A stretch of DNA of 64,000 nt from Pseudorhodoferax soli (GTDB lineage: Bacteria; Pseudomonadota; Gammaproteobacteria; Burkholderiales; Burkholderiaceae_C): the NCBI RefSeq assembly GCF_003337555.1, contig NZ_QPJK01000010.1:62001-126000 (forward strand), in the 5' to 3' direction. The notes beneath the pieces are model-generated. The model ran no database searches. It was not told the origin of the DNA and saw only the letters and a program-made list of their open reading frames with translations. Positions 1 through 64,000 of this stretch are shown here, piece by piece. The number at the start of each line of letters is the position of its first letter. Within the stretch, counting starts at the first letter, position 1. The position numbers were made by a program, and so were the translations under genes.

Positions 1-501
1 GGCGTGGACAACATCGGCTCGCTGGTGGAGTGGACGCGCGAGCAGTTCGATCCACGCCTGTCGTGGCAGGACGTGGAATGGATCAAGAAGCGCTGGGGCG
101 GCAAGCTCATCGTCAAGGGCATCCAGGAGCCCGAGGACGCGCGGCTGGCCGTGGCCGCCGGTGCCGACGCCATCGTGGTGTCCAACCACGGCGGGCGCCA
201 GCTCGACGGCGCCTCGTCGTCCATCGCCATGCTGCCGCACATCGTCGAAGCCGTCGGCGCGCAGGTCGAGGTGCACATGGACGGCGGCATCCGCTCGGGC
301 CAGGACGTGCTCAAGGCCATCGCGCTGGGCGCGCGCGGCACCTACATCGGCCGCGCCATGCTGTACGGCCTGGGCGCGCTCGGCGAGCCCGGCGTCGCCA
401 AGGCGCTGGAGATCATCCACACCGAGCTCGACCTGTCGATGGCCTTCTGCGGCCGCACCGACATCCGCGCCGTGGACCGCAGCATCCTGCGGCTCGGTTG
501 A
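1..501 (+). CDS. FMN-dependent alpha-hydroxy-acid oxidase/dehydrogenase, C-terminal part
   Basis: The reading frame is open from the window edge, so only the C-terminal 166 residues are seen. The family oxidises 2-hydroxyacids such as L-lactate, glycolate or mandelate to 2-oxoacids with FMN in a TIM barrel. The segment SNHGGRQLDG (visible residues 61-70) carries the catalytic His and the substrate-binding Arg, and DGGIRSG and GRAMLYGLGA are the phosphate-binding loops for FMN. The usual family length is 350-400 residues, so more than half lies upstream. The stop codon abuts the stop of the convergent argE-like gene. Substrate is not predictable; an LldD-type lactate dehydrogenase is one option. 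Confidence 0.9.
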   Translation, partial: GVDNIGSLVEWTREQFDPRLSWQDVEWIKKRWGGKLIVKGIQEPEDARLAVAAGADAIVVSNHGGRQLDGASSSIAMLPHIVEAVGAQVEVHMDGGIRSGQDVLKAIALGARGTYIGRAMLYGLGALGEPGVAKALEIIHTELDLSMAFCGRTDIRAVDRSILRLG

Positions 502-1674
502 TCAGCGGCAGAGGTGGTCGACGAGGCCGGCCAGCATGCGGTCGCAGGCCTCCAGCTGCGACAGCTCCACGTACTCGTCGGCCTTGTGCGCCACGGTGAT
601 GCTGCCGGGGCCGCAGACCAGCACGGTCGTCTGCTGCCAGCTCTGCTGGAAGAGGCCGCCCTCGCTGCCGTAGTCGACGCGGGTCGTGGGTGTGCCGGCG
701 GGCAACAGCGTGCGCAGCAGGCCGACGGCCGGCGCGTCCTCGGGCGTGGACAGGCTGGGGTAGCTGTTGCGCAGGGTCACCTCGGGCAGCGGCGCATCGG
801 CGTGCTGGGCCTCGCGCTCCACGCGCGCAGCCAGGCGCTGCAGGATGCGCGCGAGGATCTGCGCCGGCTGGTCCTGCGCGACGTGGCGGATCTCGAAGCT
901 GAGTTCGCACGCGCTGGGCACGATGTTCAGCGCGCTGCCGCCCTGGATGGTGCCCACGTGCACGGTGGAATAGGGCACGCCGTAGCCTTCCTCGCGCGGG
1001 CCGGTCTCGGCCAGTTCGCGTTGCACCTCGCGCGCCGAGGCCACGAGGTCGCTGGCCATGTGGATGGCGTTGACGAACTGCGGCGCCAGGCCCGAATGCC
1101 CGGCCTGGCCGCAGCAGACCGCGCGGTAGGCGGCCTTGCCCTTGTGGCCGGTGCCGATGCGCATCAGCGTGGGCTCGCCGACGATGCACAGCGTGGGCGC
1201 GGGCAGCTGGTTCTCGAGCCGGCGCAGCAGGTGCCGCACGCCGACGCAGCCGATCTCCTCGTCGAAGGACAACGCCAGCTGCAGCGGCTGCTTCAGCGGG
1301 CGGCCGGCCGCCGCCACCATGGCCACGACCGCGCAGGCGACGAAGCCCTTCATGTCTGCCGTGCCGCGGCCGTAGATGCGGCCATCCCTGTGCGTGGCCT
1401 CGAAGGGCGGAGAAGTCCAGGGCTGGCCTTCCACGGGCACCACGTCGGTGTGGCCGGACAGCAGCACGCCCGGCACGCCCTCGGGGCCGACCGAGGCGAA
1501 CAGGTTGGTGCGGCGTGGGTCTTCGGGGTCGGGCGCGCGCGTCGAGGCGATGCCGGCCTGGGCCAGGATCTCCTGCACCTTGGCGATGAGCCCGTCGTTC
1601 GGCTGCAGCGACACCGAGGGAAAAGCGATGAGCGTCTGCAGCAGGGCGACGCTGGCGGAGGGCGCAGGGGTCAT
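502..1674 (-). CDS. argE: M20 family deacetylase, acetylornithine deacetylase (ArgE) type
   Basis: A 390-residue zinc-dependent M20 amidohydrolase, most like acetylornithine deacetylase, which releases acetate from N-acetylornithine or related N-acyl amino acids. Visible motifs are SGHTDVVP (His75 and Asp77), GRGTADMKG (metal-bridging Asp near 107), SFDEEIGC (catalytic/metal Glu pair near 139-140) and VGEPT. Length fits the family. The ATG overlaps the TGA of the upstream LysR gene as ATGA, so translation is probably coupled. Its place at the end of a RidA-DUF1028-LysR operon points to a catabolic rather than biosynthetic role, perhaps removal of an N-acyl group from an imported amine. Exact substrate is uncertain. 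Confidence 0.85.
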   Translation of the reverse strand: MTPAPSASVALLQTLIAFPSVSLQPNDGLIAKVQEILAQAGIASTRAPDPEDPRRTNLFASVGPEGVPGVLLSGHTDVVPVEGQPWTSPPFEATHRDGRIYGRGTADMKGFVACAVVAMVAAAGRPLKQPLQLALSFDEEIGCVGVRHLLRRLENQLPAPTLCIVGEPTLMRIGTGHKGKAAYRAVCCGQAGHSGLAPQFVNAIHMASDLVASAREVQRELAETGPREEGYGVPYSTVHVGTIQGGSALNIVPSACELSFEIRHVAQDQPAQILARILQRLAARVEREAQHADAPLPEVTLRNSYPSLSTPEDAPAVGLLRTLLPAGTPTTRVDYGSEGGLFQQSWQQTTVLVCGPGSITVAHKADEYVELSQLEACDRMLAGLVDHLCR

Positions 1675-2654
1675 GGTGGTGTCGCGGGCGGCGCGGTGGG
1701 CGCCACCAGATGGGGGTCGAAGAAGCTGGCCGCGCTCATGCCCGGGATGTACTGGTCGGAGATGTAGGCGCGGCAGCGCTCCATGAAGACCTGGGTGAGC
1801 CGCGACTGCTTCATGGGCTTGTACGTGGCCAGCCCCAGCAGCATGGGGCGGTGCTTGCCGGCCAGGCGCACGCGCACCAGGCGCTTGCCGTCCAGCGCCA
1901 AGTTGGACTTGGGCCGCACGTTGAACAGCGCATAGCCGATGCCGTTGGCCGCCATGGAGCGCACCACCTCTTCCGAGCGCGAGCGCGCCACGATGTTGGG
2001 CGTCACGCCGGCGCTGGCGAACAGCGAGGTGAAGTACTCGCGGCTCATGGGCAGGTCCAGCAGCACGAAGGGCTGGGGCGCCAGTTCCTCGAAGGTGACG
2101 GCCTTTTGCTGCGCCAGCGGATGCAGTTCGCTCACGAGCACGTAGGGTGGCAGCGTGGCCAGGCTCTCGAACGCGATGTCGTCGTCCAGCCGCAGGTCGT
2201 AGGTCAGGGCCAGGTCGATCTCCAGCGCACGCAGCTTGTTCATGAGGACCTCCTGGTCGCCCTCCACCATCTGCATCTCGACCCGCTCGAACGCGCGCGA
2301 GAAGCCGAAGATGACCTCCGGCGCGATCATGGCCGTGAGCGACTGGAAGCTGCCCACGCGCAGCGCGCCCTGCATCACGTCGCCGGAGTCCGAAGCGATC
2401 TCGTACAGGCGCGACGAGCGTTCGAGCACGTCCTGGCACTGGTTCAGCACCAGGGTGCCGATGGCCGTCAGCCCGAGCCCCTTGGAAGGATGGCGCACGA
2501 ACAGCTGCACGTTGAGTTCGCTCTCGATGTGGGCGATGGCCGCGGAGATGGAGGGCGAGGAGATGTGGATCTGCGCGGAGGCGGCAGCGATGCTGCCGTG
2601 CTTGGCCGTCGCGACGAAGTACTCCATCTGGCGCAGGGATACGCGGTTGAGCAT
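1671..2654 (-). CDS. LysR family transcriptional regulator
   Basis: A 327-residue LysR regulator. The N-terminal winged helix-turn-helix runs over about residues 1-65 (LRQMEYFVATAKHGSIAAASAQIHISSPSISAAI), followed by the periplasmic-binding-like effector domain. I chose the ATG at 2654 because the family motif begins a few residues later; a longer in-frame start at 2696 would add a non-conserved tail. Unlike most LysR genes it is not divergent from its neighbours: it sits between DUF1028 (66-nt gap) and ArgE (4-nt overlap), so it may autoregulate the operon. A dyad upstream of the first gene, at 3917-3956, is a possible binding site. Confidence 0.9.
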   Translation of the reverse strand: MLNRVSLRQMEYFVATAKHGSIAAASAQIHISSPSISAAIAHIESELNVQLFVRHPSKGLGLTAIGTLVLNQCQDVLERSSRLYEIASDSGDVMQGALRVGSFQSLTAMIAPEVIFGFSRAFERVEMQMVEGDQEVLMNKLRALEIDLALTYDLRLDDDIAFESLATLPPYVLVSELHPLAQQKAVTFEELAPQPFVLLDLPMSREYFTSLFASAGVTPNIVARSRSEEVVRSMAANGIGYALFNVRPKSNLALDGKRLVRVRLAGKHRPMLLGLATYKPMKQSRLTQVFMERCRAYISDQYIPGMSAASFFDPHLVAPTAPPATPP

Positions 2655-2720
2655 GTCGGTACAGGAAGGCGCGCCGGAGCGGCGCGGAAAAGGCAACGGG
2701 CCAGTGTAGCGACGCGCTTT

Positions 2721-3392
2721 TCAGAGGTCTCCCGGCACGCCGAAGCTGGGTGCGGCGCGCGGGTCCAGCGCGCGTGTGACGTAGGCCTGCAGCTGCGGCT
2801 CGTAGATCTTCCAGGTGGCGTGGAGCGCCTGCACCGGATCGGCCTCGACCCAGTCCAGCCGCAGGTCGACGATGGGCCAGTCCTGCGCGCCGTAGACCAG
2901 CAGGCCGGCCGAATGCACGGGGCCTTCCTCGCCGCCGGCGGCCTGGCCGGCCAGCATGGCCTGCATCAGCCGCTCGGCCAGCGCGCCCTCGGCCTGCTCG
3001 AAGGCCGCCAGCATGGCCGCCGGCACCTGCCGGTCGCGCAGCATGTTGCCGGCGCAGGCCGCGTGCGTGCCGACCACGCTTGCCAGCGTGCCCAGCGCAT
3101 TGGCGCCCGTGAACACCACCGGCGGGTGCTGCGCGTCGATGGCCATCAGCTGGCGGTAGTCGATGAAGGGGCGCTGCTGCAGTTCGGCCACGGCCTGTTC
3201 GGGCGTCCGGCCGGCGGCCATGAGGTCGAGCAGCAGCGGCCCCAGGTCGGGGTCGGTGATGTTCTGGCTGGCGGCGGCGCCCACGCCATTGCGGCCGCGC
3301 ACGCAGCGTGCCGCCACGGCGGGCGAGGACGAGGCCACGGCGGCACCGAACTGGCCGGTGGCGGGGCAGCGCGCGACGATGGAGAAGGTCAT
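2721..3392 (-). CDS. DUF1028 (Ntn-hydrolase-like) protein
   Basis: A 223-residue protein matching the DUF1028 family, recognisable from its start MTFSIVARCPATGQFGAAV, the stretch ARCVRGRNGVGAAASQN and a conserved NMLRD region. The fold resembles N-terminal nucleophile hydrolases, and members often sit beside RidA, M20 peptidases and amino-acid transporters; the biochemical activity is not established. Here it follows the RidA gene by 5 nt, strongly suggesting co-transcription and a shared catabolic pathway for a nitrogenous substrate. Confidence 0.85.
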   Translation of the reverse strand: MTFSIVARCPATGQFGAAVASSSPAVAARCVRGRNGVGAAASQNITDPDLGPLLLDLMAAGRTPEQAVAELQQRPFIDYRQLMAIDAQHPPVVFTGANALGTLASVVGTHAACAGNMLRDRQVPAAMLAAFEQAEGALAERLMQAMLAGQAAGGEEGPVHSAGLLVYGAQDWPIVDLRLDWVEADPVQALHATWKIYEPQLQAYVTRALDPRAAPSFGVPGDL

Positions 3393-3397
3393 GGCGC

Positions 3398-3811
3398 TCA
3401 GTCCGGGATGACGGCGGTGGCGTCGATCTCCACCAGCCATTCGGGGCGCGCCAGGGCCGAGACCACGATGCCGGTGGACACCGGGAACACGCCCTTGAGC
3501 CAGCGGCCGACCACGAGGTAGACGGCCTCGCGGTAGCGCGGATCGATGAGGTAGATGGTGATCTTGCAGATGTCCTGCAGCTCGCCGCCGGCCTCCTTGA
3601 GCAGCATGGCGATGTTGGCCATGGCCTGCTCGGCCTGCCCGGCCACATCGCCGATGCACACGCTCTCCGAGGTGTCCAGGTTCTGGCCGATCTGCCCGCG
3701 CAGGAACACCGTGCTGCCCCGCGCCACGACGGCCTGGCACAGGTCGTTGTCCAGCTTCTGTTCCGGGTAGGTGAGCTTGGTGTTGAAGGGGCGGATGCGG
3801 GTGTGCTTCAT
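3398..3811 (-). CDS. RidA/YjgF family enamine/imine deaminase-like protein
   Basis: A 137-residue RidA-family protein. RidA homologues hydrolyse reactive 2-aminoacrylate-type enamines or imines, or serve as deaminases in dedicated pathways. Visible family features are the FLRGQIG segment, the DVAGQAEQAMANIAMLLKEAGG helix region and the C-terminal WLVEIDATAVI, which contains the usual Glu. The typical substrate-binding Arg appears in IDPRYREAV. The ATG at 3811 (MKHTRIRPFN) fits family length; longer in-frame starts would add an unconserved leader. It is the first gene of the leftward operon RidA-DUF1028-LysR-ArgE. Confidence 0.88.
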   Translation of the reverse strand: MKHTRIRPFNTKLTYPEQKLDNDLCQAVVARGSTVFLRGQIGQNLDTSESVCIGDVAGQAEQAMANIAMLLKEAGGELQDICKITIYLIDPRYREAVYLVVGRWLKGVFPVSTGIVVSALARPEWLVEIDATAVIPD

Positions 3812-3916
3812 GGTCGGCTGCGCTCTGGTGGCGAAGGACGCCGGTGGCGTCGGGAACGGCATGGTCATGCCTGCCCGCCATCGGCGCCATTTGTTTTTTC
3901 CGGGCGACCGTTTAGG

Positions 3917-3956
3917 AATTTCCGAGCGGCATCCCGCGCCGGCCCCTCGGAAAATT
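3917..3956. promoter_or_regulatory. Imperfect inverted repeat between divergent RidA and ABC operons
   Basis: The arms AATTTCCGAG (3917-3926) and CTCGGAAAATT (3946-3956) are complementary except for one extra A. They lie in the 286-nt divergent region between the RidA gene and the ABC binding-protein gene. A dyad of this size could bind the LysR protein of the RidA operon. This is inference; no other site in the gap stood out. Confidence 0.35.
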
Positions 3957-4097
3957 TGAGGCACCTCTACGTAAAAGGCGACTTGGCCGCACGGGCCGGC
4001 GTTCCCATGATCCGGTCCGTGATGCGGGGTGCCGCCACCGGCGCCCGGGCATGTTCGATACCGGCAGATGTTCAACTTTCTCGATCGAGGTCAATCA

Positions 4098-5126
4098 ATG
4101 ATTCGCAAGCTTCTGACACTGTGCGCGCTCTCGGCCACGCTGGGCGGCACCACGGCCTGGGCACAGGACAACGCGCTCGTGGTGAGCACCTGGGGCGGCA
4201 GCTTCCGTGACCTCATCGACGAGAACATCGGCAAGGAGTTCACCAAGCAGACCGGCGTGCCCGTGAAGTACGTGACGGGCGGCACCATCGACCGCCTGAA
4301 CAAGGCCAAGCTGGCCACCAAGCCCGAGAGCGACATCACCTTCACGACCTCGCACGTGGGCTGGCTCTATGTGAGCGGCAACCTGTTCGAGCAGCTCGAC
4401 ACGGCCAAGATCCCGAACTACACGCACCTGGTCGACCGCGCCAAGATCAGCCCGTTCCACATCGGCAGCTGGGCCTACGTCTACTCCATCGGCTACCGCC
4501 CGGACTTGGTGCCCGCGAGCATCAAGCTGGAAAGCTGGAACGACCTGTGGAACCCGGCCCTCAAGGGCAAGATCAGCGCGCCCGACTTCGACCCCAGCCA
4601 CATCATCGCGGTGTCGGCCATGCTGTCGGGCGGCGATGCCGCGAGCTGGGAGAAGGGCCAGGACAAGCTCAAGGCGCTCAAGCCCAACTTCAAGGCGTTC
4701 TACACCAACGATGCCAACGCCCAGCAACTGATCGCCACCGGAGAGACGCCCGTCGAGGTGATCCTGTCGATGAACGCGTACCACATGGCCAGCCAGGGCG
4801 TGCCGATCAAGGTGGTGATGCCCAAGGAAGGCGCCGTGCTGGGCGTGGACACCATGGCCATCATGAAGGGCACGACCCGGGCCGACCTGGCCTACAAGTT
4901 CCTGAACATCGCGCTGTCGGCCGACGTGCAGTCGAAGATCGTCGCGTCGAAGAAGGCCAGCCCGGTCGTCGGCAATGCCAAGGTGTCGGCCGAGGACGCC
5001 AAGCTGCCCGGCGTCTTCACGACCAAGGAACAGTGGGACACGCAGGCCATCGTGATCGACAACAAGCTGCGCGCCGAGAAGACCGCCGAATGGCGCAAGT
5101 GGTTCACTGAAAACATCATGAACTGA
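4098..5126 (+). CDS. ABC transporter substrate-binding protein, polyamine (PotD) type
   Basis: A 342-residue periplasmic binding protein. The first 22 residues (MIRKLLTLCALSATLGGTTAWA, cut before Q) form a Sec signal peptide. The mature start NALVVSTWGGSFRDLI is typical of family 1/PotD-like proteins for polyamines, opines or related organic cations and acids. The ATG at 4098 has a GAGG ribosome site about 7 nt upstream. It is followed by two PotB/PotC-like permeases in the same direction, but no ATPase gene follows. Ligand cannot be read from sequence; the neighbouring racemase-like and ACC-deaminase genes suggest a small nitrogenous compound or dicarboxylate. Confidence 0.9.
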   Translation: MIRKLLTLCALSATLGGTTAWAQDNALVVSTWGGSFRDLIDENIGKEFTKQTGVPVKYVTGGTIDRLNKAKLATKPESDITFTTSHVGWLYVSGNLFEQLDTAKIPNYTHLVDRAKISPFHIGSWAYVYSIGYRPDLVPASIKLESWNDLWNPALKGKISAPDFDPSHIIAVSAMLSGGDAASWEKGQDKLKALKPNFKAFYTNDANAQQLIATGETPVEVILSMNAYHMASQGVPIKVVMPKEGAVLGVDTMAIMKGTTRADLAYKFLNIALSADVQSKIVASKKASPVVGNAKVSAEDAKLPGVFTTKEQWDTQAIVIDNKLRAEKTAEWRKWFTENIMN

Positions 5127-5224
5127 TCCCGCCACGGGACCGTGCGGCGGGGAGACGGGCGCGGGCGCAAGGCCGGGCCGTCTCCCGCGCCAATGGAGCT
5201 TCTGGAATCTTGAGAAGGGCAGGA

Positions 5225-6073
5225 ATGCGTTCCGATCTACGGGCCTGGCTGGTGTCTCCGGCCGTCATTGTTGCGGCGGGCATTGCGGTGTCGCTGTTCG
5301 CCGTGCTGCAGTTCAGCTTCCGCGCCTTCGTGCCGGGCTCGCTGGACGTGGGCGGCTTCACGCTGGAGAACTTCAGCGGGCTGACCAAGTCGATCTACCT
5401 CAGCGCGTTCGCCAACACCTTGCTGCTGAGCGTGGAGACGACGGTGTTCTCGCTGCTGGTGGCCTACCCGCTGGCCTATGCGCTGGTGCGCGTGCGCCAC
5501 CGCGCGCTCAAGTCCTTCATCCTGGTGGTGTCCATCACGCCGCTGTTCCTGGGCGAGATCGTGCGCACCTACTCCTGGATCGCGGTGCTGGGCAGCAACG
5601 GCTTCATCAACGGCCTGCTGCGCCGGCTCGGCGTGATCGAGTGGCCGCTGGAACTCATGTTCACGCACCTGGGCGTGCTGGTGGCGCTGGTGCACGTGAC
5701 CATCCCGGTGGTGGTGCTGATGCTGGCCACGGCCATCTCGCACATCGACCGCGACTACGAGAAGGCCGCGCAAAGCCTGGGCGCCGGCCCGGTCAAGACC
5801 TTCGTCACCGTGACGCTGCCGCTGTCCATGCCCGGCATCCTGGCCAGCATCACCACCGCGTTCGCCTGGACCTTCAGCGCCTTCGCCACGCCCCAGATGA
5901 TCGGCGGTGGCCGCGTGCCCACCGTGTCCACGCTGGTCTACCAGCTGGGTTTCTCGTCCATGAATTTCCCGCTGGCCGCCAGCCTGAGCGTGGTCGGCCT
6001 GCTGCTGACCGCGGCCGCGCGGCTGGCGCTGGCCCAGCTGACCAGGCGCCTGAAGGCCATCGGCGGGCACTGA
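5225..6073 (+). CDS. ABC transporter permease, PotB type
   Basis: A 282-residue inner-membrane permease with about six hydrophobic helices and the EAA-type cytoplasmic loop (DYEKAAQSLGAGPVKTFVTVTLPLSMPGI) that docks to the ATPase. The family imports polyamines and similar solutes. The ATG at 5225 has AAGGG at good spacing; a TTG at 5210 is also in frame but has no better ribosome site. It ends 4 nt before the next permease, so the two are co-translated. Because this cluster has no ATPase gene, the loop must dock to an ATPase encoded elsewhere. Confidence 0.92.
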   Translation: MRSDLRAWLVSPAVIVAAGIAVSLFAVLQFSFRAFVPGSLDVGGFTLENFSGLTKSIYLSAFANTLLLSVETTVFSLLVAYPLAYALVRVRHRALKSFILVVSITPLFLGEIVRTYSWIAVLGSNGFINGLLRRLGVIEWPLELMFTHLGVLVALVHVTIPVVVLMLATAISHIDRDYEKAAQSLGAGPVKTFVTVTLPLSMPGILASITTAFAWTFSAFATPQMIGGGRVPTVSTLVYQLGFSSMNFPLAASLSVVGLLLTAAARLALAQLTRRLKAIGGH

Positions 6074-6077
6074 CACC

Positions 6078-6899
6078 ATGAAGATCCAGAGCGCCCTGCC
6101 CTTGCCGCTGCGCATCGCCGGCCCCGTGCTGATCGCCATCCTGCTGGCCTTCGTGCTGCTGCCGGTGGTGGTGGTCACCATCGCGGCCTTCAACGAGAAG
6201 GCCATCCTCACGTTTCCGCCCGAGTCGTACTCGCTCAAGTGGTTCGCGCGGGTGTTCAGCTACCCGGATTTCCAGCACGGCTTCCGCGCCAGCCTGGTCA
6301 TCACCGGCTGGTCGTCGTCGCTGGCTCTGGTGATCGGCACCTGCCTGTCGATTGCCGTGAAGCGGCTGGAGTTCAAGGGCAAGCAGACCCTGCTGGCCAT
6401 CCTGCATTCGCCGCTGGTGGTGCCGCACTTCACACTGGGGCTGGGGCTGTTGATCCTGGTGTCGCAGGCCTCGGTGCAGCGCGGCTACGGCATCGCCATC
6501 CTGTGCCATGTGATGCTGGTGCTGCCCTTCGTGATGCGCAGCGTGTACGTGTCGATGGAGAACCTGGACGAGCGCCTGGAGCAGGCCGCGGCCAGCCTGG
6601 GCGCCTCGCCACGCAAGGTGCTGCTGACCGTGACGGTGCCGCTGCTGGCGCCCGGGCTGTTCGGCGGCTGGCTGTTCGCGGCCATCATGTCGTTCAGCGA
6701 GTTCACGGCCTCGCTGTTCGTTACCACGCAGGACACGCAGACGCTGCCAGTCGCCATGTACAACTACGTGCGCGAGTTCGCCGACCCGACGCTGGCCGCG
6801 CTCTCGGTGGTCTACATCGCGGTGACGGCCAGCGTGCTGGCCTTCGCCAACTACTTCCTGGGGCTGGGCAAGATCCTCAACATCGAGGGCGAGCACTGA
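6078..6899 (+). CDS. ABC transporter permease, PotC type
   Basis: A 273-residue permease and partner of the preceding gene. It has about six transmembrane helices, the PPESYSLKWFARVF segment typical of PotC-like subunits, and an EAA loop (LEQAAASLGASPRKVLLTVTVPLLAPGL). The two permeases would form a heterodimeric channel for the substrate delivered by the binding protein at 4098-5126. A short gap of 87 nt separates it from the isomerase-like gene, so the operon may continue. Confidence 0.92.
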   Translation: MKIQSALPLPLRIAGPVLIAILLAFVLLPVVVVTIAAFNEKAILTFPPESYSLKWFARVFSYPDFQHGFRASLVITGWSSSLALVIGTCLSIAVKRLEFKGKQTLLAILHSPLVVPHFTLGLGLLILVSQASVQRGYGIAILCHVMLVLPFVMRSVYVSMENLDERLEQAAASLGASPRKVLLTVTVPLLAPGLFGGWLFAAIMSFSEFTASLFVTTQDTQTLPVAMYNYVREFADPTLAALSVVYIAVTASVLAFANYFLGLGKILNIEGEH

Positions 6900-6986
6900 G
6901 CCGCGAACACGGAGCCGCCCACGCTGCCGGCGCCGTCCATGCGCACCCGTCCAACCCATCCCACAGCCCCCGACCTTCCGCAACCC

Positions 6987-7781
6987 ATGCACCCCGACGC
7001 CCTTCCCCCACCGGTCTTTCGCTACGACGGCTCAGGCCACCTCTGCAAGCTCGGCCTGATCTACATCGCCTCCAGCATCGTGATGGATGCCGAGTGGTCG
7101 GCGATGGCCGCGCCCGGCGTCTCCGTGCACACCACGCGCATCAAGCTGCCCAAGGTGACGGTGGAAGGCATCGAGGAGATGATGAATTCCCCCGAGCTGG
7201 CCCAGGCCGCCCGGCTGGTGGGCTCCGCACCGATCGACCTGATGTGCTTTGGCGGCACCAGCGCGTCGTTCCTGCATGGCACGGCCTACGACCACGCGCT
7301 CATCGCGAAGATGCAGCAGTGGGTGCCGGGCGTGCGCGTCAACACCGCCTCCACCGCGACGCTGGCGGCGCTCAAAGAGGTGCGGGCAGGCAAGGTGGCC
7401 CTGGCTTCGCCCTACGTGGATGCCGTGCATGCCAAGGCGATCCGCTTCCTGGAAGAGAACGGCCACCAGGTCGTGCAGCACGCCAACCTGCGCATCGACG
7501 AAGACCGCGCGCTGGCGGAGGTGCCGCTCGAGAAGGTCTACGACCTGGTCCGCTCGGTGGACCACCCCGAGGCCAGCGCGATCTTCATCAGCTGCACCAA
7601 CTTCCGCTCGGTCGGCGCCATCGAGGCACTCGAGCAGGCGTTGGGCAAGCCGGTCATCTCGGCCGTGCAGGCCTCATTCTGGCACTGCCTGGAGACCTTG
7701 CAGGTTGCCGGCGCGCGCCCCGGCTATGGCCAGCTGTTCGCCAAGCGCCTGGCCCGGGCAGCTGACAGCACCGGCCGGTGA
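6987..7781 (+). CDS. Asp/Glu racemase superfamily enzyme, maleate cis-trans isomerase / arylmalonate decarboxylase-like
   Basis: A 264-residue member of the aspartate/glutamate racemase superfamily, closest by eye to maleate isomerases and arylmalonate decarboxylases. Both catalytic cysteines are present: one in LMCFGGTSASF and one in FISCTNFRSVGAIEALE. Such enzymes isomerise maleate to fumarate or act on related carbanion intermediates in the cytoplasm. I chose the ATG at 6987 over 6939 because the earlier stretch is proline-rich and unlike the family. Its position between an ABC importer and a second binding protein suggests it processes the imported acid. Confidence 0.75.
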   Translation: MHPDALPPPVFRYDGSGHLCKLGLIYIASSIVMDAEWSAMAAPGVSVHTTRIKLPKVTVEGIEEMMNSPELAQAARLVGSAPIDLMCFGGTSASFLHGTAYDHALIAKMQQWVPGVRVNTASTATLAALKEVRAGKVALASPYVDAVHAKAIRFLEENGHQVVQHANLRIDEDRALAEVPLEKVYDLVRSVDHPEASAIFISCTNFRSVGAIEALEQALGKPVISAVQASFWHCLETLQVAGARPGYGQLFAKRLARAADSTGR

Positions 7782-7822
7782 AGCCTGCACCCTTCGTTTT
7801 CCAACCCTACCGGAGTTCCGCC

Positions 7823-8608
7823 ATGCCCTTTCTTCGCCGCACCATCGTCTGCGCCGCGTGCGTCCTGACCAGCATGGGCGCCATCGCCCAGAACGCACTG
7901 GACGACATCGTGAAGGCCGGGGTGATCCGCGTCGGGGTGCCGACCGACTACCCGCCCTATGGTTTCGTGGGCATCGACATGAAGCCCCAGGGCCTGGACG
8001 TGGACATGGCCAACCACGTCGCCGCCAAGCTGGGTGTGCGTGCGGAGCTGGTGCCGGTGACCAGCACCAACCGCGTGCCCTACCTGCAGACCCGCAAGGT
8101 CGACATCGTCGTGTCCACGCTGGCGCGCAATGCAGAGCGTGAGAAGGTCGTGGACTTCACCACAGCGGCGTACTCGCCATTCATCAGCGGCATCTACGCG
8201 CCCAAGTCCGTCACGATCAAGAGTTTTGCCGATCTCGACGGCAAGTCGGTGGGCGTGACGCGCGGCACGATCGAAGACCAGGAACTGACCAAGGTGGCGC
8301 CCAAGGGCACCAACCTGATGCGCTTCGAAGACCACGCGGCGACCATCGCGGCACTGGGTTCCGGCCAGGTGCCGGCCGTGGGCAGCAGCCAGCCCGCGGT
8401 GTCCAGGCTGATGCAGACGCAGCCGCAGCTCGGTCTCGAATACAAGCTCATGCTGAGCCAGAGCCCGAACTTCATCGGGATCCCGAAGGGCGAGGACAAG
8501 CTGCGGGTGAAGATCAACGACATCGTGACCGAGGCGCGCAAGTCCGGCGAAGCGGACCGCCTCTCCAACAAGTGGCTCGGCCGCCCGACGGGAGACATTC
8601 CGCTCTGA
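7823..8608 (+). CDS. ABC transporter substrate-binding protein, family 3 (amino-acid type)
   Basis: A 261-residue periplasmic binding protein of the polar amino-acid type. The signal peptide covers about the first 22 residues (MPFLRRTIVCAACVLTSMGAIA). The mature protein opens with the family signature LDDIVKAGVIRVGVPTDYPPYGF and contains the GLDVDMANHVAAKLGV ligand-pocket region. CGGAG lies about 7 nt before the chosen ATG. No permease or ATPase partner is adjacent; it either serves the transporter upstream or a separate locus. The in-frame ATG at 7778 would hide the signal peptide behind 15 extra residues and is less likely. Confidence 0.9.
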   Translation: MPFLRRTIVCAACVLTSMGAIAQNALDDIVKAGVIRVGVPTDYPPYGFVGIDMKPQGLDVDMANHVAAKLGVRAELVPVTSTNRVPYLQTRKVDIVVSTLARNAEREKVVDFTTAAYSPFISGIYAPKSVTIKSFADLDGKSVGVTRGTIEDQELTKVAPKGTNLMRFEDHAATIAALGSGQVPAVGSSQPAVSRLMQTQPQLGLEYKLMLSQSPNFIGIPKGEDKLRVKINDIVTEARKSGEADRLSNKWLGRPTGDIPL

Positions 8609-8618
8609 ACGGGGCCGC

Positions 8619-9035
8619 TCAGTCCACCGCCAGGGTGAGCCAGCGCTCCGCACCGGCCTGCACCAGCTGCCACGCGGCCTGCGCGATGGCCTCGGGCTGG
8701 CGCGCCTCGTCGCCCCACAGACCCAGGTAGGCGTGCCCCGCGGGCACGAAGGCGCGCAGCGCCTCGGCCTGCGCGCGCTCGCCGTCGGTGATGCACAGCA
8801 CGGGGCCGGGCGCGCTGGCGATCCAGCGCTCCAGCGGGCTGTCCACGCGCGGGCGCAGGCCGCGCCGCCATTGCGTCTCGCAGTCCACGCTGGCGTCCAG
8901 CAGCGCAGCCCCGTCGGCGAGGTGGCGCAGTTCCACGGCGAGGCCATGCTCGCGCGCGAAGGTCTGGGCGGCCGACTGCGCCGCGGCCAGCACCCCGCTT
9001 GCGCAGACCCACTGCATGGCAGGCGCGCGCCGCAT
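8619..9035 (-). CDS. Hypothetical protein downstream of ACC deaminase
   Basis: A 138-residue protein that I do not recognise. It begins 4 nt after the stop of the ACC deaminase gene and runs in the same direction, so it should be co-transcribed with it. Seen in the sequence: no signal peptide, no membrane helix, alanine-rich helices, and a central segment APGPVLCITDGERAQAEALRAFVPAG with a Rossmann-like strand-helix rhythm. Two cysteines (C11 and C52) have no obvious metal-site spacing. Base composition matches the neighbours. Function unknown; a role tied to ACC or 2-oxobutyrate metabolism is only suggested by position. Confidence 0.6.
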   Translation of the reverse strand: MRRAPAMQWVCASGVLAAAQSAAQTFAREHGLAVELRHLADGAALLDASVDCETQWRRGLRPRVDSPLERWIASAPGPVLCITDGERAQAEALRAFVPAGHAYLGLWGDEARQPEAIAQAAWQLVQAGAERWLTLAVD

Positions 9036-9039
9036 GGCT

Positions 9040-10056
9040 TCAACCGTTGCGGAAGATGTAGCTGTAGGCGCTGAGGGCCGGCACGCCGCCCAGGTGGGCG
9101 TACAGCACGCGCGAGCCGGATGGGAACTCGCGCTGGCGCACCATCTCGATCATGCCGTGCATGGACTTGCCCTCGTACACAGGGTCGGTGAGCATGCCTT
9201 CCTGGCGCGCGCACAGGCGGATGGCCTCCAGCGTGCCCTCGCTGGGCAGGCCGTACTCGGGGCCACCGAAGCGGGTGTCGAGCACGATGTCCTTGTCGGT
9301 GATGTCGCGGCCCAGCTCGACGAGGTTGGCCGTGTTCTTGGCGATGCGCAGCACCTGGTCGAAGGTCTGCTGCGGCTTGGCCGAGGCGTCGATGCCGATC
9401 ACGCGGTCGGCCCGGCCGTCGGCCGCGAAGCCCACCACCATGCCGGCCTGCGTGCTGCCCGTGACCGAGCAGACGACGATGTAGTCGAACTTGAAGCCGA
9501 GCTCGGCTTCCTGCTGGCGCACCTCTTCGGCGAAGCCGACGAAGCCCAGGCCGCCCTTGGGATGCTCGGAGCAGCCGGCCGGGATCGGGAAGGGCTTGCC
9601 GCCAGCACGGCGCACGCCGTCCATCGCCTCTTCCCAGCTCTTGCGGATGCCGATGTCGAAGCCCGAGGCGTCCAGCCGCACGTCGGCGCCCATGATGCGC
9701 GAGAGCTCGATGTTGCCGACGCGGTCGTACACGGCGTCGGCGTAGTTGACCCAGTTCTCCTGCACCAGCACGCACTTCATGCCCAGGTGCGCGGCCACGG
9801 CGGCGACCTGACGCGTCTGGTTGGACTGGATGCCGCCGATGGACACCAGCGTGTCGTAGCCGCCCTCGATGGCTTCGGGGATCAGGTACTCGAGCTTGCG
9901 CGTCTTGTTGCCGCCGAAGGCCAGGCCGCTGTTGCAGTCCTCGCGCTTGGCGTAGAGCTGCACCTCGCCGCCCAGGTGGGCGCTCAGGCGCTTGAGCGGC
10001 TGGATGGGCGTGGGGCCGAAGGTCAGCGAATGGCGGGCAAACTTTTGCAGGTTCAT
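9040..10056 (-). CDS. acdS: 1-aminocyclopropane-1-carboxylate (ACC) deaminase
   Basis: A 338-residue PLP enzyme, exactly the usual AcdS length. It opens the cyclopropane ring of ACC, the plant ethylene precursor, giving 2-oxobutyrate and ammonia. The diagnostic residues are all present at canonical positions: Lys51 (GGNK, PLP Schiff base), Ser78 (IQSNQ), Tyr268 (PEYGL), Tyr294-Glu295 (DPVYEG) and Leu322 (AHLGG). Glu295 and Leu322 separate true AcdS from D-cysteine desulfhydrase. The ATG at 10056 is preceded by GGAG at 5 nt. No Lrp-type AcdR is divergent from it; a LysR gene lies upstream in the same direction. This implies plant-associated life. Confidence 0.96.
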
Positions 10057-10298
10057 GCGGGCTCCTGGTGGGCGGGGTGGTCGATGGCCCAAAGCATAGG
10101 AGGCATGCCACGCAATAGGGTTGCAAAATCAGCGGCGGGTAGGTGGCTCTAACCTCGATTGCGCGTAACAATTCAATGCCTTCGTGCGTGTATCCGTCTC
10201 TGCACGCAAGAAAATTCCATTTCAAGAGTGTCAGCTCTTGGCGGTCCTGCTTTTGCCGGCCGGCCGGCTGGCGCCGCGTGGCGCGGCCAGCTGCGCGA

Positions 10299-11192
10299 TC
10301 AGAAATCCCGGAACACGCGCACGAGTTCGGGGTGCGAACGCTCGGGCCGCATCTGCACCTCGATGTCACGCCCGCTGAACGTGCGGTCGCGGATGGGCAC
10401 GGCGCTGAGGCCCTCTTCGGCCAGCAGGCCGTGCACCGAGATCTCGCTGGCCAGCGTGACGGCATCGCGCAGCCGGACGAAGCGCAGCAGCGCGCCGACG
10501 TAGTTGCTCGTGAACACCGTGTCCACCGACACGCGCTGCTTGATGCAGGCGATGTCGAACAGCTGGCGCAGCGTGGTGTCGGTGCCCGGCAGCGCCATCG
10601 GGTGGCCCTGCAGCTGCGCCAGCGTGACCTGCTTGAGCTGGGCCAGCGGGTGGCTGCTGCGCATCACGGCCATGCCGGGGGCGGGCTGGCGGTGCGCGAC
10701 CTTCACGTCGGTGTAGCCCACGCGGCTGTAGCTGAAGACGACGCCGATGTCGCAGGCCGCCTGGCGCACGCGCTGCGTGACCTCGGCCGGCGCCGCCACG
10801 CCCAGGTGCACGGTGACGCCGCGGTGCCGGGCCAGGAACGCGTCGATCAGCGTGGGCAGGAACTGCAGCGCGAAGCCCTCCGAACTCGCGATGCGCACAT
10901 GGCCGCTGCCCAGGCCCTGCAGCGCCTGCATGCTGGCGGCGATGCGCTCGGCGTCGGCGCCGGACTTGCGCGCGTGCTCGGCCAGCAGCTCACCGGCCGG
11001 GCTCAGCGTCATGCCGCGCGGGCGGCGCTCGAACAAGGCCAGGCCCAACGCTTCTTCGAGCCCCGCGATCTGCCGGCTCACGGCCGAACCGGCCACGTTG
11101 ACGCGCAGGGCAGCCTCGCTGATCGAGCCGCAGCGCACCACCTCGAGGAAGTAGCGCAGGGCGGTGCTCTGGAGCCGGTGGGACGTGGCCAT
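10299..11192 (-). CDS. LysR family transcriptional regulator
   Basis: A 297-residue LysR regulator. The N-terminal helix-turn-helix is clear (LRYFLEVVRCGSISEAALRVNVAGSAVSRQIAGLEEALG), followed by an effector domain. It is divergent from the M20 peptidase gene (144-nt gap holding both promoters) and lies 242 nt upstream of acdS in the same direction. It may therefore control the peptidase, acdS, or both; the divergent arrangement favours the peptidase. Confidence 0.92.
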   Translation of the reverse strand: MATSHRLQSTALRYFLEVVRCGSISEAALRVNVAGSAVSRQIAGLEEALGLALFERRPRGMTLSPAGELLAEHARKSGADAERIAASMQALQGLGSGHVRIASSEGFALQFLPTLIDAFLARHRGVTVHLGVAAPAEVTQRVRQAACDIGVVFSYSRVGYTDVKVAHRQPAPGMAVMRSSHPLAQLKQVTLAQLQGHPMALPGTDTTLRQLFDIACIKQRVSVDTVFTSNYVGALLRFVRLRDAVTLASEISVHGLLAEEGLSAVPIRDRTFSGRDIEVQMRPERSHPELVRVFRDF

Positions 11193-11336
11193 GGCGAGGG
11201 TCCGGGAACGTGTCGGTTTGCCATTCTGGCAAACCGTACATCTGAATTTTCTGCTTCTCGCAAACCGGCGCGGTGCCTACCATGCGCTCGTCCCAGCCTC
11301 CCGCCCCACCAGCCGACACCGCAAGGAGACACCCGA

Positions 11337-12761
11337 ATGCGCAGAGAACAAGCCATCGCCGCCGCGGCGGCCTACTTCGACGAGGGTCACTTCTTCGACA
11401 CGCTGGCGCGCCGCGTGGCGCAGCGCACCGAGAGCCAGAACCCCGCCGGTGCGCCGGTGCTGCGCGCCTACCTGGCCGAAGACATCACGCCCGAACTGCA
11501 GGCCATGGGCTTTGCCTGCCGCATCCTCGACAACCCGGTGGCCGGTGGCGGCCCCTTCCTGATCGCCGAGCGCACCGAGCCCGGCGCCAGCTTCGGCGTG
11601 CTGAGCTACGGCCATGCCGACGTGGTGCGCGGCCAGGACGCGCAGTGGCGCGCAGGCCTGGCGCCCTGGCGCGTGACGGTCGAAGGCGACCGCTGGTATG
11701 GCCGCGGCAGCGCCGACAACAAGGGCCAGCACACGATCAACCTGGCGGCTCTGGCGCTGGTGCTGCAGGCGCGCGGTGGCCGGCTGGGTTACGACCTGAA
11801 GCTGGTGATCGAGACGGGCGAGGAGATCGGTTCGCCCGGCCTGCGCGCCTTCTGCGCGCTGCACCGCGAGGCGCTGGCCGCCGACCTGTTCATCGCTTCG
11901 GACGGGCCGCGCGTGGCCGCGGCGCGGCCCACGCTGTTCCTCGGTTCACGCGGCTTCTTCAACTTCCGCCTGCGGGTGCGGCTGCGGCCGGGCGGCCACC
12001 ATTCCGGCAACTGGGGTGGCCTGTTGCGCAACGCCGGTACCCGGCTGGCCCATGCGCTGGCCAGCCTGGTCGATGCCAAAGGCCGCGTGCTGGTGCGCAG
12101 CCTGCTGCCCGACCAGCTGCCGGCCAATGTGCGGCAGGCGCTGGCCACCATCGAGGTCGGTGGCGGGCCGGCGGACCCGGCCATCGATTCCGATTGGGGC
12201 GAGCCGGGCTTGACGCCAACCGAGCGCGTCTACGGCTGGAACACCCTCGAGGTGCTGGCCTTCAAGACCGGCAACCCCGACGCGCCCGTAGGCGCCATCC
12301 CGGGTGAGGCCTTCGCGCTGTGCCAGATCCGCTTCGTGGTGGGCACCGACAGCGCGCACTTCATCGAGCACCTGCGCGCGCATCTGGACCAGCTGGGCTT
12401 CGACGATGTGGCCGTCGAACCCGATGGCGAGGCCATGGCCGCCACCCGGCTCGACCCGGACGACCCCTGGGCGCACTGGGCGCTGGACTCCATGCGGCGC
12501 AGCAGCGGCAAGGCGCCGGCGCTGTTGCCCAACTTCGGCGGTTCGCTGCCGAACGACGTGTTCGCCGAACTGCTGGGCCTGCCCACGCTGTGGGTGCCGC
12601 ACTCCTACCCGGCCTGCAGCCAGCATGCGCCCGACGAGCACCTGCTGGGCAGCGTGGCGCGCGAGGGGCTGCAGATCATGGCCGGCCTGTTCTGGGACCT
12701 GGCCGAGCAGGGCCCGGCCATCGCGCAACGGCGGCGCACGGCCGCGGGCGTGGCGCCATGA
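11337..12761 (+). CDS. M20 family metallopeptidase
   Basis: A 474-residue M20 peptidase or amidohydrolase. Visible zinc-site motifs are LSYGHADVV (His and Asp), WYGRGSADNKGQH (bridging Asp) and VIETGEEIGSPGL (catalytic and metal Glu pair). Such enzymes hydrolyse dipeptides or N-acyl amino acids in the cytoplasm; no signal peptide is seen. The ATG has AAGGAG 8 nt upstream. Its end overlaps the Lrp-type gene as ATGA, so the enzyme and regulator are translationally coupled. Substrate is unknown. Confidence 0.9.
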   Translation: MRREQAIAAAAAYFDEGHFFDTLARRVAQRTESQNPAGAPVLRAYLAEDITPELQAMGFACRILDNPVAGGGPFLIAERTEPGASFGVLSYGHADVVRGQDAQWRAGLAPWRVTVEGDRWYGRGSADNKGQHTINLAALALVLQARGGRLGYDLKLVIETGEEIGSPGLRAFCALHREALAADLFIASDGPRVAAARPTLFLGSRGFFNFRLRVRLRPGGHHSGNWGGLLRNAGTRLAHALASLVDAKGRVLVRSLLPDQLPANVRQALATIEVGGGPADPAIDSDWGEPGLTPTERVYGWNTLEVLAFKTGNPDAPVGAIPGEAFALCQIRFVVGTDSAHFIEHLRAHLDQLGFDDVAVEPDGEAMAATRLDPDDPWAHWALDSMRRSSGKAPALLPNFGGSLPNDVFAELLGLPTLWVPHSYPACSQHAPDEHLLGSVAREGLQIMAGLFWDLAEQGPAIAQRRRTAAGVAP

Positions 12762-13270
12762 AGGCCGAGCGCCCGCGCAGCCGCAGCGCAGCCGAGGCCG
12801 ACACCTTGCCGGCCGGGCTCGACCGCATCGACCGCGCCATCCTGCGTGCATTGCAGCGGGACGCCTCGGTCTCCAACGTGGCGCTGGCGGCCAAGGTCAA
12901 CCTCAGCGCACCGGCCTGCCTGCGCCGCGTGGAACGGCTCAAGGCCGAGGGCTTCATCAAGGGCATCGTGGCCCTGCTGGACCCGCGGCCGCTGAACGCC
13001 GGCATGCTGGTCATCATCGGCGTGGTGCTGGACCGCTCCACGCCCGAGTCGTTCACCGACTTCGAGAAGGCCGTGCAGAAGGTCTCGGGCTGCCTGGAAT
13101 GCCATGTGGTGACGGGCGAGTTCGACTACATGATGATGCTGCGCACCAAGGACAACGACAGCTTCAACCGCCTGCACGCCGAGCAGCTGCTGTACCTGCC
13201 GGGCGTGCGCCAGGTGCGCTCGTTCATGGTGCTCAAGCAGGTGCTGTCGACCACGCAGCTGCCGATCTGA
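12758..13270 (+). CDS. Lrp/AsnC family transcriptional regulator
   Basis: A 170-residue Lrp/AsnC-type regulator: an N-terminal helix-turn-helix (LDRIDRAILRALQRDASVSNVALAAKVNLSAPACLRRVERL, about residues 20-65) and a C-terminal RAM effector domain with the ECHVVTGEFDYMMMLRTKD core. These proteins sense amino acids and often control the adjacent catabolic gene. It overlaps the M20 peptidase by 4 nt. An extended N-terminal tail of about 20 residues precedes the DNA-binding domain. ACC deaminase genes are often paired with an Lrp-type AcdR, but this gene is 2.7 kb from acdS and tied to the peptidase. Confidence 0.92.
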   Translation: MKAERPRSRSAAEADTLPAGLDRIDRAILRALQRDASVSNVALAAKVNLSAPACLRRVERLKAEGFIKGIVALLDPRPLNAGMLVIIGVVLDRSTPESFTDFEKAVQKVSGCLECHVVTGEFDYMMMLRTKDNDSFNRLHAEQLLYLPGVRQVRSFMVLKQVLSTTQLPI

Positions 13271-13443
13271 AGGGCCGCGCCATGCACTGCAAGGCCCAGC
13301 CCCCGCCGCCGCCCTAGCCGCGCGCCCACCTGGGCCGCCCCCTCCCCTGCGCACCTGTTCGCCAGCCATGTGTGGCCGGCGCTGGATGCCTGCGCGCTGC
13401 GCATTCGTCACCGCCTTTTCACCCCCGCCCCCAAGGAGAAAGC

Positions 13444-14418
13444 ATGAAGAACCCCGTTGCAAGCATCGCCGGCATCGCCCTGGCCACGGCCTTCGCAGCC
13501 CCCGCGCCCGTCTGGGCCCAGGCCTGGCCGGCCAGGCCGATCCAACTCGTGATCCCGTTCCCGCCCGGCGGGGCCGTGGATGTGGTGGGCCGGCTCGTGG
13601 CCAAGAGTCTGGGCGAGCGGCTCGGCCAGCCTGTGGTGGCGGACAACCGGGCCGGCGCGGGCACGGTGGTGGGGGCCGTGGTGGCGGCCAACGCCGCGCC
13701 CGACGGCTACACGCTGTTGATCAGCTCGGGTTCGACCTTCACGATCAACCCGGCGCTGAACCCGAAACTGCCCTACGACGCCATCAAGAGCTTCGAGCCC
13801 CTGGGCATGACCGCGCGCGTGCCGCTGATCCTGCTGGCCCACCCCTCGGTGCCGGCCAAGGACTTCGGCCAGCTGCTGGCCGCCGTGCGCGCCGCACCCG
13901 ACACGTTCGTCTACGGCAGCTTCGGCAACGGCACGACCGGCCACTTCGCCGGCGAGATGCTGTGGGAGCGCGCCGGCGTCAAGCTCACGCACATTCCTTA
14001 CAAGGGCAGCGCACCGGCCATGACCGACCTGATCGGCGGCCAGATCCCCCTGAGCGTGGACACCGTGGCCGCGGCGCTGCCGCAGCTCAAGGCCGGCAAG
14101 GTCAAGGCGATCGCGGTGCTCGGCGCGAGCCGCGCGCCGCAACTGCCCCAGGTGCCGACCATCGCGGAGAGCGGCTATGCCGGCTTCGCAGCGGACTCGT
14201 GGCTGGCCGTGGTGGCGCCGCGCGGGTTGCCAGCCGAGGTCCGCAGCGCGCTGCACAAGGCGATCGCGGAGACCGCGGCCGCGGCCGACCTGCACAAGGG
14301 CCTTCTGACCAACGGCCTGCAGCCGGCCTACGAGCCGGGCGAGGCGGTGGCGGCGCGCATCGAGGAGGAACTGCCGCGCATGCGCGCGACGGTGCAGCGG
14401 GCGGGCATGCAGAACTGA
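13444..14418 (+). CDS. Tripartite tricarboxylate transporter (Bug family) substrate-binding protein
   Basis: A 324-residue Bug receptor with a Sec signal peptide (about residues 1-25, ending VWAQA). The mature start WPARPIQLVIPFPPGGAVDVVGRLVA and the motif GQPVVADNRAGAGTVVGA are hallmarks of the family, which is hugely expanded in Burkholderiales and binds carboxylates, amides or aromatic acids in the periplasm. AAGGAG precedes the ATG by 5 nt. No TctA or TctB membrane partner is nearby, as is usual for orphan Bug genes. Confidence 0.93.
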   Translation: MKNPVASIAGIALATAFAAPAPVWAQAWPARPIQLVIPFPPGGAVDVVGRLVAKSLGERLGQPVVADNRAGAGTVVGAVVAANAAPDGYTLLISSGSTFTINPALNPKLPYDAIKSFEPLGMTARVPLILLAHPSVPAKDFGQLLAAVRAAPDTFVYGSFGNGTTGHFAGEMLWERAGVKLTHIPYKGSAPAMTDLIGGQIPLSVDTVAAALPQLKAGKVKAIAVLGASRAPQLPQVPTIAESGYAGFAADSWLAVVAPRGLPAEVRSALHKAIAETAAAADLHKGLLTNGLQPAYEPGEAVAARIEEELPRMRATVQRAGMQN

Positions 14419-14459
14419 ACCGGCGGCATGGCCGGCACACGAAAGACTCGCGGGTGATG

Positions 14460-14535
<76 letters not shown>

Positions 14536-14596
14536 ACGGCGGCCGGATTCTAGTACCGCCGCGCAGCAGCGTGCAGGCATGGTGTCCAATCCCACC

Positions 14597-14815
14597 ATGG
14601 ATGCCCAAGACCCCCTTTCGCGCCGCCTCGAAGCGCTGGAAATCAAGGCCTGCGAAGCCGAGGACCTGCTGGACGAGTTGAACCTGACCGTGTACCGCCA
14701 GCAGCAGCAGATCGATGCGCTGGCACGCCAGCTCGAAGCGCTGCGGCTGCAACAGCCCGACCCGACCGCCGCAGGCGCCCGCAACCTGCGCGACGAGTTG
14801 CCGCCGCACTACTGA
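14597..14815 (+). CDS. slyX: SlyX-like coiled-coil protein
   Basis: A 72-residue protein matching the SlyX family in size and layout: an N-terminal coiled coil (RRLEALEIKACEAEDLLDEL followed by LNLTVYRQQQQIDALARQLEALR) and the C-terminal ending DELPPHY, close to the family ending PPHY. The function of SlyX is not established. I chose the second ATG (14597) because it gives the usual family length; 14579 is also in frame. The last bases overlap the 3' end of the convergent LysR gene. Confidence 0.82.
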   Translation: MDAQDPLSRRLEALEIKACEAEDLLDELNLTVYRQQQQIDALARQLEALRLQQPDPTAAGARNLRDELPPHY

Positions 14816-15741
14816 TCGCGCGCATGGGCTGCGGTCAGGCACTCCTGGAACAGCAGTGCCGCCCGCGAGGGCTGGGGTGAACGCCGCAGCAGGCTCACGA
14901 ATTGGCAGGCGTAGGAAAAGCGCTCGGGCGCCACGGCCTGCATCAGCCCCTTGTCGACGAAACCGGCCGCGTAGTGGTCGGGCAGAAAGCCCAGGAAACA
15001 ACCCGACAGCACCAGCGTGGCGATGGCCTCCTGGTCGTAGCCGCTGGCCCGGCGCACCAGCCGCTCCTGGTGGCTCAGCTCCATGTTGGGCGAGTGGTAG
15101 CCGAGACCTGCGAATGGGTACTGGCGCAGCTTCGCCCAGCCCAGGCCGGCGTGCGAGCCGCCGAACAGCGGATGCTGGCGGCCGCAGTACAGCAGCATGG
15201 TCTCGCCGAAGAGTTCGGTGTAGCGCAGGCTGCGTGAAGCCCGGTGCGCAGGGATGATGCCCAGCGCGAAGCGGCCGTCGATCACGCCGCGCTCGATCTC
15301 GTTGATGGAGGCCACGTGCAGGCTGGGCTGCACCTCGGGCGCCTGGGCGCGGAACAGCGCGATGGCCTCGGCGATGCGGGCCTGCGGGTTGGTGGCGGTC
15401 TTGTCGAACACGGCCAGCTCGAGCGCGCCGCCCATGCGGCCGTGGATGTCGTCGATGCCGCTGCGGAAGACGTCGACCGAGGCCAGCAGCCGCTGTGTTT
15501 CGTCGTAGACGCGCTGGCCCTCCTCGGTCAGCGCGAAGCCGGCCCGGCCACGCCGGCACAGCACCAGGCCCAGCCGCGTCTCCAGGTCCTTGATGTGGCG
15601 GCTGATGGTCGAGGTGCCGATGTTGAGTTCCAGCTCCGCCGCGGTCATGCCGCCGCACTGCACGACGCTGCGAAAGACCTTGAGCAGGCGCAGGTCCATG
15701 TCGTCGAGCTGGCCCAGCACGGCACGGTTCTTTACTTGCAT
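14809..15741 (-). CDS. LysR family transcriptional regulator
   Basis: A 310-residue LysR regulator with an N-terminal helix-turn-helix (LRLLKVFRSVVQCGGMTAAELELNIGTSTISRHIKDLETRLG) and an effector domain. It is divergent from the omega-amino-acid transaminase gene with a 90-nt shared promoter region, the usual layout for a regulator of that enzyme. The start at 15741 is the first ATG before the conserved domain; one 14 codons inside (MDLRLLK) is also possible. Confidence 0.9.
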   Translation of the reverse strand: MQVKNRAVLGQLDDMDLRLLKVFRSVVQCGGMTAAELELNIGTSTISRHIKDLETRLGLVLCRRGRAGFALTEEGQRVYDETQRLLASVDVFRSGIDDIHGRMGGALELAVFDKTATNPQARIAEAIALFRAQAPEVQPSLHVASINEIERGVIDGRFALGIIPAHRASRSLRYTELFGETMLLYCGRQHPLFGGSHAGLGWAKLRQYPFAGLGYHSPNMELSHQERLVRRASGYDQEAIATLVLSGCFLGFLPDHYAAGFVDKGLMQAVAPERFSYACQFVSLLRRSPQPSRAALLFQECLTAAHARDQ

Positions 15742-15831
15742 GGATCGACAACTGAAGTTTGATACATCAACATTGTCCAAGAGATGGCGGTGTCCAACAA
15801 TGCGCGCTTTTCCACCATTCCCGGAGCCGCC

Positions 15832-17181
15832 ATGACCGTGCTGTCCGCCCCGCAGACCCAAGCCACCCAACGCGACGCCGCCTGGCTGGACGCGCACTGG
15901 ATGCCGTTCACCGGCAACCGCAACTTCAAGGCCGACCCGCGCATGATCGTCGGCGCCAAGGGCGCCTATTTCACGGATGGCGATGGCCGCAAGATCTTCG
16001 ACGGCCTGTCGGGGCTGTGGTGCACCGGCCTGGGCCACGGCCGCGCCGAGATCAGCGAGGCCGTGGCCCGCCAGATCGCCACGCTGGACTACGCGCCAGC
16101 CTTCCAGTTCGGCCACCCCGGCTCGTTCGCACTGGCCAACAAGATCAAGGAACTGACGCCCGCGGGCCTGGACTATGTGTTCTTCACCGGCTCGGGTTCG
16201 GAGGCGGCAGACACCTCGCTCAAGATGGCACGGGCGTACTGGCGCACCAAGGGCCAGGCCGGCAAGACGCGCCTGATCGGCCGCGAGAAGGGCTACCACG
16301 GCGTGAACTTCGGCGGCATCTCGGTGGGCGGCATGGTGGGCAACCGCAAGGCCTTCGGCCAGACCATCGAGGCCGACCACCTGCCGCACACCCAATTGGC
16401 CGCCAACGCCTTCACGCGCGGCATGCCGGAGAACGGCGCCGAGCTGGCCGACCGGCTGCTGGACATGATCGCGCTGCACGACGCCTCGACCATCGCGGCG
16501 GTGATCGTCGAGCCGTTCTCGGGCTCGGCCGGTGTGGTGATCCCGCCCAAGGGCTACCTGCAGCGCCTGCGCGACATCTGCACGGCCAACAACATCCTGC
16601 TGATCTTCGACGAGGTCATCACCGGTTTCGGCCGCTGCGGCGCGATGACGGGTGCCGAGGCCTTCGGCGTCACGCCGGACATCATGAACATCGCCAAGCA
16701 GGTGACCAACGGCACGCAGCCGCTGGGCGCCGTGGTCGCCAGCCGTGAGATCTACGACACCTTCATGGCGGCCGGCGGACCCGAGTACATGGTGGAGTTC
16801 CCGCACGGCTACACCTACTCGGCGCACCCGGTGGCCTGCGCGGCCGGCCTGGCCGCGCTGGACCTGCTGCAGGCCGAGGACGGCGTGGGCCGCGTGAAGG
16901 CGCTGGCGCCGCACTTCGAGCAGGCCGTGCACAGCCTGAAGGGCGCCAAGCACGTGACCGACATCCGCAACTTCGGCCTGGCCGCTGGCATCACCATCGC
17001 GCCGGTGCCGGGCGAGCCGGCCAAGCGGCCCTACGAGATCGCCATGGCGTGCTGGAAGAAGGGCTTCTACGTGCGCTACGGCGGCGACACCATCCAGCTG
17101 GCGCCGCCCTTCATCAGCGAGAAGGCAGAGATCGACCGGCTGGTGAACGCGCTGTCGGACGCGCTGGGCGAAACCGCCTGA
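15832..17181 (+). CDS. Omega-amino acid:pyruvate (beta-alanine:pyruvate) aminotransferase
   Basis: A 449-residue class III PLP aminotransferase that moves an amino group from beta-alanine or another omega-amine to pyruvate. The opening DAHWMPFTGNRNFKADPRMIVGAKGAYFTD is characteristic of the omega-amino-acid:pyruvate group. FTGSGSEAADTSLKMAR binds the PLP phosphate, FDEVITGFGR holds the PLP-ring Asp, and MNIAKQVTNG contains the Schiff-base Lys. The ATG at 15832 has GGAG 5 nt upstream; a start at 15784 is in frame but less well placed. Divergent from a LysR regulator, and followed by an intrinsic terminator. Confidence 0.93.
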   Translation: MTVLSAPQTQATQRDAAWLDAHWMPFTGNRNFKADPRMIVGAKGAYFTDGDGRKIFDGLSGLWCTGLGHGRAEISEAVARQIATLDYAPAFQFGHPGSFALANKIKELTPAGLDYVFFTGSGSEAADTSLKMARAYWRTKGQAGKTRLIGREKGYHGVNFGGISVGGMVGNRKAFGQTIEADHLPHTQLAANAFTRGMPENGAELADRLLDMIALHDASTIAAVIVEPFSGSAGVVIPPKGYLQRLRDICTANNILLIFDEVITGFGRCGAMTGAEAFGVTPDIMNIAKQVTNGTQPLGAVVASREIYDTFMAAGGPEYMVEFPHGYTYSAHPVACAAGLAALDLLQAEDGVGRVKALAPHFEQAVHSLKGAKHVTDIRNFGLAAGITIAPVPGEPAKRPYEIAMACWKKGFYVRYGGDTIQLAPPFISEKAEIDRLVNALSDALGETA

Positions 17182-17200
17182 GCGGCGCGCTGCAGCAGCC

Positions 17201-17222
17201 AAGGGCCTTCGGGCCCTTTTTT
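17201..17222 (+). terminator. Rho-independent terminator after the transaminase
   Basis: Stem AAGGGCC / GGCCCTT closed by a TTCG tetraloop and followed by a run of six T. It lies between the convergent transaminase and metW genes, 20 nt after the transaminase stop. Confidence 0.9.
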
Positions 17223-17227
17223 GTTGC

Positions 17228-17812
17228 TCAGCCGCGCTCGAAGTGGAACAGCGCGGTAGATGCGCGCGCGTTCGGGAACGCGCGGATTTCCAGCCCGGCC
17301 TGCAGGCCGAACGCGTCCAGGATCTTCAGGCCGTTCTTGCGCGCCAGCGCCTCGAAGTCCTTGAAGGTGCCGACGCGGATGTTGGGCGTGTCGTACCACT
17401 GGTAGGGCAGGCGGCGCGTGACCGGCATGCGCCCGCGCAGCACCGACAGCCGGTTCGGCCAGTGCGCGAAGTTGGGGAAGGCCACGATGCCGCGGCGGCC
17501 CACGCGTGCGGTCTCGCGCAGCATGGTCTCGGCATTGCGCAGGTGCTGCAGCGTGTCGATCTGCAGCACCACGTCGAAGCTGGCGTCGTCGAACATCGCC
17601 AGGCCCTCTTCCAGGTTGAGCTGGATCACGTCGACACCGCGCTGCACGCAGGCCAGCACGTTGGCGTCGGCGATCTCGATGCCGTAGCCGGTACAGCCGC
17701 GCGTGGCCTGCAGGTGGGCCAGCAGCGCGCCGTCGCCACAGCCCAGGTCGAGCACGCGTGCTCCCTGCGGCACGAGCCGTGCGATCGTCTCCATGGTGGA
17801 CTGGTCGCTCAT
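17228..17812 (-). CDS. metW: Methionine biosynthesis protein MetW
   Basis: A 194-residue methyltransferase-fold protein. The SAM-binding motif I is plain ([17 protein letters not shown], about residues 18-34). MetW is regularly encoded with MetX and assists homoserine acyltransferase activity in methionine synthesis. Start and stop overlap with metX as ATGA, so the two are translationally coupled. The C-terminal ending fits known MetW length. Confidence 0.95.
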
Positions 17813-18942
17813 GCCGCGGCTCCTTCGCTCGCGATGCGGGCGAAGTAGGCGCGCACCACATTCAGGTAGCGCGCATCGTCGAGCAGGAAGGCGTCGTGCC
17901 CGTGCGGAGCGTCGATCTCCGCGTAGCTGACGGCCCGCTTGTTGTCGAGCAGGGCCTGCACGATCTCGCGGCTGCGCGCCGGGGCGAAGCGCCAGTCGGT
18001 CGTGAAGCTGACCAGCAGGAATTTGGCCTGCGTCTGCGCCAGGGCCTGCTGCAGGTTGCCGCCATGGGCGCGCGCCGGGTCGAAGTAGTCGAGCGCGCGC
18101 GTGATCAGCAGGTAAGTGTTGGCGTCGAAGTACTCGCTGAACTTGTCGCCCTGGTAGCGCAGGTAGCTCTCGATCTGGAACTCGACGTCCTGCGTGCTGT
18201 ATTTCAGGTCGATGCCTTCGCGCAGTTGGCGCCCGAACTTCTCGTTCATCACGTCGTCGCTGAGGTAGGTGATGTGGCCGATCATGCGGGCGATGCGCAG
18301 GCCGCGCTTGGGCACCACGCCCTGCGCGTAGAAGTGGCCGCCGTGGAAATCGGGGTCGGTCACGATGGCGCGGCGTGCCACCTCGTTGAAGGCGATGTTC
18401 TCGGCGTTGAGGTTGGGCGCGCTGGCCACCACCACGGCGTGGCGCACGCGCTCGGGGTAGCGCAGGCTCCAGCACAGGGCCTGCATGCCACCCAGGCTGC
18501 CGCCCATCACGGCGGCCAGCTGGCGGATACCCAAGGCGTCCAGCAGGCGGGCCTGGGCATCGACCCAATCCTCGACCGTCACGACCGGGAAGTCGGCACC
18601 GTAGACGCGGCCGGTGTCCGGGTTGATGTGCATGGGGCCGGTGGAGCCGAAGCACGAGCCCAGGTTGTTCACGCCAATCACGAAAAAGCGATCGGTGTCC
18701 ACCGGCTTGCCGGGGCCGATCATGTTGTCCCACCAGCCCTCTGACTTCGGCTGGTCTTCGTAGACGCCGGCCACATGGTGCGAGGCGTTGAGCGCGTGGC
18801 AGATCAGCACGGCGTTGCTCTTGTCGGCGTTGAGCGTGCCGTAGGTCTCGTAGCTGAGTGCGTAGTCGCGGATGGCCGCGCCGCTCTGCAGCGGCAGCGG
18901 CTGGCTGAACGGCATGGACTGGGGATGCGCGATGAGTGGCAT
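17809..18942 (-). CDS. metX: Homoserine O-acyltransferase MetX
   Basis: A 377-residue alpha/beta-hydrolase-fold enzyme that acylates homoserine at the first committed step of methionine synthesis. The nucleophile Ser is in [14 protein letters not shown]; the Asp and His of the triad fall near [11 protein letters not shown] and APHGHDAFL. Betaproteobacterial enzymes of this group are usually annotated as succinyl-specific (MetXS); I cannot settle acyl specificity by eye. The ATG at 18942 lacks a recognisable ribosome site and is embedded in a leader structure; an alternative ATG at 18915 is in frame. Confidence 0.94.
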
Positions 18943-18999
18943 GGACGCAAAAACAAAAAACCCGGCTCGCTAACAACGAAGCCGGGTTGGGGGGCGTCC
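18943..18999 (-). promoter_or_regulatory. Terminator-like hairpin in the metX leader (candidate attenuator)
   Basis: On the minus strand a perfect 9-bp stem (AACCCGGCT 18980-18988 with AGCCGGGTT 18959-18967) is followed by TTTTTTGTTTTT and then, within a few bases, the metX ATG. An outer complementary pair GGACGC (18994-18999) and GCGTCC (18943-18948) encloses the whole hairpin and reaches the start codon. It could simply end the upstream transcript, but then no room is left for a metX promoter after it, so attenuation or start-site masking is plausible. Confidence 0.55.
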
Positions 19000-19077
19000 G
19001 TGTTTAGCAGTACTTCGGAACTCGGTGGTTCCGGCGCCCGCAATCTGGAACAAATCGGCGCAGGGTGGGCAGTATAG

Positions 19078-19641
19078 CTATGCGCTCACCAGCGCCGCGA
19101 TGCCCAGCACGGTGAAGATCGCCGCCGAGACGAGGTGCACGGCACGCACCGGCACGCGTTTGGTGAGCTTCTCACCGAGCCACACCGCTGGCGCATTGGC
19201 CAGCATCATGCCCAGCGTGGTGCCGGAGACGACCCAGGCCAAGGCGGCTTCGTAGCGCGCGGCCAGCATCACGGTCGCGATCTGCGTTTTGTCGCCGATC
19301 TCGGCCAGGAAGAACAGAACCAGCGTGGTGCCGAACACGCCCAAGCGGGGCGCCTTGTCGCCCGCGTCGTCGTCGATCTTGTCGGGGATCAGCATCCAGA
19401 CCGCCATGGCCAGGAAGGAGACGCCCAACACGATGCGCAGCGTCGACGGGCTGACCACGGTCTGGATCCAGGCGCCAACGGCACCGGCTGCGGCGTGGTT
19501 TGCCAGCGTGGCGACCAGGATGCCGGCGACGATGGGCCAGGGTTTGCGAAAACGGGCGGCCAGCAGCAGAGCCAGCAACTGCGTCTTGTCGCCCATTTCG
19601 GCGAGCGCGACGATTCCGGTGGAGACGAGAAAGGCTTCCAA
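19078..19641 (-). CDS. TMEM165/GDT1 (UPF0016) family manganese exporter-like membrane protein
   Basis: A 187-residue inner-membrane protein with about six helices. Both diagnostic repeats are present: ALAEMGDKTQLLALLLAARF near the N terminus and FFLAEIGDKTQIATVMLAARY in the second half. Bacterial members (MneA type) export Mn2+. I chose a TTG start at 19641 (LEAFLVSTGIVALAE), because family members begin at exactly this point and GGAG lies about 9 nt upstream; no ATG is suitably placed. A yybP-ykoY riboswitch upstream supports manganese function. Confidence 0.88.
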   Translation of the reverse strand: MEAFLVSTGIVALAEMGDKTQLLALLLAARFRKPWPIVAGILVATLANHAAAGAVGAWIQTVVSPSTLRIVLGVSFLAMAVWMLIPDKIDDDAGDKAPRLGVFGTTLVLFFLAEIGDKTQIATVMLAARYEAALAWVVSGTTLGMMLANAPAVWLGEKLTKRVPVRAVHLVSAAIFTVLGIAALVSA

Positions 19642-19708
19642 GAAACAAACTCCGGCCGGGATGCGACATACCAATGACTGCAGACAGCCTTTCCCGGCAC
19701 GAGAAGCT

Positions 19709-19870
19709 GCGCAGTCAAAGGTCTCGCTTGAACCCCGGCCAGGCCTTGCCCGTTGCAGGCTGCCGCCGGTGGTCCGTTTGCGCCATGTCGGCAGCATCCG
19801 AAGACACCACACGAACAAGTCTGTTGACGCAAACCCCTCTCGCACGAAGCGAAGGTTGGCTACTCCCCCA
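19709..19870 (-). promoter_or_regulatory. yybP-ykoY manganese riboswitch
   Basis: Upstream of the TMEM165-type gene the minus strand carries the conserved landmarks of the yybP-ykoY aptamer: GGGGGAGTAG (complement of 19860-19869), CGTCAACAGACTTG (complement of 19816-19829) and CGAGACCTTTGACTGC (complement of 19711-19726). The family binds Mn2+ and turns on exporters such as MntP or MneA. The exact outer boundaries are approximate. About 70 nt separate the aptamer from the TTG start, room for an expression platform. Confidence 0.85.
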
Positions 19871-20086
19871 AGACGGGCGCGATTGTAGCCCGGGGGAACC
19901 CGCACTCTCGTTGCAGTATTCGCGTTTATCCCTACGTCGACTTGCTCGCAAATCGGACGGGTCCTCGCATAATAAAAAGTTCCTGCGCATTTTGCGGCGC
20001 ACGAGCTTGCGGTGTTCGGTCGGTTCGGTTTGCGGGCGGCTCCCCCATCGCTTCTATTTCGAGAACTGATTTCCAAGGAGTCCTGC

Positions 20087-20386
20087 GTGGGCAACAGACT
20101 GTATGTGGGCAACCTGCCCTATTCTTTTCGCGACGACGACATGCACCAGGCGTTCAGCGCCTACGGCAGCATCGCCAGCGCCAAAGTGATGATGGAGCGC
20201 GACACCGGCCGCTCCAAGGGCTTCGGCTTTGTCGAGATGTCCAGCGACGCCGAGGCCCAGGCCGCGATCGAAGGCCTGCATGGCCAGAGCGTGGGTGGCC
20301 GGGCGCTGGTGGTCAACGAGGCCCGCCCGATGGAGCCGCGGCCGCCACGCACCGGCGGTTTTGGCGGCGAGCGCAGCCGCTACTGA
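20087..20386 (+). CDS. RRM-domain RNA-binding protein (short paralogue)
   Basis: A 99-residue single-RRM protein. RNP2 is RLYVGNLPY (residues 4-12) and RNP1 is KGFGFVEM (about 45-52). The start is GTG at 20087, with AAGGAG 6 nt upstream; it aligns codon for codon with the ATG of the paralogue at 20603. The tail is short and glycine-arginine-rich (TGGFGGERSRY), unlike the long Gly tail of its neighbour. Such proteins are cold-induced single-RRM proteins common in Burkholderiales and cyanobacteria. It has a long leader similar to that of the second copy. Confidence 0.92.
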   Translation: MGNRLYVGNLPYSFRDDDMHQAFSAYGSIASAKVMMERDTGRSKGFGFVEMSSDAEAQAAIEGLHGQSVGGRALVVNEARPMEPRPPRTGGFGGERSRY

Positions 20387-20602
20387 GACGGTTTCGGGGT
20401 TCTCACCACGGATTGGCACTTTCCACGTTGAAAATTTTCACGTGATTTGTGTTTCTTTCCGAGCTGAACGCATATGATGGTAGAGCCTGGGCCTCGCGTC
20501 CATGCGGCTTGCGGTGTCGGCCAGTTCCGCGTCCTTGAGTTCTGCAGATTGCGTTTTCGGGACTCCATCGCTTTTTCTTTGTGTTTTTGAGGAGTCCCTT
20601 CA
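20387..20602 (+). promoter_or_regulatory. Long 5' leader of the second RRM gene
   Basis: The 216-nt gap between the RRM paralogues holds the promoter and leader of the second gene. Blocks GCTTGCGGTGT, CCATCGCTT and GAGGAGTCC match blocks at corresponding positions upstream of the first gene (near 20008, 20045 and 20075), so the leaders are homologous. CATATGAT near 20471 is a plausible -10 element. Long conserved leaders are typical of cold-shock mRNAs; this is inference. Confidence 0.45.
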
Positions 20603-21157
20603 ATGGGCAACAAACTGTACGTCGGCAACCTGCCGTATTCGGTTCGCGACAGCGATCTGGAGCAATCCTTCAGCCAATTCGGCACCGTGACCAGCGCCAA
20701 GGTCATGATGGAACGCGACACCGGCCGTTCCAAGGGTTTTGGCTTTGTCGAGATGGGTTCTGACGCAGAAGCGCAGGCAGCCATCAACGGCATGAATGGC
20801 CAATCGCTGGGCGGCCGCAGCTGCGTCGTCAACGAGGCGCGCCCGATGGAAGCCCGTCCCCCCCGTACCGGTGGCTACGGTGGTGGCGGCGGCGGCGGTT
20901 ACGGCGGCGGCGGTGGTGGCGGCTACGGCGGCGGTGGTGGTGGCGGCGGTTACGGCGGCGGCGGCGGTGGTCGCAGCGGCGGTGGCGGCGGCTACGGTGG
21001 TGGTGGCGGCGGTGGCCGCGGTGGCGACAGCTACGGTGGCGGCGGCGGTGGTCGCAGCGGCGGCGGCGGTGGCGGTGGCGACGGCGGTTTCCGCAGTCCC
21101 TACGGCTCCGGTCCGCGCGGCGGCGGCGGTGGCCGCGGTGGCAACAACAGCTACTGA
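20603..21157 (+). CDS. Glycine-rich RRM RNA-binding protein
   Basis: A 184-residue protein with one RRM (residues 1-80; RNP2 KLYVGNLPY, RNP1 KGFGFVEM) and a glycine-rich tail of about 90 residues made of GGGGGY, GGGGGR and GRSGGGG runs, ending RGGNNSY. It is the paralogue of the preceding gene, with near-identical RNP motifs. The tail resembles RGG-type low-complexity regions that bind RNA and can phase separate. An intrinsic terminator follows. Likely role: RNA chaperone at low temperature. Confidence 0.93.
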   Translation: MGNKLYVGNLPYSVRDSDLEQSFSQFGTVTSAKVMMERDTGRSKGFGFVEMGSDAEAQAAINGMNGQSLGGRSCVVNEARPMEARPPRTGGYGGGGGGGYGGGGGGGYGGGGGGGGYGGGGGGRSGGGGGYGGGGGGGRGGDSYGGGGGGRSGGGGGGGDGGFRSPYGSGPRGGGGGRGGNNSY

Positions 21158-21180
21158 TCGCTCACCAGCGCATCTTGAAA

Positions 21181-21203
21181 AAGGCTCCTTCGGGAGCCTT
21201 TTT
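21181..21203 (+). terminator. Rho-independent terminator after the glycine-rich RRM gene
   Basis: Stem AAGGCTCC / GGAGCCTT with a TTCG tetraloop, followed by TTT, 23 nt after the stop codon. It separates the RRM gene from the convergent SDR gene. Confidence 0.88.
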
Positions 21204-21223
21204 GCCGTCCAGCGTCTGCCCGT

Positions 21224-22009
21224 TCAGCTGTCCGCGTTCTGGCGCGGCTTGCGGGCACGGCCGACCAACAGCCGGTCGAACCAGGCGTTCGGCAGGGCGC
21301 GCATGAGCTTGGCGACGACGCCCATCTGCCAAGGGATCACGCGGTAGCTAGCGCCGGCAGCGACGGCCGCGTGCGCCTTGTCGGCAAAGCGCTCGGCCGT
21401 CATCAGGAAGGGCATGCCGTAGCGGTTGCGGCGCGTCAGCGGCGTGTCGATGTAGCCGGGCGTGATCGTCACGACCTTCACGCCGAACGGGCGCAGTTCC
21501 CCGCGCAGGCTTTCGCAGTAGGAAATGACGCCGGCCTTGCTCGCGCAGTAGCCGCCATGGCCGGGCAGGCCACGGATGCCGGCGACGCTGGCGATGCCCA
21601 CCAGGGTGCCGCTGCGGCGCGCACGCATGGGCAGGATGAAGGGATGGAAGGTGGCCGCCATGCCCAGGTTGTTGACAGCCAGGATGCGCGCGAAGACCGC
21701 CAGGTCGTCGCGCTCTGCCGTGTCCACGCCGATGCTGATGCCGGCGTTGGCAATCACCACATCGGGCAGGCCCTGGCGCTCCAGGCACTGCTGGGCAGCG
21801 GCGATGATGCTGTCGGGTTCGGCGACGTCGGCCCCGTAGACCACGACCCGCGCCGGATCCAGGCCTTGCTCGGCGCGCCAGCGTTCGATCTCGTCGGTGC
21901 GGCGCGCCACCAGCGCCAGCGCGTAGCCGGCCTGGTGGTAGCGCAGTGCCAATGCCTGCCCGATGCCGCTGGACGCGCCGGTGATGAAGGCCAGCGGTGC
22001 TGCGGTCAT
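21224..22009 (-). CDS. Short-chain dehydrogenase/reductase
   Basis: A 261-residue classical SDR. The cofactor motif TGASSGIG is at residues 10-17, NNLG follows, and the active-site residues are Ser in IASVAG and Tyr-x3-Lys in GYCASKAG. The substrate is unknown. It follows lptC by 4 nt in the lptC-kdsC-kdsD run, so it is probably co-transcribed although no lipopolysaccharide role is known for it. Confidence 0.9.
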   Translation of the reverse strand: MTAAPLAFITGASSGIGQALALRYHQAGYALALVARRTDEIERWRAEQGLDPARVVVYGADVAEPDSIIAAAQQCLERQGLPDVVIANAGISIGVDTAERDDLAVFARILAVNNLGMAATFHPFILPMRARRSGTLVGIASVAGIRGLPGHGGYCASKAGVISYCESLRGELRPFGVKVVTITPGYIDTPLTRRNRYGMPFLMTAERFADKAHAAVAAGASYRVIPWQMGVVAKLMRALPNAWFDRLLVGRARKPRQNADS

Positions 22010-22013
22010 GGTG

Positions 22014-22634
22014 TCAGGGCGTGCGGCCCGTCACGGTGCCGCGCACGCGGCCGTCGAGCTGCAGGAGGCGGTCCAGGTTGTCGTAGTCCAGGCTGTTGGC
22101 GGTGAAGCGGTCGCCGCTGCGCAGCAGTTCCACCGGCAAATGCGAGCGCACGCGTTCCACGTTGGTGTAGGCGTGCAGGAACTCGCTGCGCAACTCCAGG
22201 CGCGGCAGCATGCGGCCGTCGGCGCCCTTGACGGGCTCGCGCACCACCACGGCATCGCCGAACAATTGCACCTCCGAGCCATCGGCATTGGACAAGGCCC
22301 GCTTGGCCGTGGACACCGTCACATGGCCTTGCTCGTTGAGCGAGCGGATGTGGGCCTTGTCGATTTCCAGCGTGTCGGTGTCCGGGTAATGCCAGGCCTG
22401 CTCACCGCGGATGTCGCTGCGCAGCCGGCCATTGGCATCGAAGGTCTTGACCGAGAAATTGCGCATGAAGTAGTCGGGCTCGTGGTTCACGGGGCGCACC
22501 GTGGCCGGCTGTGCCAGCGTGGGCGCATTGCGCACAAGCCAGTAGGTGCCCAGTGCCAGCAGAACCATGAGCACCAGCGGCAGGTAGATCGACAGACGCT
22601 CCCAGGCATCGCGCAGCAGGGCAAACATCTTCAT
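22014..22634 (-). CDS. lptC: LPS export protein LptC
   Basis: A 206-residue bitopic inner-membrane protein: one helix near residues 17-33 (LPLVLMVLLALGTYWLV) and a periplasmic beta-jellyroll domain (DYFMRNFSVKTFDANGRLRSDIRGEQAWHYPDTDTLEI). LptC links the LptBFG ATPase to the LptA bridge for lipopolysaccharide transport. Its start overlaps the kdsC stop (ATGA). lptA and lptB, usually next, are not in this window. Confidence 0.92.
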   Translation of the reverse strand: MKMFALLRDAWERLSIYLPLVLMVLLALGTYWLVRNAPTLAQPATVRPVNHEPDYFMRNFSVKTFDANGRLRSDIRGEQAWHYPDTDTLEIDKAHIRSLNEQGHVTVSTAKRALSNADGSEVQLFGDAVVVREPVKGADGRMLPRLELRSEFLHAYTNVERVRSHLPVELLRSGDRFTANSLDYDNLDRLLQLDGRVRGTVTGRTP

Positions 22635-23206
22635 GCCTGGTAGGGCGCCAGCAGCTCTGCGTAGCGCCCGCGGGCCATCAGCAGCAGGTCGCAGAACTCG
22701 CGGGCGGCGCCCTGGCCGCCGGCCATGCGCGTCACGTAGTGGGCCGCGGCCAGCACCTCGGGGTGGGCATGCGGCGGCGCGGCGGCCAGCGCGGCGCGGT
22801 TGAGCATGGGCAGATCGGGCCAGTCGTCGCCGATGGCGGCGGCAGCGCTCCAGTCCAGCCCCAGTTCCGCGAGGATGGCTTCGGCGGCAGGGCGCTTGTC
22901 CTCGGTGCCGAAGCGGGCATGGACCACGCCCAGCGCCTTGAGGCGCGCGCGCAGCGCCACGGAATCGCGCCCGGTCACCACGGCCGGGGTGATGCCGGCG
23001 GCCTGCAGCAGCTTGATGCCCATGCCGTCCAGCGTGTGGAAACGCTTGATGGTCTCGGCCGCGCCGCGCGCATCGCCGGGCGGCAGCTCGGTGAAGTACA
23101 GGCTGCCGTCGGTCAGCACGCCGTCGACGTCGAAGAAGGCCACGCGCACGTCCTGGCCGCGCAGCAGCAGCTCGGCCGGGTGGCTCAGCACAGGGGGCCG
23201 CGCCAT
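22631..23206 (-). CDS. kdsC: 3-deoxy-D-manno-octulosonate 8-phosphate phosphatase KdsC
   Basis: A 191-residue HAD phosphatase that releases phosphate from KDO-8-P. Motif I is FFDVDGVLTDG (nucleophile Asp), the Thr of motif II is in VVTGRDS, and the motif IV acids are in IGDDWPDLPML. The family has no cap domain, which fits the length. It overlaps kdsD by one base (TGATG) and lptC by four. Confidence 0.95.
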   Translation of the reverse strand: MARPPVLSHPAELLLRGQDVRVAFFDVDGVLTDGSLYFTELPPGDARGAAETIKRFHTLDGMGIKLLQAAGITPAVVTGRDSVALRARLKALGVVHARFGTEDKRPAAEAILAELGLDWSAAAAIGDDWPDLPMLNRAALAAAPPHAHPEVLAAAHYVTRMAGGQGAAREFCDLLLMARGRYAELLAPYQA

Positions 23207-24204
23207 CAGATCACCTTGGCCCGCATGAGGTCGCCGATGTGCACCACGCCGACCAGCGTGCCGGCCGCATCGACCACCAGCACGGCCGTGATGCGGTACT
23301 GCTCCATGAGTTCGACGGCTTCGGCCGCCAACGCATCGGCGCGGATGGTGTGTGGCCTGGCGTGCATCACGTCGCCAGCGCGCACGGCGCGCAGGTCGCT
23401 GCCCTTTTCAACCAGGCGGCGCAGGTCGCCGTCGGTGAAGACGCCCTGCACGCGCAGCGCGCCGTCGACGATGGCGGCCAGGCCGCCCTTGGCGCTCATC
23501 TCGCGCATCATCTCGGCCAGCGGCGTGTCCGCGGCCACGGTCGGCATCTCGGCGCCGCTGCGCATCACGTCGCTGACATGGGTCAGCAGCCGGCGGCCCA
23601 GGGCTCCGCCGGGATGCGAGCGCGCGAAGTCCTCGGCCTTGAAGCCGCGCAGCTCCAGCAGGGCGACGGCCAGGGCATCGCCCATCACCAGCTGGGCCGT
23701 GCTGCTGGCCGTGGGTGCCAGGTTGAGCGGGCAGGCCTCCTTCTCGACGCCGCTGTCCAGCACCTCGTCGGCGTGGCGCGCCAGCGTGGACTGCGCGCCA
23801 CCGGTGATGGCCACGAGCGGGATGCCCTGGCGCTTGAGCACGGGCAGGATCAGGTTGAGCTCGGCGCTCTCGCCGCTGTTGGAGATCGCGATCACCAGAT
23901 CGTGCGCGGTCACCATGCCGAGGTCGCCATGGCTGGCCTCGCCCGGGTGCACGAACAGCGCGGGCGTGCCCGTGGAGGCCAGCGTGGCGGCGATCTTGCG
24001 ACCCACATGGCCGCTCTTGCCCATGCCCATCACGACCACGCGGCCGCTCAGGTGCAGGATGCGCTGCACGGCGCGCACGAAGCTCTCGCCCACGCGGGCC
24101 TTGAGCCCCTGCACGGCAGCGGCCTCGATGTCGAAGGTGGTTTGCGCCAGGCCGATGACCTGTGCCGTGTCCAGCGGCTGGACGCGTTCGCGCGGTGGTG
24201 TCAT
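23206..24204 (-). CDS. kdsD: Arabinose-5-phosphate isomerase KdsD
   Basis: A 332-residue enzyme that interconverts ribulose-5-P and arabinose-5-P for KDO synthesis. The SIS domain (about residues 45-185) contains GMGKSGHVGRKIAATLASTG and EASHGDLGMV, and two CBS domains follow (about 210-330). It is the first gene of the kdsD-kdsC-lptC run and is divergent from the Kef-type antiporter with a 95-nt gap, as in many proteobacteria. Confidence 0.95.
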   Translation of the reverse strand: MTPPRERVQPLDTAQVIGLAQTTFDIEAAAVQGLKARVGESFVRAVQRILHLSGRVVVMGMGKSGHVGRKIAATLASTGTPALFVHPGEASHGDLGMVTAHDLVIAISNSGESAELNLILPVLKRQGIPLVAITGGAQSTLARHADEVLDSGVEKEACPLNLAPTASSTAQLVMGDALAVALLELRGFKAEDFARSHPGGALGRRLLTHVSDVMRSGAEMPTVAADTPLAEMMREMSAKGGLAAIVDGALRVQGVFTDGDLRRLVEKGSDLRAVRAGDVMHARPHTIRADALAAEAVELMEQYRITAVLVVDAAGTLVGVVHIGDLMRAKVI

Positions 24205-24299
24205 GGCGCGAATTCTATCGAGCGCCCCCTTGCGCGCCCTTGCGCCGCCGTCCAGAGCCCGCGGCCGGGCACGGTCAACACGCTAGCATGCGCGCACCT

Positions 24300-26285
24300 A
24301 TGTCCTCGCTCGAACTGACGCTGGTCTACCTGTTGGCGGCTGTGCTGGGCGTGGTGCTGTTCCGCTCGCTCAAGCTGCCCCCCATGCTGGGCTACCTGAC
24401 GGTGGGCGTGCTGATCGGCCCCAACGCGCTGGCCCTCGCGCAGAACTCGGAAAGCGTGAAGCACCTGGGCGAGTTCGGCGTGGTGTTCCTGATGTTCGTG
24501 ATCGGGCTGGAGTTCAACCTGCCCAAGCTGCGCGCCATGCGCCGCCATGTGTTCGGGCTGGGCCTGTGGCAGGTGGTGCTGACCATCCTCGTGGGCACGG
24601 GCGCGTCGCTGGCGGTGGCGGCCATGGCGCCGCGCTGGTGGGGCATGCCCTGGCAGACGGCGGTGGCACTGTCCGGCGCGCTGGCCATGAGCAGCACGGC
24701 CATCGTGGTCAAGCTCATGGCCGACCGCATCGAGCTCGAGTCCGAGCACGGCAAGCGCGTGATGGGCGTGTTGCTGTTCCAGGATCTGGCCGTGGTGCCG
24801 CTGCTGGTGCTGATCCCTGCGCTGGGTGCCTCGGCCGAGCAGATGCTGGTTGCGCTGGGCCTGGCCATGGTCAAGGCGGTGCTGCTGATCACGCTGCTGC
24901 TGACGGGCGGGCAGCGCGTGATGCGCTGGTGGCTCACGCTGGTGGCACGGCGCAGGAGCGAAGACCTGTTCGTGCTGAACCTGCTGCTGATCACCTTGGG
25001 CCTGGCCTGGCTCACCGAGCTGGCGGGCCTGTCGCTGGCGCTGGGTGCCTTCATCGCGGGCATGCTGATCTCCGAGACCGAGTTCAAGCACCAGGTGGAG
25101 ACCGACATCCGGCCCTTCCACGATGTGCTGCTGGGTTTGTTCTTCATCACCATCGGCATGATGCTGGACTGGCGCATCGTGCTGGAACGCTGGCCGCTGC
25201 TGCTGCTGCTGGTCACGCTGCCGGTGTTGTTCAAGCTGGCGCTGATCGCAGCGTTGGCGCGCGGCCTGGGCGCTTCGGCCGGCGTCTCGCTGCGCACGGG
25301 CCTGTACCTGGCGCAGGCCGGCGAATTCGGCTTCGTGCTGCTGACGCTGGCCAACAACCGCGGCCTGGTGCCGCCCGCGCTGCTGAACCCGATCCTGGCC
25401 AGCATGGTGCTGTCGATGCTGGCCACGCCTTTCATGGTGATGTACACCAACGCCATCGTCACGCGCTTCGTCAGCAGCGACTGGCTGCAGCAGTCGCTGC
25501 AGATGACCAGCATCGCGCGGCGCTCCATCAACGCCAACAAGCACGTGATCATCTGCGGCTACGGCCGCAGCGGCCAGAACCTTGCGCGCATGCTGGAGCG
25601 CGAGTCCATCCCTTACATGGCGCTGGACCTGGACCCGGACCGCGTCCGCCTCGCAGCCGCGGCCGGCGACTCGGTGGTGTTCGGCGATGCCGCGCGGCTG
25701 CAGGCGCTGATGGCCGCGGGCCTGGCGCGCGCCAGCGCGGTGGTGCTGACCTACCTGGACGTGCCCGGCGTGATGAAGGTGCTGGCCCATGTGCGCGCCC
25801 ACGCCCCGCAGGTGCCCGTGATCGTGCGCACGCAGGACGACCGCGACCTCGAACGCCTGCAGCAGGCGGGCGCCACCGAGGTCGTGCCCGAAGCCATCGA
25901 GGGCTCCCTGATGCTGGCCAGCCATGCGCTGGCCCTGGTGGGCGTGCCGATGCGCCGCGTGCTGCGGCTGGTGCAGGACCAACGCGATGCGCGCTACAAC
26001 TTGCTGCGCGGTTACTTCCACGGCGCCGACGACGATGGCCAGGACGAGCTGGACCACGAACGGCTGGCCACGGTGTCCCTGACCCTGGCCTCGCGCTCGC
26101 TCGGCAAGCCGCTGGGCCATCTTGCGCTGCATGCGCTGGGCGCCCGCGTCGTGCAGCTGCGCCGCATGGGCGGCGCTGCGGTGCCCGTCAACGACGAGGC
26201 GGTGCTGCAGGACGGCGATACGGTGGTGCTGTCGGGCCGGGCCGAGGCACTGGCCCTGGCCGAAGGCCGCCTGCTGCGCGGCTGA
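24300..26285 (+). CDS. Kef-type (CPA2) cation:proton antiporter
   Basis: A 661-residue antiporter: about 12 transmembrane helices (1-390), then an RCK/TrkA-N NAD-binding domain (HVIICGYGRSGQNLARMLERE) and a TrkA-C domain near the C terminus. Such proteins exchange K+ or Na+ for H+ and protect against electrophiles or alkaline shift. The start is uncertain: ATG at 24300 gives MSSLELTLVYLL directly at the first helix; 24288 is 4 codons longer. Divergent from kdsD. Confidence 0.92.
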   Translation: MSSLELTLVYLLAAVLGVVLFRSLKLPPMLGYLTVGVLIGPNALALAQNSESVKHLGEFGVVFLMFVIGLEFNLPKLRAMRRHVFGLGLWQVVLTILVGTGASLAVAAMAPRWWGMPWQTAVALSGALAMSSTAIVVKLMADRIELESEHGKRVMGVLLFQDLAVVPLLVLIPALGASAEQMLVALGLAMVKAVLLITLLLTGGQRVMRWWLTLVARRRSEDLFVLNLLLITLGLAWLTELAGLSLALGAFIAGMLISETEFKHQVETDIRPFHDVLLGLFFITIGMMLDWRIVLERWPLLLLLVTLPVLFKLALIAALARGLGASAGVSLRTGLYLAQAGEFGFVLLTLANNRGLVPPALLNPILASMVLSMLATPFMVMYTNAIVTRFVSSDWLQQSLQMTSIARRSINANKHVIICGYGRSGQNLARMLERESIPYMALDLDPDRVRLAAAAGDSVVFGDAARLQALMAAGLARASAVVLTYLDVPGVMKVLAHVRAHAPQVPVIVRTQDDRDLERLQQAGATEVVPEAIEGSLMLASHALALVGVPMRRVLRLVQDQRDARYNLLRGYFHGADDDGQDELDHERLATVSLTLASRSLGKPLGHLALHALGARVVQLRRMGGAAVPVNDEAVLQDGDTVVLSGRAEALALAEGRLLRG

Positions 26286-26642
26286 TCAGTCGGCCGTGGC
26301 GGGCGCCGCAGCGCCGGGTTCGGCCGCGGCAGGCCGCCAGTAGACGCCTTCCACGACAAGGTCGGCCCGCATCTTAGCCGCCACCGCCACCATGCCCTGC
26401 ACCGGGCCCGGATCGGCCTCGCTGTCCTCCAGGGCGGGCGCGAGGTCGACCAGCACCAGGTAGCGCCAGCCCTCGGCATCGAGCGCCACCACCTTGAAGC
26501 GGTAGCCCTCGGCCGGAAATCCGCATTGCGCCATGGCTTCGCGCACCACGGCGAACAGCTGCGCGCGGCGGTCCGCGCGTTCCACCTTGCGCACCGCGGC
26601 AGGGTCCAGCCCGGCCGGCGCGCTCTTGTCCAACACCGTCAT
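26286..26642 (-). CDS. Hypothetical protein, DUF-type
   Basis: A 118-residue cytoplasmic protein that I cannot assign. It has no signal peptide or membrane helix. A central alpha/beta segment (FPAEGYRFKVVALDAEGWRYLVLVDLAP) resembles a small sheet, and the C terminus is Ala/Pro-rich. Its stop abuts the stop of the convergent Kef gene. It begins one base before the stop of the cNMP-domain gene upstream, so the two are in one transcript with mnmE. Confidence 0.65.
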   Translation of the reverse strand: MTVLDKSAPAGLDPAAVRKVERADRRAQLFAVVREAMAQCGFPAEGYRFKVVALDAEGWRYLVLVDLAPALEDSEADPGPVQGMVAVAAKMRADLVVEGVYWRPAAAEPGAAAPATAD

Positions 26643-26643
26643 C

Positions 26644-27132
26644 TCAAGTCACTGCGTCGCGGCGGCGGCGGTTCACCATGCGCTTGGACACCACGGCGCC
26701 GGCCGCCATGGCCACCGCCAACGCGAGTTCGGGCCGGCGGTTGGTCAGTTCCCCGAAGCGCAAGGGCGACAGGCTCCACAGCCGCGCCGGCATGCCGGCC
26801 TGCACCGTGGCGCTGCGCGGGGCCCGCGAGAAGAAGCTGCCTTCGCCCACGGCCGAACCGGCGCTGATGATGGCAAGCCGCACCTCGCCCTGTTCGTCCT
26901 CGTAGTGCACGCTCAGGTTGCCGCTCTCGACAAAGTACAGCGTGCGGTCGGCCGCGCCCTGCTTGAACAGCACCTGCCCGGCCGCCAGCGCCAGCGGCTG
27001 CAGATAAGGCGCAAGCACTTCCCACTGCGCCGGCGTCAGCTGCAGCAGCAGTTGGTCGTCGACCTTGGTGGCAGCGATGGCCTGGATCAGGTCCTGGATG
27101 TCGAAACGGGCGGGGGGCGGCATGGCGTTCAT
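26644..27132 (-). CDS. Cyclic-nucleotide-binding-domain protein without DNA-binding domain
   Basis: A 162-residue protein with a single cNMP-binding/Crp-like beta-barrel (about residues 40-125: LALAAGQVLFKQGAADRTLYFVESGNLSVHYEDEQGEVRLAIISAGSAVGEGSFFSRAPRSATVQA). The phosphate-binding cassette GEGSFF is recognisable. No helix-turn-helix follows; the protein ends with a basic tail (SKRMVNRRRRDAVT). It lies 23 nt after mnmE. It may be a stand-alone cNMP sensor; the partner is unknown. Confidence 0.8.
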   Translation of the reverse strand: MNAMPPPARFDIQDLIQAIAATKVDDQLLLQLTPAQWEVLAPYLQPLALAAGQVLFKQGAADRTLYFVESGNLSVHYEDEQGEVRLAIISAGSAVGEGSFFSRAPRSATVQAGMPARLWSLSPLRFGELTNRRPELALAVAMAAGAVVSKRMVNRRRRDAVT

Positions 27133-27155
27133 GGCGGGGGGTCGTGCTCCTGCGG

Positions 27156-28517
27156 CTATTTGCCGATGCAGAACCGGGAGAAGATGACGCCCAGCAGATC
27201 GTCCGATCCGAAGGCGCCGGTGATTTCGTTCAGGGCATTTTGCGCCAGCCGCAGTTCCTCGGCCATGAGGTCCAGCGTCCGCCCATCGGCCAGGTGCAGC
27301 CCCACGGCGTCGAGGTGTTCCTGCACGCGGCCGAGCGCCTGCACATGGCGCGCGCGGGCCAGGTACACGCCCTCGGGCAGGGCCTGCCAGCCCGCGATCT
27401 GCAGCAGCGCCGCACGCAGTTCGGCCAGGCCGGCCCCGGTCTTGGCCGACAGGTGCAGGCCCTCGGGCAGGGCGGCGTCGCCTGCGGCATCGCGCTTGTT
27501 CCAGACCTGCAGCACGGGCACGCCGGCCGGCAGGCGCTGCGCGATGGCGGCATCAGCCTGCTGCGCGGCCACATCGTCGCGGCGCAGCAGGTCGTGCAGG
27601 AACAGCACGGCGTCGGCCTTGGCGATGGCGCCCCATGCGCGTTCGATGCCGATGCGCTCGACCGGGTCGTCGCTGTCGCGCAGGCCGGCCGTATCGACCA
27701 CATGCAGCGGCACGCCCTCGATCTGGATGGACTGCTCGACCTTGTCGCGCGTGGTGCCGGCGATCGGCGTGACGATGGCCAGTTCGGCCCCCGCCAGCGC
27801 GTTGAGCAAGGAAGACTTGCCGGCATTGGGCTGCCCTGCGATGACCACGGTGATGCCCTCGCGCAGCAGCGCGCCCTGGCGGGTGCGCGCGAGCACCGCC
27901 TTCAGCTGCTGCTGCAGGCCGTCGAGCTGGCCCTGGGCGTCGGCCTTGCGCAGGAAGTCGATGTCCTCCTCGGGGAAGTCCAGCGTGGCCTCGACCAGCA
28001 TGCGCAAATGGATCAGCCGTTCGCGCAGCGCGTCGATGTGTTGCGAGAACTCGCCCGCCAGGGAGCGGCTGGCGCTGCGCGCGGCGGCCTCGGTGCTCGC
28101 GTCGATGAGGTCGGCCACGGCCTCTGCCTGGGCCAGGTCGAGCTTGTCGTTGAGGAAGGCGCGCTGCGTGAACTCGCCCGGCTCGGCCGCGCGCAGGCCG
28201 ATGCCGGCGCCGGCCTGCAGGCAGCGCGCCAGCAGCAGCTGCATGACCACCGGGCCACCATGCGCCTGCAACTCCAGCACCTCCTCGCCGGTGTAGCTGT
28301 GCGGCGCCGGGAAGTGCAGGGCCAGGCCCTGGTCGATGGCGCTGCCGTCCGCGTCGCGGAACGGCAGGTAGGTGGCCTCGCGCGGCTTCAGCACACGGCC
28401 GCACAGCGCGGCCACCAGTGGCGCAAGGTCGCGGCCCGAGGCACGCACGATGCCCACTGCACCGCGGCCGGGTGCGCTGGCGATGGCAACGATGGGGTCG
28501 CGGGGCGAGGCGGTCAT
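27156..28517 (-). CDS. mnmE: tRNA uridine-5-carboxymethylaminomethyl GTPase MnmE (TrmE)
   Basis: A 453-residue GTPase which, with MnmG, modifies U34 of several tRNAs. The N-terminal formyl-THF domain starts [19 protein letters not shown]. The G domain has the P-loop [15 protein letters not shown] and switch [20 protein letters not shown]; the C terminus ends FCIGK, the CxGK motif with the functional Cys. I chose the ATG at 28517 rather than 28535 to match family N termini. It follows yidC as usual near the origin-proximal block. Confidence 0.96.
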
Positions 28518-28531
28518 GGGGTCTGGACTGT

Positions 28532-28562
28532 ACAAAAGACAAGGGCCGCTTGCGCGGCCCTT
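28532..28562 (-). terminator. Hairpin terminator between yidC and mnmE
   Basis: Stem AAGGGCCGC / GCGGCCCTT with a 4-nt loop; on the minus strand it is followed by GTCTTTTGT. It lies in the 64-nt gap after the yidC stop and would separate the rpmH-rnpA-yidD-yidC transcript from mnmE. Confidence 0.7.
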
Positions 28563-28581
28563 GCGGAGCGATCTGCCGGCT

Positions 28582-30294
28582 TTACCTGAACTTCGGCAGG
28601 TTGAACTGCGGCGGCACGCCCATGCGGGTGTTGATGACCCACTGCTGCACGATGGACAGGATGTTGTTCGTGATCCAGTACAGCACCAGGCCGGACGGGA
28701 AGAAGAAGAACATCACCGAGAACGCCAGCGGCATGAACCACATCAGCTTGGCCTGCATCGGGTCCGGCGGGGCCGGGTTCAGTGCGGTCTGCAGCATGGT
28801 GGTCATGGTCATGATCACGGGCAGCAGGTACCACGGGTCGGGTGCGGACAGATCCTTGATCCAGCCGATCCAGGGCGCGCCGCGCATTTCGACGCTAGAC
28901 AGCAGCACCCAGTACAGCGCAATGAACACGGGGATCTGGATCATGATGGGCAGGCAGCCGCCCAAGGGGTTGATCTTCTCCTCCTTGTACATCTTCATCA
29001 TGGCCTGCTGCATTTCCTGCGGCTTGTCCTTCAGGCGCTCGCGCATCTCCTGGATGCGCGGGTTCACCGCCTTCATCTTGGCCATGCTCGCGTAGGCCTT
29101 GGCGTTGAGCCAGTAGAACGCGAGCTTCAACAGCACCACCAGCGCGACGATGGACCAGCCCCAGTTCTGCAGCACGCTGTGCAGCTTGTCCAGCAGCCAG
29201 TACAGCGGCTTGGCCAGGATGGTCAGCCAGCCGTAGTCCTTCACCAGTTCGAGGCCGGGCGTCAGCGACTCCAGCATCTTCTCTTCCTGCGGGCCCACGA
29301 ACAGGCGCGACTCGGCGACCTGGCTCGCGCCCGGCGCCACGGCCGGCAGCGTGCTGATCATGCCCACGGCGTACAGGTTGTTGGAGATCTTGCGCGCGAA
29401 GATGTCGCGCTCGATGCCATCGCCCAGCAGCCAGGCGCTCGCGAAGTAGTGCTGCACCATGGCCACGTAGCCGTTGGTGGCCTGCTTCTCGAACTTGGCG
29501 TCGTTCTTCTCGATGTCCTTGAACTCGACCTTCTGGTACTTCTTGGCTTCGGTGTAGATCGCCGGGCCCGTGAAGGTGGAGTAGAAGCTCGACTCGCCGG
29601 GCAGCTTGTTGCCGTCGCGCACCAGCTGCAGGTAGACCTGCGCCGTGACAGGCGCGCTGCCCGCATTGACGACCTCGTGCTTGACGCCGATGGCGTACGA
29701 GCCGCGCGTGAGCGTGTAGGTCTTGACCAGCTTCACGCCGCCGCTCTCGGGCGACTCGAAGCGCACTTCCAGCGTGTTGCTGCCATCGGCCAGTTGGCGC
29801 GGTCCGGGCGTGGCCGCCATCACCGTCGTGTGGTTGGGCAGGCCGGGCGCGCCGATCAGGCCGGTCTGTGCCAGGTAGACGCGCTCTGCGCTCTCGTCCA
29901 GCAGCACGAAGTGGCGGCTCGGGTCGTGCAGGTCGACGTTCTTGAGCAGTTCGGCGCGCACCAGCGAGCCGCCCGCCGTGTCGAAGCTGAGCTTGAGCAC
30001 GTCGGTGCTGACTTCCACGCGCTCACGTGCCGGTGCCGGGGCGGTCGGCGTGCCGGGCACCTGGCCCGCGCCTGCGGGCGCCGCAGTGGCGACGGCCGTG
30101 GGCACGGTGCTGGCGGGCGCGGATGCGGCCGGGGCCGTGCCGCCGGGCGCCGAGGAAGCAGCCGCCGGTGCAGTGGCCGTGGGCGTCGGGAAGAAGGTGG
30201 CCTGGCGACCGTTGTGGATCTGCCACTTGTCCCACAGCATCACCAGGGAGAAACCAAGGATCACCCACAGGATGGTTCGGCGGATATCGTTCAT
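28582..30294 (-). CDS. yidC: Membrane protein insertase YidC
   Basis: A 570-residue inner-membrane insertase. An N-terminal helix ([20 protein letters not shown]) is followed by a large periplasmic P1 domain with an Ala/Pro-rich linker (about 35-90), then the conserved C-terminal core with five helices: [19 protein letters not shown], the cytoplasmic hairpin [19 protein letters not shown], and [21 protein letters not shown]. It inserts proteins with or without Sec. Six bases separate it from yidD. Confidence 0.97.
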
Positions 30295-30300
30295 GGAAGG

Positions 30301-30561
30301 CTAGTCGGAGGAAGTCGGGAACAGCCGCCGGCCGAAAAGGCGGGGCCGCTGCGCGGGCACCGGGTCGTGTCCGCCATCGCACCAGGGATGGCAACGCGCG
30401 AGCCGGCGCAGTGTAAGGTAGCTGCCCATCCCGGCACCGTGCTGCTCCAGCGCGCCGATGGCGTAGGTGGAGCAGGTGGGTTCGAACCGGCAGGCCGAAC
30501 CCAGCCAGGGGCTCAGCAGCAGCTTGTAGCCGCGCACCAGCGCGATGAGGGCGCGCTGCAT
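30301..30561 (-). CDS. yidD: Membrane protein insertion efficiency factor YidD
   Basis: An 86-residue protein of the YidD family, recognisable from LLSPWLGSACRFEPTCSTYAIGALEQHG and LARCHPWCDGGHDPVP with its conserved cysteines. It has an amphipathic N-terminal helix. YidD helps YidC-dependent insertion. Its start overlaps the rnpA stop by one base (TGATG). Confidence 0.94.
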   Translation of the reverse strand: MQRALIALVRGYKLLLSPWLGSACRFEPTCSTYAIGALEQHGAGMGSYLTLRRLARCHPWCDGGHDPVPAQRPRLFGRRLFPTSSD

Positions 30562-30953
30562 CAGGCCGCGGCCCTGCGCACGAGCTGCTCGAGCTCGCCG
30601 CGCACTGCCTGCTTGAGTTGCACGGAGGTGGCGCTGATGAACTGCTTGCGGTCGAAGCCGCTGCGCAGCCGCACCACATGCACCGCCGCCGGCAGGGCAG
30701 CTGCGTGCTCGCCGCAGACCGCATAGATCTGGCGGCGGATGGCATTGCGCGTGACGGCACGGCGCGCCCAGCGCTTGGGCAGCACGGCGCCGATCCAGCA
30801 GTCGTCGACGGGGAACAGCGGGCGTGCATCTGCCTGCTCTTCCGCAAGGGGAGCAGGCAGCGCGATGCGATGCAGGGCGAAGTGGGCTGTCCGCGAGACG
30901 GTGGTGCCGGCCATCACGGCCTGGAACTGCGCGCGCGTCTTGAGTCGCTGCAC
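30561..30953 (-). CDS. rnpA: Ribonuclease P protein component
   Basis: A 130-residue basic protein of RNase P, which trims the 5' ends of tRNAs with the M1 RNA. The family core is RRAVTRNAIRRQIYAVCGEH (the RNR motif, here RNAIRR), and the N terminus LKTRAQFQAVM also fits. It is encoded between rpmH and yidD in the standard order. Confidence 0.95.
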   Translation of the reverse strand: MQRLKTRAQFQAVMAGTTVSRTAHFALHRIALPAPLAEEQADARPLFPVDDCWIGAVLPKRWARRAVTRNAIRRQIYAVCGEHAAALPAAVHVVRLRSGFDRKQFISATSVQLKQAVRGELEQLVRRAAA

Positions 30954-31020
30954 AGAGGCACCGAGAAGGGGGAGACAGCCATGCGGGGAGCCGACGCGAA
31001 GAAGGCCACCCGCAAGAGAC

Positions 31021-31155
31021 TCAGACAGCCAGGCGCTTGCGGCCCTTGGCGCGGCGCGCGTTGATGACGGCGCGGCCGCCGCGGGTCTTCATGCGGGCCA
31101 GGAAACCGTGGACGCGGGCGCGGCGGATCTTGGAGGGTTGGTAGGTGCGTTTCAT
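31021..31155 (-). CDS. rpmH: 50S ribosomal protein L34
   Basis: The 44-residue L34, [20 protein letters not shown] to the RKRLAV end, fully conserved in length. It is transcribed leftward ahead of rnpA and is divergent from dnaA across 365 nt, the usual proteobacterial layout. GGAAGTGAC precedes the start; the sequence before the ATG at 31155 is not homologous to L34. Confidence 0.97.
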
Positions 31156-31520
31156 GTCACTTCCTTGGAAATCAGTTTCGGCGGGCAACGCCTTTGCATT
31201 GCCCGCATGCGGACCACAGGTTCGGTGCCGAAACCAGGCGGCCATCGACGCACACGCGGCGATGACCTGCCTATCCGCACCCGCGGCACCATGCAGTCGG
31301 CATCTCTCGCAAAGAAATACGCCGGGCAGGGCCAAACCTCGGGGAACCGGCGATTATCGCCAAAAAAATTCGAAGGACAAGCTTTTCTGCATTTGGCCTC
31401 TTCGACACCCGGTTCCGTATCCGCCACACGACATGCCCCTGCAGCTTGTGGACAACTACCCGCACACCTAGAATGCCGGGTGCTTCAAAAAAACATTTAT
31501 CCACAGGAGCTGGGCGGCGC
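31156..31520. promoter_or_regulatory. rpmH-dnaA intergenic region with two DnaA boxes
   Basis: This 365-nt gap is where the origin is normally expected. I see a perfect DnaA box TTATCCACA at 31497-31505 and a one-mismatch box TTGTCCACA on the minus strand at 31447-31455. A weak CTATCCGCA lies near 31270. AT-rich stretches occur around 31362-31400. I find no run of TAG-type DnaA-trio triplets next to the boxes. Both good boxes are within 75 nt of the dnaA start, which fits dnaA autoregulation; origin function cannot be excluded. Confidence 0.7.
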
Positions 31521-32915
31521 ATGATCGAGGGGAACCACGCCAGCGGCGCCGCCGGTGACAGCCTGTGGCAGGCCTGCATCGAGCAGCTTGCCCAGGAACT
31601 TCCAGAACAGCAATTCAACACCTGGATCAAGCCCTTGGCGGCCCAGGTGACGGGCGATTTCAGCAAGGTCACGGTGTACGTGGCCAACCGCTTCAAGCTC
31701 GATTGGATCCGCGCGCAGTACAGCAACCGCATCATGCAGATGCTGGAGAACCTGTATGGCCAGCCGATCCAGCTCGAGTTAGCCATCACTCCGCGGGAAA
31801 ACGTTGCCAGGCTTACGCCTTTGCAGCTGGCGCGCGAGATCAGCGCACAGTCCGAACCGGTCGATCTGGGTGAAGAAATCTCCCCCGGCCCGCCCAAGAA
31901 CCGCCTCAACTCCGCCCTCACGTTCTCCACCCTGGTGGAGGGCACGGCCAACCGCATGGCACGCGCCGCAGCCATGCACGTGGCCGGCTCGCCGGGCCAG
32001 CTCTACAACCCCTTGTTCATCTACGGCGGCGTCGGCCTGGGCAAGACCCATTTGATGCACGCGGTGGGCAACCGGCTGCTCGAAGAAAAGCCTGGCGCCA
32101 AAGTTCTCTACATCCATGCGGAGCAGTTCGTTTCGGATGTGGTCAAGTCCTACCAGCGCAAGACCTTCGACGAGTTCAAGGAGCGCTACCACTCGCTCGA
32201 TCTGCTGCTGATCGACGACGTGCAGTTCTTCGCCAACAAGGACCGCACGCAGGAAGAATTCTTCAACGCGTTCGAAGCTCTGCTCGCCAAGAAGAGCCAC
32301 ATCGTGATGACGTCCGACACCTACCCCAAGGGTCTGCCGGACATCCACGAGCGCCTGGTCTCGCGCTTCGACTCCGGCCTCACCGTGGCCATCGAGCCGC
32401 CCGAGCTCGAGATGCGCGTCGCCATCCTGATCAACAAGTCGATCTCCGAGGGCACCGAGATGCCCGAGGAAGTGGCCTTCTTCGTCGCCAAGAACGTGCG
32501 CTCCAACGTGCGCGAGCTCGAAGGCGCGCTGCGCAAGATCCTGGCGTACTCGCGCTTCAACCAGAAGGAAATCTCGATCCAGCTGGCGCGCGAAGCCCTA
32601 CGCGACCTGTTGTCGATCCAGAACCGGCAGATCAGCGTCGAGAACATCCAGAAGACGGTGGCCGACTACTACAAGATCAAGGTCGCCGACATGTACAGCA
32701 AGAAGCGCCCGGCCAGCATCGCGCGGCCGCGCCAGATCGCGATGTACCTGGCCAAGGAGCTCACGCAGAAGAGCCTGCCCGAGATCGGCGAGCTGTTCGG
32801 CGGGCGCGACCACACCACCGTGCTGCACGCCGTGCGCAAGATCGGCGGCGAACGCCAGCAACTGGCCGAGCTGAACCAGCAACTGCACGTGCTGGAGCAG
32901 ACCCTGAAGGGATGA
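31521..32915 (+). CDS. dnaA: Chromosomal replication initiator protein DnaA
   Basis: A 464-residue initiator. Domain I is at the N terminus ([25 protein letters not shown]), then a variable linker. The AAA+ domain III carries Walker [10 protein letters not shown] and Walker [11 protein letters not shown]. Domain IV ends with the DnaA signature [18 protein letters not shown] that reads DnaA boxes. The ATG at 31521 gives the family N terminus; GGAG lies about 12 nt upstream and touches the perfect DnaA box, suggesting autorepression. Confidence 0.97.
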
Positions 32916-33036
32916 GGAAGGCCTGCCCACCTGCGGCCGGCCTGTGTTGCGACCCCCGCGCAGATTGCACGGCGGATTCGGGCGAAAATGCGAAGCTTTT
33001 GCGCCAGCTCCACAAGAAATTCATCGAGAGGTTGAC

Positions 33037-34155
33037 ATGATCGTTCTGAAGACAGCCCAAAGCACCCTGCTTGCGGTGCTGCAATCGGTCTCCGGCATCG
33101 TGGAGCGGCGCCACACGCTGCCCATCCTGGCCAACGTGATGCTGCGCAAGAACGGCAACCAGGTCCAGCTGACCACCAGCGACCTGGAAATCCAGATCCG
33201 CACCACGGCCGAACTGGGCGGCGACGAAGGCGGCTTCACCACCACCGTGGGCGCCCGCAAGCTCATCGACATCCTGCGCACCATGCCGGCCGACCAGACC
33301 GTCTCGCTCGAATCGAGCCAGAACAAGCTGGTGCTCAAGGGTGGCAAGAGCCGCTTCACGCTGCAGACCCTGCCCGCCGAAGACTTCCCGCTGGTGCAGG
33401 AGTCGGCCGAGTTCGGCCCCGCCTTCAGCGTGCCGCAGAAAACGCTGAAAGAGCTGCTGGGCCAGGTCGCCTTCGCGATGGCCGTGCACGACATCCGCTA
33501 TTACCTGAACGGCATCCTGTTCGTGGCCGAAGGCAAGCAGCTGAGCCTGGTGGCCACCGACGGCCACCGCCTGGCGTTCGCATCCGCCACGCTCGAGGTC
33601 GAAGTGCCCAAGCAGGAGGTGATCCTGCCGCGCAAGACCGTGCTGGAGCTGCAGCGCCTGCTGTCCGACGCGGGCGGCGATGAGGCACCGCAGATCGAGC
33701 TGCAGTTCGCCAACAACCAGGCGCGCTTCCGATTCGGCGGCATGGAGTTCGTCACCAAGCTGGTCGAGGGCAAGTTCCCCGACTACAACCGCGTGATTCC
33801 CAAGAACCACAAGAACAGCATCACGCTCGGCCGCCAGGCGCTGCTGTCGAGCCTGCAGCGCACCGCCATCCTGACCAGCGAGAAGTTCAAGGGCGTGCGC
33901 CTGAACCTCGACCCGGGCACGCTGCGCGTGGCCTCCAGCAACGCCGAGCAGGAAGAAGCCCAGGACGAACTGGACATCGACTACGGCGGCGACAGCATCG
34001 AGATCGGCTTCAACGTCACCTACCTGATCGACGCGCTGGCCAACATGCAGCAGGACATGGTCAAGATCGAACTGTCCGATGGCAACAGCTCCGCGCTGCT
34101 CACCATCCCCGAGAACACCAGCTTCAAGTACGTCGTGATGCCGATGCGTATCTGA
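33037..34155 (+). CDS. dnaN: DNA polymerase III beta subunit (sliding clamp)
   Basis: A 372-residue clamp, with the usual start [36 protein letters not shown] and end VVMPMRI. Three repeated clamp domains fit the length. GAGAGG precedes the ATG. It follows dnaA by 121 nt, which may contain its own promoter, and is followed by a terminator-like hairpin before gyrB. Confidence 0.97.
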
Positions 34156-34179
34156 CGCCCGGCACCACCACTGCCTGCG

Positions 34180-34210
34180 ACCCGCGTCACCAACGCGGGT
34201 TCGCTTTTTC
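34180..34210 (+). terminator. Hairpin terminator between dnaN and gyrB
   Basis: Stem ACCCGCGT (34180-34187) / ACGCGGGT (34193-34200) followed by TCGCTTTTTC. It lies 25 nt after the dnaN stop and 24 nt before the gyrB start, so it may act as a partial terminator. Confidence 0.7.
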
Positions 34211-34218
34211 AAGAGTGA

Positions 34219-36864
<2,646 letters not shown>

Positions 36865-36916
36865 TGTTTTTCTGTAGATGAACCCATGACCTGAAAGCTG
36901 GGGACCATATTTGAAG

Positions 36917-36947
36917 AAGGCCATGAACAACCGTTCATGGCCTTTTT
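36917..36947 (+). terminator. Rho-independent terminator after gyrB
   Basis: A 12-bp stem AAGGCCATGAAC / GTTCATGGCCTT with a short loop and a T run. It closes the dnaA-dnaN-gyrB block. The following 200 nt up to the MmuM stop hold no gene I can support. Confidence 0.92.
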
Positions 36948-37153
36948 ACTTCACTGGTCGCATTGAGTGGTTCAGCGCGGCTCTGAGCAGAATTTTGGAA
37001 GACGGGAATCGGCCAGAAGCGGTCTCAAGTCTTCGTCCTTCATTGCGTTCGGTCACCGTCGACCAATTGCCAGCAGCCACCGCACCCAAGTGCCGCTACA
37101 GCGGTCACGGGAAGTCGCTCCGGGTGCGGCCTCGCAGTCAGAGTCTCACGAAG

Positions 37154-38095
37154 CTACGCAGCCAAGACCCAAGCATCACGGATCGCGCGAAGGTGCCGTT
37201 GATCGGTGCCGCAGCACCCTCCCAGCACGTTCAGTGCAGGCAACGGAATGCGCAGCCGTCGGTAGCGGTCGCCAAGATCGACCGGGTCGCCGATATCCAG
37301 CTCGGTCGCTGCGTCCAACTCAGCGTGGCTGAGCGTCGACGCATTTGCACGGATTCCGCGAATGCGTGCCGTCCAATCACCACCATCTGCGAGGCAGGCC
37401 TCGAAGTGGCTCGGGTGAGCGCAGTTCACCGCAAAGTAAGCCGGTGGTGTATCTGCATCCACCTTCGCCATGGCTTCGCGTAAGGATTCTCCATTCGGCA
37501 AGCGGCCATCCGTCTCGACGGTGAAGGAAATTGCCACGGGCAAGCCGACCTTCTTGGCTGATCTCGCGATACCGACAGCTTCAGCGCTGTTGGTCATCGT
37601 CACCGCCGCCAGCATGTCGACGCCGCCGTCTCGGAGCGATGCGGCTTGAGGCCGGTGGTACGCCGCCGCGTCGTCGATACTGCTCGGCGCGTCGGCCACA
37701 TAGCCGTCTCCGCGTGGACCGATGATGCCGCTCAGAACCACGGGCCCAGCCAATCTAGGGCGCCACGCCGCGCGAAGCTCGCTCACCAGCCGCACCGCCT
37801 CAATATTGGCTTGCGCCAGCGCCGCCGCGTCATACCCCAGCAAACTGCCCCAATCGGGGTTTGCACGCCATGTCGGTGTCTCCAGCACAAAACCCGCGCC
37901 AGGGGTGTCCGCGCACAACTCAAGATAGGGGCGGTAGTAGCGTCGCAGGCGCTCTCGTCCGGCATCGTCGTTCAGCAGGACAAAGGCAGCGAACTGCGGC
38001 AACTCCACCCCTTGCAGATACACGAGAGTCGTCTCGAGACCACCGTCGCTGAGGAAGAGGCCGCCACCGAGTTGAGGAAGCAACGCAGTCGTCAT
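37154..38095 (-). CDS. Homocysteine S-methyltransferase family protein (MmuM-like)
   Basis: A 313-residue enzyme with the homocysteine S-methyltransferase barrel. It transfers a methyl group from S-methylmethionine or a related donor to homocysteine. The zinc cysteines are in FAVNCAHP and in LGGCCGTDQRHLRAI near the C terminus, and the N-terminal LSDGGLETTLVY fits the family. Base composition is visibly poorer in G+C than the flanking core genes, and codon choice is less GC-skewed, suggesting acquisition. A methionine role would complement metXW at 17-19 kb. Confidence 0.88.
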   Translation of the reverse strand: MTTALLPQLGGGLFLSDGGLETTLVYLQGVELPQFAAFVLLNDDAGRERLRRYYRPYLELCADTPGAGFVLETPTWRANPDWGSLLGYDAAALAQANIEAVRLVSELRAAWRPRLAGPVVLSGIIGPRGDGYVADAPSSIDDAAAYHRPQAASLRDGGVDMLAAVTMTNSAEAVGIARSAKKVGLPVAISFTVETDGRLPNGESLREAMAKVDADTPPAYFAVNCAHPSHFEACLADGGDWTARIRGIRANASTLSHAELDAATELDIGDPVDLGDRYRRLRIPLPALNVLGGCCGTDQRHLRAIRDAWVLAA

Positions 38096-38262
38096 GTTTC
38101 ACCCCCGCAGTCATTCTTGCGCGTTGTGGAAGCCGGTGCAATTGCCATCGAGGGCCGTATGTGCCTGTGAACCGCGAATGGCCGCTCCTGTAAAAAGCGA
38201 ACGTCTGCGTGGGGCGCGCAGCAGTCGTTCCACATCGCACTTCCCGTCGCAATCCACTTCCG

Positions 38263-38979
38263 TCAATGTGATTTCAGCGGACGCGTAGAAACAATTTCAA
38301 CGCCCTGTCTCGACATCGTGCGCCCCCGACCAGATTCGACGTCGTACAAGGCGATGTCGTTTGGAGAGCTATCCAGCAGATAGCCCTTGACTGATACGCC
38401 ATCTGCGCGTCGCACCTCAATGCACCGACGGGTAGACAGTTCGCATCCCTTCGCGTGATCCCTCATCGCCACCTCCGCGGACCTGCCAGCGGCAGCCTCG
38501 GCAATGCCGGCCGGCAGCAGCATCGCCGCCACGACAACCACGACACACACTTGGACTATCGAAAACAAGGCCAGCCCTGCCACGATGACAGCGGCGGTCA
38601 GCCGGGCTTTTCTGGAGCTGCGGTCGATCCAAGCCGCAGTGACATCGACACCCCTATCGGTAATCCAGTCGATGAAGAAGCAAATGGCGATCAAGCCGCA
38701 AGCCCCCAACAGCATCCAAGGCCATTTTTCAGCAATGAACAGCCAAAGCATGACCCCACGCTCCAGAACCGCGTAATAGCCTGCCAAGAGCGTTTGGTCA
38801 GTGGAACGCGGGAAAAGATTGGCATCGATGTCCCAGTGCGCCAAGTAGTTGCGATGCCAGATCGTCCCGATGAAATGCAACGCGGCAGAGCCGGCCGCCA
38901 ACACCGCCGCGAGACCGCTGAGGACTGCCGCAAGACTTAAACGAAGGCTCTTCTCCGAGGGGCGTGTGGCTTCTGTCAT
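38263..38979 (-). CDS. Hypothetical membrane protein in lower-GC patch
   Basis: A 238-residue protein that I do not recognise. Three hydrophobic helices are visible: about 13-37 (SLAAVLSGLAAVLAAGSAAL), 85-104 (WPWMLLGACGLIAICFFIDW) and 127-152 (LTAAVIVAGLALFSIVQVCV). The C-terminal 80 residues are soluble and contain two Cys (CELSTRRC) and a strand-rich segment (VSVKGYLLDSSPNDIALYDVESG). A sampled line (38641-38700) is 52 percent G+C, well below the neighbours. It lies between MmuM and a gene remnant. Confidence 0.65.
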   Translation of the reverse strand: MTEATRPSEKSLRLSLAAVLSGLAAVLAAGSAALHFIGTIWHRNYLAHWDIDANLFPRSTDQTLLAGYYAVLERGVMLWLFIAEKWPWMLLGACGLIAICFFIDWITDRGVDVTAAWIDRSSRKARLTAAVIVAGLALFSIVQVCVVVVVAAMLLPAGIAEAAAGRSAEVAMRDHAKGCELSTRRCIEVRRADGVSVKGYLLDSSPNDIALYDVESGRGRTMSRQGVEIVSTRPLKSH

Positions 38980-39162
38980 GCGTCCTTACTGGGATGGTTG
39001 ATTCGTCCGTACTCGGAATGTCGTATGGGGCAATAGATCGACGGCGGAGCGTAACGACGACGGGGGGCGCTGGTCCATGACAACGAAATAACTGGCTACG
39101 CCCCCAGAAGCATCTGGGAATGCAACTGCGCGCGCATGGTGGGGAGCCAACACCAGGAATGA

Positions 39163-39264
39163 CGTCCAGAGCTGGCCGCGGCGCAGGACAAGATCCTGGT
39201 CAACGCGCAGAAGTACCCCGTGGCCAGCGCGCGCGGCAACAGCCGCCAGCACGGCGCGCCCTGA
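39163..39264 (+). pseudogene. 3' remnant of an unidentified gene
   Basis: An open stretch of about 33 codons ends at TGA 39262-39264 and reads LAAAQDKILVNAQKYPVASA followed by RGNSRQHGAP. It looks like a conserved C terminus: high-GC codons, no start codon, a stop at 39160 in the same frame, and an abrupt change from the lower-GC patch on its left. I read it as the decayed end of a gene cut by the acquired patch. Parent gene unknown. The rest of the 38980-39285 gap shows nothing else. Confidence 0.4.
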
Positions 39265-39285
39265 TCTGCAGGCCGCAGCGCGCCC

Positions 39286-40443
39286 TCACACGCGCGCCGT
39301 CTTGCTCCGCTTCTTCTCCGCGTAAGACATCGCATCCGCCTGCGCGGCCAGCTGCTCGAACTGCAAGCTGCCATCCGAACACGCGAACCCCACCGAGGCC
39401 CCGACCTTCAGCGCCACGCCGTTGAATTCGATGGACTCGCCCACGGTGCTGCGCACGCGGGCGGCGATGCCCTCGAGCACCTTCGCATCGGCCAAGCCGG
39501 GCAGCAGGATCACGAACTCGTCACCGCCCGTGCGCGCCACCACGTCGCCGTGGCGCGACTGCTGCAGCAGCCTGGTGCCCACGCTTCGCAGCACGGCGTC
39601 GCCGGCCGCATGGCCGTGGCGGTCGTTCACGGGCTTGAAGTCGTCAAGGTCGAAGCTGATCACAGCCATGGGCCGGCCCGCCTGGGCCTGGGCTGCGCGG
39701 TCGATGGACCGGCGGTTGGCCAGGCCCGTGAGCGGGTCGTTCTCGGCGTCGGCATGCAGGGTCTTGAGGTTGGATTCGCCCAGGCCCACGAGCCGGCCGG
39801 CATGCACGATGGCGCCGGCGGTGAACAGCACGAACACCAGGCCGACCACCGCGCTCCAGCGCTTGACGGACTGGAAGCCCAGCTCCCTGGCTTCGCGCCG
39901 CAGTTCGAGCAGGGCGCGCTCCTCGGCGTCCATCACGTCGAGCAGCTTGCGCAGGCGAAAGCTCGCGTCGATGTTGACGCGCGCGGCCAGCGATGCCTGC
40001 AGCGCGGGCGCCCCGTCGCGCTGCGCGATCACGCTGGAGCTGCGGTACCAGCCCAGGATCTCGCGCGTTTCGGCGTGCACCTCGTGCGCGCGGGCAGCCT
40101 GGCCAGGGTTGTCTTCGACCAGGTCGCGCAGGCGCTCGGCAGCGTCCTGCGATTCGAACGAGGCGCGCTCCAGGCTCTCGAGGAACTCGGGCCTGGGCGA
40201 GATGGCGTAGTTGCGCAGCGCCAGCCCGCCCAGCATCACGGTGGCGCGCACGCGGTCGATCTCGCCCTGCACATCGTGCGTGTGGTCGACGAGGGCATCT
40301 GCCTTGCGGAAGTCGGCGATGTTGTGCCACAGCAGCGCACCCAGGCCGAGCAGCAGGGCCAAGGCCGCGACCTGCGAGATCTGCATCACCCGCGCGATGC
40401 GGCGCAGCGTGCCGAAATGGGGAATGCCGGTGCCGGTGGTCAT
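39286..40443 (-). CDS. Membrane-anchored diguanylate cyclase (GGDEF)
   Basis: A 385-residue protein: transmembrane helix 1 near residues 21-43, a periplasmic helical sensor of about 150 residues, helix 2 near 195-215 (WSAVVGLVFVLFTAGAIVHA), and a C-terminal GGDEF domain (NDPLTGLANRRSID to the end) with an intact active site RTGGDEF. It makes cyclic di-GMP from GTP. The family RxxD inhibitory site is not obvious five residues before GGDEF. The gene stands alone. Confidence 0.93.
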   Translation of the reverse strand: MTTGTGIPHFGTLRRIARVMQISQVAALALLLGLGALLWHNIADFRKADALVDHTHDVQGEIDRVRATVMLGGLALRNYAISPRPEFLESLERASFESQDAAERLRDLVEDNPGQAARAHEVHAETREILGWYRSSSVIAQRDGAPALQASLAARVNIDASFRLRKLLDVMDAEERALLELRREARELGFQSVKRWSAVVGLVFVLFTAGAIVHAGRLVGLGESNLKTLHADAENDPLTGLANRRSIDRAAQAQAGRPMAVISFDLDDFKPVNDRHGHAAGDAVLRSVGTRLLQQSRHGDVVARTGGDEFVILLPGLADAKVLEGIAARVRSTVGESIEFNGVALKVGASVGFACSDGSLQFEQLAAQADAMSYAEKKRSKTARV

Positions 40444-40660
40444 TGTTGTGCCTGTCTCTCAGGTGCACGTTTGTTCTGTGTCGGCCGATGCTAAGCCACG
40501 GCGGCGGGCCGCCTCGGCCAGGGCGCGCACGCCCGCCAGCGCATGCGGTTAGAGTAGCCGCGCCGCCGCACGCCCACCCCATGGGCGCCGGCGGCGGATG
40601 GCCGCTGCGGCAGCCATGCGCCGCCAGCCAGCGGCCCCCGCATCAACCCAGGAAACCGAC

Positions 40661-40951
40661 ATGCCCAAAGCCTATTGGATCTCGACCTACCGCTCGGTCA
40701 ACAACCCCGACAAGCTGGCCGCCTATGCCCAGCTGGCCGGCCCCGCCATCACCGCCGGCGGCGGCCGCTTCCTGGCCCGTGGCCTGCCCGCCAAGGTGTA
40801 CGAGGCCGGCCTGGAGCAGCGCACGGTGCTGATCGAGTTCGACAGCGTGGCGCAGGCTGTCGCCACGCACGACAGCGCGGCCTATGGCGCGGCGCTGGAT
40901 GCGCTGGGCGATGGCGCCGAGCGCGAGATCCGCATCGTCGAAGCCGCCTGA
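40661..40951 (+). CDS. DUF1330 family protein
   Basis: A 96-residue dimeric alpha/beta-barrel-like protein of the DUF1330 family: MPKAYWISTYRSVNNPDKLAAYAQLAGPAI, then GGGRFLARG and a hydrophobic strand RTVLIEFDSVAQA. The activity is unknown, although relatives bind small molecules. AGGAAAC precedes the ATG at 40661; a longer frame to 40598 is GC-rich leader and unlikely. Confidence 0.88.
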   Translation: MPKAYWISTYRSVNNPDKLAAYAQLAGPAITAGGGRFLARGLPAKVYEAGLEQRTVLIEFDSVAQAVATHDSAAYGAALDALGDGAEREIRIVEAA

Positions 40952-41011
40952 GGCACGGCGGCACGCGGCCGCGCCGCGCTCCAACGGTGAGCCGCCCAGG
41001 TCTGCGTACGC

Positions 41012-41671
41012 TCAGCCCGGCTGCTTGACGATGCGCAGGTAGGGCTTGGGCGCCTTCCAGCCGCCCGGGAACATGGTCTTGGCGTCCTCGTCCGACACCG
41101 AGCCCGCGATGATCACGTCGTCGCCCGGCTGCCAGTTCACGGGCGTGGCCACCTTGTGCCTGGCCGTCATCTGCATGGAGTCGAGCACGCGCAGGATCTC
41201 GTCGAAGTTGCGGCCCGTGGTCATGGGGTAGGTCAGCGTGAGCTTGATCTTCTTGTCCGGGCCGACGATGAACACCGAGCGCACGGTGGCGTTGTTGGCG
41301 GCCGTGCGGCCGTCGGACGTACCGGCTTCCTCGGCCGGCAGCATGTTGTAGAGCTTGGCCACGGCCAGGTCGGTGTCGCCGATCATGGGGTACTTGACGG
41401 CGGCGCCCTGCGTCTCCTCGATGTCGGCGGCCCACTTGGCGTGGTTTTCCACCGGGTCGACCGACAGGCCGATCAGCTTGGCATTGCGCCGGGTGAACTC
41501 GGGCTCGATGCGGGCCATGTAGCCCAGCTCGGTGGTGCACACCGGCGTGAAGTCCTTGGGGTGCGAGAACAGGATGGCCCAGCTGTCGCCGATCCACTGG
41601 TGGAAGTCGATCGGGCCGTGCGTGGTCTGCGCGGTGAAGTTGGGCGCAGTGTCGTTGATGCGAAGAGACAT
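41012..41671 (-). CDS. 1-Cys peroxiredoxin (Prx6 type)
   Basis: A 219-residue peroxiredoxin that reduces hydroperoxides. The peroxidatic Cys is in FTPVCTTELGYMARI (about residue 45), with the conserved Thr three residues upstream and an Arg near 135. The long C-terminal extension places it with Prx6/1-Cys enzymes; no resolving Cys follows. The downstream neighbour is a Crp/Fnr regulator in the same orientation, possibly redox responsive. Confidence 0.94.
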   Translation of the reverse strand: MSLRINDTAPNFTAQTTHGPIDFHQWIGDSWAILFSHPKDFTPVCTTELGYMARIEPEFTRRNAKLIGLSVDPVENHAKWAADIEETQGAAVKYPMIGDTDLAVAKLYNMLPAEEAGTSDGRTAANNATVRSVFIVGPDKKIKLTLTYPMTTGRNFDEILRVLDSMQMTARHKVATPVNWQPGDDVIIAGSVSDEDAKTMFPGGWKAPKPYLRIVKQPG

Positions 41672-41751
41672 GGAAGGGCTCCGGGGGGTTGAAGGTGCAG
41701 CCAGTCTCGCGTCGGCAGGCCGCGCGGTCGGTGAGGAAAGTTACACAGGCT

Positions 41752-42417
41752 TCAGAGCGTGGCGAGGCGGCGCAGCGCGCCGGGATCGACCACCTCGATG
41801 CGCTCGCGGCCCAGCCGCACCCAGCCCTGGTCGGCAAAGTTCTTGAGCAGGCGGCTGACGATCTCGCGCAGGCTGCCGAGCTCGTCGGCCAGCGCCTGGT
41901 GCGTGGTCTGGATCGGGCTGGCCTTGGCGGCCAGCGCGGCGGCCAGGCGCTGGTCCAGCTTCTGGAAGGTGACGGCGGCCACCAGCTGCAGCAGGTCGGC
42001 CATGCGCTCGGAGAAGCGGCCCAGCACGTGCACGCGGAAGCTGTCCAGCGTGGAGAACAGCAGCCGGAAGGTGGCGGGCGGCAGCACCACGAGGTCGAGT
42101 GCGTCCTGCACCATGCAGCGCGCCTGGTAGTTGGAGCGGCCCAGCAGGCAGCTGCTGGTGAGGATGCAGGCCTCGCCGGGCTCCACGTAGTACAGGTGCA
42201 GCTCGCGCCCGTTGGGCGAGGCCTTGACCACGCGCGCGCTGCCCGCCAGCAGCAAGGGGTAGCCCATGCAGGGCTGGCTCTCGTCGAACATCATGGCGTT
42301 GGGCGGCACCTTCATGTGGGTGGCGCTGGCCACCATCTCGGCCAACACGGGCGCTGGCAGCTCGCGCAGCATCGGGTAGACGGCAAGCACCCGGTCTGCC
42401 GTGGCGGGGTCGATCAT
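41752..42417 (-). CDS. Crp/Fnr family transcriptional regulator
   Basis: A 221-residue regulator with an N-terminal cNMP-type barrel (MLRELPAPVLAEMVASATHMKVPP to about 130) and a C-terminal helix-turn-helix (QTTHQALADELGSLREIVSRLLKNFADQGWV). No N-terminal four-Cys FNR cluster is present: the cysteines are scattered (PCMGYP, EACILTSSCLL, ARCMV). The ATG at 42417 has AAGGAG 5 nt upstream. It is divergent from a GGDEF gene, and a palindrome lies between. Confidence 0.9.
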   Translation of the reverse strand: MIDPATADRVLAVYPMLRELPAPVLAEMVASATHMKVPPNAMMFDESQPCMGYPLLLAGSARVVKASPNGRELHLYYVEPGEACILTSSCLLGRSNYQARCMVQDALDLVVLPPATFRLLFSTLDSFRVHVLGRFSERMADLLQLVAAVTFQKLDQRLAAALAAKASPIQTTHQALADELGSLREIVSRLLKNFADQGWVRLGRERIEVVDPGALRRLATL

Positions 42418-42483
42418 GCAAGCTCCTTCGAAAGCTGTTGCGGGACGCATCTGGGCGGGAAATGTAACGACTTTGGGCTAAAT

Positions 42484-42493
42484 TTGTGCACAA
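42484..42493. promoter_or_regulatory. Palindrome in the divergent Crp/Fnr - GGDEF promoter region
   Basis: TTGTGCACAA is a perfect 10-bp palindrome inside a short AT-rich stretch (42478-42496) in an otherwise GC-rich region, 67 nt from the regulator start and 106 nt from the GGDEF start. The half-site TTGTG resembles Crp-family half-sites, though the spacer is shorter than the classical form. It is a candidate operator for autoregulation and for the cyclase gene. Confidence 0.45.
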
Positions 42494-42598
42494 TTTGGCG
42501 GGAATCGTGCAGTCGCCACGTGGCACTCGCCAGACCCGGCGCCCTGGCCACCCCCGGTCAGGGGCTGCAAAACACACAAGTCCTGGAGAATCCAGGCC

Positions 42599-44065
42599 AT
42601 GACACAAGCCGCCTCCGCCGATTTCGAGCAGATGTTCGAGTGGGCCCCGATCTCGCTCTGGCTCGAAGACTTCAGCGCCCTCAAAGACCTGTTCGACAGC
42701 TGGCGCGCCGAGGGCGTGACCGACCTGGAGGCCCACCTGCGCGCCGATCCCACGCGCATGCAGCAGTGCGCAGCCTGCCTGCGCATCCTGCAGGTGAACG
42801 GGCAGACGCTGGCGCTGTTCGGCGCCGCCAGCCTGCAGGAGCTGCAGCAGCGCCTGCCCGACGTGTTCCGCGGCGACATGTTCACGACCATGCTGCCCGA
42901 GATGCTGTCGCTGTGGCAGGGCCGGCTGGACTACGCCAACCAGACCGTCAACTACGCGCTGGACGGACGGCGCATCGACGTGGCCATCCGCGTGCGCGTG
43001 CTGCAGGGCCATGAAGACCGCTGGGACCGCGTGCTGGTCTCGCTGCAGGACACCACCGACGCCGTGCAGACGCGCCAGCAGCTGACCGCCAGCGAAAGCC
43101 ATGCGCGCGACCTGTTCCACTACTCGCCGGTGTCGCTGTGGGTGGAAGACTTCAGCGGCGTGAAGCGGCTTCTGGACGAGGTGCGCGAGCAGGGCATCCA
43201 GGACTTCCGCGTGTTCCTCTCGGTGCACCCGGAATTCGTGGCCCGCTGCATGGAGGAGATCCGCGTGCTGGAGGTCAACCGCCAGACGCTGACGATGTTC
43301 GGCGCGACGAACCAGGCGGAACTGCTGGGCAACCTGGGCGCCGTGTTCCGCGACGAGATGCACGACACCTTTGCCGAGCAGCTCATCGACCTGTGGAACG
43401 GCAAGACCGAGCAGGTGCGCGAGGTGGTGAACTACGGGCTGGGCGGGGGGCTGATCAACATCCACATGCAGTTCGCGGTGCTGCCCGGGCATCTGGCGCA
43501 CTGGGACCTGGTGCTGGTCTCGCTGGTGGACATCACGGCGCGCAAGAAGGCCGAGGCCTACCTGGAGTACCTGGGCAAGCACGACTCGCTCACGCGGCTG
43601 CGCAACCGCGCCTTCTACGTGGACGAGCTCAACCGCATCTCGCGCAAGGGGCCCTGGCCGCTGGGCATCCTGGCGATGGACCTGAACGGGTTGAAGAGCG
43701 TCAACGACGGCGAAGGCCATGTGGCCGGCGACGCGCTGCTGCGCCGCGCCGGCGAGGTGCTGGCCAGCGCCAGCGCGGGCCAGCCCTGGTGCATGGCCCG
43801 CATCGGCGGCGACGAGTTCGTGGCCCTGATGCCAGGCGCGGACGAGCGCGTGGCGCAGGAGCTCAAGAGCCGCATCGAATCCATGGTCGAGTTGAACAAC
43901 CAGTTCTACCCCGGCCACGCGCTGAGCCTGTCGATCGGCGTGGCCAGCGCGCAGCGGGCCGTCGAGGTCGAGCAGGCACTGCATGCGGCAGACCAGGCCA
44001 TGTTCGATGCCAAGGCGCGCTTCTACCAGGAAGGCCGCCACGAGCGGCGCCGCACCACGGGCTGA
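42599..44065 (+). CDS. Diguanylate cyclase with duplicated PAS-like sensor modules
   Basis: A 488-residue soluble protein. Two sensor modules repeat each other: residues about 12-75 (FEWAPISLWLEDFSALKDLF, ending VNGQTLALFGA) and about 176-240 (FHYSPVSLWVEDFSGVKRLL, ending VNRQTLTMFGA). Each is followed by a PAS-like strand set ending in VSLQDTT or VSLVDIT. The GGDEF domain (about 320-470) has an intact RIGGDEF site. It makes cyclic di-GMP; the signal is unknown. Divergent from a Crp/Fnr gene. Confidence 0.9.
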   Translation: MTQAASADFEQMFEWAPISLWLEDFSALKDLFDSWRAEGVTDLEAHLRADPTRMQQCAACLRILQVNGQTLALFGAASLQELQQRLPDVFRGDMFTTMLPEMLSLWQGRLDYANQTVNYALDGRRIDVAIRVRVLQGHEDRWDRVLVSLQDTTDAVQTRQQLTASESHARDLFHYSPVSLWVEDFSGVKRLLDEVREQGIQDFRVFLSVHPEFVARCMEEIRVLEVNRQTLTMFGATNQAELLGNLGAVFRDEMHDTFAEQLIDLWNGKTEQVREVVNYGLGGGLINIHMQFAVLPGHLAHWDLVLVSLVDITARKKAEAYLEYLGKHDSLTRLRNRAFYVDELNRISRKGPWPLGILAMDLNGLKSVNDGEGHVAGDALLRRAGEVLASASAGQPWCMARIGGDEFVALMPGADERVAQELKSRIESMVELNNQFYPGHALSLSIGVASAQRAVEVEQALHAADQAMFDAKARFYQEGRHERRRTTG

Positions 44066-44091
44066 GCCAGGCAGCGGCCGCCTCGCGCCGT

Positions 44092-44640
44092 TCAGGCCGG
44101 GCGGGTAGGCCCGGCTTCGTGCCCCTCCAGGTCGACCTCGAAGTTCTCGAGCAGGCGGCTCACCAGCATGTAGAAGCCGATGGCCATGGTCAGCTCGACG
44201 AGCTGGCGCGGGGGCAGCTGGGCCGACACCGCGTCGAACAATGCAGCCGGTGCCTTCACCGAACGGACCACCGCATCCGTGTAGCGCAGCACCAGGTGCT
44301 CCAGGGCGGAGAAGTCCCCGGCAGCGGGCGGCTCCTCGGGGCGCGCCAGCACGGCCTCGATCTTGGCGGGCGGCACACCTGCCTGGGCGGCCACCCGGCG
44401 GTGCTGGAACACCTCGTAGTGCGAGCCGCACAGGGCACCCACGCGCAGGATGACGAGCTCGCGCAGCACCGGGTCGAGCTCCGAGCGCCGCAGGATGGCG
44501 TTGCCCAGGGCCAGGAAGCCCTCGGCGCTCGGGCCGCCATGCGCCACCATCCGGTAGACATTGAGCGGCGGGCGCGAGGCCACCATCTCGCGGATGGTGG
44601 GAGAGGCCTGGTCGAGATCGAAATAGGGAATGCGTGCCAT
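44092..44640 (-). CDS. Carboxymuconolactone decarboxylase family protein
   Basis: A 182-residue AhpD-like helical protein. The family core is LDPVLRELVILRVGALCGSHYEVFQHRRVAAQAGVPPAKIEAVL, with a single Cys (CGSH) rather than the CxxC of alkylhydroperoxidases, and the C-terminal ELTMAIGFYMLVSRLLENFEVDLE. Members decarboxylate gamma-carboxymuconolactone or act as peroxidases. It is the last gene of the leftward SDR-Bug-CMD operon, 26 nt after the Bug gene. Confidence 0.88.
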   Translation of the reverse strand: MARIPYFDLDQASPTIREMVASRPPLNVYRMVAHGGPSAEGFLALGNAILRRSELDPVLRELVILRVGALCGSHYEVFQHRRVAAQAGVPPAKIEAVLARPEEPPAAGDFSALEHLVLRYTDAVVRSVKAPAALFDAVSAQLPPRQLVELTMAIGFYMLVSRLLENFEVDLEGHEAGPTRPA

Positions 44641-44666
44641 GGGCTGGGTCCTGGTTGCGAAGCGGT

Positions 44667-45665
44667 TCAGTCGAGACGGATGTTGGCGTTGCGGATCACC
44701 TCGCGCCACTTGGCGGTTTCCTCGCGCGCGTAGCTGGCCAGCTGTTCCGGCGTGCCGCCCTGCGGCTCGGATGCGGTCTCGAACATCACCTCCACGATGC
44801 GCGGCTCCTTGAGCGCCAGGTTGATCTCGCGGTTGAGCCGCTCCACGATGGGCCGGGGCGTGCCGGCCGGCGCCCAGATCGCGCCCCATCCGGCCACCTC
44901 GTAGCCGCGCAGGCCCAGCTCGTCGAAGGTCGGCACCTCGGGCAGCTGCGGCAGGCGCTTGCGGGCGGTCACGGCCAGCGGCCGCAGCTTGCCCGCCTTG
45001 ATGTGCGGCAGCGAGGCCGGCAGGTTGTCCATGATGGCCGGCACCGTGCCGCCCAGCACGTCGTTGAGCGCCGGCACGCTGCCCTTGTAGGGCACATGGA
45101 CGAAGGAGATGCCCGCCATGCCCTTGAGCAATTCCAGCGCCATGTGCGTGCTGGTCGAGTTGCCATTGGAGGCCACGTTGATGGCGCCGGGCCTGGCCTT
45201 CGCCTGGTCGATGAAGGCCTGCAGCGTGGTGGCACCGAACGAGGGGTGCACGCTGAACACGTTGGACACCTTGCCCTGCAGCACGACCGGCTCGAAGTCC
45301 TTGACCGGGTCGAACTCCAGCCTGGGGTACAGGCTCACGTTCATGGCGTGCGTGGTGTTGGTGCCGTACAGCAGCGTGTAGCCGTCGGGCGCACTCTTGG
45401 CCACATAGGCCGCGCCGATGTTGCCGGACGCGCCGGGCCGGTTCTCCACGATGACCGGCTGGCCCATCTGCCGCGCCAGTTGGTCGGCCACGCGGCGCGC
45501 CGAGGTGTCGGTGGAGCCGCCCGGCGGAAAGCCCAGCACGATCTTGATCGGCCGCTTCGGGTAGTCCTCCTGCTGCCCATGGGTCGGCCTGGCCCATGCC
45601 AGCCACGCGGTGGGGAGGACGAGCAGGGCGGCTGCGCGCCGCCTGCCATGCGAAACCTGGGGCAT
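44667..45665 (-). CDS. Tripartite tricarboxylate transporter (Bug family) substrate-binding protein
   Basis: A 332-residue Bug receptor with a signal peptide (basic HGRRR then ALLVLPTAWLAWA). It contains YPKRPIKIVLGFPPGGSTDTSARRVADQL and VIVENRPGASGNIGAAYVA, the family signatures. It would capture a carboxylate or aromatic acid for uptake by TctAB-like subunits elsewhere. The SDR gene upstream is 23 nt away, and all three operon genes face the LacI gene. Confidence 0.93.
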   Translation of the reverse strand: MPQVSHGRRRAAALLVLPTAWLAWARPTHGQQEDYPKRPIKIVLGFPPGGSTDTSARRVADQLARQMGQPVIVENRPGASGNIGAAYVAKSAPDGYTLLYGTNTTHAMNVSLYPRLEFDPVKDFEPVVLQGKVSNVFSVHPSFGATTLQAFIDQAKARPGAINVASNGNSTSTHMALELLKGMAGISFVHVPYKGSVPALNDVLGGTVPAIMDNLPASLPHIKAGKLRPLAVTARKRLPQLPEVPTFDELGLRGYEVAGWGAIWAPAGTPRPIVERLNREINLALKEPRIVEVMFETASEPQGGTPEQLASYAREETAKWREVIRNANIRLD

Positions 45666-45688
45666 GGTGGAGTCTCCGGAACAGGGTT

Positions 45689-46552
45689 TCAGGACACGGG
45701 CAGGGCGATGCCCGCCGACAGGCCGCCATCGACGAGCAGCGCATGGGCGTTCACGTACGACGACTCGTGCGAGACCAGGAACAGCGCCGCATGGGCCACC
45801 TCCCAGCCCGTGCCCTGGCGGCCGAAGGGCAGGGGCATGGCCAGCCGGTCTGGCCGCCTGCGCGTGGCGGCGCGACCCATGGGCGTGTCCATCAGGCCCG
45901 GCAGCAGGCTGTTGCAGCGGATGCCCTTGGGCTGCCCCGCCATGGCGATGGCCCGCGCCAGCGCCACCTGGGCGGCCTTGGTGGTCTCGTAGGCCGGGTT
46001 GCCCGAGCTGTTGCGCAGCGCCGCCAGCGAGGAGACGAGCACGATGGAGCCACCCGGCGCCATGTGGTGCAGCGCCTGCTGCGCGAACAGCATGTTGCTG
46101 CGCACGTTGACGGCGTGTTCATGGTCCCAGTCCTGCGCGGTCTGCCGCGCCAGCGGCAGGCCGCTGGCCACGCCGACGACGAGCACCAGGCCGTCCAGTC
46201 CGCCCATGTGCGTGCTGGCCCGCTGCACGAGCGGGGCGATCTGCTCGGCATCGGCCACGTCGGCCACCTCGGCATGCACGCGGCCACCCTCCTGCGCCAC
46301 CTGCTCGCAGGTCGCGCGCAGTGCCGGCTCGGACACATCCACGCAGGTCAGCGCGGCGCCGTGGCGGGCGAACAGCAGGCTGATGGCGCGGCCGTTGCCA
46401 ACCGGTGGGTCCGGATCGTCGATGTGGCGCTGGCCGGCGCCGACCACCAGCACCTTGCGGCCATGCAGCCGCTGTGCCGGATGGTCGGCCGGGCGACCCG
46501 CGGCCGGCGCAAAGCACTGCCGCTGCGGATCGATCGCAAGTCCCTGCTGCAT
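45689..46552 (-). CDS. Short-chain dehydrogenase/reductase
   Basis: A 287-residue SDR, probably with a role in catabolising the acid bound by the Bug receptor. The active site is visible as VLVSSLAAL (Ser) and YETTKAAQ (Tyr-x3-Lys). The glycine-rich loop is unusual: GAGQRH is followed by a 9-residue insertion before GNGRAI, a variant found in one SDR subgroup. The first 30 residues (MQQGLAIDPQRQCFAPAAGR) are an extra N-terminal segment. AGGAG precedes the ATG. First gene of the operon, with a LacI operator upstream. Confidence 0.88.
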   Translation of the reverse strand: MQQGLAIDPQRQCFAPAAGRPADHPAQRLHGRKVLVVGAGQRHIDDPDPPVGNGRAISLLFARHGAALTCVDVSEPALRATCEQVAQEGGRVHAEVADVADAEQIAPLVQRASTHMGGLDGLVLVVGVASGLPLARQTAQDWDHEHAVNVRSNMLFAQQALHHMAPGGSIVLVSSLAALRNSSGNPAYETTKAAQVALARAIAMAGQPKGIRCNSLLPGLMDTPMGRAATRRRPDRLAMPLPFGRQGTGWEVAHAALFLVSHESSYVNAHALLVDGGLSAGIALPVS

Positions 46553-46591
46553 GGCGTCTCCTGTTGCTGGAGTGCATCCTAGATTCGCCGA

Positions 46592-46603
46592 TGAAACGTT
46601 TCA
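46592..46603. promoter_or_regulatory. LacI-family operator TGAAACGTTTCA
   Basis: A perfect 12-bp palindrome with the central CG of LacI/GalR operators. It sits 40 nt upstream of the SDR start and 74 nt upstream of the divergent LacI gene, so it can control both. Confidence 0.85.
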
Positions 46604-46676
46604 ACATGGGGCAAATACCTAGACCACATGCGGCTTGGCTATCATGCTGGCGGGGCGTTCGAAGAAAGTAATTTTT

Positions 46677-47696
46677 ATGGCCAAAGGCAAGGTGGATATT
46701 CGCGATGTCGCTGCCTTGGCCGGGGTCTCGGTCGGCAGTGCATCGCGCGTGATCAACGACGCTGAAAACGTTTCACCAGAAACGCGCGGCAAGGTGGAAC
46801 GCGCGATCGCCATCCTCGACTACCGGCCCAACCACACGGCGCAGGCGCTGCGCTCGCGCTCGAGCAAGACCATCGGCTGCCTGTTCACCGATGTGACCAA
46901 CCCGCTGTACGCACGCCTCTTCCGCTCGCTCGAGGAGCGGCTGCGCAAGGACGGCTACATGCTGCTGCTGGCCAACGGCCTGAACGATGCGCAGCGCGAG
47001 ACGGAAACACTCTCCATGTTCAGCCGGCGCGGCATGGACGGCGTGATCGCCGCGCCCGGCAACGAAACCGATGCGCAGGTGCTGGCCGCGTTGAACGGGC
47101 TGCCGATGCCCGTGGTGGTGCTGGACCGCGACATGGCCACGCCCGGCTGCGACGCGCTGCTGTTCGACCACGCCGCCGGCATGAAGGCGGCCATGGCGGA
47201 ACTCTTCGCGCAAGGGCACACGCGCATCGCGCTGGCCTTGTGGCGTGCCAGCAGCCGGCCCGTGCGCCGGCGCATCGAGGGCTACCGCGCGGCCTACAAG
47301 GCGGCCGGCCTGCGGGTGCCGGACATGCTGGTGCAGGCCGCATCGGCCACGAGCTCGGTGTTCGCCGATGTCGACGCGCTGCTCAAGCGGGCGGACCGCC
47401 CCACGGCCATCGTCGCCCAGGGCACCTACACGCTGGGCAGCACGCTGCGCGCGATCGAAGCCAACGGCCTGCGCGTGCCGCAGGACATCTCCGTCGTCAC
47501 CATCGGCGACACCGACTTCGCACGCGACCACTCGCCCAGCATCTCGCTGCTCAACGTGGACGCCCAGCGCGTGGCCGAGCTCACCGCCACGCTGCTGCAC
47601 AGCCGCATGACGGACGCCGCCCAGCCGGCGCGCAGCGAGCGCGTGCCGCTGCAGTTCACGGACCGCGGATCCATCGGGCCGGCGCCGCGGCCCTGA
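46677..47696 (+). CDS. LacI family transcriptional regulator
   Basis: A 339-residue LacI regulator. The helix-turn-helix is VDIRDVAALAGVSVGSASRVINDAENVSPETRGKVERAI (about residues 5-43), followed by the hinge DYRPNHTAQAL and a sugar-binding-type domain (TIGCLFTDVTNPLYARLF). The ligand is likely the substrate, or a product, of the divergent Bug/SDR operon rather than a sugar. The ATG at 46677 gives the canonical N terminus; the earlier in-frame ATG is unlikely. Confidence 0.94.
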   Translation: MAKGKVDIRDVAALAGVSVGSASRVINDAENVSPETRGKVERAIAILDYRPNHTAQALRSRSSKTIGCLFTDVTNPLYARLFRSLEERLRKDGYMLLLANGLNDAQRETETLSMFSRRGMDGVIAAPGNETDAQVLAALNGLPMPVVVLDRDMATPGCDALLFDHAAGMKAAMAELFAQGHTRIALALWRASSRPVRRRIEGYRAAYKAAGLRVPDMLVQAASATSSVFADVDALLKRADRPTAIVAQGTYTLGSTLRAIEANGLRVPQDISVVTIGDTDFARDHSPSISLLNVDAQRVAELTATLLHSRMTDAAQPARSERVPLQFTDRGSIGPAPRP

Positions 47697-47699
47697 AGC

Positions 47700-49787
47700 T
47701 CAGTCTTCTTCGGCCGGGATCGTCGCCACTTCGTCGATCCACACCCGCGCCTCGGAATCGCTGGGTGCGCGCCAGTCGCCGCGCGGTGACAGCGAGCCGC
47801 CCGAGCCGACCTTGGGCCCGTTGGGCACGCAGCTGCGCTTGAACTGGCTGGTCTGGAAGAAGCGCCAGACGAAGGTGCGCAGGTGCTTCTTGATGTCGGC
47901 CAGGCCGTACTGGTTGTGCGCACCCTGCAGGGCGTCGGGCCAGGGGCCCCGGTCGCGGTCGTGCCAGGCCGCGTGCGCGAGAAAGGCCACCTTGGCCGGG
48001 CCGAAGCCGTGGCGCACGATGTGGTAGAGGTGGAAGTCCTGCAGCTCGTACGGGCCGACGGTGTCTTCCGTGCGCTGGCCGGGCTGGTCCTTGCCATCGG
48101 CTGGGGCATCGGCCCCGGCCGGCACCAGTTCGGGGCTGACCTCGGTGGTGAGGATCTCGTGCAGCACCGCGCTGCCGGCGTCGCCCAAGAGCTTCTGCGC
48201 GGCCACCCAGTGCACCATGTGCTTGATCAGCGTCTTGGGCACGCTGGCGTTCACGTTGTAGTGCGACATGTGGTCGCCCACGCCGTAGGTGCACCAGCCC
48301 AGCGCCAGTTCGGACAGGTCGCCGGTGCCGGCCACGATGGCGCCCTGGTGGTTGGCCAGGCGGAACAGGTGGCTGGTGCGCTCGCCGGCCTGCACGTTCT
48401 CGAAGGTAATGTCGTAAACCGGCTCGCCCCGCGCGAACGGGTGGTCCAGGTCGGCCAGCATCTGCCGGCAACTGGGGCGGATGTCGATTTCCTTGGCCGT
48501 GCAGCCCACGGTGGCCATGAGCCGGTGCGCCTGGTCCAGCGTGCGCGTGCTGGTGGCGAAGCCGGGCATGGTGTAGGCCAGGATGTGGCTGCGCGGGCGA
48601 TTGAGCCGGTCCATGGCCTGGGCCAGCACCAGCAGCGCGTGCGTGGAATCCAGCCCGCCGGAGACGCCGATCACCACCTTCTCGATGCGCGCGGCCTCCA
48701 GCCGCTGCACGAGCGACTGCACCTGGATGTTGAAGACCTCGCGGCAGCGCTCGTCGCGGGTGGCGGCGTCGGCCGGCACATAGGGGAAGCGCTCGACGGT
48801 GCGGCGCAGCGCGCCCGGCGCCTTGGGCGGCGCGAGGTCGAACTCCACGGTGCGCCAGCCGGCCAGCTGGGCCTTGTGCTGCGCGGCCGAGGCGCCGAAG
48901 CTGTTCTGCCGCATGCGCTCGTGCACCAGGCGCTCCAGGTCCACGTCCGCAAAGATGGTGTGCGAGACATTGGAGAAGCGCTCGCTCTCGGCCTGCAGCT
49001 CGCCGCCTTCGTAGATCAGGGCCTGGCCGTCCCAGGCCAGGTCGGTCGTCGATTCGCCGATGCCGGCCGATGAATACAGGTAGGCCGCCAGGCAGCGGCC
49101 CGACTGCAGGCCGGCCAGCCGGTGCCGGTAGGCGGCCTTGCCGATGGTGATGTTGGAGGCCGACAGGTTGACGAGGACCGTAGCGCCCGCCAGCGCGGCG
49201 TAGCTGGACGGGGGGATGGGGACCCACAGGTCCTCGCAGATCTCGCAGTGCAGGGCCAGCAGAGGCTGCTGGCGTGCCCGGAACAGCAGGTCGGTACCAA
49301 AGGGCACGTCCTGGTCGAACAGGCGCACAGAGGTCGATACGGCCGCATCGGCGGCGGCGAACTGGCGGCCTTCGTAGAACTCGGCGTAGTTGGGCAGGTA
49401 GGTCTTGGGCTGCACCCCCAAAACCTGGCCACCGGCGACGATGGCCGCGCAGTTGAACAACCGGTGGTCCACGCGCAAGGGCAGGCCGACGATGGCCACG
49501 GCGTCGCGCCCGCGCGTGGCCTGGACGACGGCGTGCAGCGCGTCCACGCAGCGGTCGAGCAGGGTGGCCTGGTGGAACAGGTCGTCGCACGTGTAGGCCG
49601 ACAGGCCCAATTCCGGAAATGCCACGACCGAGGCGCCCTGGTCGGCGGCGTCCTCGTACAGGCGCACGGTCTCGCCGGCGTTGAACACCGGGTCGGCCAC
49701 GCGGTTGCGGGGCACGGCCACGGCCAGGCGCACGAAGCCATGGCGCCAGGGGTGCAGAAAGGGCAGGTGGCTCAGTCGGTTCGGCAC
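47700..49787 (-). CDS. nadE: Glutamine-dependent NAD+ synthetase
   Basis: A 695-residue two-domain enzyme that makes NAD+ from deamido-NAD+, ATP and glutamine. The N-terminal nitrilase-type amidase has the Glu-Lys-Cys triad: [26 protein letters not shown] and [11 protein letters not shown]. The synthetase domain has the P-loop [14 protein letters not shown], and [24 protein letters not shown]. The stop lies 3 nt from the stop of the convergent LacI gene. Confidence 0.95.
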
Positions 49788-49829
49788 GGCGCAGGAGTCC
49801 TTTGTTCACGACGCGGGTGGCCTGCGATG

Positions 49830-50150
49830 CTAACTGGCCGGCCCGGCCGCCTCGCGCAGCGTGCCGCAGTTCCAGCACTGTTCGAAGGGCCCTTCCACCA
49901 CCTCGGCGCAGCCGGGGCAGGCCCAGCGCCGCTCGGGCGGATGCTGCAGCTGATCGAGCATGGCCAGGGCACGCGCCAGGTGGTGGTCGTCCTCGACCCA
50001 GATCTCGGGCAGCGCCTGGTCCGGCGGGATCTGGCCGGCGATGCCGCTGGCATAGGCGCGCTGCACCGTGGCCGAGATGCCGTCGCGCCGCAGCATGTCG
50101 GCCCACAGCGTGGCGATCATGAGATTCGGAGCAGGCGCGACACGTTGCAT
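49830..50150 (-). CDS. DUF2007-type protein with C-terminal zinc ribbon
   Basis: A 106-residue protein. The N-terminal part (APNLMIATLWADMLRRDGISATVQRAYASGIAGQIPPDQALPEIWVEDD) matches DUF2007-like ferredoxin-fold modules, and a C-terminal zinc ribbon has CPGC and CWNC pairs (about residues 78-95). Role unknown. It is 42 nt upstream of nadE in the same direction, and its 5' end abuts the first origin-like element. Confidence 0.8.
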   Translation of the reverse strand: MQRVAPAPNLMIATLWADMLRRDGISATVQRAYASGIAGQIPPDQALPEIWVEDDHHLARALAMLDQLQHPPERRWACPGCAEVVEGPFEQCWNCGTLREAAGPAS

Positions 50151-50188
50151 GGCGGGCCCATCCTATGCGGGGACTGGCGCGCCGCTTG

Positions 50189-50416
50189 TCCCTATCCCTC
50201 TTCTATCTTCTCTATCTTTCAATAGTGGTAGTAGTAGAGGGCGGTCCTGGCTGTGGACAACTGCGGTTTGTCCAGCCGCGCCGCGCACTTGCGGCACGGC
50301 CGTGGCTGTGTGTGGCCGCGCTTTCCTGCTGTCGCGCCGGCATGAACAACTTGCGCCGAACGCGCGCGGCTGTGGACAAGCACCGGCTTGTGCCGGAACT
50401 ATCCACACGGTTGTTC
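50189..50416. other. Origin-like element 1: AT-rich tract, DnaA-trio pattern and three DnaA boxes
   Basis: In order: a pyrimidine-rich AT tract with repeated CTATC (50189-50222); the triplets TAG-TGG-TAG-TAG-TAG then AGGG (50223-50241); a GC-rich spacer; DnaA-like box TTGTCCACA on the minus strand (50252-50260); about 110 nt; a second minus-strand box (50371-50379); and CTATCCACA on the plus strand (50399-50407). In Bacillus subtilis, DnaA-trios of sense 5'-TAG lie directly beside GC-rich DNA and a TGTGGATAA box. The order and polarity here are the same. A second copy is at 52000-52215. Confidence 0.7.
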
Positions 50417-50417
50417 T

Positions 50418-50654
50418 TCAGGGGGTCGGATGCTGCGGCGCGACGGCGCCCACCACGGGCAAGACGTGCGGGGCAGGGGCGCTGGCGTGGTGCGGACGCG
50501 CTGGCACTGCCTTGCCTTGGGCAGGCAAGGGGGCTGCGGCAGGGACGGACGCAGCCCGGTGTTCGCTGTACTGCACAGCGGCCACCACGAGCGCGAACAG
50601 CAGCAGGTGCAGCGCGATGCCGGCACCCGGGCTTTCCAATGTCCACTTCTTCAT
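50418..50654 (-). CDS. Small single-pass membrane protein, unknown
   Basis: A 78-residue protein beginning MKKWTLESPGAGIALHLLLF, with one predicted helix (GAGIALHLLLFALVVAAVQY, about 10-29) and a Pro/Ala/His-rich extracytoplasmic tail. It is divergent from the DUF6502 gene with about 25 nt between starts. No family recognised. A longer start at 50687 is in frame but would overlap the DUF6502 start. The stop lies just outside origin-like element 1. Confidence 0.5.
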   Translation of the reverse strand: MKKWTLESPGAGIALHLLLFALVVAAVQYSEHRAASVPAAAPLPAQGKAVPARPHHASAPAPHVLPVVGAVAPQHPTP

Positions 50655-50679
50655 CTGCGTGGAATAATATCCCACAGAA

Positions 50680-51498
50680 ATGTCCACTCCATCCCGGTCT
50701 GCGGTCGTGCTGGCTTCGGTGCTGCGGCTGCTCCGGCCAGCGGTGCGGCTGTTGCTGCGGCACGGTGTGGCCTATCCCAGCTTCGCGGCCGCACTCAAGC
50801 AGGTGTTCCTGGAGGCTGCGCGCGACGAGCTGGCCGCCAGCGGCCAGAAAACCACCGACAGCGCCTTGAGCCTGCTGTCGGGCGTACACCGGCGCGATGT
50901 GCGCCAGCTGCGCAGCATCGCCAGCGAAGCCCCCGCGCGCGACGCCATGAACATGGCCAGCCAGGTGGTGGCGCGCTGGCTCAGCGACGTGGCCTTCGTC
51001 GACGACGAGGGCGCGCCACTGGTGCTGCCGCGCCAGGCCGAAGGGCCAGGCTTCGACGCCCTGGTCGCAGCCATCAGCACCGACGTGCGGCCACGTGCCG
51101 TGCTCGACGAATTGCTGCGCCTGGGCCTGGTGGATGAAGGCGCGCAGGGGGTGCGCCTGCTCGCGCCCGGCTTCGTGCCGCGCCAGGGCTTTGCCGAGAT
51201 GGTGCAGCTGCTGGGGGACAACGTGCACGACCACCTGGCGGCGGCCTGCGCCAATGTCGACGGCCAGCAGAACTTCCTGGAGCAGGCCGTGTTCGTGGAC
51301 GAACTGACGCCGGCGTCCGCCGCCGAACTGCACGCCCTGGCCGCCAAGGTGTGGCGCCAGGCTTTCCGCCAGGTGATGGGCGAGGCCCAGGCGCGCTTCG
51401 ACCACGACCAGGCCCATGCCGACCCGGCGCAGCGCACGCAGCGCGTGCGCTTCGGCAGCTACTTCCATGCCACTGATGACCATGAAACGACGCGTTGA
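50680..51498 (+). CDS. DUF6502 family protein
   Basis: A 272-residue protein that I place in DUF6502, a family of unknown function frequent in Betaproteobacteria. The N-terminal 90 residues are helical (VLRLLRPAVRLLLRHGVAYPSFAAALKQVFLEAARDEL) and then resemble a winged helix (KTTDSALSLLSGVHRRDVRQLR), consistent with DNA binding. No catalytic motif or membrane helix is seen. It lies exactly between the two origin-like elements, and its last 17 bases overlap the lipoprotein gene. Confidence 0.75.
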   Translation: MSTPSRSAVVLASVLRLLRPAVRLLLRHGVAYPSFAAALKQVFLEAARDELAASGQKTTDSALSLLSGVHRRDVRQLRSIASEAPARDAMNMASQVVARWLSDVAFVDDEGAPLVLPRQAEGPGFDALVAAISTDVRPRAVLDELLRLGLVDEGAQGVRLLAPGFVPRQGFAEMVQLLGDNVHDHLAAACANVDGQQNFLEQAVFVDELTPASAAELHALAAKVWRQAFRQVMGEAQARFDHDQAHADPAQRTQRVRFGSYFHATDDHETTR

Positions 51499-52015
51499 GC
51501 TGTTGGCAGGCCTCTGGCTCGGCTGCCTGCTGGTGGCCTGCGGCCCCGGCACCGGCGGCACGGGCACCGGCCCGAACGTGGGCGCCAGCCTGGCAGAAGG
51601 CACCTACACCGCCACGCTGGACCCGGACCTGCAGCCGGCGCAGCCTCTGCCCTGCGGCGACCGGTGCGGGGGCGCAATGGTCTTGTCGGTCGGCGAGACG
51701 CGGGTGGAACTGAGCCTGCCATGCCAGCGCTTCGTGCACGAAGGCGCCTGGGAGTTCGATGCCAACGGCCAGGCCGAGCTGGCGGGCCGCTGGAGCACGG
51801 TGGTGCTTTCCGACGGGAAGGCGCTGCTGCAGGAACAGAGCGTGCTGCTCACGCTCGTCGCCAGCCTGCCGGATGGGTACGGGCAGGGTGCGGGGCAGGG
51901 CCTGCGGCTGCAGCTGAGCCTGCGCGGCTTCGATGGCGCGGCGCTGCTGGAACCTGTTTTGTTGACGCAACAGCCGCCAGAGGCCGCTACGGTCTCCTGT
52001 CTATCTTTCAATTAA
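51482..52015 (+). CDS. Putative outer-membrane lipoprotein (NlpE/META-like)
   Basis: A 177-residue lipoprotein: signal peptide with lipobox LLVAC (Cys near residue 19) after a hydrophobic segment, then a Gly/Thr-rich spacer. The mature part is beta-rich (EGTYTATLDPDLQPAQPLPCGDRCGGAMVLSVGETRVEL), of the kind seen in NlpE-like or copper-resistance barrels, but the family is not certain. It overlaps the DUF6502 gene by 17 nt. Its last codons (LSFN, stop) are formed by the AT-rich edge of origin-like element 2. Confidence 0.7.
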   Translation: MKRRVELLAGLWLGCLLVACGPGTGGTGTGPNVGASLAEGTYTATLDPDLQPAQPLPCGDRCGGAMVLSVGETRVELSLPCQRFVHEGAWEFDANGQAELAGRWSTVVLSDGKALLQEQSVLLTLVASLPDGYGQGAGQGLRLQLSLRGFDGAALLEPVLLTQQPPEAATVSCLSFN

Positions 52016-52215
52016 TTCAATAGTGGTAGTAGTAGAGGGTGGGCCTGCGCTGTGGGCAACCCGGTTTTTCCGAGCGCCATCAAGGGCTTGGCAAATTCAC
52101 AGCCGTGTGGGCCGGGGCCCTGCAAGCTGCACCCCAGAAGCGAACAACTTTCGCGCGGACGCTTCTCCTGTGGACAACTACCTCGTTGTGCCGGAACTAT
52201 CCACAGGCTTTTTTC
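52000..52215. other. Origin-like element 2: second copy of the DnaA-trio/DnaA-box element
   Basis: It repeats element 1 in the same orientation 1.8 kb away: TCTATCTTTCAA (52000-52011), an extra TTAATTCAA, then the same TAG-TGG-TAG-TAG-TAG-AGGG run (52021-52039), a GC spacer, TTGCCCACA on the minus strand (52051-52059), TTGTCCACA on the minus strand (52169-52177) and CTATCCACA on the plus strand (52197-52205). Box spacing matches element 1 within one base: 118 versus 119, then 28 versus 28. The intervening sequence has diverged, apart from a GAACAACTT block. Confidence 0.7.
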
Positions 52216-52290
52216 AAGCATCGGCAGCTTCCTACAAGCCCCTGTGTGACGGCTGCGTAGCATGTGCAACAAACCCACAACGAGAGTTGC

Positions 52291-52839
52291 ATGAAGCCCA
52301 TCACGAAGAAAGCGGCACTGGCCGCGCTATGCCTGGTGTTCGGCGCCGCAGCCCAGGCGCAGCAGCAACGACAGGGCCCCGCCCTGTACCTGGAGGCCGG
52401 CCAGGCCCGCCACCATGGCGCCACCACCGACGCGATGACATTGGGCGTGCGCCTGCCCACCGACGTGCGCTTTTTCAGCGGCAGGCTGGCCCTGGCGGTG
52501 GATGGCTACGCGAGCCGCTGGCAGGCCGACGCCCTCCCCGGCGAACGCGACGATTTCACCCAGCTGGGCCTGGTGCCCATGCTGCGCTGGCGCTTCGACG
52601 AAGGACGTTCACCCTGGTTCGTGGAGGGCGGTATCGGCGTGTCCTATCTGGTGCACGGCTACCGCACCCGGACCAAGGCGTTCGGCTCGCGCTGGAACTT
52701 CAGCGACCACCTGGGCGTGGGCTACAGCTTCGGGCGGCACGAGATCGGCATGTACGTCAAGCATGTGTCCAACGGCGGACTGGACAAGCCGAACCCGGGC
52801 GAGACTTTCTACCAGCTGCGCTACAGCTACGCGTTGTAA
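52291..52839 (+). CDS. pagL: Lipid A deacylase PagL / acyloxyacyl hydrolase
   Basis: A 182-residue outer-membrane beta-barrel enzyme with a Sec signal (KKAALAALCLVFGAAAQAQ). The catalytic His-Ser pair is in VKHVSNGGLDKPNPGE, with the Glu at the end of that segment, and the C-terminal YQLRYSYAL ends in the usual aromatic strand. PagL removes the 3-O acyl chain of lipid A. The ATG at 52291 gives the signal peptide directly. A terminator follows. Confidence 0.9.
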   Translation: MKPITKKAALAALCLVFGAAAQAQQQRQGPALYLEAGQARHHGATTDAMTLGVRLPTDVRFFSGRLALAVDGYASRWQADALPGERDDFTQLGLVPMLRWRFDEGRSPWFVEGGIGVSYLVHGYRTRTKAFGSRWNFSDHLGVGYSFGRHEIGMYVKHVSNGGLDKPNPGETFYQLRYSYAL

Positions 52840-52856
52840 AGGGACGGCGCAGGGAG

Positions 52857-52876
52857 AAGGGCCGCGAGGCCCTTTT
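52857..52876 (+). terminator. Rho-independent terminator after pagL
   Basis: Stem AAGGGCC / GGCCCTT with a GCGA tetraloop and a short T run, 18 nt after the stop, between convergent pagL and the EEP phosphatase gene. Confidence 0.85.
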
Positions 52877-52885
52877 CCGTGGGCG

Positions 52886-53659
52886 CTACAGGTCGATCAC
52901 GGCCGCCAGCGGCGCGTGGTCGGAGAGCTTGTTCCACGGTGCGCCGGGCAGCACGATGGGCGAATGCGCGCCGGCGTTGCGCACATAGATCCGGTCCAGC
53001 GACAGCATCGGGAACTTGGCCGGGAAGGTCTTGGCCGAGTGGCCCGTGGCGTGCACGAACACCTCGCGCAGGCCGGCGAGTTCTTCCAGGATGTCGTGCG
53101 CGCGGCGGCGCCAGTCGTTGAAGTCGCCGGCCACCACCACGGGCGCGCCGGTGGGCACTTCCTTGTTGATCATCTCGGACAGCAGGCGCAGCTGCTCGCG
53201 CCGGTGCGACTCGCGCAGGCCCAGGTGCACGCAGAACACATGCATATGGTGCTTCTGGCCTGGAATGGCCAGCGCGCAGTGCAGCAAGCCGCGGCGTTCC
53301 GGGCCGGGCAGCGAGACGTCGCGGTTCTCCTGGTGCACGATGGGGAACTTGGACAGCACGGCATTGCCGTGGTGGCCATGGGGGTAGGCCGCGTTCTTGC
53401 CGTAGGCGAACTGCGGCCAGATCGAATCGGCCAGGAACTCGTAGTGCGGCGCCTCGGGGTAGTCGGCATGGCGCGCCGCGTGGCGCGCGTGCGTGCCCAG
53501 TACCTCCTGCAGGAAGACCACGTCGGCATGCACATGCCGCACGGCTTCACGCAGCTCGTGCAGCATGAAACGCCGGTTGAACGTGGTGAAGCCTTTGTGG
53601 ATGTTGACCGTCAAGACCTTGATCTTGGTGGCGGTGCCGTCGGCGGTGGTGTTCGACAT
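52886..53659 (-). CDS. Endonuclease/exonuclease/phosphatase (EEP) family protein
   Basis: A 257-residue metal-dependent phosphoesterase. Family motifs appear in order: [36 protein letters not shown] and the C-terminal [11 protein letters not shown] (catalytic Asp-His). Substrates in this family range from DNA to phospholipids. Relatives are often encoded with cardiolipin synthase ClsB, which is not seen here. No signal peptide. Confidence 0.9.
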
Positions 53660-53721
53660 GGCTTCTGGATGACGCGGATACGGGTGACGGTTGTACCGCA
53701 GCCGGCCAGGCCGGCGCTGTA

Positions 53722-53775
53722 GGACGCCTGCCGGATACCGGGTCTGCGAGACCCGATAGGAGCCGGCTGGCGTCC
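53722..53775. repeat. Long imperfect palindrome (REP-like hairpin)
   Basis: Nested stems in one 54-nt structure: GGACGCC-T-GCCGG (53722-53734) pairs with CCGGC-T-GGCGTCC (53763-53775), and inside it CGGGTCT (53739-53745) pairs with AGACCCG (53749-53755) around a GCG loop. It lies in the 125-nt gap between the Spy-like gene and the EEP gene, both leftward. There is no T run, so it looks more like a repetitive extragenic palindrome or a 3'-end stabiliser than a terminator. Confidence 0.65.
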
Positions 53776-53785
53776 CGCCGGTTCC

Positions 53786-54304
53786 TCAGCCCTTCGGTTC
53801 GGGCTGGGGCGGCGTGCCGTGCTGGTGCGTGCCGTGGTGCGGGCCGTGGCGCGGCCCCATGGCCATGCGCTGGTCGAACACCTGTTGCTGCTCGGGCGTG
53901 AGCGCACCGTACAGCCGCAGCGTGGCTTCGGCACGGCGCTCCATCTCGGCGGAGCGCTTGGCGTGCATGGCACGCATGTGCTCGATGCGCTGCGGCGTGG
54001 TCATCTTGCGGATGGCCTCGCGGTCAGGCCGCTCGGACGGCGGGCCAGGCGGCAGCATGCTGGCCGTGAACACGTTCCAGGCCGGCTCCTGCTCGGCCGT
54101 GATCTTGAGCTCCTGCTTGAGCCGGGCCTCGCGGCGCTCCATGCGCTTGGCAGGATCGGGGCGGGCGTGTTCGCGGGCATGGCGTGCCGGCGCCTCGGTC
54201 GTGGGTGGCGGGGCGGGCGGGGTCTGTGCCATGGCGGCGGCGCCCAGTGCAGCCAGGCTGCCGGCGAGCACGATGCGTTGGAGGGAGAAGAGAGAGCGGG
54301 TCAT
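53786..54304 (-). CDS. Spy/CpxP-like LTxxQ periplasmic protein
   Basis: A 172-residue periplasmic protein: Sec signal (SLQRIVLAGSLAALGAAAMAQ), Pro-rich spacer, then helices with the paired motifs ITAEQEPAWNVF and LTPEQQQVFDQ typical of Spy/CpxP proteins. The tail is His-rich (GPRHGPHHGTHQHG), suggesting metal binding. Spy-like proteins are chaperones induced by envelope stress or metals. Divergent from rdgC across 189 nt. Confidence 0.85.
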   Translation of the reverse strand: MTRSLFSLQRIVLAGSLAALGAAAMAQTPPAPPPTTEAPARHAREHARPDPAKRMERREARLKQELKITAEQEPAWNVFTASMLPPGPPSERPDREAIRKMTTPQRIEHMRAMHAKRSAEMERRAEATLRLYGALTPEQQQVFDQRMAMGPRHGPHHGTHQHGTPPQPEPKG

Positions 54305-54493
54305 CAAGACTTCCTTTCTGTCGGTGAACCACAGCGGCTGTTGCTCTGCTGTGGGGCCAGTGTCCGGGGCGCTTGTATCGGCCCGGTGCTGTTTGTCCGG
54401 CTGTTTGTAAAGTTCTCGCAAGGAAGTTTGCGGTGCCATGCGGCGGCGGCGTGCAACGACAATATGCGGCTTTCCGTGCAACGAGAGCGAACA

Positions 54494-55462
54494 GTGTTCA
54501 AGAACGTGATGGTTTACAAGCTCGGCGGCGCCTGGACGGCGACGTGGGAGCAGATCGAGGAGGCGCTCGGCACGCAGCGCTTCGAGGAATGCGGCCCGAC
54601 GCAGGAACGTTCGGCCGGCTGGGTTCCGCCGCGTGGCGAGGAACATGGTCCGCTGGTCGAGTCCGTGGGTGGCCAATACCTGCTGCGCCTGATGGTCGAG
54701 AGCAAGGCCGTGCCGGCCTCCGTGGTCAAGCGCAAGGCCGACGAACGCGCCCAGCAGATCGAGGCCACCACCGGCCGCAAGCCCGGCAAGAAGGAAATCC
54801 GCGACCTGCGCGAAGAAGCCAAGCAGGCGCTGCTGCCCGTGGCCTTCACCAAGCGCGGCGCCACCTGGGTGTGGATCGACCTGCAGGCGCGCCGCTTCGT
54901 GGTCGATGCCGGCAGCCAGAACCGGGTCGACGAGATCCTGAGCCTGCTGGTCAAGGTGCTGGACGGCTTCGCGGTGCAGGAAGTGCACACCGCCACCTCG
55001 GCCACGGCAGCGATGTCCGAATGGCTCAGCAGCCAGGAGCCGCCGGCCGGCTTCTCCATCGACCGCGAGTGCGAGCTCAAGGCGACCGACGCCTCCAAGG
55101 CCGCGATCCGCTACGCCCACCACCCGCTGGACATCGAGGAGATCCGCCAGCACATCGCCGAGGGCAAGCTGCCGACCAAGCTGGCCATGACCTGGGACGA
55201 GCGCGTGTCCTTCGTGCTGACCGAGAGCATGCAGCTGCGCAAGCTGCAGTTCCAGGACGGCGTGTTCGAGAAGACCTCGCAGGAGAAGGAAGACAGCTTC
55301 GACGCCGATGCCGCCATCTCCACGGGCGAAATCAGCCGCCTGCTGCCGGGCCTGCTGGAGGCGCTGGGCGGCGAGATCGAACTGGTGGCTGCGGTGGAGA
55401 CACCGTTGCCTGCCGCCGCGGCGCCCACGGCGCAGCCGGACACCGAAGACGCGCCGTTCTGA
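54494..55462 (+). CDS. rdgC: Recombination-associated protein RdgC
   Basis: A 322-residue RdgC, a ring-shaped DNA-binding dimer that limits RecA activity. The start is GTG at 54494, aligned with the conserved family opening FKNVMVYKL; GAGAGCG lies upstream. Conserved blocks include WVPPRGE near residue 45 and LPVAFTKRGATWVWIDLQAR near 115. Its stop is 4 nt from the stop of the convergent aldo/keto reductase gene. Confidence 0.95.
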   Translation: MFKNVMVYKLGGAWTATWEQIEEALGTQRFEECGPTQERSAGWVPPRGEEHGPLVESVGGQYLLRLMVESKAVPASVVKRKADERAQQIEATTGRKPGKKEIRDLREEAKQALLPVAFTKRGATWVWIDLQARRFVVDAGSQNRVDEILSLLVKVLDGFAVQEVHTATSATAAMSEWLSSQEPPAGFSIDRECELKATDASKAAIRYAHHPLDIEEIRQHIAEGKLPTKLAMTWDERVSFVLTESMQLRKLQFQDGVFEKTSQEKEDSFDADAAISTGEISRLLPGLLEALGGEIELVAAVETPLPAAAAPTAQPDTEDAPF

Positions 55463-55466
55463 GGCG

Positions 55467-56321
55467 CTAGACCATGGCCAGCGGCGGCTTGCGCGCCGGT
55501 GGCGGGTAGCGCCGGGACAGTTCGGCGCTGACTTCGTCCTTCAGGACGAGTTCGGCCGCGGCCAAGTTCTCGCGCAGATGCGCCTCGCCCACGGCCTTGG
55601 GCAGCGCGTTGACGCCCGCTTGCGCGAGCAGCCAGGCCAGTGCGAGTTGCGCCGTGCTGCAGCCCTGCCGTTCGGCCAGAGCCTGCAGCGCCGCATCGTC
55701 AGCCAGCGCGCCCTGGTCCAGCGGGCTGTAGGCCATGAGCGCCACGCCGTGTTCGCGCAGCCAGGGCAGCAGGCTGTGCGCCGGCCCGCGCTCGGTGATC
55801 GAGTAGTAGACTTGGTTGGCCGCGCAGGCCGTGCCGCCATCGACGGACCACAGCTCCTGCATGTCGTCCACATCGAAGTTGCTGACACCCCAGCGTGCGA
55901 TGCGGCCGGCCGCGACCAGCGATTCCATGGCCTCGACGGTTTCGGCCAGTGGCACGCCGCCGCGCCAGTGCAGCAGGTACAGGTCGAGCCGGTCCACACC
56001 CAGGCGGCGCAGGCTGCGCTCGCAGGCGGCCACCGTGCCCTGGCGGCTGGCGTTGTGCGGGTAGACCTTGCTGACGAGGAACAGCTCCTCGCGCCGCAGG
56101 CCACCGCGCCCGGCCTCGGCCAGGGCCTGGCCGATGGCCTCTTCCGAGCCGCCTTCGCCGTACATCTCGGCCGTGTCGACGAGGCGCCAACCCATGTCGA
56201 GCGCGCTGCGCAAGGCCTTCACCTCGGTGGCGCGGCGCGCCTTGGACTCACCGATGCGCCAGGTGCCCAGGCCCAGGGCGGGCAGGGCCGGACCGGTGCC
56301 GGGCAGGGGAATGCTGTGCAT
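55467..56321 (-). CDS. Aldo/keto reductase
   Basis: A 284-residue NADPH-dependent reductase of the AKR superfamily. The catalytic tetrad is visible: Asp and Tyr in VDTAEMYGEG, Lys in LVSKVYPHN, His in LYLLHWRGG. The family signature LGTWRIGESKARRATEVKALRSALDMG lies at the N terminus, and the cofactor loop is near NALPKAVGEAH. It is the last gene of the long leftward transporter operon. Confidence 0.93.
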   Translation of the reverse strand: MHSIPLPGTGPALPALGLGTWRIGESKARRATEVKALRSALDMGWRLVDTAEMYGEGGSEEAIGQALAEAGRGGLRREELFLVSKVYPHNASRQGTVAACERSLRRLGVDRLDLYLLHWRGGVPLAETVEAMESLVAAGRIARWGVSNFDVDDMQELWSVDGGTACAANQVYYSITERGPAHSLLPWLREHGVALMAYSPLDQGALADDAALQALAERQGCSTAQLALAWLLAQAGVNALPKAVGEAHLRENLAAAELVLKDEVSAELSRRYPPPARKPPLAMV

Positions 56322-56360
56322 GTGAAAGCTCCTTTCGCCCGCATTGTGCGGGCGCGGGCT

Positions 56361-57095
56361 TCACTGGCCGAGCGCCCGGAGTTCGGCCGTCACCTGCTGC
56401 CAGGCCACGTCGAAGCCGGGCCGCGCACGGGCATCGGCGCGGGGCTGCAACCCCAGGGCAGCGCGCGTGCCGGCGCCCACGCTGTCGACGAGCGGCACGC
56501 CCACCTGGCCCTGGAGGGCCGCGGCCATGCCGGCCAGGCCGGCACCGCCGACGATGACGGCTTGCGCATCCCAGCGCTCGGCCGCCTCCTGGCAGGCCTG
56601 GGCCAGCAGCGCGCGCGCACCCACAGGGTCGGCCATGAGCTGTGCGCCCGTGGGTGCCACGGTGTGGATGCCCACCAACGCCTGGTGGCCGAGTGCCAGG
56701 GCCAGCCGCTCCAGCATGGGCACCCAGCGCACGCCACCGGTCACGATGGCGAAGCGGCCGTGTTGCGCCGCTTCGGCGAAGGCGGCTTCTGCCAGGCCGG
56801 TGACAGGCGACGGGCTGGCTTCGCGCAGCGCGAACAGGCCAGGGTCGCCGAAGCAGCCGATCAGCACGGCGTCGGGTGCGGCACTGCCCGGCTCGGCCAG
56901 CGCAGCGGCCCAGGCGTCGAGCGCAGCATGGGCGGCCACGGCGTAGCTCGCTTCGCAGGCGATGTAGGGCGCGCCCAGGCGCGCGGTGACGCTGCGCACC
57001 TGGACATCGGCACCGGCCTCGCGCTGCACATGCTGCTGCAGCAGCGCGGTGACCTGGGCCGATGTATTGGGGTTGACGACGAGCAGCTGGCGCAT
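56361..57095 (-). CDS. Asp/Glu/hydantoin racemase family protein lacking one catalytic Cys
   Basis: A 244-residue protein that opens MRQLLVVNPNTSAQVT, as in the hydantoin racemase family. The first catalytic Cys is present (VLIGCFGDPG), but where the family has LGCAGM this protein has VIVGGAGLAGM: the second Cys is Gly. A two-base racemase would be disabled, so it may be a decarboxylase, isomerase or binding protein. It is encoded between a GntR regulator and an aldo/keto reductase. Confidence 0.8.
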   Translation of the reverse strand: MRQLLVVNPNTSAQVTALLQQHVQREAGADVQVRSVTARLGAPYIACEASYAVAAHAALDAWAAALAEPGSAAPDAVLIGCFGDPGLFALREASPSPVTGLAEAAFAEAAQHGRFAIVTGGVRWVPMLERLALALGHQALVGIHTVAPTGAQLMADPVGARALLAQACQEAAERWDAQAVIVGGAGLAGMAAALQGQVGVPLVDSVGAGTRAALGLQPRADARARPGFDVAWQQVTAELRALGQ

Positions 57096-57100
57096 GGCCG

Positions 57101-57820
57101 TCAAGCCGCGAGCACCGCGGCGAGGTCGATGGTCGTGTCCGCCGGCGGCGTGAACTCGAGCCGGGCTTCCAGCAGGTCCAGGTGCTTGCGCATGCAGCGG
57201 CTGGCTTCGCGTGCATCGCGCAGGCGGATCGCGTCCAGCAGCACGCCATGCTCGCGGCAACCGCAGGCCGTGGCCTCCTCGCGCTCCTGCGCATGGTGGC
57301 TGCTGAAGGTCATGAGCACCAGCGATGTGCGCGAGACCAGTTCGCGCAGGATGCGGCCCAGCGTCTGGTGGCCGGCTGCCTGCGCGATGTGCAGGTGGAA
57401 GTCGCCGGCCTGGCGGATCGCGCGGCGCATGTCGCCGGCCTGGCGCGCGGTTTCCTCGGCGGCGATGCAGTCGGCCAGGCGCTGGATGTCGGCGGGCTGC
57501 GCGACCGCGATGAAGCGCTGCACCAGCGTGGGCTCGATCAGCCGGCGCACCTCGAACACCTCGCGGGCCTCCTGCTCGGTGGGCTGGGCCACCGACGCGC
57601 CGCGGTTGGGTGTGAGCGTGACGATCTGCTCGTTGGCCAGCCGCACGAGCACGGGCCGCACGCGGGTGCGCGAGACGCCGAAGGCGTTGGCGATCTTGTC
57701 CTCCACGAGCTTGGTGCCCGGCAGCAGCTTGTGGTCCAGGATGGCGGAAACCATGCGCTCGTAGATCTCGCTGTCGGAGACCGGGGGGGAGGTCGTGGGC
57801 GCCGTATCGGTGGCAGGCAT
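57101..57820 (-). CDS. GntR family regulator (FCD type)
   Basis: A 239-residue FadR-subfamily regulator: N-terminal winged helix (LVEDKIANAFGVSRTRVRPVLVRLANEQIV, about residues 38-70) and an all-helical FCD domain with metal-ligand residues (DFHLHIAQAAGH, then a later His in REHGVLLDAI). The ATG at 57820 is preferred over the GTG at 57829. It lies inside the transporter operon it probably regulates; repeated half-sites upstream of the operon are candidate operators. Confidence 0.93.
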   Translation of the reverse strand: MPATDTAPTTSPPVSDSEIYERMVSAILDHKLLPGTKLVEDKIANAFGVSRTRVRPVLVRLANEQIVTLTPNRGASVAQPTEQEAREVFEVRRLIEPTLVQRFIAVAQPADIQRLADCIAAEETARQAGDMRRAIRQAGDFHLHIAQAAGHQTLGRILRELVSRTSLVLMTFSSHHAQEREEATACGCREHGVLLDAIRLRDAREASRCMRKHLDLLEARLEFTPPADTTIDLAAVLAA

Positions 57821-57830
57821 CGCGCGCACT

Positions 57831-58715
57831 CTATCCCTTGCGCCGGCGCGCGAGCAGCAAGGCCAGGCCGATCGCCAGGCCCATGACCGCGAACGACACC
57901 ACCGTGGTCACCGTGCCCAGCGCGTAGATGGACGGCGTGGTGACGGTCGATGTGAGCCCCTGCAGTTCCAGCGGCAGCGTGTTGACGTCGCCGATGGCCT
58001 GCGAGGTGCGCGCGATCTCGTCCCACGACAAGGTGAAGCCGAACATGCCGATGCCCACCACAGAGGGCGCGACCAGCGGCAGCACCACCTGGCTGAAGCT
58101 CTGCCAGGGCGTGGCGCCGAGGTCGCGCGCGGCTTCCTCGTAGCTGGGGTTGAAGCGGTTGAACACGGCGAACATGATCAGCAGGCCGAAGGGCAGCGTC
58201 CAGGTGAGGTGCGCGCCGAGTGCCGACGTGTACAGGCCCAGCGCCGTGCCGTAGTTCTCGAGCGCGCTGTCCATGCCCAGCGCGCCGAGCAGCCACTTGA
58301 TGCCGGTGTCCAGCAGCCGGAACTCCAGGCCGATGCCCAGCGACACGATGATGGAAGGCATGATGAGGCTGGCCACGACGATGTAGAACAGCGCATTGCC
58401 GCCCTTGAGCTTTTTGCGGAAGGCCAGGCCTGCCAGCACCGACAGCACCACGGTCAGCACCATCACGGCCGCACCCACGCCCAGCGAGCGGCGCAGCGCG
58501 GCGCCGATGTCGACCACGCCCAGGCCCTCGGCCAGCTGGCGGAACCAGTGCAGCGAGACGCCGCGCATCGGGAACGTGAGCCCGCCCTCGGGGCCCTGGA
58601 AGCTCAGCACCACGATCACCAGCATGGGGCCGTACATGAAGGCCACGAACAGGGCGAACACCAGCGGCAGCAGCCAGAAGCCGGCGGGGCGTGCGTCGGA
58701 AATGCGGGCTTGCAT
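57831..58715 (-). CDS. ABC transporter permease, PotC type
   Basis: A 294-residue inner-membrane permease with about six helices; PLVFALFVAFMYGPMLVIVV is the first. The EAA loop is YEEAARDLGATPWQSFSQVVLPLVAPSV. Its start overlaps the stop of the PotB-type gene (TGATG). It works with the ATPase, binding protein and partner permease of the same operon. Confidence 0.93.
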   Translation of the reverse strand: MQARISDARPAGFWLLPLVFALFVAFMYGPMLVIVVLSFQGPEGGLTFPMRGVSLHWFRQLAEGLGVVDIGAALRRSLGVGAAVMVLTVVLSVLAGLAFRKKLKGGNALFYIVVASLIMPSIIVSLGIGLEFRLLDTGIKWLLGALGMDSALENYGTALGLYTSALGAHLTWTLPFGLLIMFAVFNRFNPSYEEAARDLGATPWQSFSQVVLPLVAPSVVGIGMFGFTLSWDEIARTSQAIGDVNTLPLELQGLTSTVTTPSIYALGTVTTVVSFAVMGLAIGLALLLARRRKG

Positions 58716-59641
58716 CAGAGTTCTTTCCGAATGTCGACCATGCGGGTCAAGGCCCAGATGATCATCAGGACGACCGTCAACAGGATCATCGCGTTGGCCG
58801 CCGCCAACGGGAACTGCAGGTACGAGGTCTGCACCTGGATGATCTTGCCGATGGAGGCGATCTGCTGGCCGCCCATGACGCCGATGGTGACGAAGTCGCC
58901 CATCACGATGGTGATGACGAAGATCGAGCCGATGATGATGCCGGTCTTGCACAGCGGCACGATCACGTTCCACAGCGTCTGCCATGCGCTGGCGCCGCTG
59001 TCGCTGGCGGCCTCCAGCAGGCTGCGGTCGATGCGCATCATGCTGTTGAAGATGGGCACGATCATGAACATCGTGTAGAGGTGCACGAAGGCCAGCGTGA
59101 CCGAGAAATCGGAGAACAGCAGCCACTCGATGGGCTCATCGACCAGGCCGATGCCCTGCAGCGTCTGGTTCACCAGGCCGTTGCGCCCCAGCAGCGGCAC
59201 CCACGAGATCATGCGGATCACGTTGCTGGTCCAGAACGGGATGGTGCACAGCACGAACAGCGCCGTCTGCATGCCCGCGCTGCGCACGTGGAACGCCAGG
59301 AAGTACGAGACCGCAAAGCCCAGCACCAGCGTGATGGCCCAGACCAGGAACGAGAACTTCAGCGTGGAGAGGTAGGTCTTGAGCGTGACGCACAGGTCGT
59401 CGCCACCCGCCAGGCCCACCGAGCAACCCTCGAAGATCGAGACGTAGTTCTTGAACGTGAAGCCGGGCAGCAGCTCGTACTCGTTGAAGTCCCAGAAGCT
59501 GACCATCAGGATCAGCGCCAGCGGGATGAGGAAGAACAGGGCGAAGACCAGCGTGAAGGGCGCGGCCTGCCACCAGGCCGCGATGCTGCGGCCCGGCGCC
59601 GCGGACGGGGCACCGTGGGAGGTGGTGGCAGGAGCGCTCAT
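58715..59641 (-). CDS. ABC transporter permease, PotB type
   Basis: A 308-residue permease with about six helices (the first is PFTLVFALFFLIPLALILMV) and the EAA loop LLEAASDSGASAWQTLWNVIVPLCKTGI. It is the first of two permeases; the insertion GCSVGLAGGDDLCVTLKTYL is a periplasmic loop. It follows the binding-protein gene by 15 nt. Confidence 0.93.
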   Translation of the reverse strand: MSAPATTSHGAPSAAPGRSIAAWWQAAPFTLVFALFFLIPLALILMVSFWDFNEYELLPGFTFKNYVSIFEGCSVGLAGGDDLCVTLKTYLSTLKFSFLVWAITLVLGFAVSYFLAFHVRSAGMQTALFVLCTIPFWTSNVIRMISWVPLLGRNGLVNQTLQGIGLVDEPIEWLLFSDFSVTLAFVHLYTMFMIVPIFNSMMRIDRSLLEAASDSGASAWQTLWNVIVPLCKTGIIIGSIFVITIVMGDFVTIGVMGGQQIASIGKIIQVQTSYLQFPLAAANAMILLTVVLMIIWALTRMVDIRKEL

Positions 59642-59656
59642 GGCTTGGTCAGCGCC

Positions 59657-60922
59657 TTACGCAGCGACGAACTGGTTCCACTTCTGGACCATGTAGTTGT
59701 TCTCGTCCATCAGCGCGTTCCAGCAGGCGATGCCGCCCATGCGGGCTTCGTAGCTGCCGCCGTCGCGGACCGAACCGGCCTTGGCCAGCACGTCGCCGTT
59801 GGGGCTCTTGATGTCCTTCTCGGCAGGCTTGCCTTCCATCCAGTAGGCCCACTCGTAGGCTTCCATCTTGGCCTTGGCGGTCTCCAGCACGGCGCTGTAG
59901 TAGCCCTGGCGGTTCAGGTAGGCACCGGCCCAGCCGTCGAGGAACCAGTTGATGAACTCGTAGGCACCGTCGAGCTTGCGGCCCGACAGCGTGGCCGGCA
60001 GGCCGAAGCCTGCCGCCCAGGCGCGGTAGCCTTCCTTCAGCGGCTGGAAGTTGCAGGCGATGCCCTTGGTGCGCACGGCCGTCACCGCGGGCGACCACAT
60101 CGACTGGATCACCACTTCGCCGGACGACATCAGGTTCACCGACTCGTTGAAGTCCTTCCACAGCGCGCGGAACTGGCCGGCCTTCTTGGCTTCGATCAGG
60201 GTCTTGATCGTGAGGTCGATCTCGGCCTTGGTCATGTTGCCCTTGTCGGGGTACTTGTACAGGCCCTTGGCCTCCACGACCATGGCCGCGTCCATGATGC
60301 CGATGGAGGGGATGTTCAGGATGGCGGCCTTGCCCTTGAACTCGGGGTTCAGCAGCTCGGCCCACGAATCGATCGGGCGCTTGATCAGGTCGGGGCGGAT
60401 GCCCAGCGTGTCGGCGTTGTAGACCGTGGGGATCAGGCTCATGAACTGCGTCGGGCTCTTGGCGAACACCTTGCTCTTCTCGCCTTCCAGGAAGATCACC
60501 TTCTTGGGCGCCGTGCCCTGGTCGCCCACGGCCTTGCCGCCCACGCTGCCGGTGGTGAACAGCGTGGTGATCTTGTCGGCGTTCTTGATCTTCTTGGTGT
60601 CGATGCCCTTGAGGTTGCCGGTGGGCACGATCTTCTTGAGCGAGAAGTACTCGGTGTCGATCAGGTCGAAGCTGTTGGGCGCGGTGACGGCGCGCTTGGT
60701 CACGTCGTCGGTGGTCACGGCCACGTACTGGATGGTGATGCCGGTATCGGCCTTGAACTTCTCGGCGATGGCCTTGTCCTGGTTCACGGCCGTGCCCAGG
60801 TAGCGCAGCACGATGGGCTCCTGCGCGTGCACGAAGGGCGCGATGCCGGTGGCCAGGATGCCGGCCGTGCCCTTGAGCATCGTGCGGCGTTGCAGGCCGG
60901 AAGTGGTGGTGGTGTCGGACAT
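59657..60922 (-). CDS. ABC transporter substrate-binding protein with Tat-like signal
   Basis: A 421-residue extracellular solute-binding protein of the PotD-like group. The N terminus has a twin-arginine-like motif (LQRRTMLKGTAGILATGIAP, then FVHAQ), suggesting export by Tat. The mature protein opens EPIVLRYLGTAVNQDKAIAEKFK. I start at ATG 60922; an upstream in-frame start would bury the signal. Ligand unknown, perhaps an opine, polyamine or a carboxylate handled by the racemase-like enzyme. Confidence 0.9.
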   Translation of the reverse strand: MSDTTTTSGLQRRTMLKGTAGILATGIAPFVHAQEPIVLRYLGTAVNQDKAIAEKFKADTGITIQYVAVTTDDVTKRAVTAPNSFDLIDTEYFSLKKIVPTGNLKGIDTKKIKNADKITTLFTTGSVGGKAVGDQGTAPKKVIFLEGEKSKVFAKSPTQFMSLIPTVYNADTLGIRPDLIKRPIDSWAELLNPEFKGKAAILNIPSIGIMDAAMVVEAKGLYKYPDKGNMTKAEIDLTIKTLIEAKKAGQFRALWKDFNESVNLMSSGEVVIQSMWSPAVTAVRTKGIACNFQPLKEGYRAWAAGFGLPATLSGRKLDGAYEFINWFLDGWAGAYLNRQGYYSAVLETAKAKMEAYEWAYWMEGKPAEKDIKSPNGDVLAKAGSVRDGGSYEARMGGIACWNALMDENNYMVQKWNQFVAA

Positions 60923-60965
60923 GGGTCGTCTCTCCAATCGGTGGCGGCAGTGGATGAAAGGGGAA

Positions 60966-61985
60966 TCAGGCGGCGAGCGCATGCGCGTGCTGCGCGGCCC
61001 AGGACAGGCGCACGTCTTCGCCCAGCGTGTAGGGTCGGTCGGCGAAGGCGGCCTCGGGCAGCATCAGCGAGACGCCGGTGCGGCCGGAGCCGTTCGCGGT
61101 GTCCAGGCCCAGCAGCACGTAGGTCCCCTGGTACTCGACGTCGGTGACGGTGGCGGCGAGGCCTTCGCCCGCAGTGGCGATGCGCATGTGGTCGTTGCGC
61201 ACGGCGATCTTGCCGGCCGGCGTGTCCAGCACGTTGTGCCCGCCCATGAAGCGCGCGATGAACTCGGTGGCAGGCTTGTTGTAGACCTCGTGCGGCGGGC
61301 CGACCTGCTCGATGAGCCCCTGGTTCATGACCACCATGGTGTCGGCCAGCGCCATCGCCTCTTCCTGCGAGTGCGTGACGTGGATGAAGGTCAGGCCCAG
61401 CTCCTTCTGCCAGCGGCGCAGCTCGGCGCGCATCTGGACGCGCAAAAACGGGTCGAGTGCAGAGAGCGGCTCGTCGAGCAGCAGCACCTTGGGCTGCGTG
61501 ATCAGCGCGCGCGCCAGCGCCACACGTTGCTGCTGGCCGCCGGAGAGTTCACCGGGCTTGCGCTGCGCGAGGTGGCCCATGGCCACGCGCTCGAGCAGAT
61601 CCTGCGCCTTGGCGTGGCGCTCGGCCCGGGCCATGCCCTTCATCTTCAGGCTGAAGGCCACGTTGTCCAGCGCGGAGAGGTGCGGGAACAGCGCGAAGCT
61701 CTGGAACATCATGGCCGTGCCGCGCGCGGCGGCGGGCAGGTCGGTGATGTTGCGGTCTTCCAGCAGCACGTCGCCGCTGCTGACGGTCTCGTGGCCCGCG
61801 ATCATGCGCAAGGTGGTGCTCTTGCCGCAGCCCGAGGGGCCCAGCAGGCAGCAGTAGCTGCCGCTCGCGATGCGCAGGTCGATGCTGTCCACGGCCGGCT
61901 GCCCCTGCGCATAGCGCTTGGTCAGGGCCACGAGTTCCACGGCCACGGGCCGGGGCGCGCTGGAGGAGGGTGCGGCGGAAGGCAT
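60966..61985 (-). CDS. ABC transporter ATP-binding protein, PotA type
   Basis: A 339-residue importer ATPase. Walker A is LLGPSGCGKSTTLRMI, the Q loop is TAMMFQSFALFPHL, the signature LSGGQQQRVALARAL, Walker B VLLLDEPLSALD, and a C-terminal TOBE-like domain follows. It is the first gene of the leftward seven-gene operon, separated by 43 nt from the binding protein. It could also power the ATPase-less importer at 4-7 kb, but no sequence evidence links them. Confidence 0.94.
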   Translation of the reverse strand: MPSAAPSSSAPRPVAVELVALTKRYAQGQPAVDSIDLRIASGSYCCLLGPSGCGKSTTLRMIAGHETVSSGDVLLEDRNITDLPAAARGTAMMFQSFALFPHLSALDNVAFSLKMKGMARAERHAKAQDLLERVAMGHLAQRKPGELSGGQQQRVALARALITQPKVLLLDEPLSALDPFLRVQMRAELRRWQKELGLTFIHVTHSQEEAMALADTMVVMNQGLIEQVGPPHEVYNKPATEFIARFMGGHNVLDTPAGKIAVRNDHMRIATAGEGLAATVTDVEYQGTYVLLGLDTANGSGRTGVSLMLPEAAFADRPYTLGEDVRLSWAAQHAHALAA

Positions 61986-61994
61986 GCCGGGGCA

Positions 61995-62072
61995 GTACGC
62001 AAAGCCCGTGCCACGTTTGTACGCAAGCCGTGGCCACGAATGCGTACAAAAAGCACCAAGGAAGTGCGTACA
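61995..62072. promoter_or_regulatory. Four GTACGCA half-sites upstream of the transporter operon (candidate GntR operators)
   Basis: GTACGCAAA (61995-62003), TTTGTACGCA (62016-62025), TGCGTACAAA (62041-62050) and TGCGTACA (62065-62072). The second and third form a perfect 10-bp inverted repeat with a 15-nt spacer, and the outer two repeat the same core with matching orientation. The array begins 10 nt upstream of the ATPase start, a position to block transcription. Confidence 0.75.
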
Positions 62073-62209
62073 TCGCGGCGTGGCCGCCGGGCTTGGTGCG
62101 TGCGGTGCCGCGCCGGTGCCGCTTTCTTAGGGTTACAGAAGTTGCATGCGTCTTCTGTGGTTTGGCACGCGGCTTCCCCTAGGATGGAGTTTTGATCGGA
62201 GAACGCCCA

Positions 62210-62767
62210 GTGGCCCTGCAATCCCCCTTTTTCGGCAAGCGTGAGAACGAGCCCCTGAACACCCGGCCGAGCACGTTCAACAACACGTCCGCTTTGCAGC
62301 CCTCGTCTTCTTCTTCCACCTCTTCCAGCAGCACCATGGCCTCTTCTGCGACCTCCCCGTCGGTGTCCGGCAGCAGCGCAAGCGCACCCGTCGGCGCTGC
62401 CACGCAGGAGCCCGGCAGCAAGCTCATCGTCGGCCCGAACATCAAGCTCAAGGGCGTCGAGATCACCGACTGCGACACGCTGGTGGTCGAGGGCACGGTC
62501 GAGGCGACGATGGACTCGCGCATGATGCAGATCGCCGAGCAGGGCGCGTTCAAGGGCTCGGCCGAGGTCGACCTGGCAGAGATCCGCGGCGCCTTCGATG
62601 GCGACCTCGTGGTGCGCGAGAAGCTCGTGATCTACGCCACCGGCAAGGTCAGCGGCAAGATCCGCTATGGCAAGGTGGTGATCGAAGAAGGTGGCCAGAT
62701 CTCGGGCGAGATCAGCTTCGGTGCGGGTGCCGCCAAGAGCAGCAAGCCGGCGCTGGCTGCGGCCTGA
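62210..62767 (+). CDS. Bactofilin
   Basis: A 185-residue cytoskeletal protein. After the common opening ALQSPFFGKREN there is a long Ser/Thr/Pro linker (about 15-60), then the right-handed beta-helix core (IKLKGVEITDCDTLVVEGTVEA to VVIEEGGQISGEISFG). Bactofilins polymerise without nucleotide and take part in cell shape or polar organisation. Start GTG at 62210 with GGAG 8 nt upstream; a TTG at 62192 is possible. No LmdC- or M23-type partner is adjacent. Confidence 0.92.
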   Translation: MALQSPFFGKRENEPLNTRPSTFNNTSALQPSSSSSTSSSSTMASSATSPSVSGSSASAPVGAATQEPGSKLIVGPNIKLKGVEITDCDTLVVEGTVEATMDSRMMQIAEQGAFKGSAEVDLAEIRGAFDGDLVVREKLVIYATGKVSGKIRYGKVVIEEGGQISGEISFGAGAAKSSKPALAAA

Positions 62768-62785
62768 TCCTTCCGGCTTTCTCCC

Positions 62786-62821
62786 ATGCAAAACGCCGAC
62801 CCGAGGGTCGGCGTTTTGCAT
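62786..62821. terminator. Bidirectional terminator, perfect 17-bp palindrome
   Basis: ATGCAAAACGCCGACCC (62786-62802) and its exact complement (62805-62821) around GA. A and T runs flank the GC core on both sides, so it can stop transcription from the bactofilin gene and from the convergent reductase gene. Confidence 0.9.
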
Positions 62822-62836
62822 GGCGCGGGCAGCCGA

Positions 62837-63940
62837 TCAGGCGGGCAGCGCGGGGTAGTCGGTGTAGCCTTCGGCGCCGCCCCCGTACATGGTGGCGCGC
62901 TCGGGCACCTGCAGCGGCGCGCGTTCGCGCAGGCGGCGCACCAGGTCCGGGTTGGCGATGAAGGGGCGGCCGAAGGCCACGAGGTCGGCACCGTCGGCCA
63001 CGGCCTGGTCGGCCAGCTGGCGGTCATAGCCGTTGTTGACCATCCAGGCGCCCTTGCCGCCGGCATTGCGGTAGGCGGCCTTCAGCTTGCGGTAGTCGAA
63101 GGGCCGGTCGTCGATCTCGCGCGGGCCGCCCGTGGCGCCCTCGATCACGTGGATGTAGGCCAGGCCCAGCGGCGCGAGTTCGGCCAACAGGGTGTCGAAC
63201 AGCGGCTGCGGATCGGGGTCGGAGATGCCGTTGGCCGGCGTGACGGGCGAGATGCGCAGGCCCACACGGCCGGCACCGATCTCGGCCGCCACGGCGCGCA
63301 CCACCTCCAGCGTGAAGCGGATGCGGTTGGCAATGGAGCCGCCGTAGTGGTCGGTGCGGTGGTTGGCGCCGAGCTTCAAGAACTGGTCGAGCAGATAGCC
63401 GTTGGCGCCGTGGATCTCCACGCCGTCGAAGCCGCTGTCGAGGGCGGCGCGGGCGGCCTTGCGGAAGTCGTCGACGATGCCGGCGATCTCCTCGGCGGCG
63501 AGCGCGCGCGGGGTGGAGGTCTGGTCGAAGCCACCCTTGCCGTCGCGGATCAGGTAGGTCTTGGTGGCCGCCTGGATGGCCGAGGGCGCCACCGGTGCCT
63601 GGCCATTGGCTTGCAGCTCGGTGTGCGAGACACGGCCCACATGCCAGAGCTGGGTGACGATCTTGCCGCCGGCCGCATGCACTGCGGCCGTGACCTTGCG
63701 CCAGCCTTCCAGCTGCTCGGGTGCATAGAGGCCCGGCACGTCGGCGTAGCCCTGGCCCTGCTGGCTGATGGCCGTGCCCTCGCTGACGATCAGGCCGGCG
63801 CTGGCGCGCTGGCGGTAGTACTCCACGGCCAGCGGCCCGGGGATGGCGCGCGGTGAACGGTTGCGCGTGAGCGGGGCCATGACGATGCGGTTGGCCAGTG
63901 CCAGGCTGCCCGCATGGGTGGGCTCGAACAAGGAAGACAT
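62837..63940 (-). CDS. Old yellow enzyme family reductase (NemA type)
   Basis: A 367-residue FMN alkene reductase that reduces N-ethylmaleimide, enones or nitro compounds with NAD(P)H. The N terminus LFEPTHAGSLALANRIVMAPLTRNRS, the active-site His-x2-Asn in VEIHGANGYLLDQFLK, and the FMN loop AFGRPFIANPDLVRRL are plain. GGAGAG precedes the ATG. It follows the end of another leftward gene by 16 nt. Confidence 0.95.
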   Translation of the reverse strand: MSSLFEPTHAGSLALANRIVMAPLTRNRSPRAIPGPLAVEYYRQRASAGLIVSEGTAISQQGQGYADVPGLYAPEQLEGWRKVTAAVHAAGGKIVTQLWHVGRVSHTELQANGQAPVAPSAIQAATKTYLIRDGKGGFDQTSTPRALAAEEIAGIVDDFRKAARAALDSGFDGVEIHGANGYLLDQFLKLGANHRTDHYGGSIANRIRFTLEVVRAVAAEIGAGRVGLRISPVTPANGISDPDPQPLFDTLLAELAPLGLAYIHVIEGATGGPREIDDRPFDYRKLKAAYRNAGGKGAWMVNNGYDRQLADQAVADGADLVAFGRPFIANPDLVRRLRERAPLQVPERATMYGGGAEGYTDYPALPA

Positions 63941-63956
63941 GCACTCTCCGTTGAAT

Positions 63957-64000
63957 TTATTTCTTGGCCGCCCCCAAGGTGCCGGAGCGGACGAAGCGTG
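63957..64000 (-). CDS. C-terminal end of a gene continuing beyond the window
   Basis: On the minus strand an open frame enters from the right edge and ends RFVRSGTLGAAKK with TAA at 63957-63959. High-GC codons and the 16-nt spacing to the reductase start make a real upstream operon gene likely. Fourteen codons are too few to identify it. Confidence 0.4.
   Translation of the reverse strand, partial: RFVRSGTLGAAKK

Follow-up and report, generated by a model that had tools for sequence, protein, structure and literature searches.

A putative chromosomal origin of two tandem DnaA-trio units, located away from dnaA, in Pseudorhodoferax soli

The bipartite origins of Bacillus subtilis and Helicobacter pylori consist of two halves that flank dnaA, and only one of the halves carries an unwinding region. 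The oriC of Escherichia coli contains an IHF site and has mnmG as its neighbour. The loci datA and DARS are DnaA-box clusters without an unwinding element and lie away from the skew switch. In passages of PMC8287927, the DnaA-trio module (BUS) is given as at least three trios with a DnaA-box within 16 bp. The same passages place the E. coli oriC apart from dnaA; the BUS as such, its broad distribution and dnaA-distant origins are known from that paper. For Cupriavidus metallidurans CH34, excerpts of PMC2864759 describe a skew switch preceded by a 213-nt stretch with three perfect DnaA boxes. The origin of Burkholderia cenocepacia is described in an excerpt of PMC4948915 as not exactly placed. 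Putative bacterial double origins, including Ralstonia pickettii loci at hemE and dnaA, appear in a passage of PMC4403523. Searches of the open-licence PMC literature found neither a family-wide unit nor twin BUS units, and nothing for DnaA-trio together with Comamonas; absence in print is not implied by either result. The search for DnaA-trio, betaproteobacteria and oriC in the same literature returned a match that, by its listing, concerns Epsilonproteobacteria. BUS and dnaA-distant origins are known, and the twin BUS units are a new variation on them. An origin at such a distance from dnaA had been described for this locus as not normally annotated; judged by the passages on E. coli (PMC8287927) and C. 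metallidurans (PMC2864759), it is less unusual than claimed.

The window, i.e., the whole 64,000-nucleotide stretch of P. soli DNA that was analysed, contained two similar modules at 50176-52228. Judged from its sequence, this locus would very probably be the chromosomal oriC, composed of two tandem origin units, A and B, opened by DnaA via the DnaA-trio module and separate from dnaA. The units were delimited with R1, a sequence-only profile that was built from 25 unit copies and spans the ~250-bp unit. The features of the window were as follows.

31447..31505, both strands: DnaA boxes upstream of dnaA, TTGTCCACA at 31447-31455 (minus) and a perfect TTATCCACA at 31497-31505 (plus)
31521..32915, plus: dnaA (ORF 31446-32915; Pfam Bac_DnaA E 2.5e-60, Bac_DnaA_C, DnaA_N)
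50176..50428, plus: putative origin unit A, whole module (R1, 168.5 bits, E 1.8e-51, filters off)
50196..50222, plus: unit A AT/pyrimidine-rich tract adjoining the trios, putative unwinding region (from sequence)
50223..50237, plus: unit A DnaA-trios TAG TGG TAG TAG TAG (from sequence; among the best-conserved columns of 110 aligned copies)
50252..50260, minus: unit A BUS DnaA-box TTGTCCACA (top strand TGTGGACAA), 14 bp from the trios (box scan)
50371..50379, minus: unit A DnaA-box TTGTCCACA (top strand TGTGGACAA; box scan)
50399..50407, plus: unit A DnaA-box CTATCCACA, facing the box at 50371..50379 (box scan)
50680..51498, plus: DUF6502 gene between units A and B (Pfam PF20112, E 1.4e-33)
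51972..52228, plus: putative origin unit B, whole module (R1, 161.8 bits, E 2.1e-49; also in the profile by construction)
52021..52035, plus: unit B DnaA-trios TAG TGG TAG TAG TAG (pattern scan; second TAGTNGTAGTAGTAGNGG place)
52051..52059, minus: unit B BUS DnaA-box, weak, TTGCCCACA, 2 mismatches, 15 bp from the trios (box scan)
52078..52090, plus: unit B IHF-like site CATCAAGGGCTTG, 12/13 of the consensus WATCAANNNNTTR; degenerate in unit A, 8/13
52169..52177, minus: unit B DnaA-box TTGTCCACA (box scan)
52197..52205, plus: unit B DnaA-box CTATCCACA, facing the box at 52169..52177 (box scan)
52291..52839, plus: pagL-like gene, neighbour of unit B (Pfam PagL, E 5e-30)

The R1 score of unit A is given by construction because its copy was included in building the profile; independent support came from the R1 match in 187/200 family genomes. 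At 50223-50260, unit A reads TAGTGGTAGTAGTAG and then, after a GC-rich spacer of 14 bp, TGTGGACAA; AGGG and the GC-rich spacer account for the 14 bp at 50238-50251. All parts described in an earlier sequence-only reading, namely tract, trios, AGGG, spacer, box and two facing boxes, were recovered at these positions, and the box variant TTGTCCACA that it had reported upstream of dnaA was located at 31447-31455. By the BUS criterion, which asks for at least three DnaA-trios with a box no further than 16 bp away and no more than 2 mismatches in it, unit A showed a box with 1 mismatch at 14 bp; one of its five triplets was TGG, without the middle A. The AT-rich tract beside the trios and the further DnaA-boxes of a BUS-type oriC were present as well. 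A strict test, which required no fewer than three exact TAG trios and, within 16 bp of them, a box with no more than 1 mismatch, returned unit A alone in the 64-kb window and nothing in order-1 Markov sequences of window length (0/300). At up to 3 mismatches, TAGTNGTAGTAGTAGNGG occurred at two places in the window; 100 shuffled sequences gave 0.02 occurrences on average.

Unit B showed the same order and orientation as unit A, with 72% identity across 214 bp. It lies outside the coordinates of the sequence-only reading, which had a single element there, and its left edge overlaps the end of ORF 51416-52015. Its BUS, with 2 mismatches at 15 bp, was of fair fit, that of unit A being good. Unit B was absent from the strict test because its BUS box has 2 mismatches. 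The DUF6502 gene between the units is probably an incidental passenger. As an origin partner it was rejected, being located beside the unit in only G000, G002 and G003 among 40 genomes searched. In these three genomes it lies between the units at a spacing of 1.8 kb (50428-51972 in the window). The units of G004 and G005, two genomes in which DUF6502 was not found, are ~0.4-0.5 kb apart. The interval between the two units seems to have gained or lost a gene in Pseudorhodoferax. A pagL-like neighbour was also present at the unit of G009 (PagL E 2e-29). The gene rdgC (53819-55462 in the window) was found near the unit in the window, in G009 and in Acidovorax Leaf78, as well as by Pfam at L113; look-alikes were seen by eye at L136 and L137. 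The pagL-like/rdgC neighbourhood is possibly a shared address after the unit left dnaA.

The start of dnaA is 18.7 kb from unit A; in the window, a place beside a replication gene, which is usual for origins and not defining, was not observed. No (TAG)3 run was found near the boxes upstream of dnaA, and R1 reached only 2.7 and 5.9 bits at the boxes in 31447-31505. These boxes probably belong to DnaA autoregulation and form no origin unit. A search with a parS consensus found no parS-like sites within the 64-kb window.

With stricter filters and at E 1e-3, R1 matched 187/200 sampled genomes of the family, and 173/179 genomes of at least 90% completeness and at most 5% contamination. At the same E value, 133/141 family genera were matched. 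Some of the family matches are given by construction because some of the 25 source copies come from sampled genomes. Thirteen of the 200 family genomes were without a match, including six that pass the same limits of 90% completeness and 5% contamination. When the order was sampled, R1 matched 26/150 genomes at E 1e-3, four from the family and the rest weaker. A strict DNA pattern search, which had found 15/200 genomes with 0 in the reversed control, proved too narrow, and R1 took its place. The copy alignment comprised 110 copies, in which four rows repeat two records, leaving 106 without repeats. Conservation across the 110 copies was highest in the columns of the trios, in those of the BUS box and distal boxes, and in those of an inner motif. 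A run of at least three TNR triplets including at least two TAG was retained in 98/106 copies, and GTGG in the BUS box was likewise found in 98/106. For the suggested search of relatives for the element upstream of DUF6502 genes, the outcome was a widely found unit (187/200) and an incidental link to the gene (3/40 genomes).

For a close look, a set of 30 genomes with 1-3 contigs was used; 33/200 genomes qualified, all of them R1-matching, and G070, G093 and G200 were left out. The match of 30/30 in this set is by choice because the genomes were taken from matching ones. With DnaA_C (PF08299) as the marker for dnaA, the unit was at most 0.2 kb from dnaA in 11/30 genomes (G022, G077, G081, G100, G111, G119, G149, G153, G194, G195 and G216) and 13-459 kb away in the other 19. 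Flanking genes were read at 17 chosen loci, part of them named by Pfam. The unit was located between dnaA and dnaN in G100 and an Aquabacterium MAG (L115), between dnaA and the RNase P protein gene in a Polaromonas MAG (L173), and ahead of mnmG-rsmG in Brachymonas (L117). All three kinds of flank are usual origin addresses, mnmG being adjacent to the E. coli oriC as well. Within Pseudorhodoferax, dnaA was 10 to 24 kb from the unit in G003, G004 and G005 and on a separate contig in G001 and G002. The unit is recognisable in most sampled family relatives, though its chromosomal address varies.

Skew near the unit and near dnaA was compared in nine genomes in which the two lie apart. Six leaned to the unit, clearly so in three cases; another three were undecided, and none was clearly for dnaA. 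Clear switches at the unit, away from dnaA, were seen in G079, G099 and G012; the switch of G047 was within ~30 kb, and those of G009 and G092 were weak. In G099, dnaA is located at the contig start. All five stretches from dnaA to the unit were negative (-0.0085 to -0.043, up to 139.4 kb), the first stretch past the unit was at +0.059, and 4/5 stretches beyond were positive. In 2-kb steps next to the unit, 9/10 were negative before and 10/10 positive after it. The cumulative minimum of G079 (20 stretches, 1.0-2.02 Mb) was immediately ahead of the unit and 459 kb away from dnaA, and the KOPS-like GGGNAGGG was counted 8 times plus and 36 times minus to the left, 14 times plus and 3 times minus to the right (p 6e-6). 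About 300 kb of near-zero skew precede this unit (C1 1.475-1.77 Mb, L189-L194), as if there had been a recent rearrangement near the origin. In G012, where only four stretches were available, the two before the unit were negative and the two after it positive, the last at only +0.003. G047 had its cumulative minimum at most 30 kb from the unit and 150 kb past dnaA; its GGGNAGGG bias across the unit had a p of 3e-4, though row by row the change falls near 2.20 Mb, in the interval from dnaA to the unit. The lowest point of 120 kb in G009 was at 39888, with the unit at 40032, and the skew also rises left of dnaA. In G092, the minimum at the unit was tiny and GGGNAGGG showed no bias (p 0.35); the best model break, at 99.8 kb, was closer to dnaA and not significant. 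In G020, no skew switch was seen.

Skew is weak within Pseudorhodoferax. Neither the contig of the window (C10, 278 kb) nor the congener G005 showed a significant break at the unit, and GGGNAGGG was without bias in C10 (p 0.39). In G005, it was counted 18 times plus and 11 times minus left of the unit, 23 times plus and 2 times minus right of it (p 0.012), and the row-wise change seems to be ~150 kb to the left. An orientation-corrected gene model, in which third-position skew is used and breaks are compared by LR, favoured the unit over dnaA in G079 (24.9 vs 19.2) and G047 (8.1 vs 6.6), with the best single break elsewhere, at 1.477 Mb and 2.348 Mb, respectively. For G000, the best break was at contig position 109,957, ~2.2 kb from unit A, and not significant (LR 2.5). 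Simple skew of the window and the 278-kb contig, and the orientation-corrected model, were rejected as too weak for placing the origin in Pseudorhodoferax. A skew minimum at the element had been named as a check; several relatives had their switch at the unit and not at dnaA, and in the window's own contig and in G005 the skew was too weak to decide.

Two to three R1 matches at E 1e-10 or better were present in 13/30 chosen genomes (G008, G009, G012, G023, G092, G095, G140, G141, G148, G167, G182, G194 and G209), and one strong unit in 17/30. Neighbouring units were at most 12 kb apart in 11 of these 13 genomes and co-oriented in 12, G182 being the exception. With weak matches included, 62/200 family genomes had at least two; G065 and G179 list two opposed units. 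Third copies within ~30 kb of a pair were noted at G009:C1:69306-69561, G008:C1:3267201-3267453 and G140:C1:3072859-3073114. In a FastTree phylogeny of 106 copies, the A copies of five Pseudorhodoferax genomes formed a clade with a support of 1.00, and the B copies a second one with 0.94. In Acidovorax, too, the copies fell into two clades, and Hydrogenophaga and Aquabacterium have pairs of their own. The deep branches are uncertain because the sequences are short. Since the copies of Pseudorhodoferax and Acidovorax are in separate clades, they would be old duplicates that were both kept, and the simplest reading of the tree is repeated duplication with long retention of both copies. The congener G001 had a single unit.

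The IHF-like site, within 1 mismatch of WATCAANNNNTTR, which we take to be the IHF consensus, was present at the fixed BUS-box offset of unit B in 51/106 copies. Anywhere in the unit it was found in 57/106, compared with 21/106 for the backward consensus. Among the five Pseudorhodoferax genomes, it was carried by 5/5 B copies and 0/5 A copies, and a BUS box of at most 1 mismatch by 4/5 A and 2/5 B copies. At the level of sequence, the IHF difference between A and B is firm and the box difference is not. A division of labour between the two is put forward as a hypothesis.

In the proposed mechanism, DnaA would bind, in each unit, the inverted boxes on the right-hand side as well as the box by the GC-rich spacer. 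It would then be passed to the single-stranded TAG trios, where it would form a filament that opens the AT-rich tract at the left, and the helicase would be loaded there. In unit B, the IHF-like site, which has the BUS box on one side and the distal boxes on the other, may bend the DNA and join the two DnaA clusters; unit A lacks such a site. We infer DnaA binding, opening, IHF bending, and firing or cooperation of both units from the arrangement of these parts.

A DnaA-trio origin away from dnaA, as first claimed for this locus, is supported by the conservation in 187/200 genomes, the contact with dnaA in 11/30 and the skew switches of relatives. It is improbable that replication starts at dnaA and that the pair, like datA or DARS, is a site that titrates or reactivates DnaA and controls initiation from afar. 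Two good boxes are present upstream of dnaA, the skew of the window favours neither dnaA nor the unit, and datA and DARS also contain boxes and IHF sites. Against such a site speak the trio run kept in 98/106 copies (to our knowledge, trios form no part of datA or DARS), the unit adjoining dnaA in 11/30 chosen genomes, and skew following the unit in G079, G099 and G012; R1 at dnaA in the window, at most 5.9 bits, argues against an origin there. A mobile or repeated extragenic element whose DnaA-like motifs arose by chance is hardly credible as an account of the pair and is refuted in part. The copy number of 1-4 and the varying neighbours would suit such an element, but the 8.16-Mb genome holds two copies 1.8 kb apart and no further R1 match, the best-conserved columns are trios and boxes, and a BUS of this kind arose in 0/300 Markov sequences.

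Within an oriC at 50176-52228, there is a serious possibility, somewhat short of an even chance, that only A or B is a working origin and the other copy a decaying or regulatory duplicate. This is suggested by the A copies without an IHF-like site in 5/5 Pseudorhodoferax genomes, by BUS boxes with 2 mismatches in 3/5 B and 1/5 A copies, by the single unit of G001 and by the 17/30 chosen genomes with one strong unit. Against it, both A and B keep their trios in the five Pseudorhodoferax genomes, and the separate A and B clades (1.00 and 0.94) indicate that both copies lasted since before these species split. In the most far-reaching form of the twin-unit oriC, the GTDB family would carry a moving, repeatedly duplicated ~250-bp oriC cassette, parted from dnaA in many lineages. 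The cassette would act through two units of like orientation, each able to open by itself and with roles that are partly divided: the IHF bend would belong to one, and the stronger box would more often be found in the other. The chromosome would then start at two adjacent unwinding sites. This extension is speculative and, taken as a whole, rather unlikely.

With the twin-unit oriC, the family that includes Burkholderia cenocepacia would gain an origin sequence that is precise and can be tested, and R1 finds the unit at any address. Numbering based on dnaA would miss starting at the unit in 19/30 genomes. The long-kept twin units raise the questions of whether a bacterial chromosome can use two side-by-side unwinding sites and what selects for two.

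The locus shares with the bipartite origins of B. subtilis and H. pylori two DnaA-box clusters about one gene length apart, both detected in the window and long retained. It differs from them in having trios and tract in both halves, neither of which touches dnaA. In contrast to datA and DARS, the locus has trios and tract, and several relatives have their skew switch at the unit. As in E. coli, the putative origin is located apart from dnaA, while the E. coli BUS score is given as relatively weak in a passage of PMC8287927 and the TAG run here is near perfect. Chromosome 1 of C. metallidurans CH34 is alike in its skew switch ~90 kb from dnaA; the passages of PMC2864759 mention no trios, pair or family-wide unit, and the CH34 stretch is likened by description only. 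With the B. subtilis BUS, as described in passages of PMC8287927, the locus has in common the box, a spacer of at most 16 bp, at least three TAG trios by an AT-rich tract, and the polarity. It differs from that system in its two tandem BUS units 1.8 kb apart and away from dnaA, and in the distal inverted boxes and IHF-like site that complete a ~250-bp unit kept in one family.
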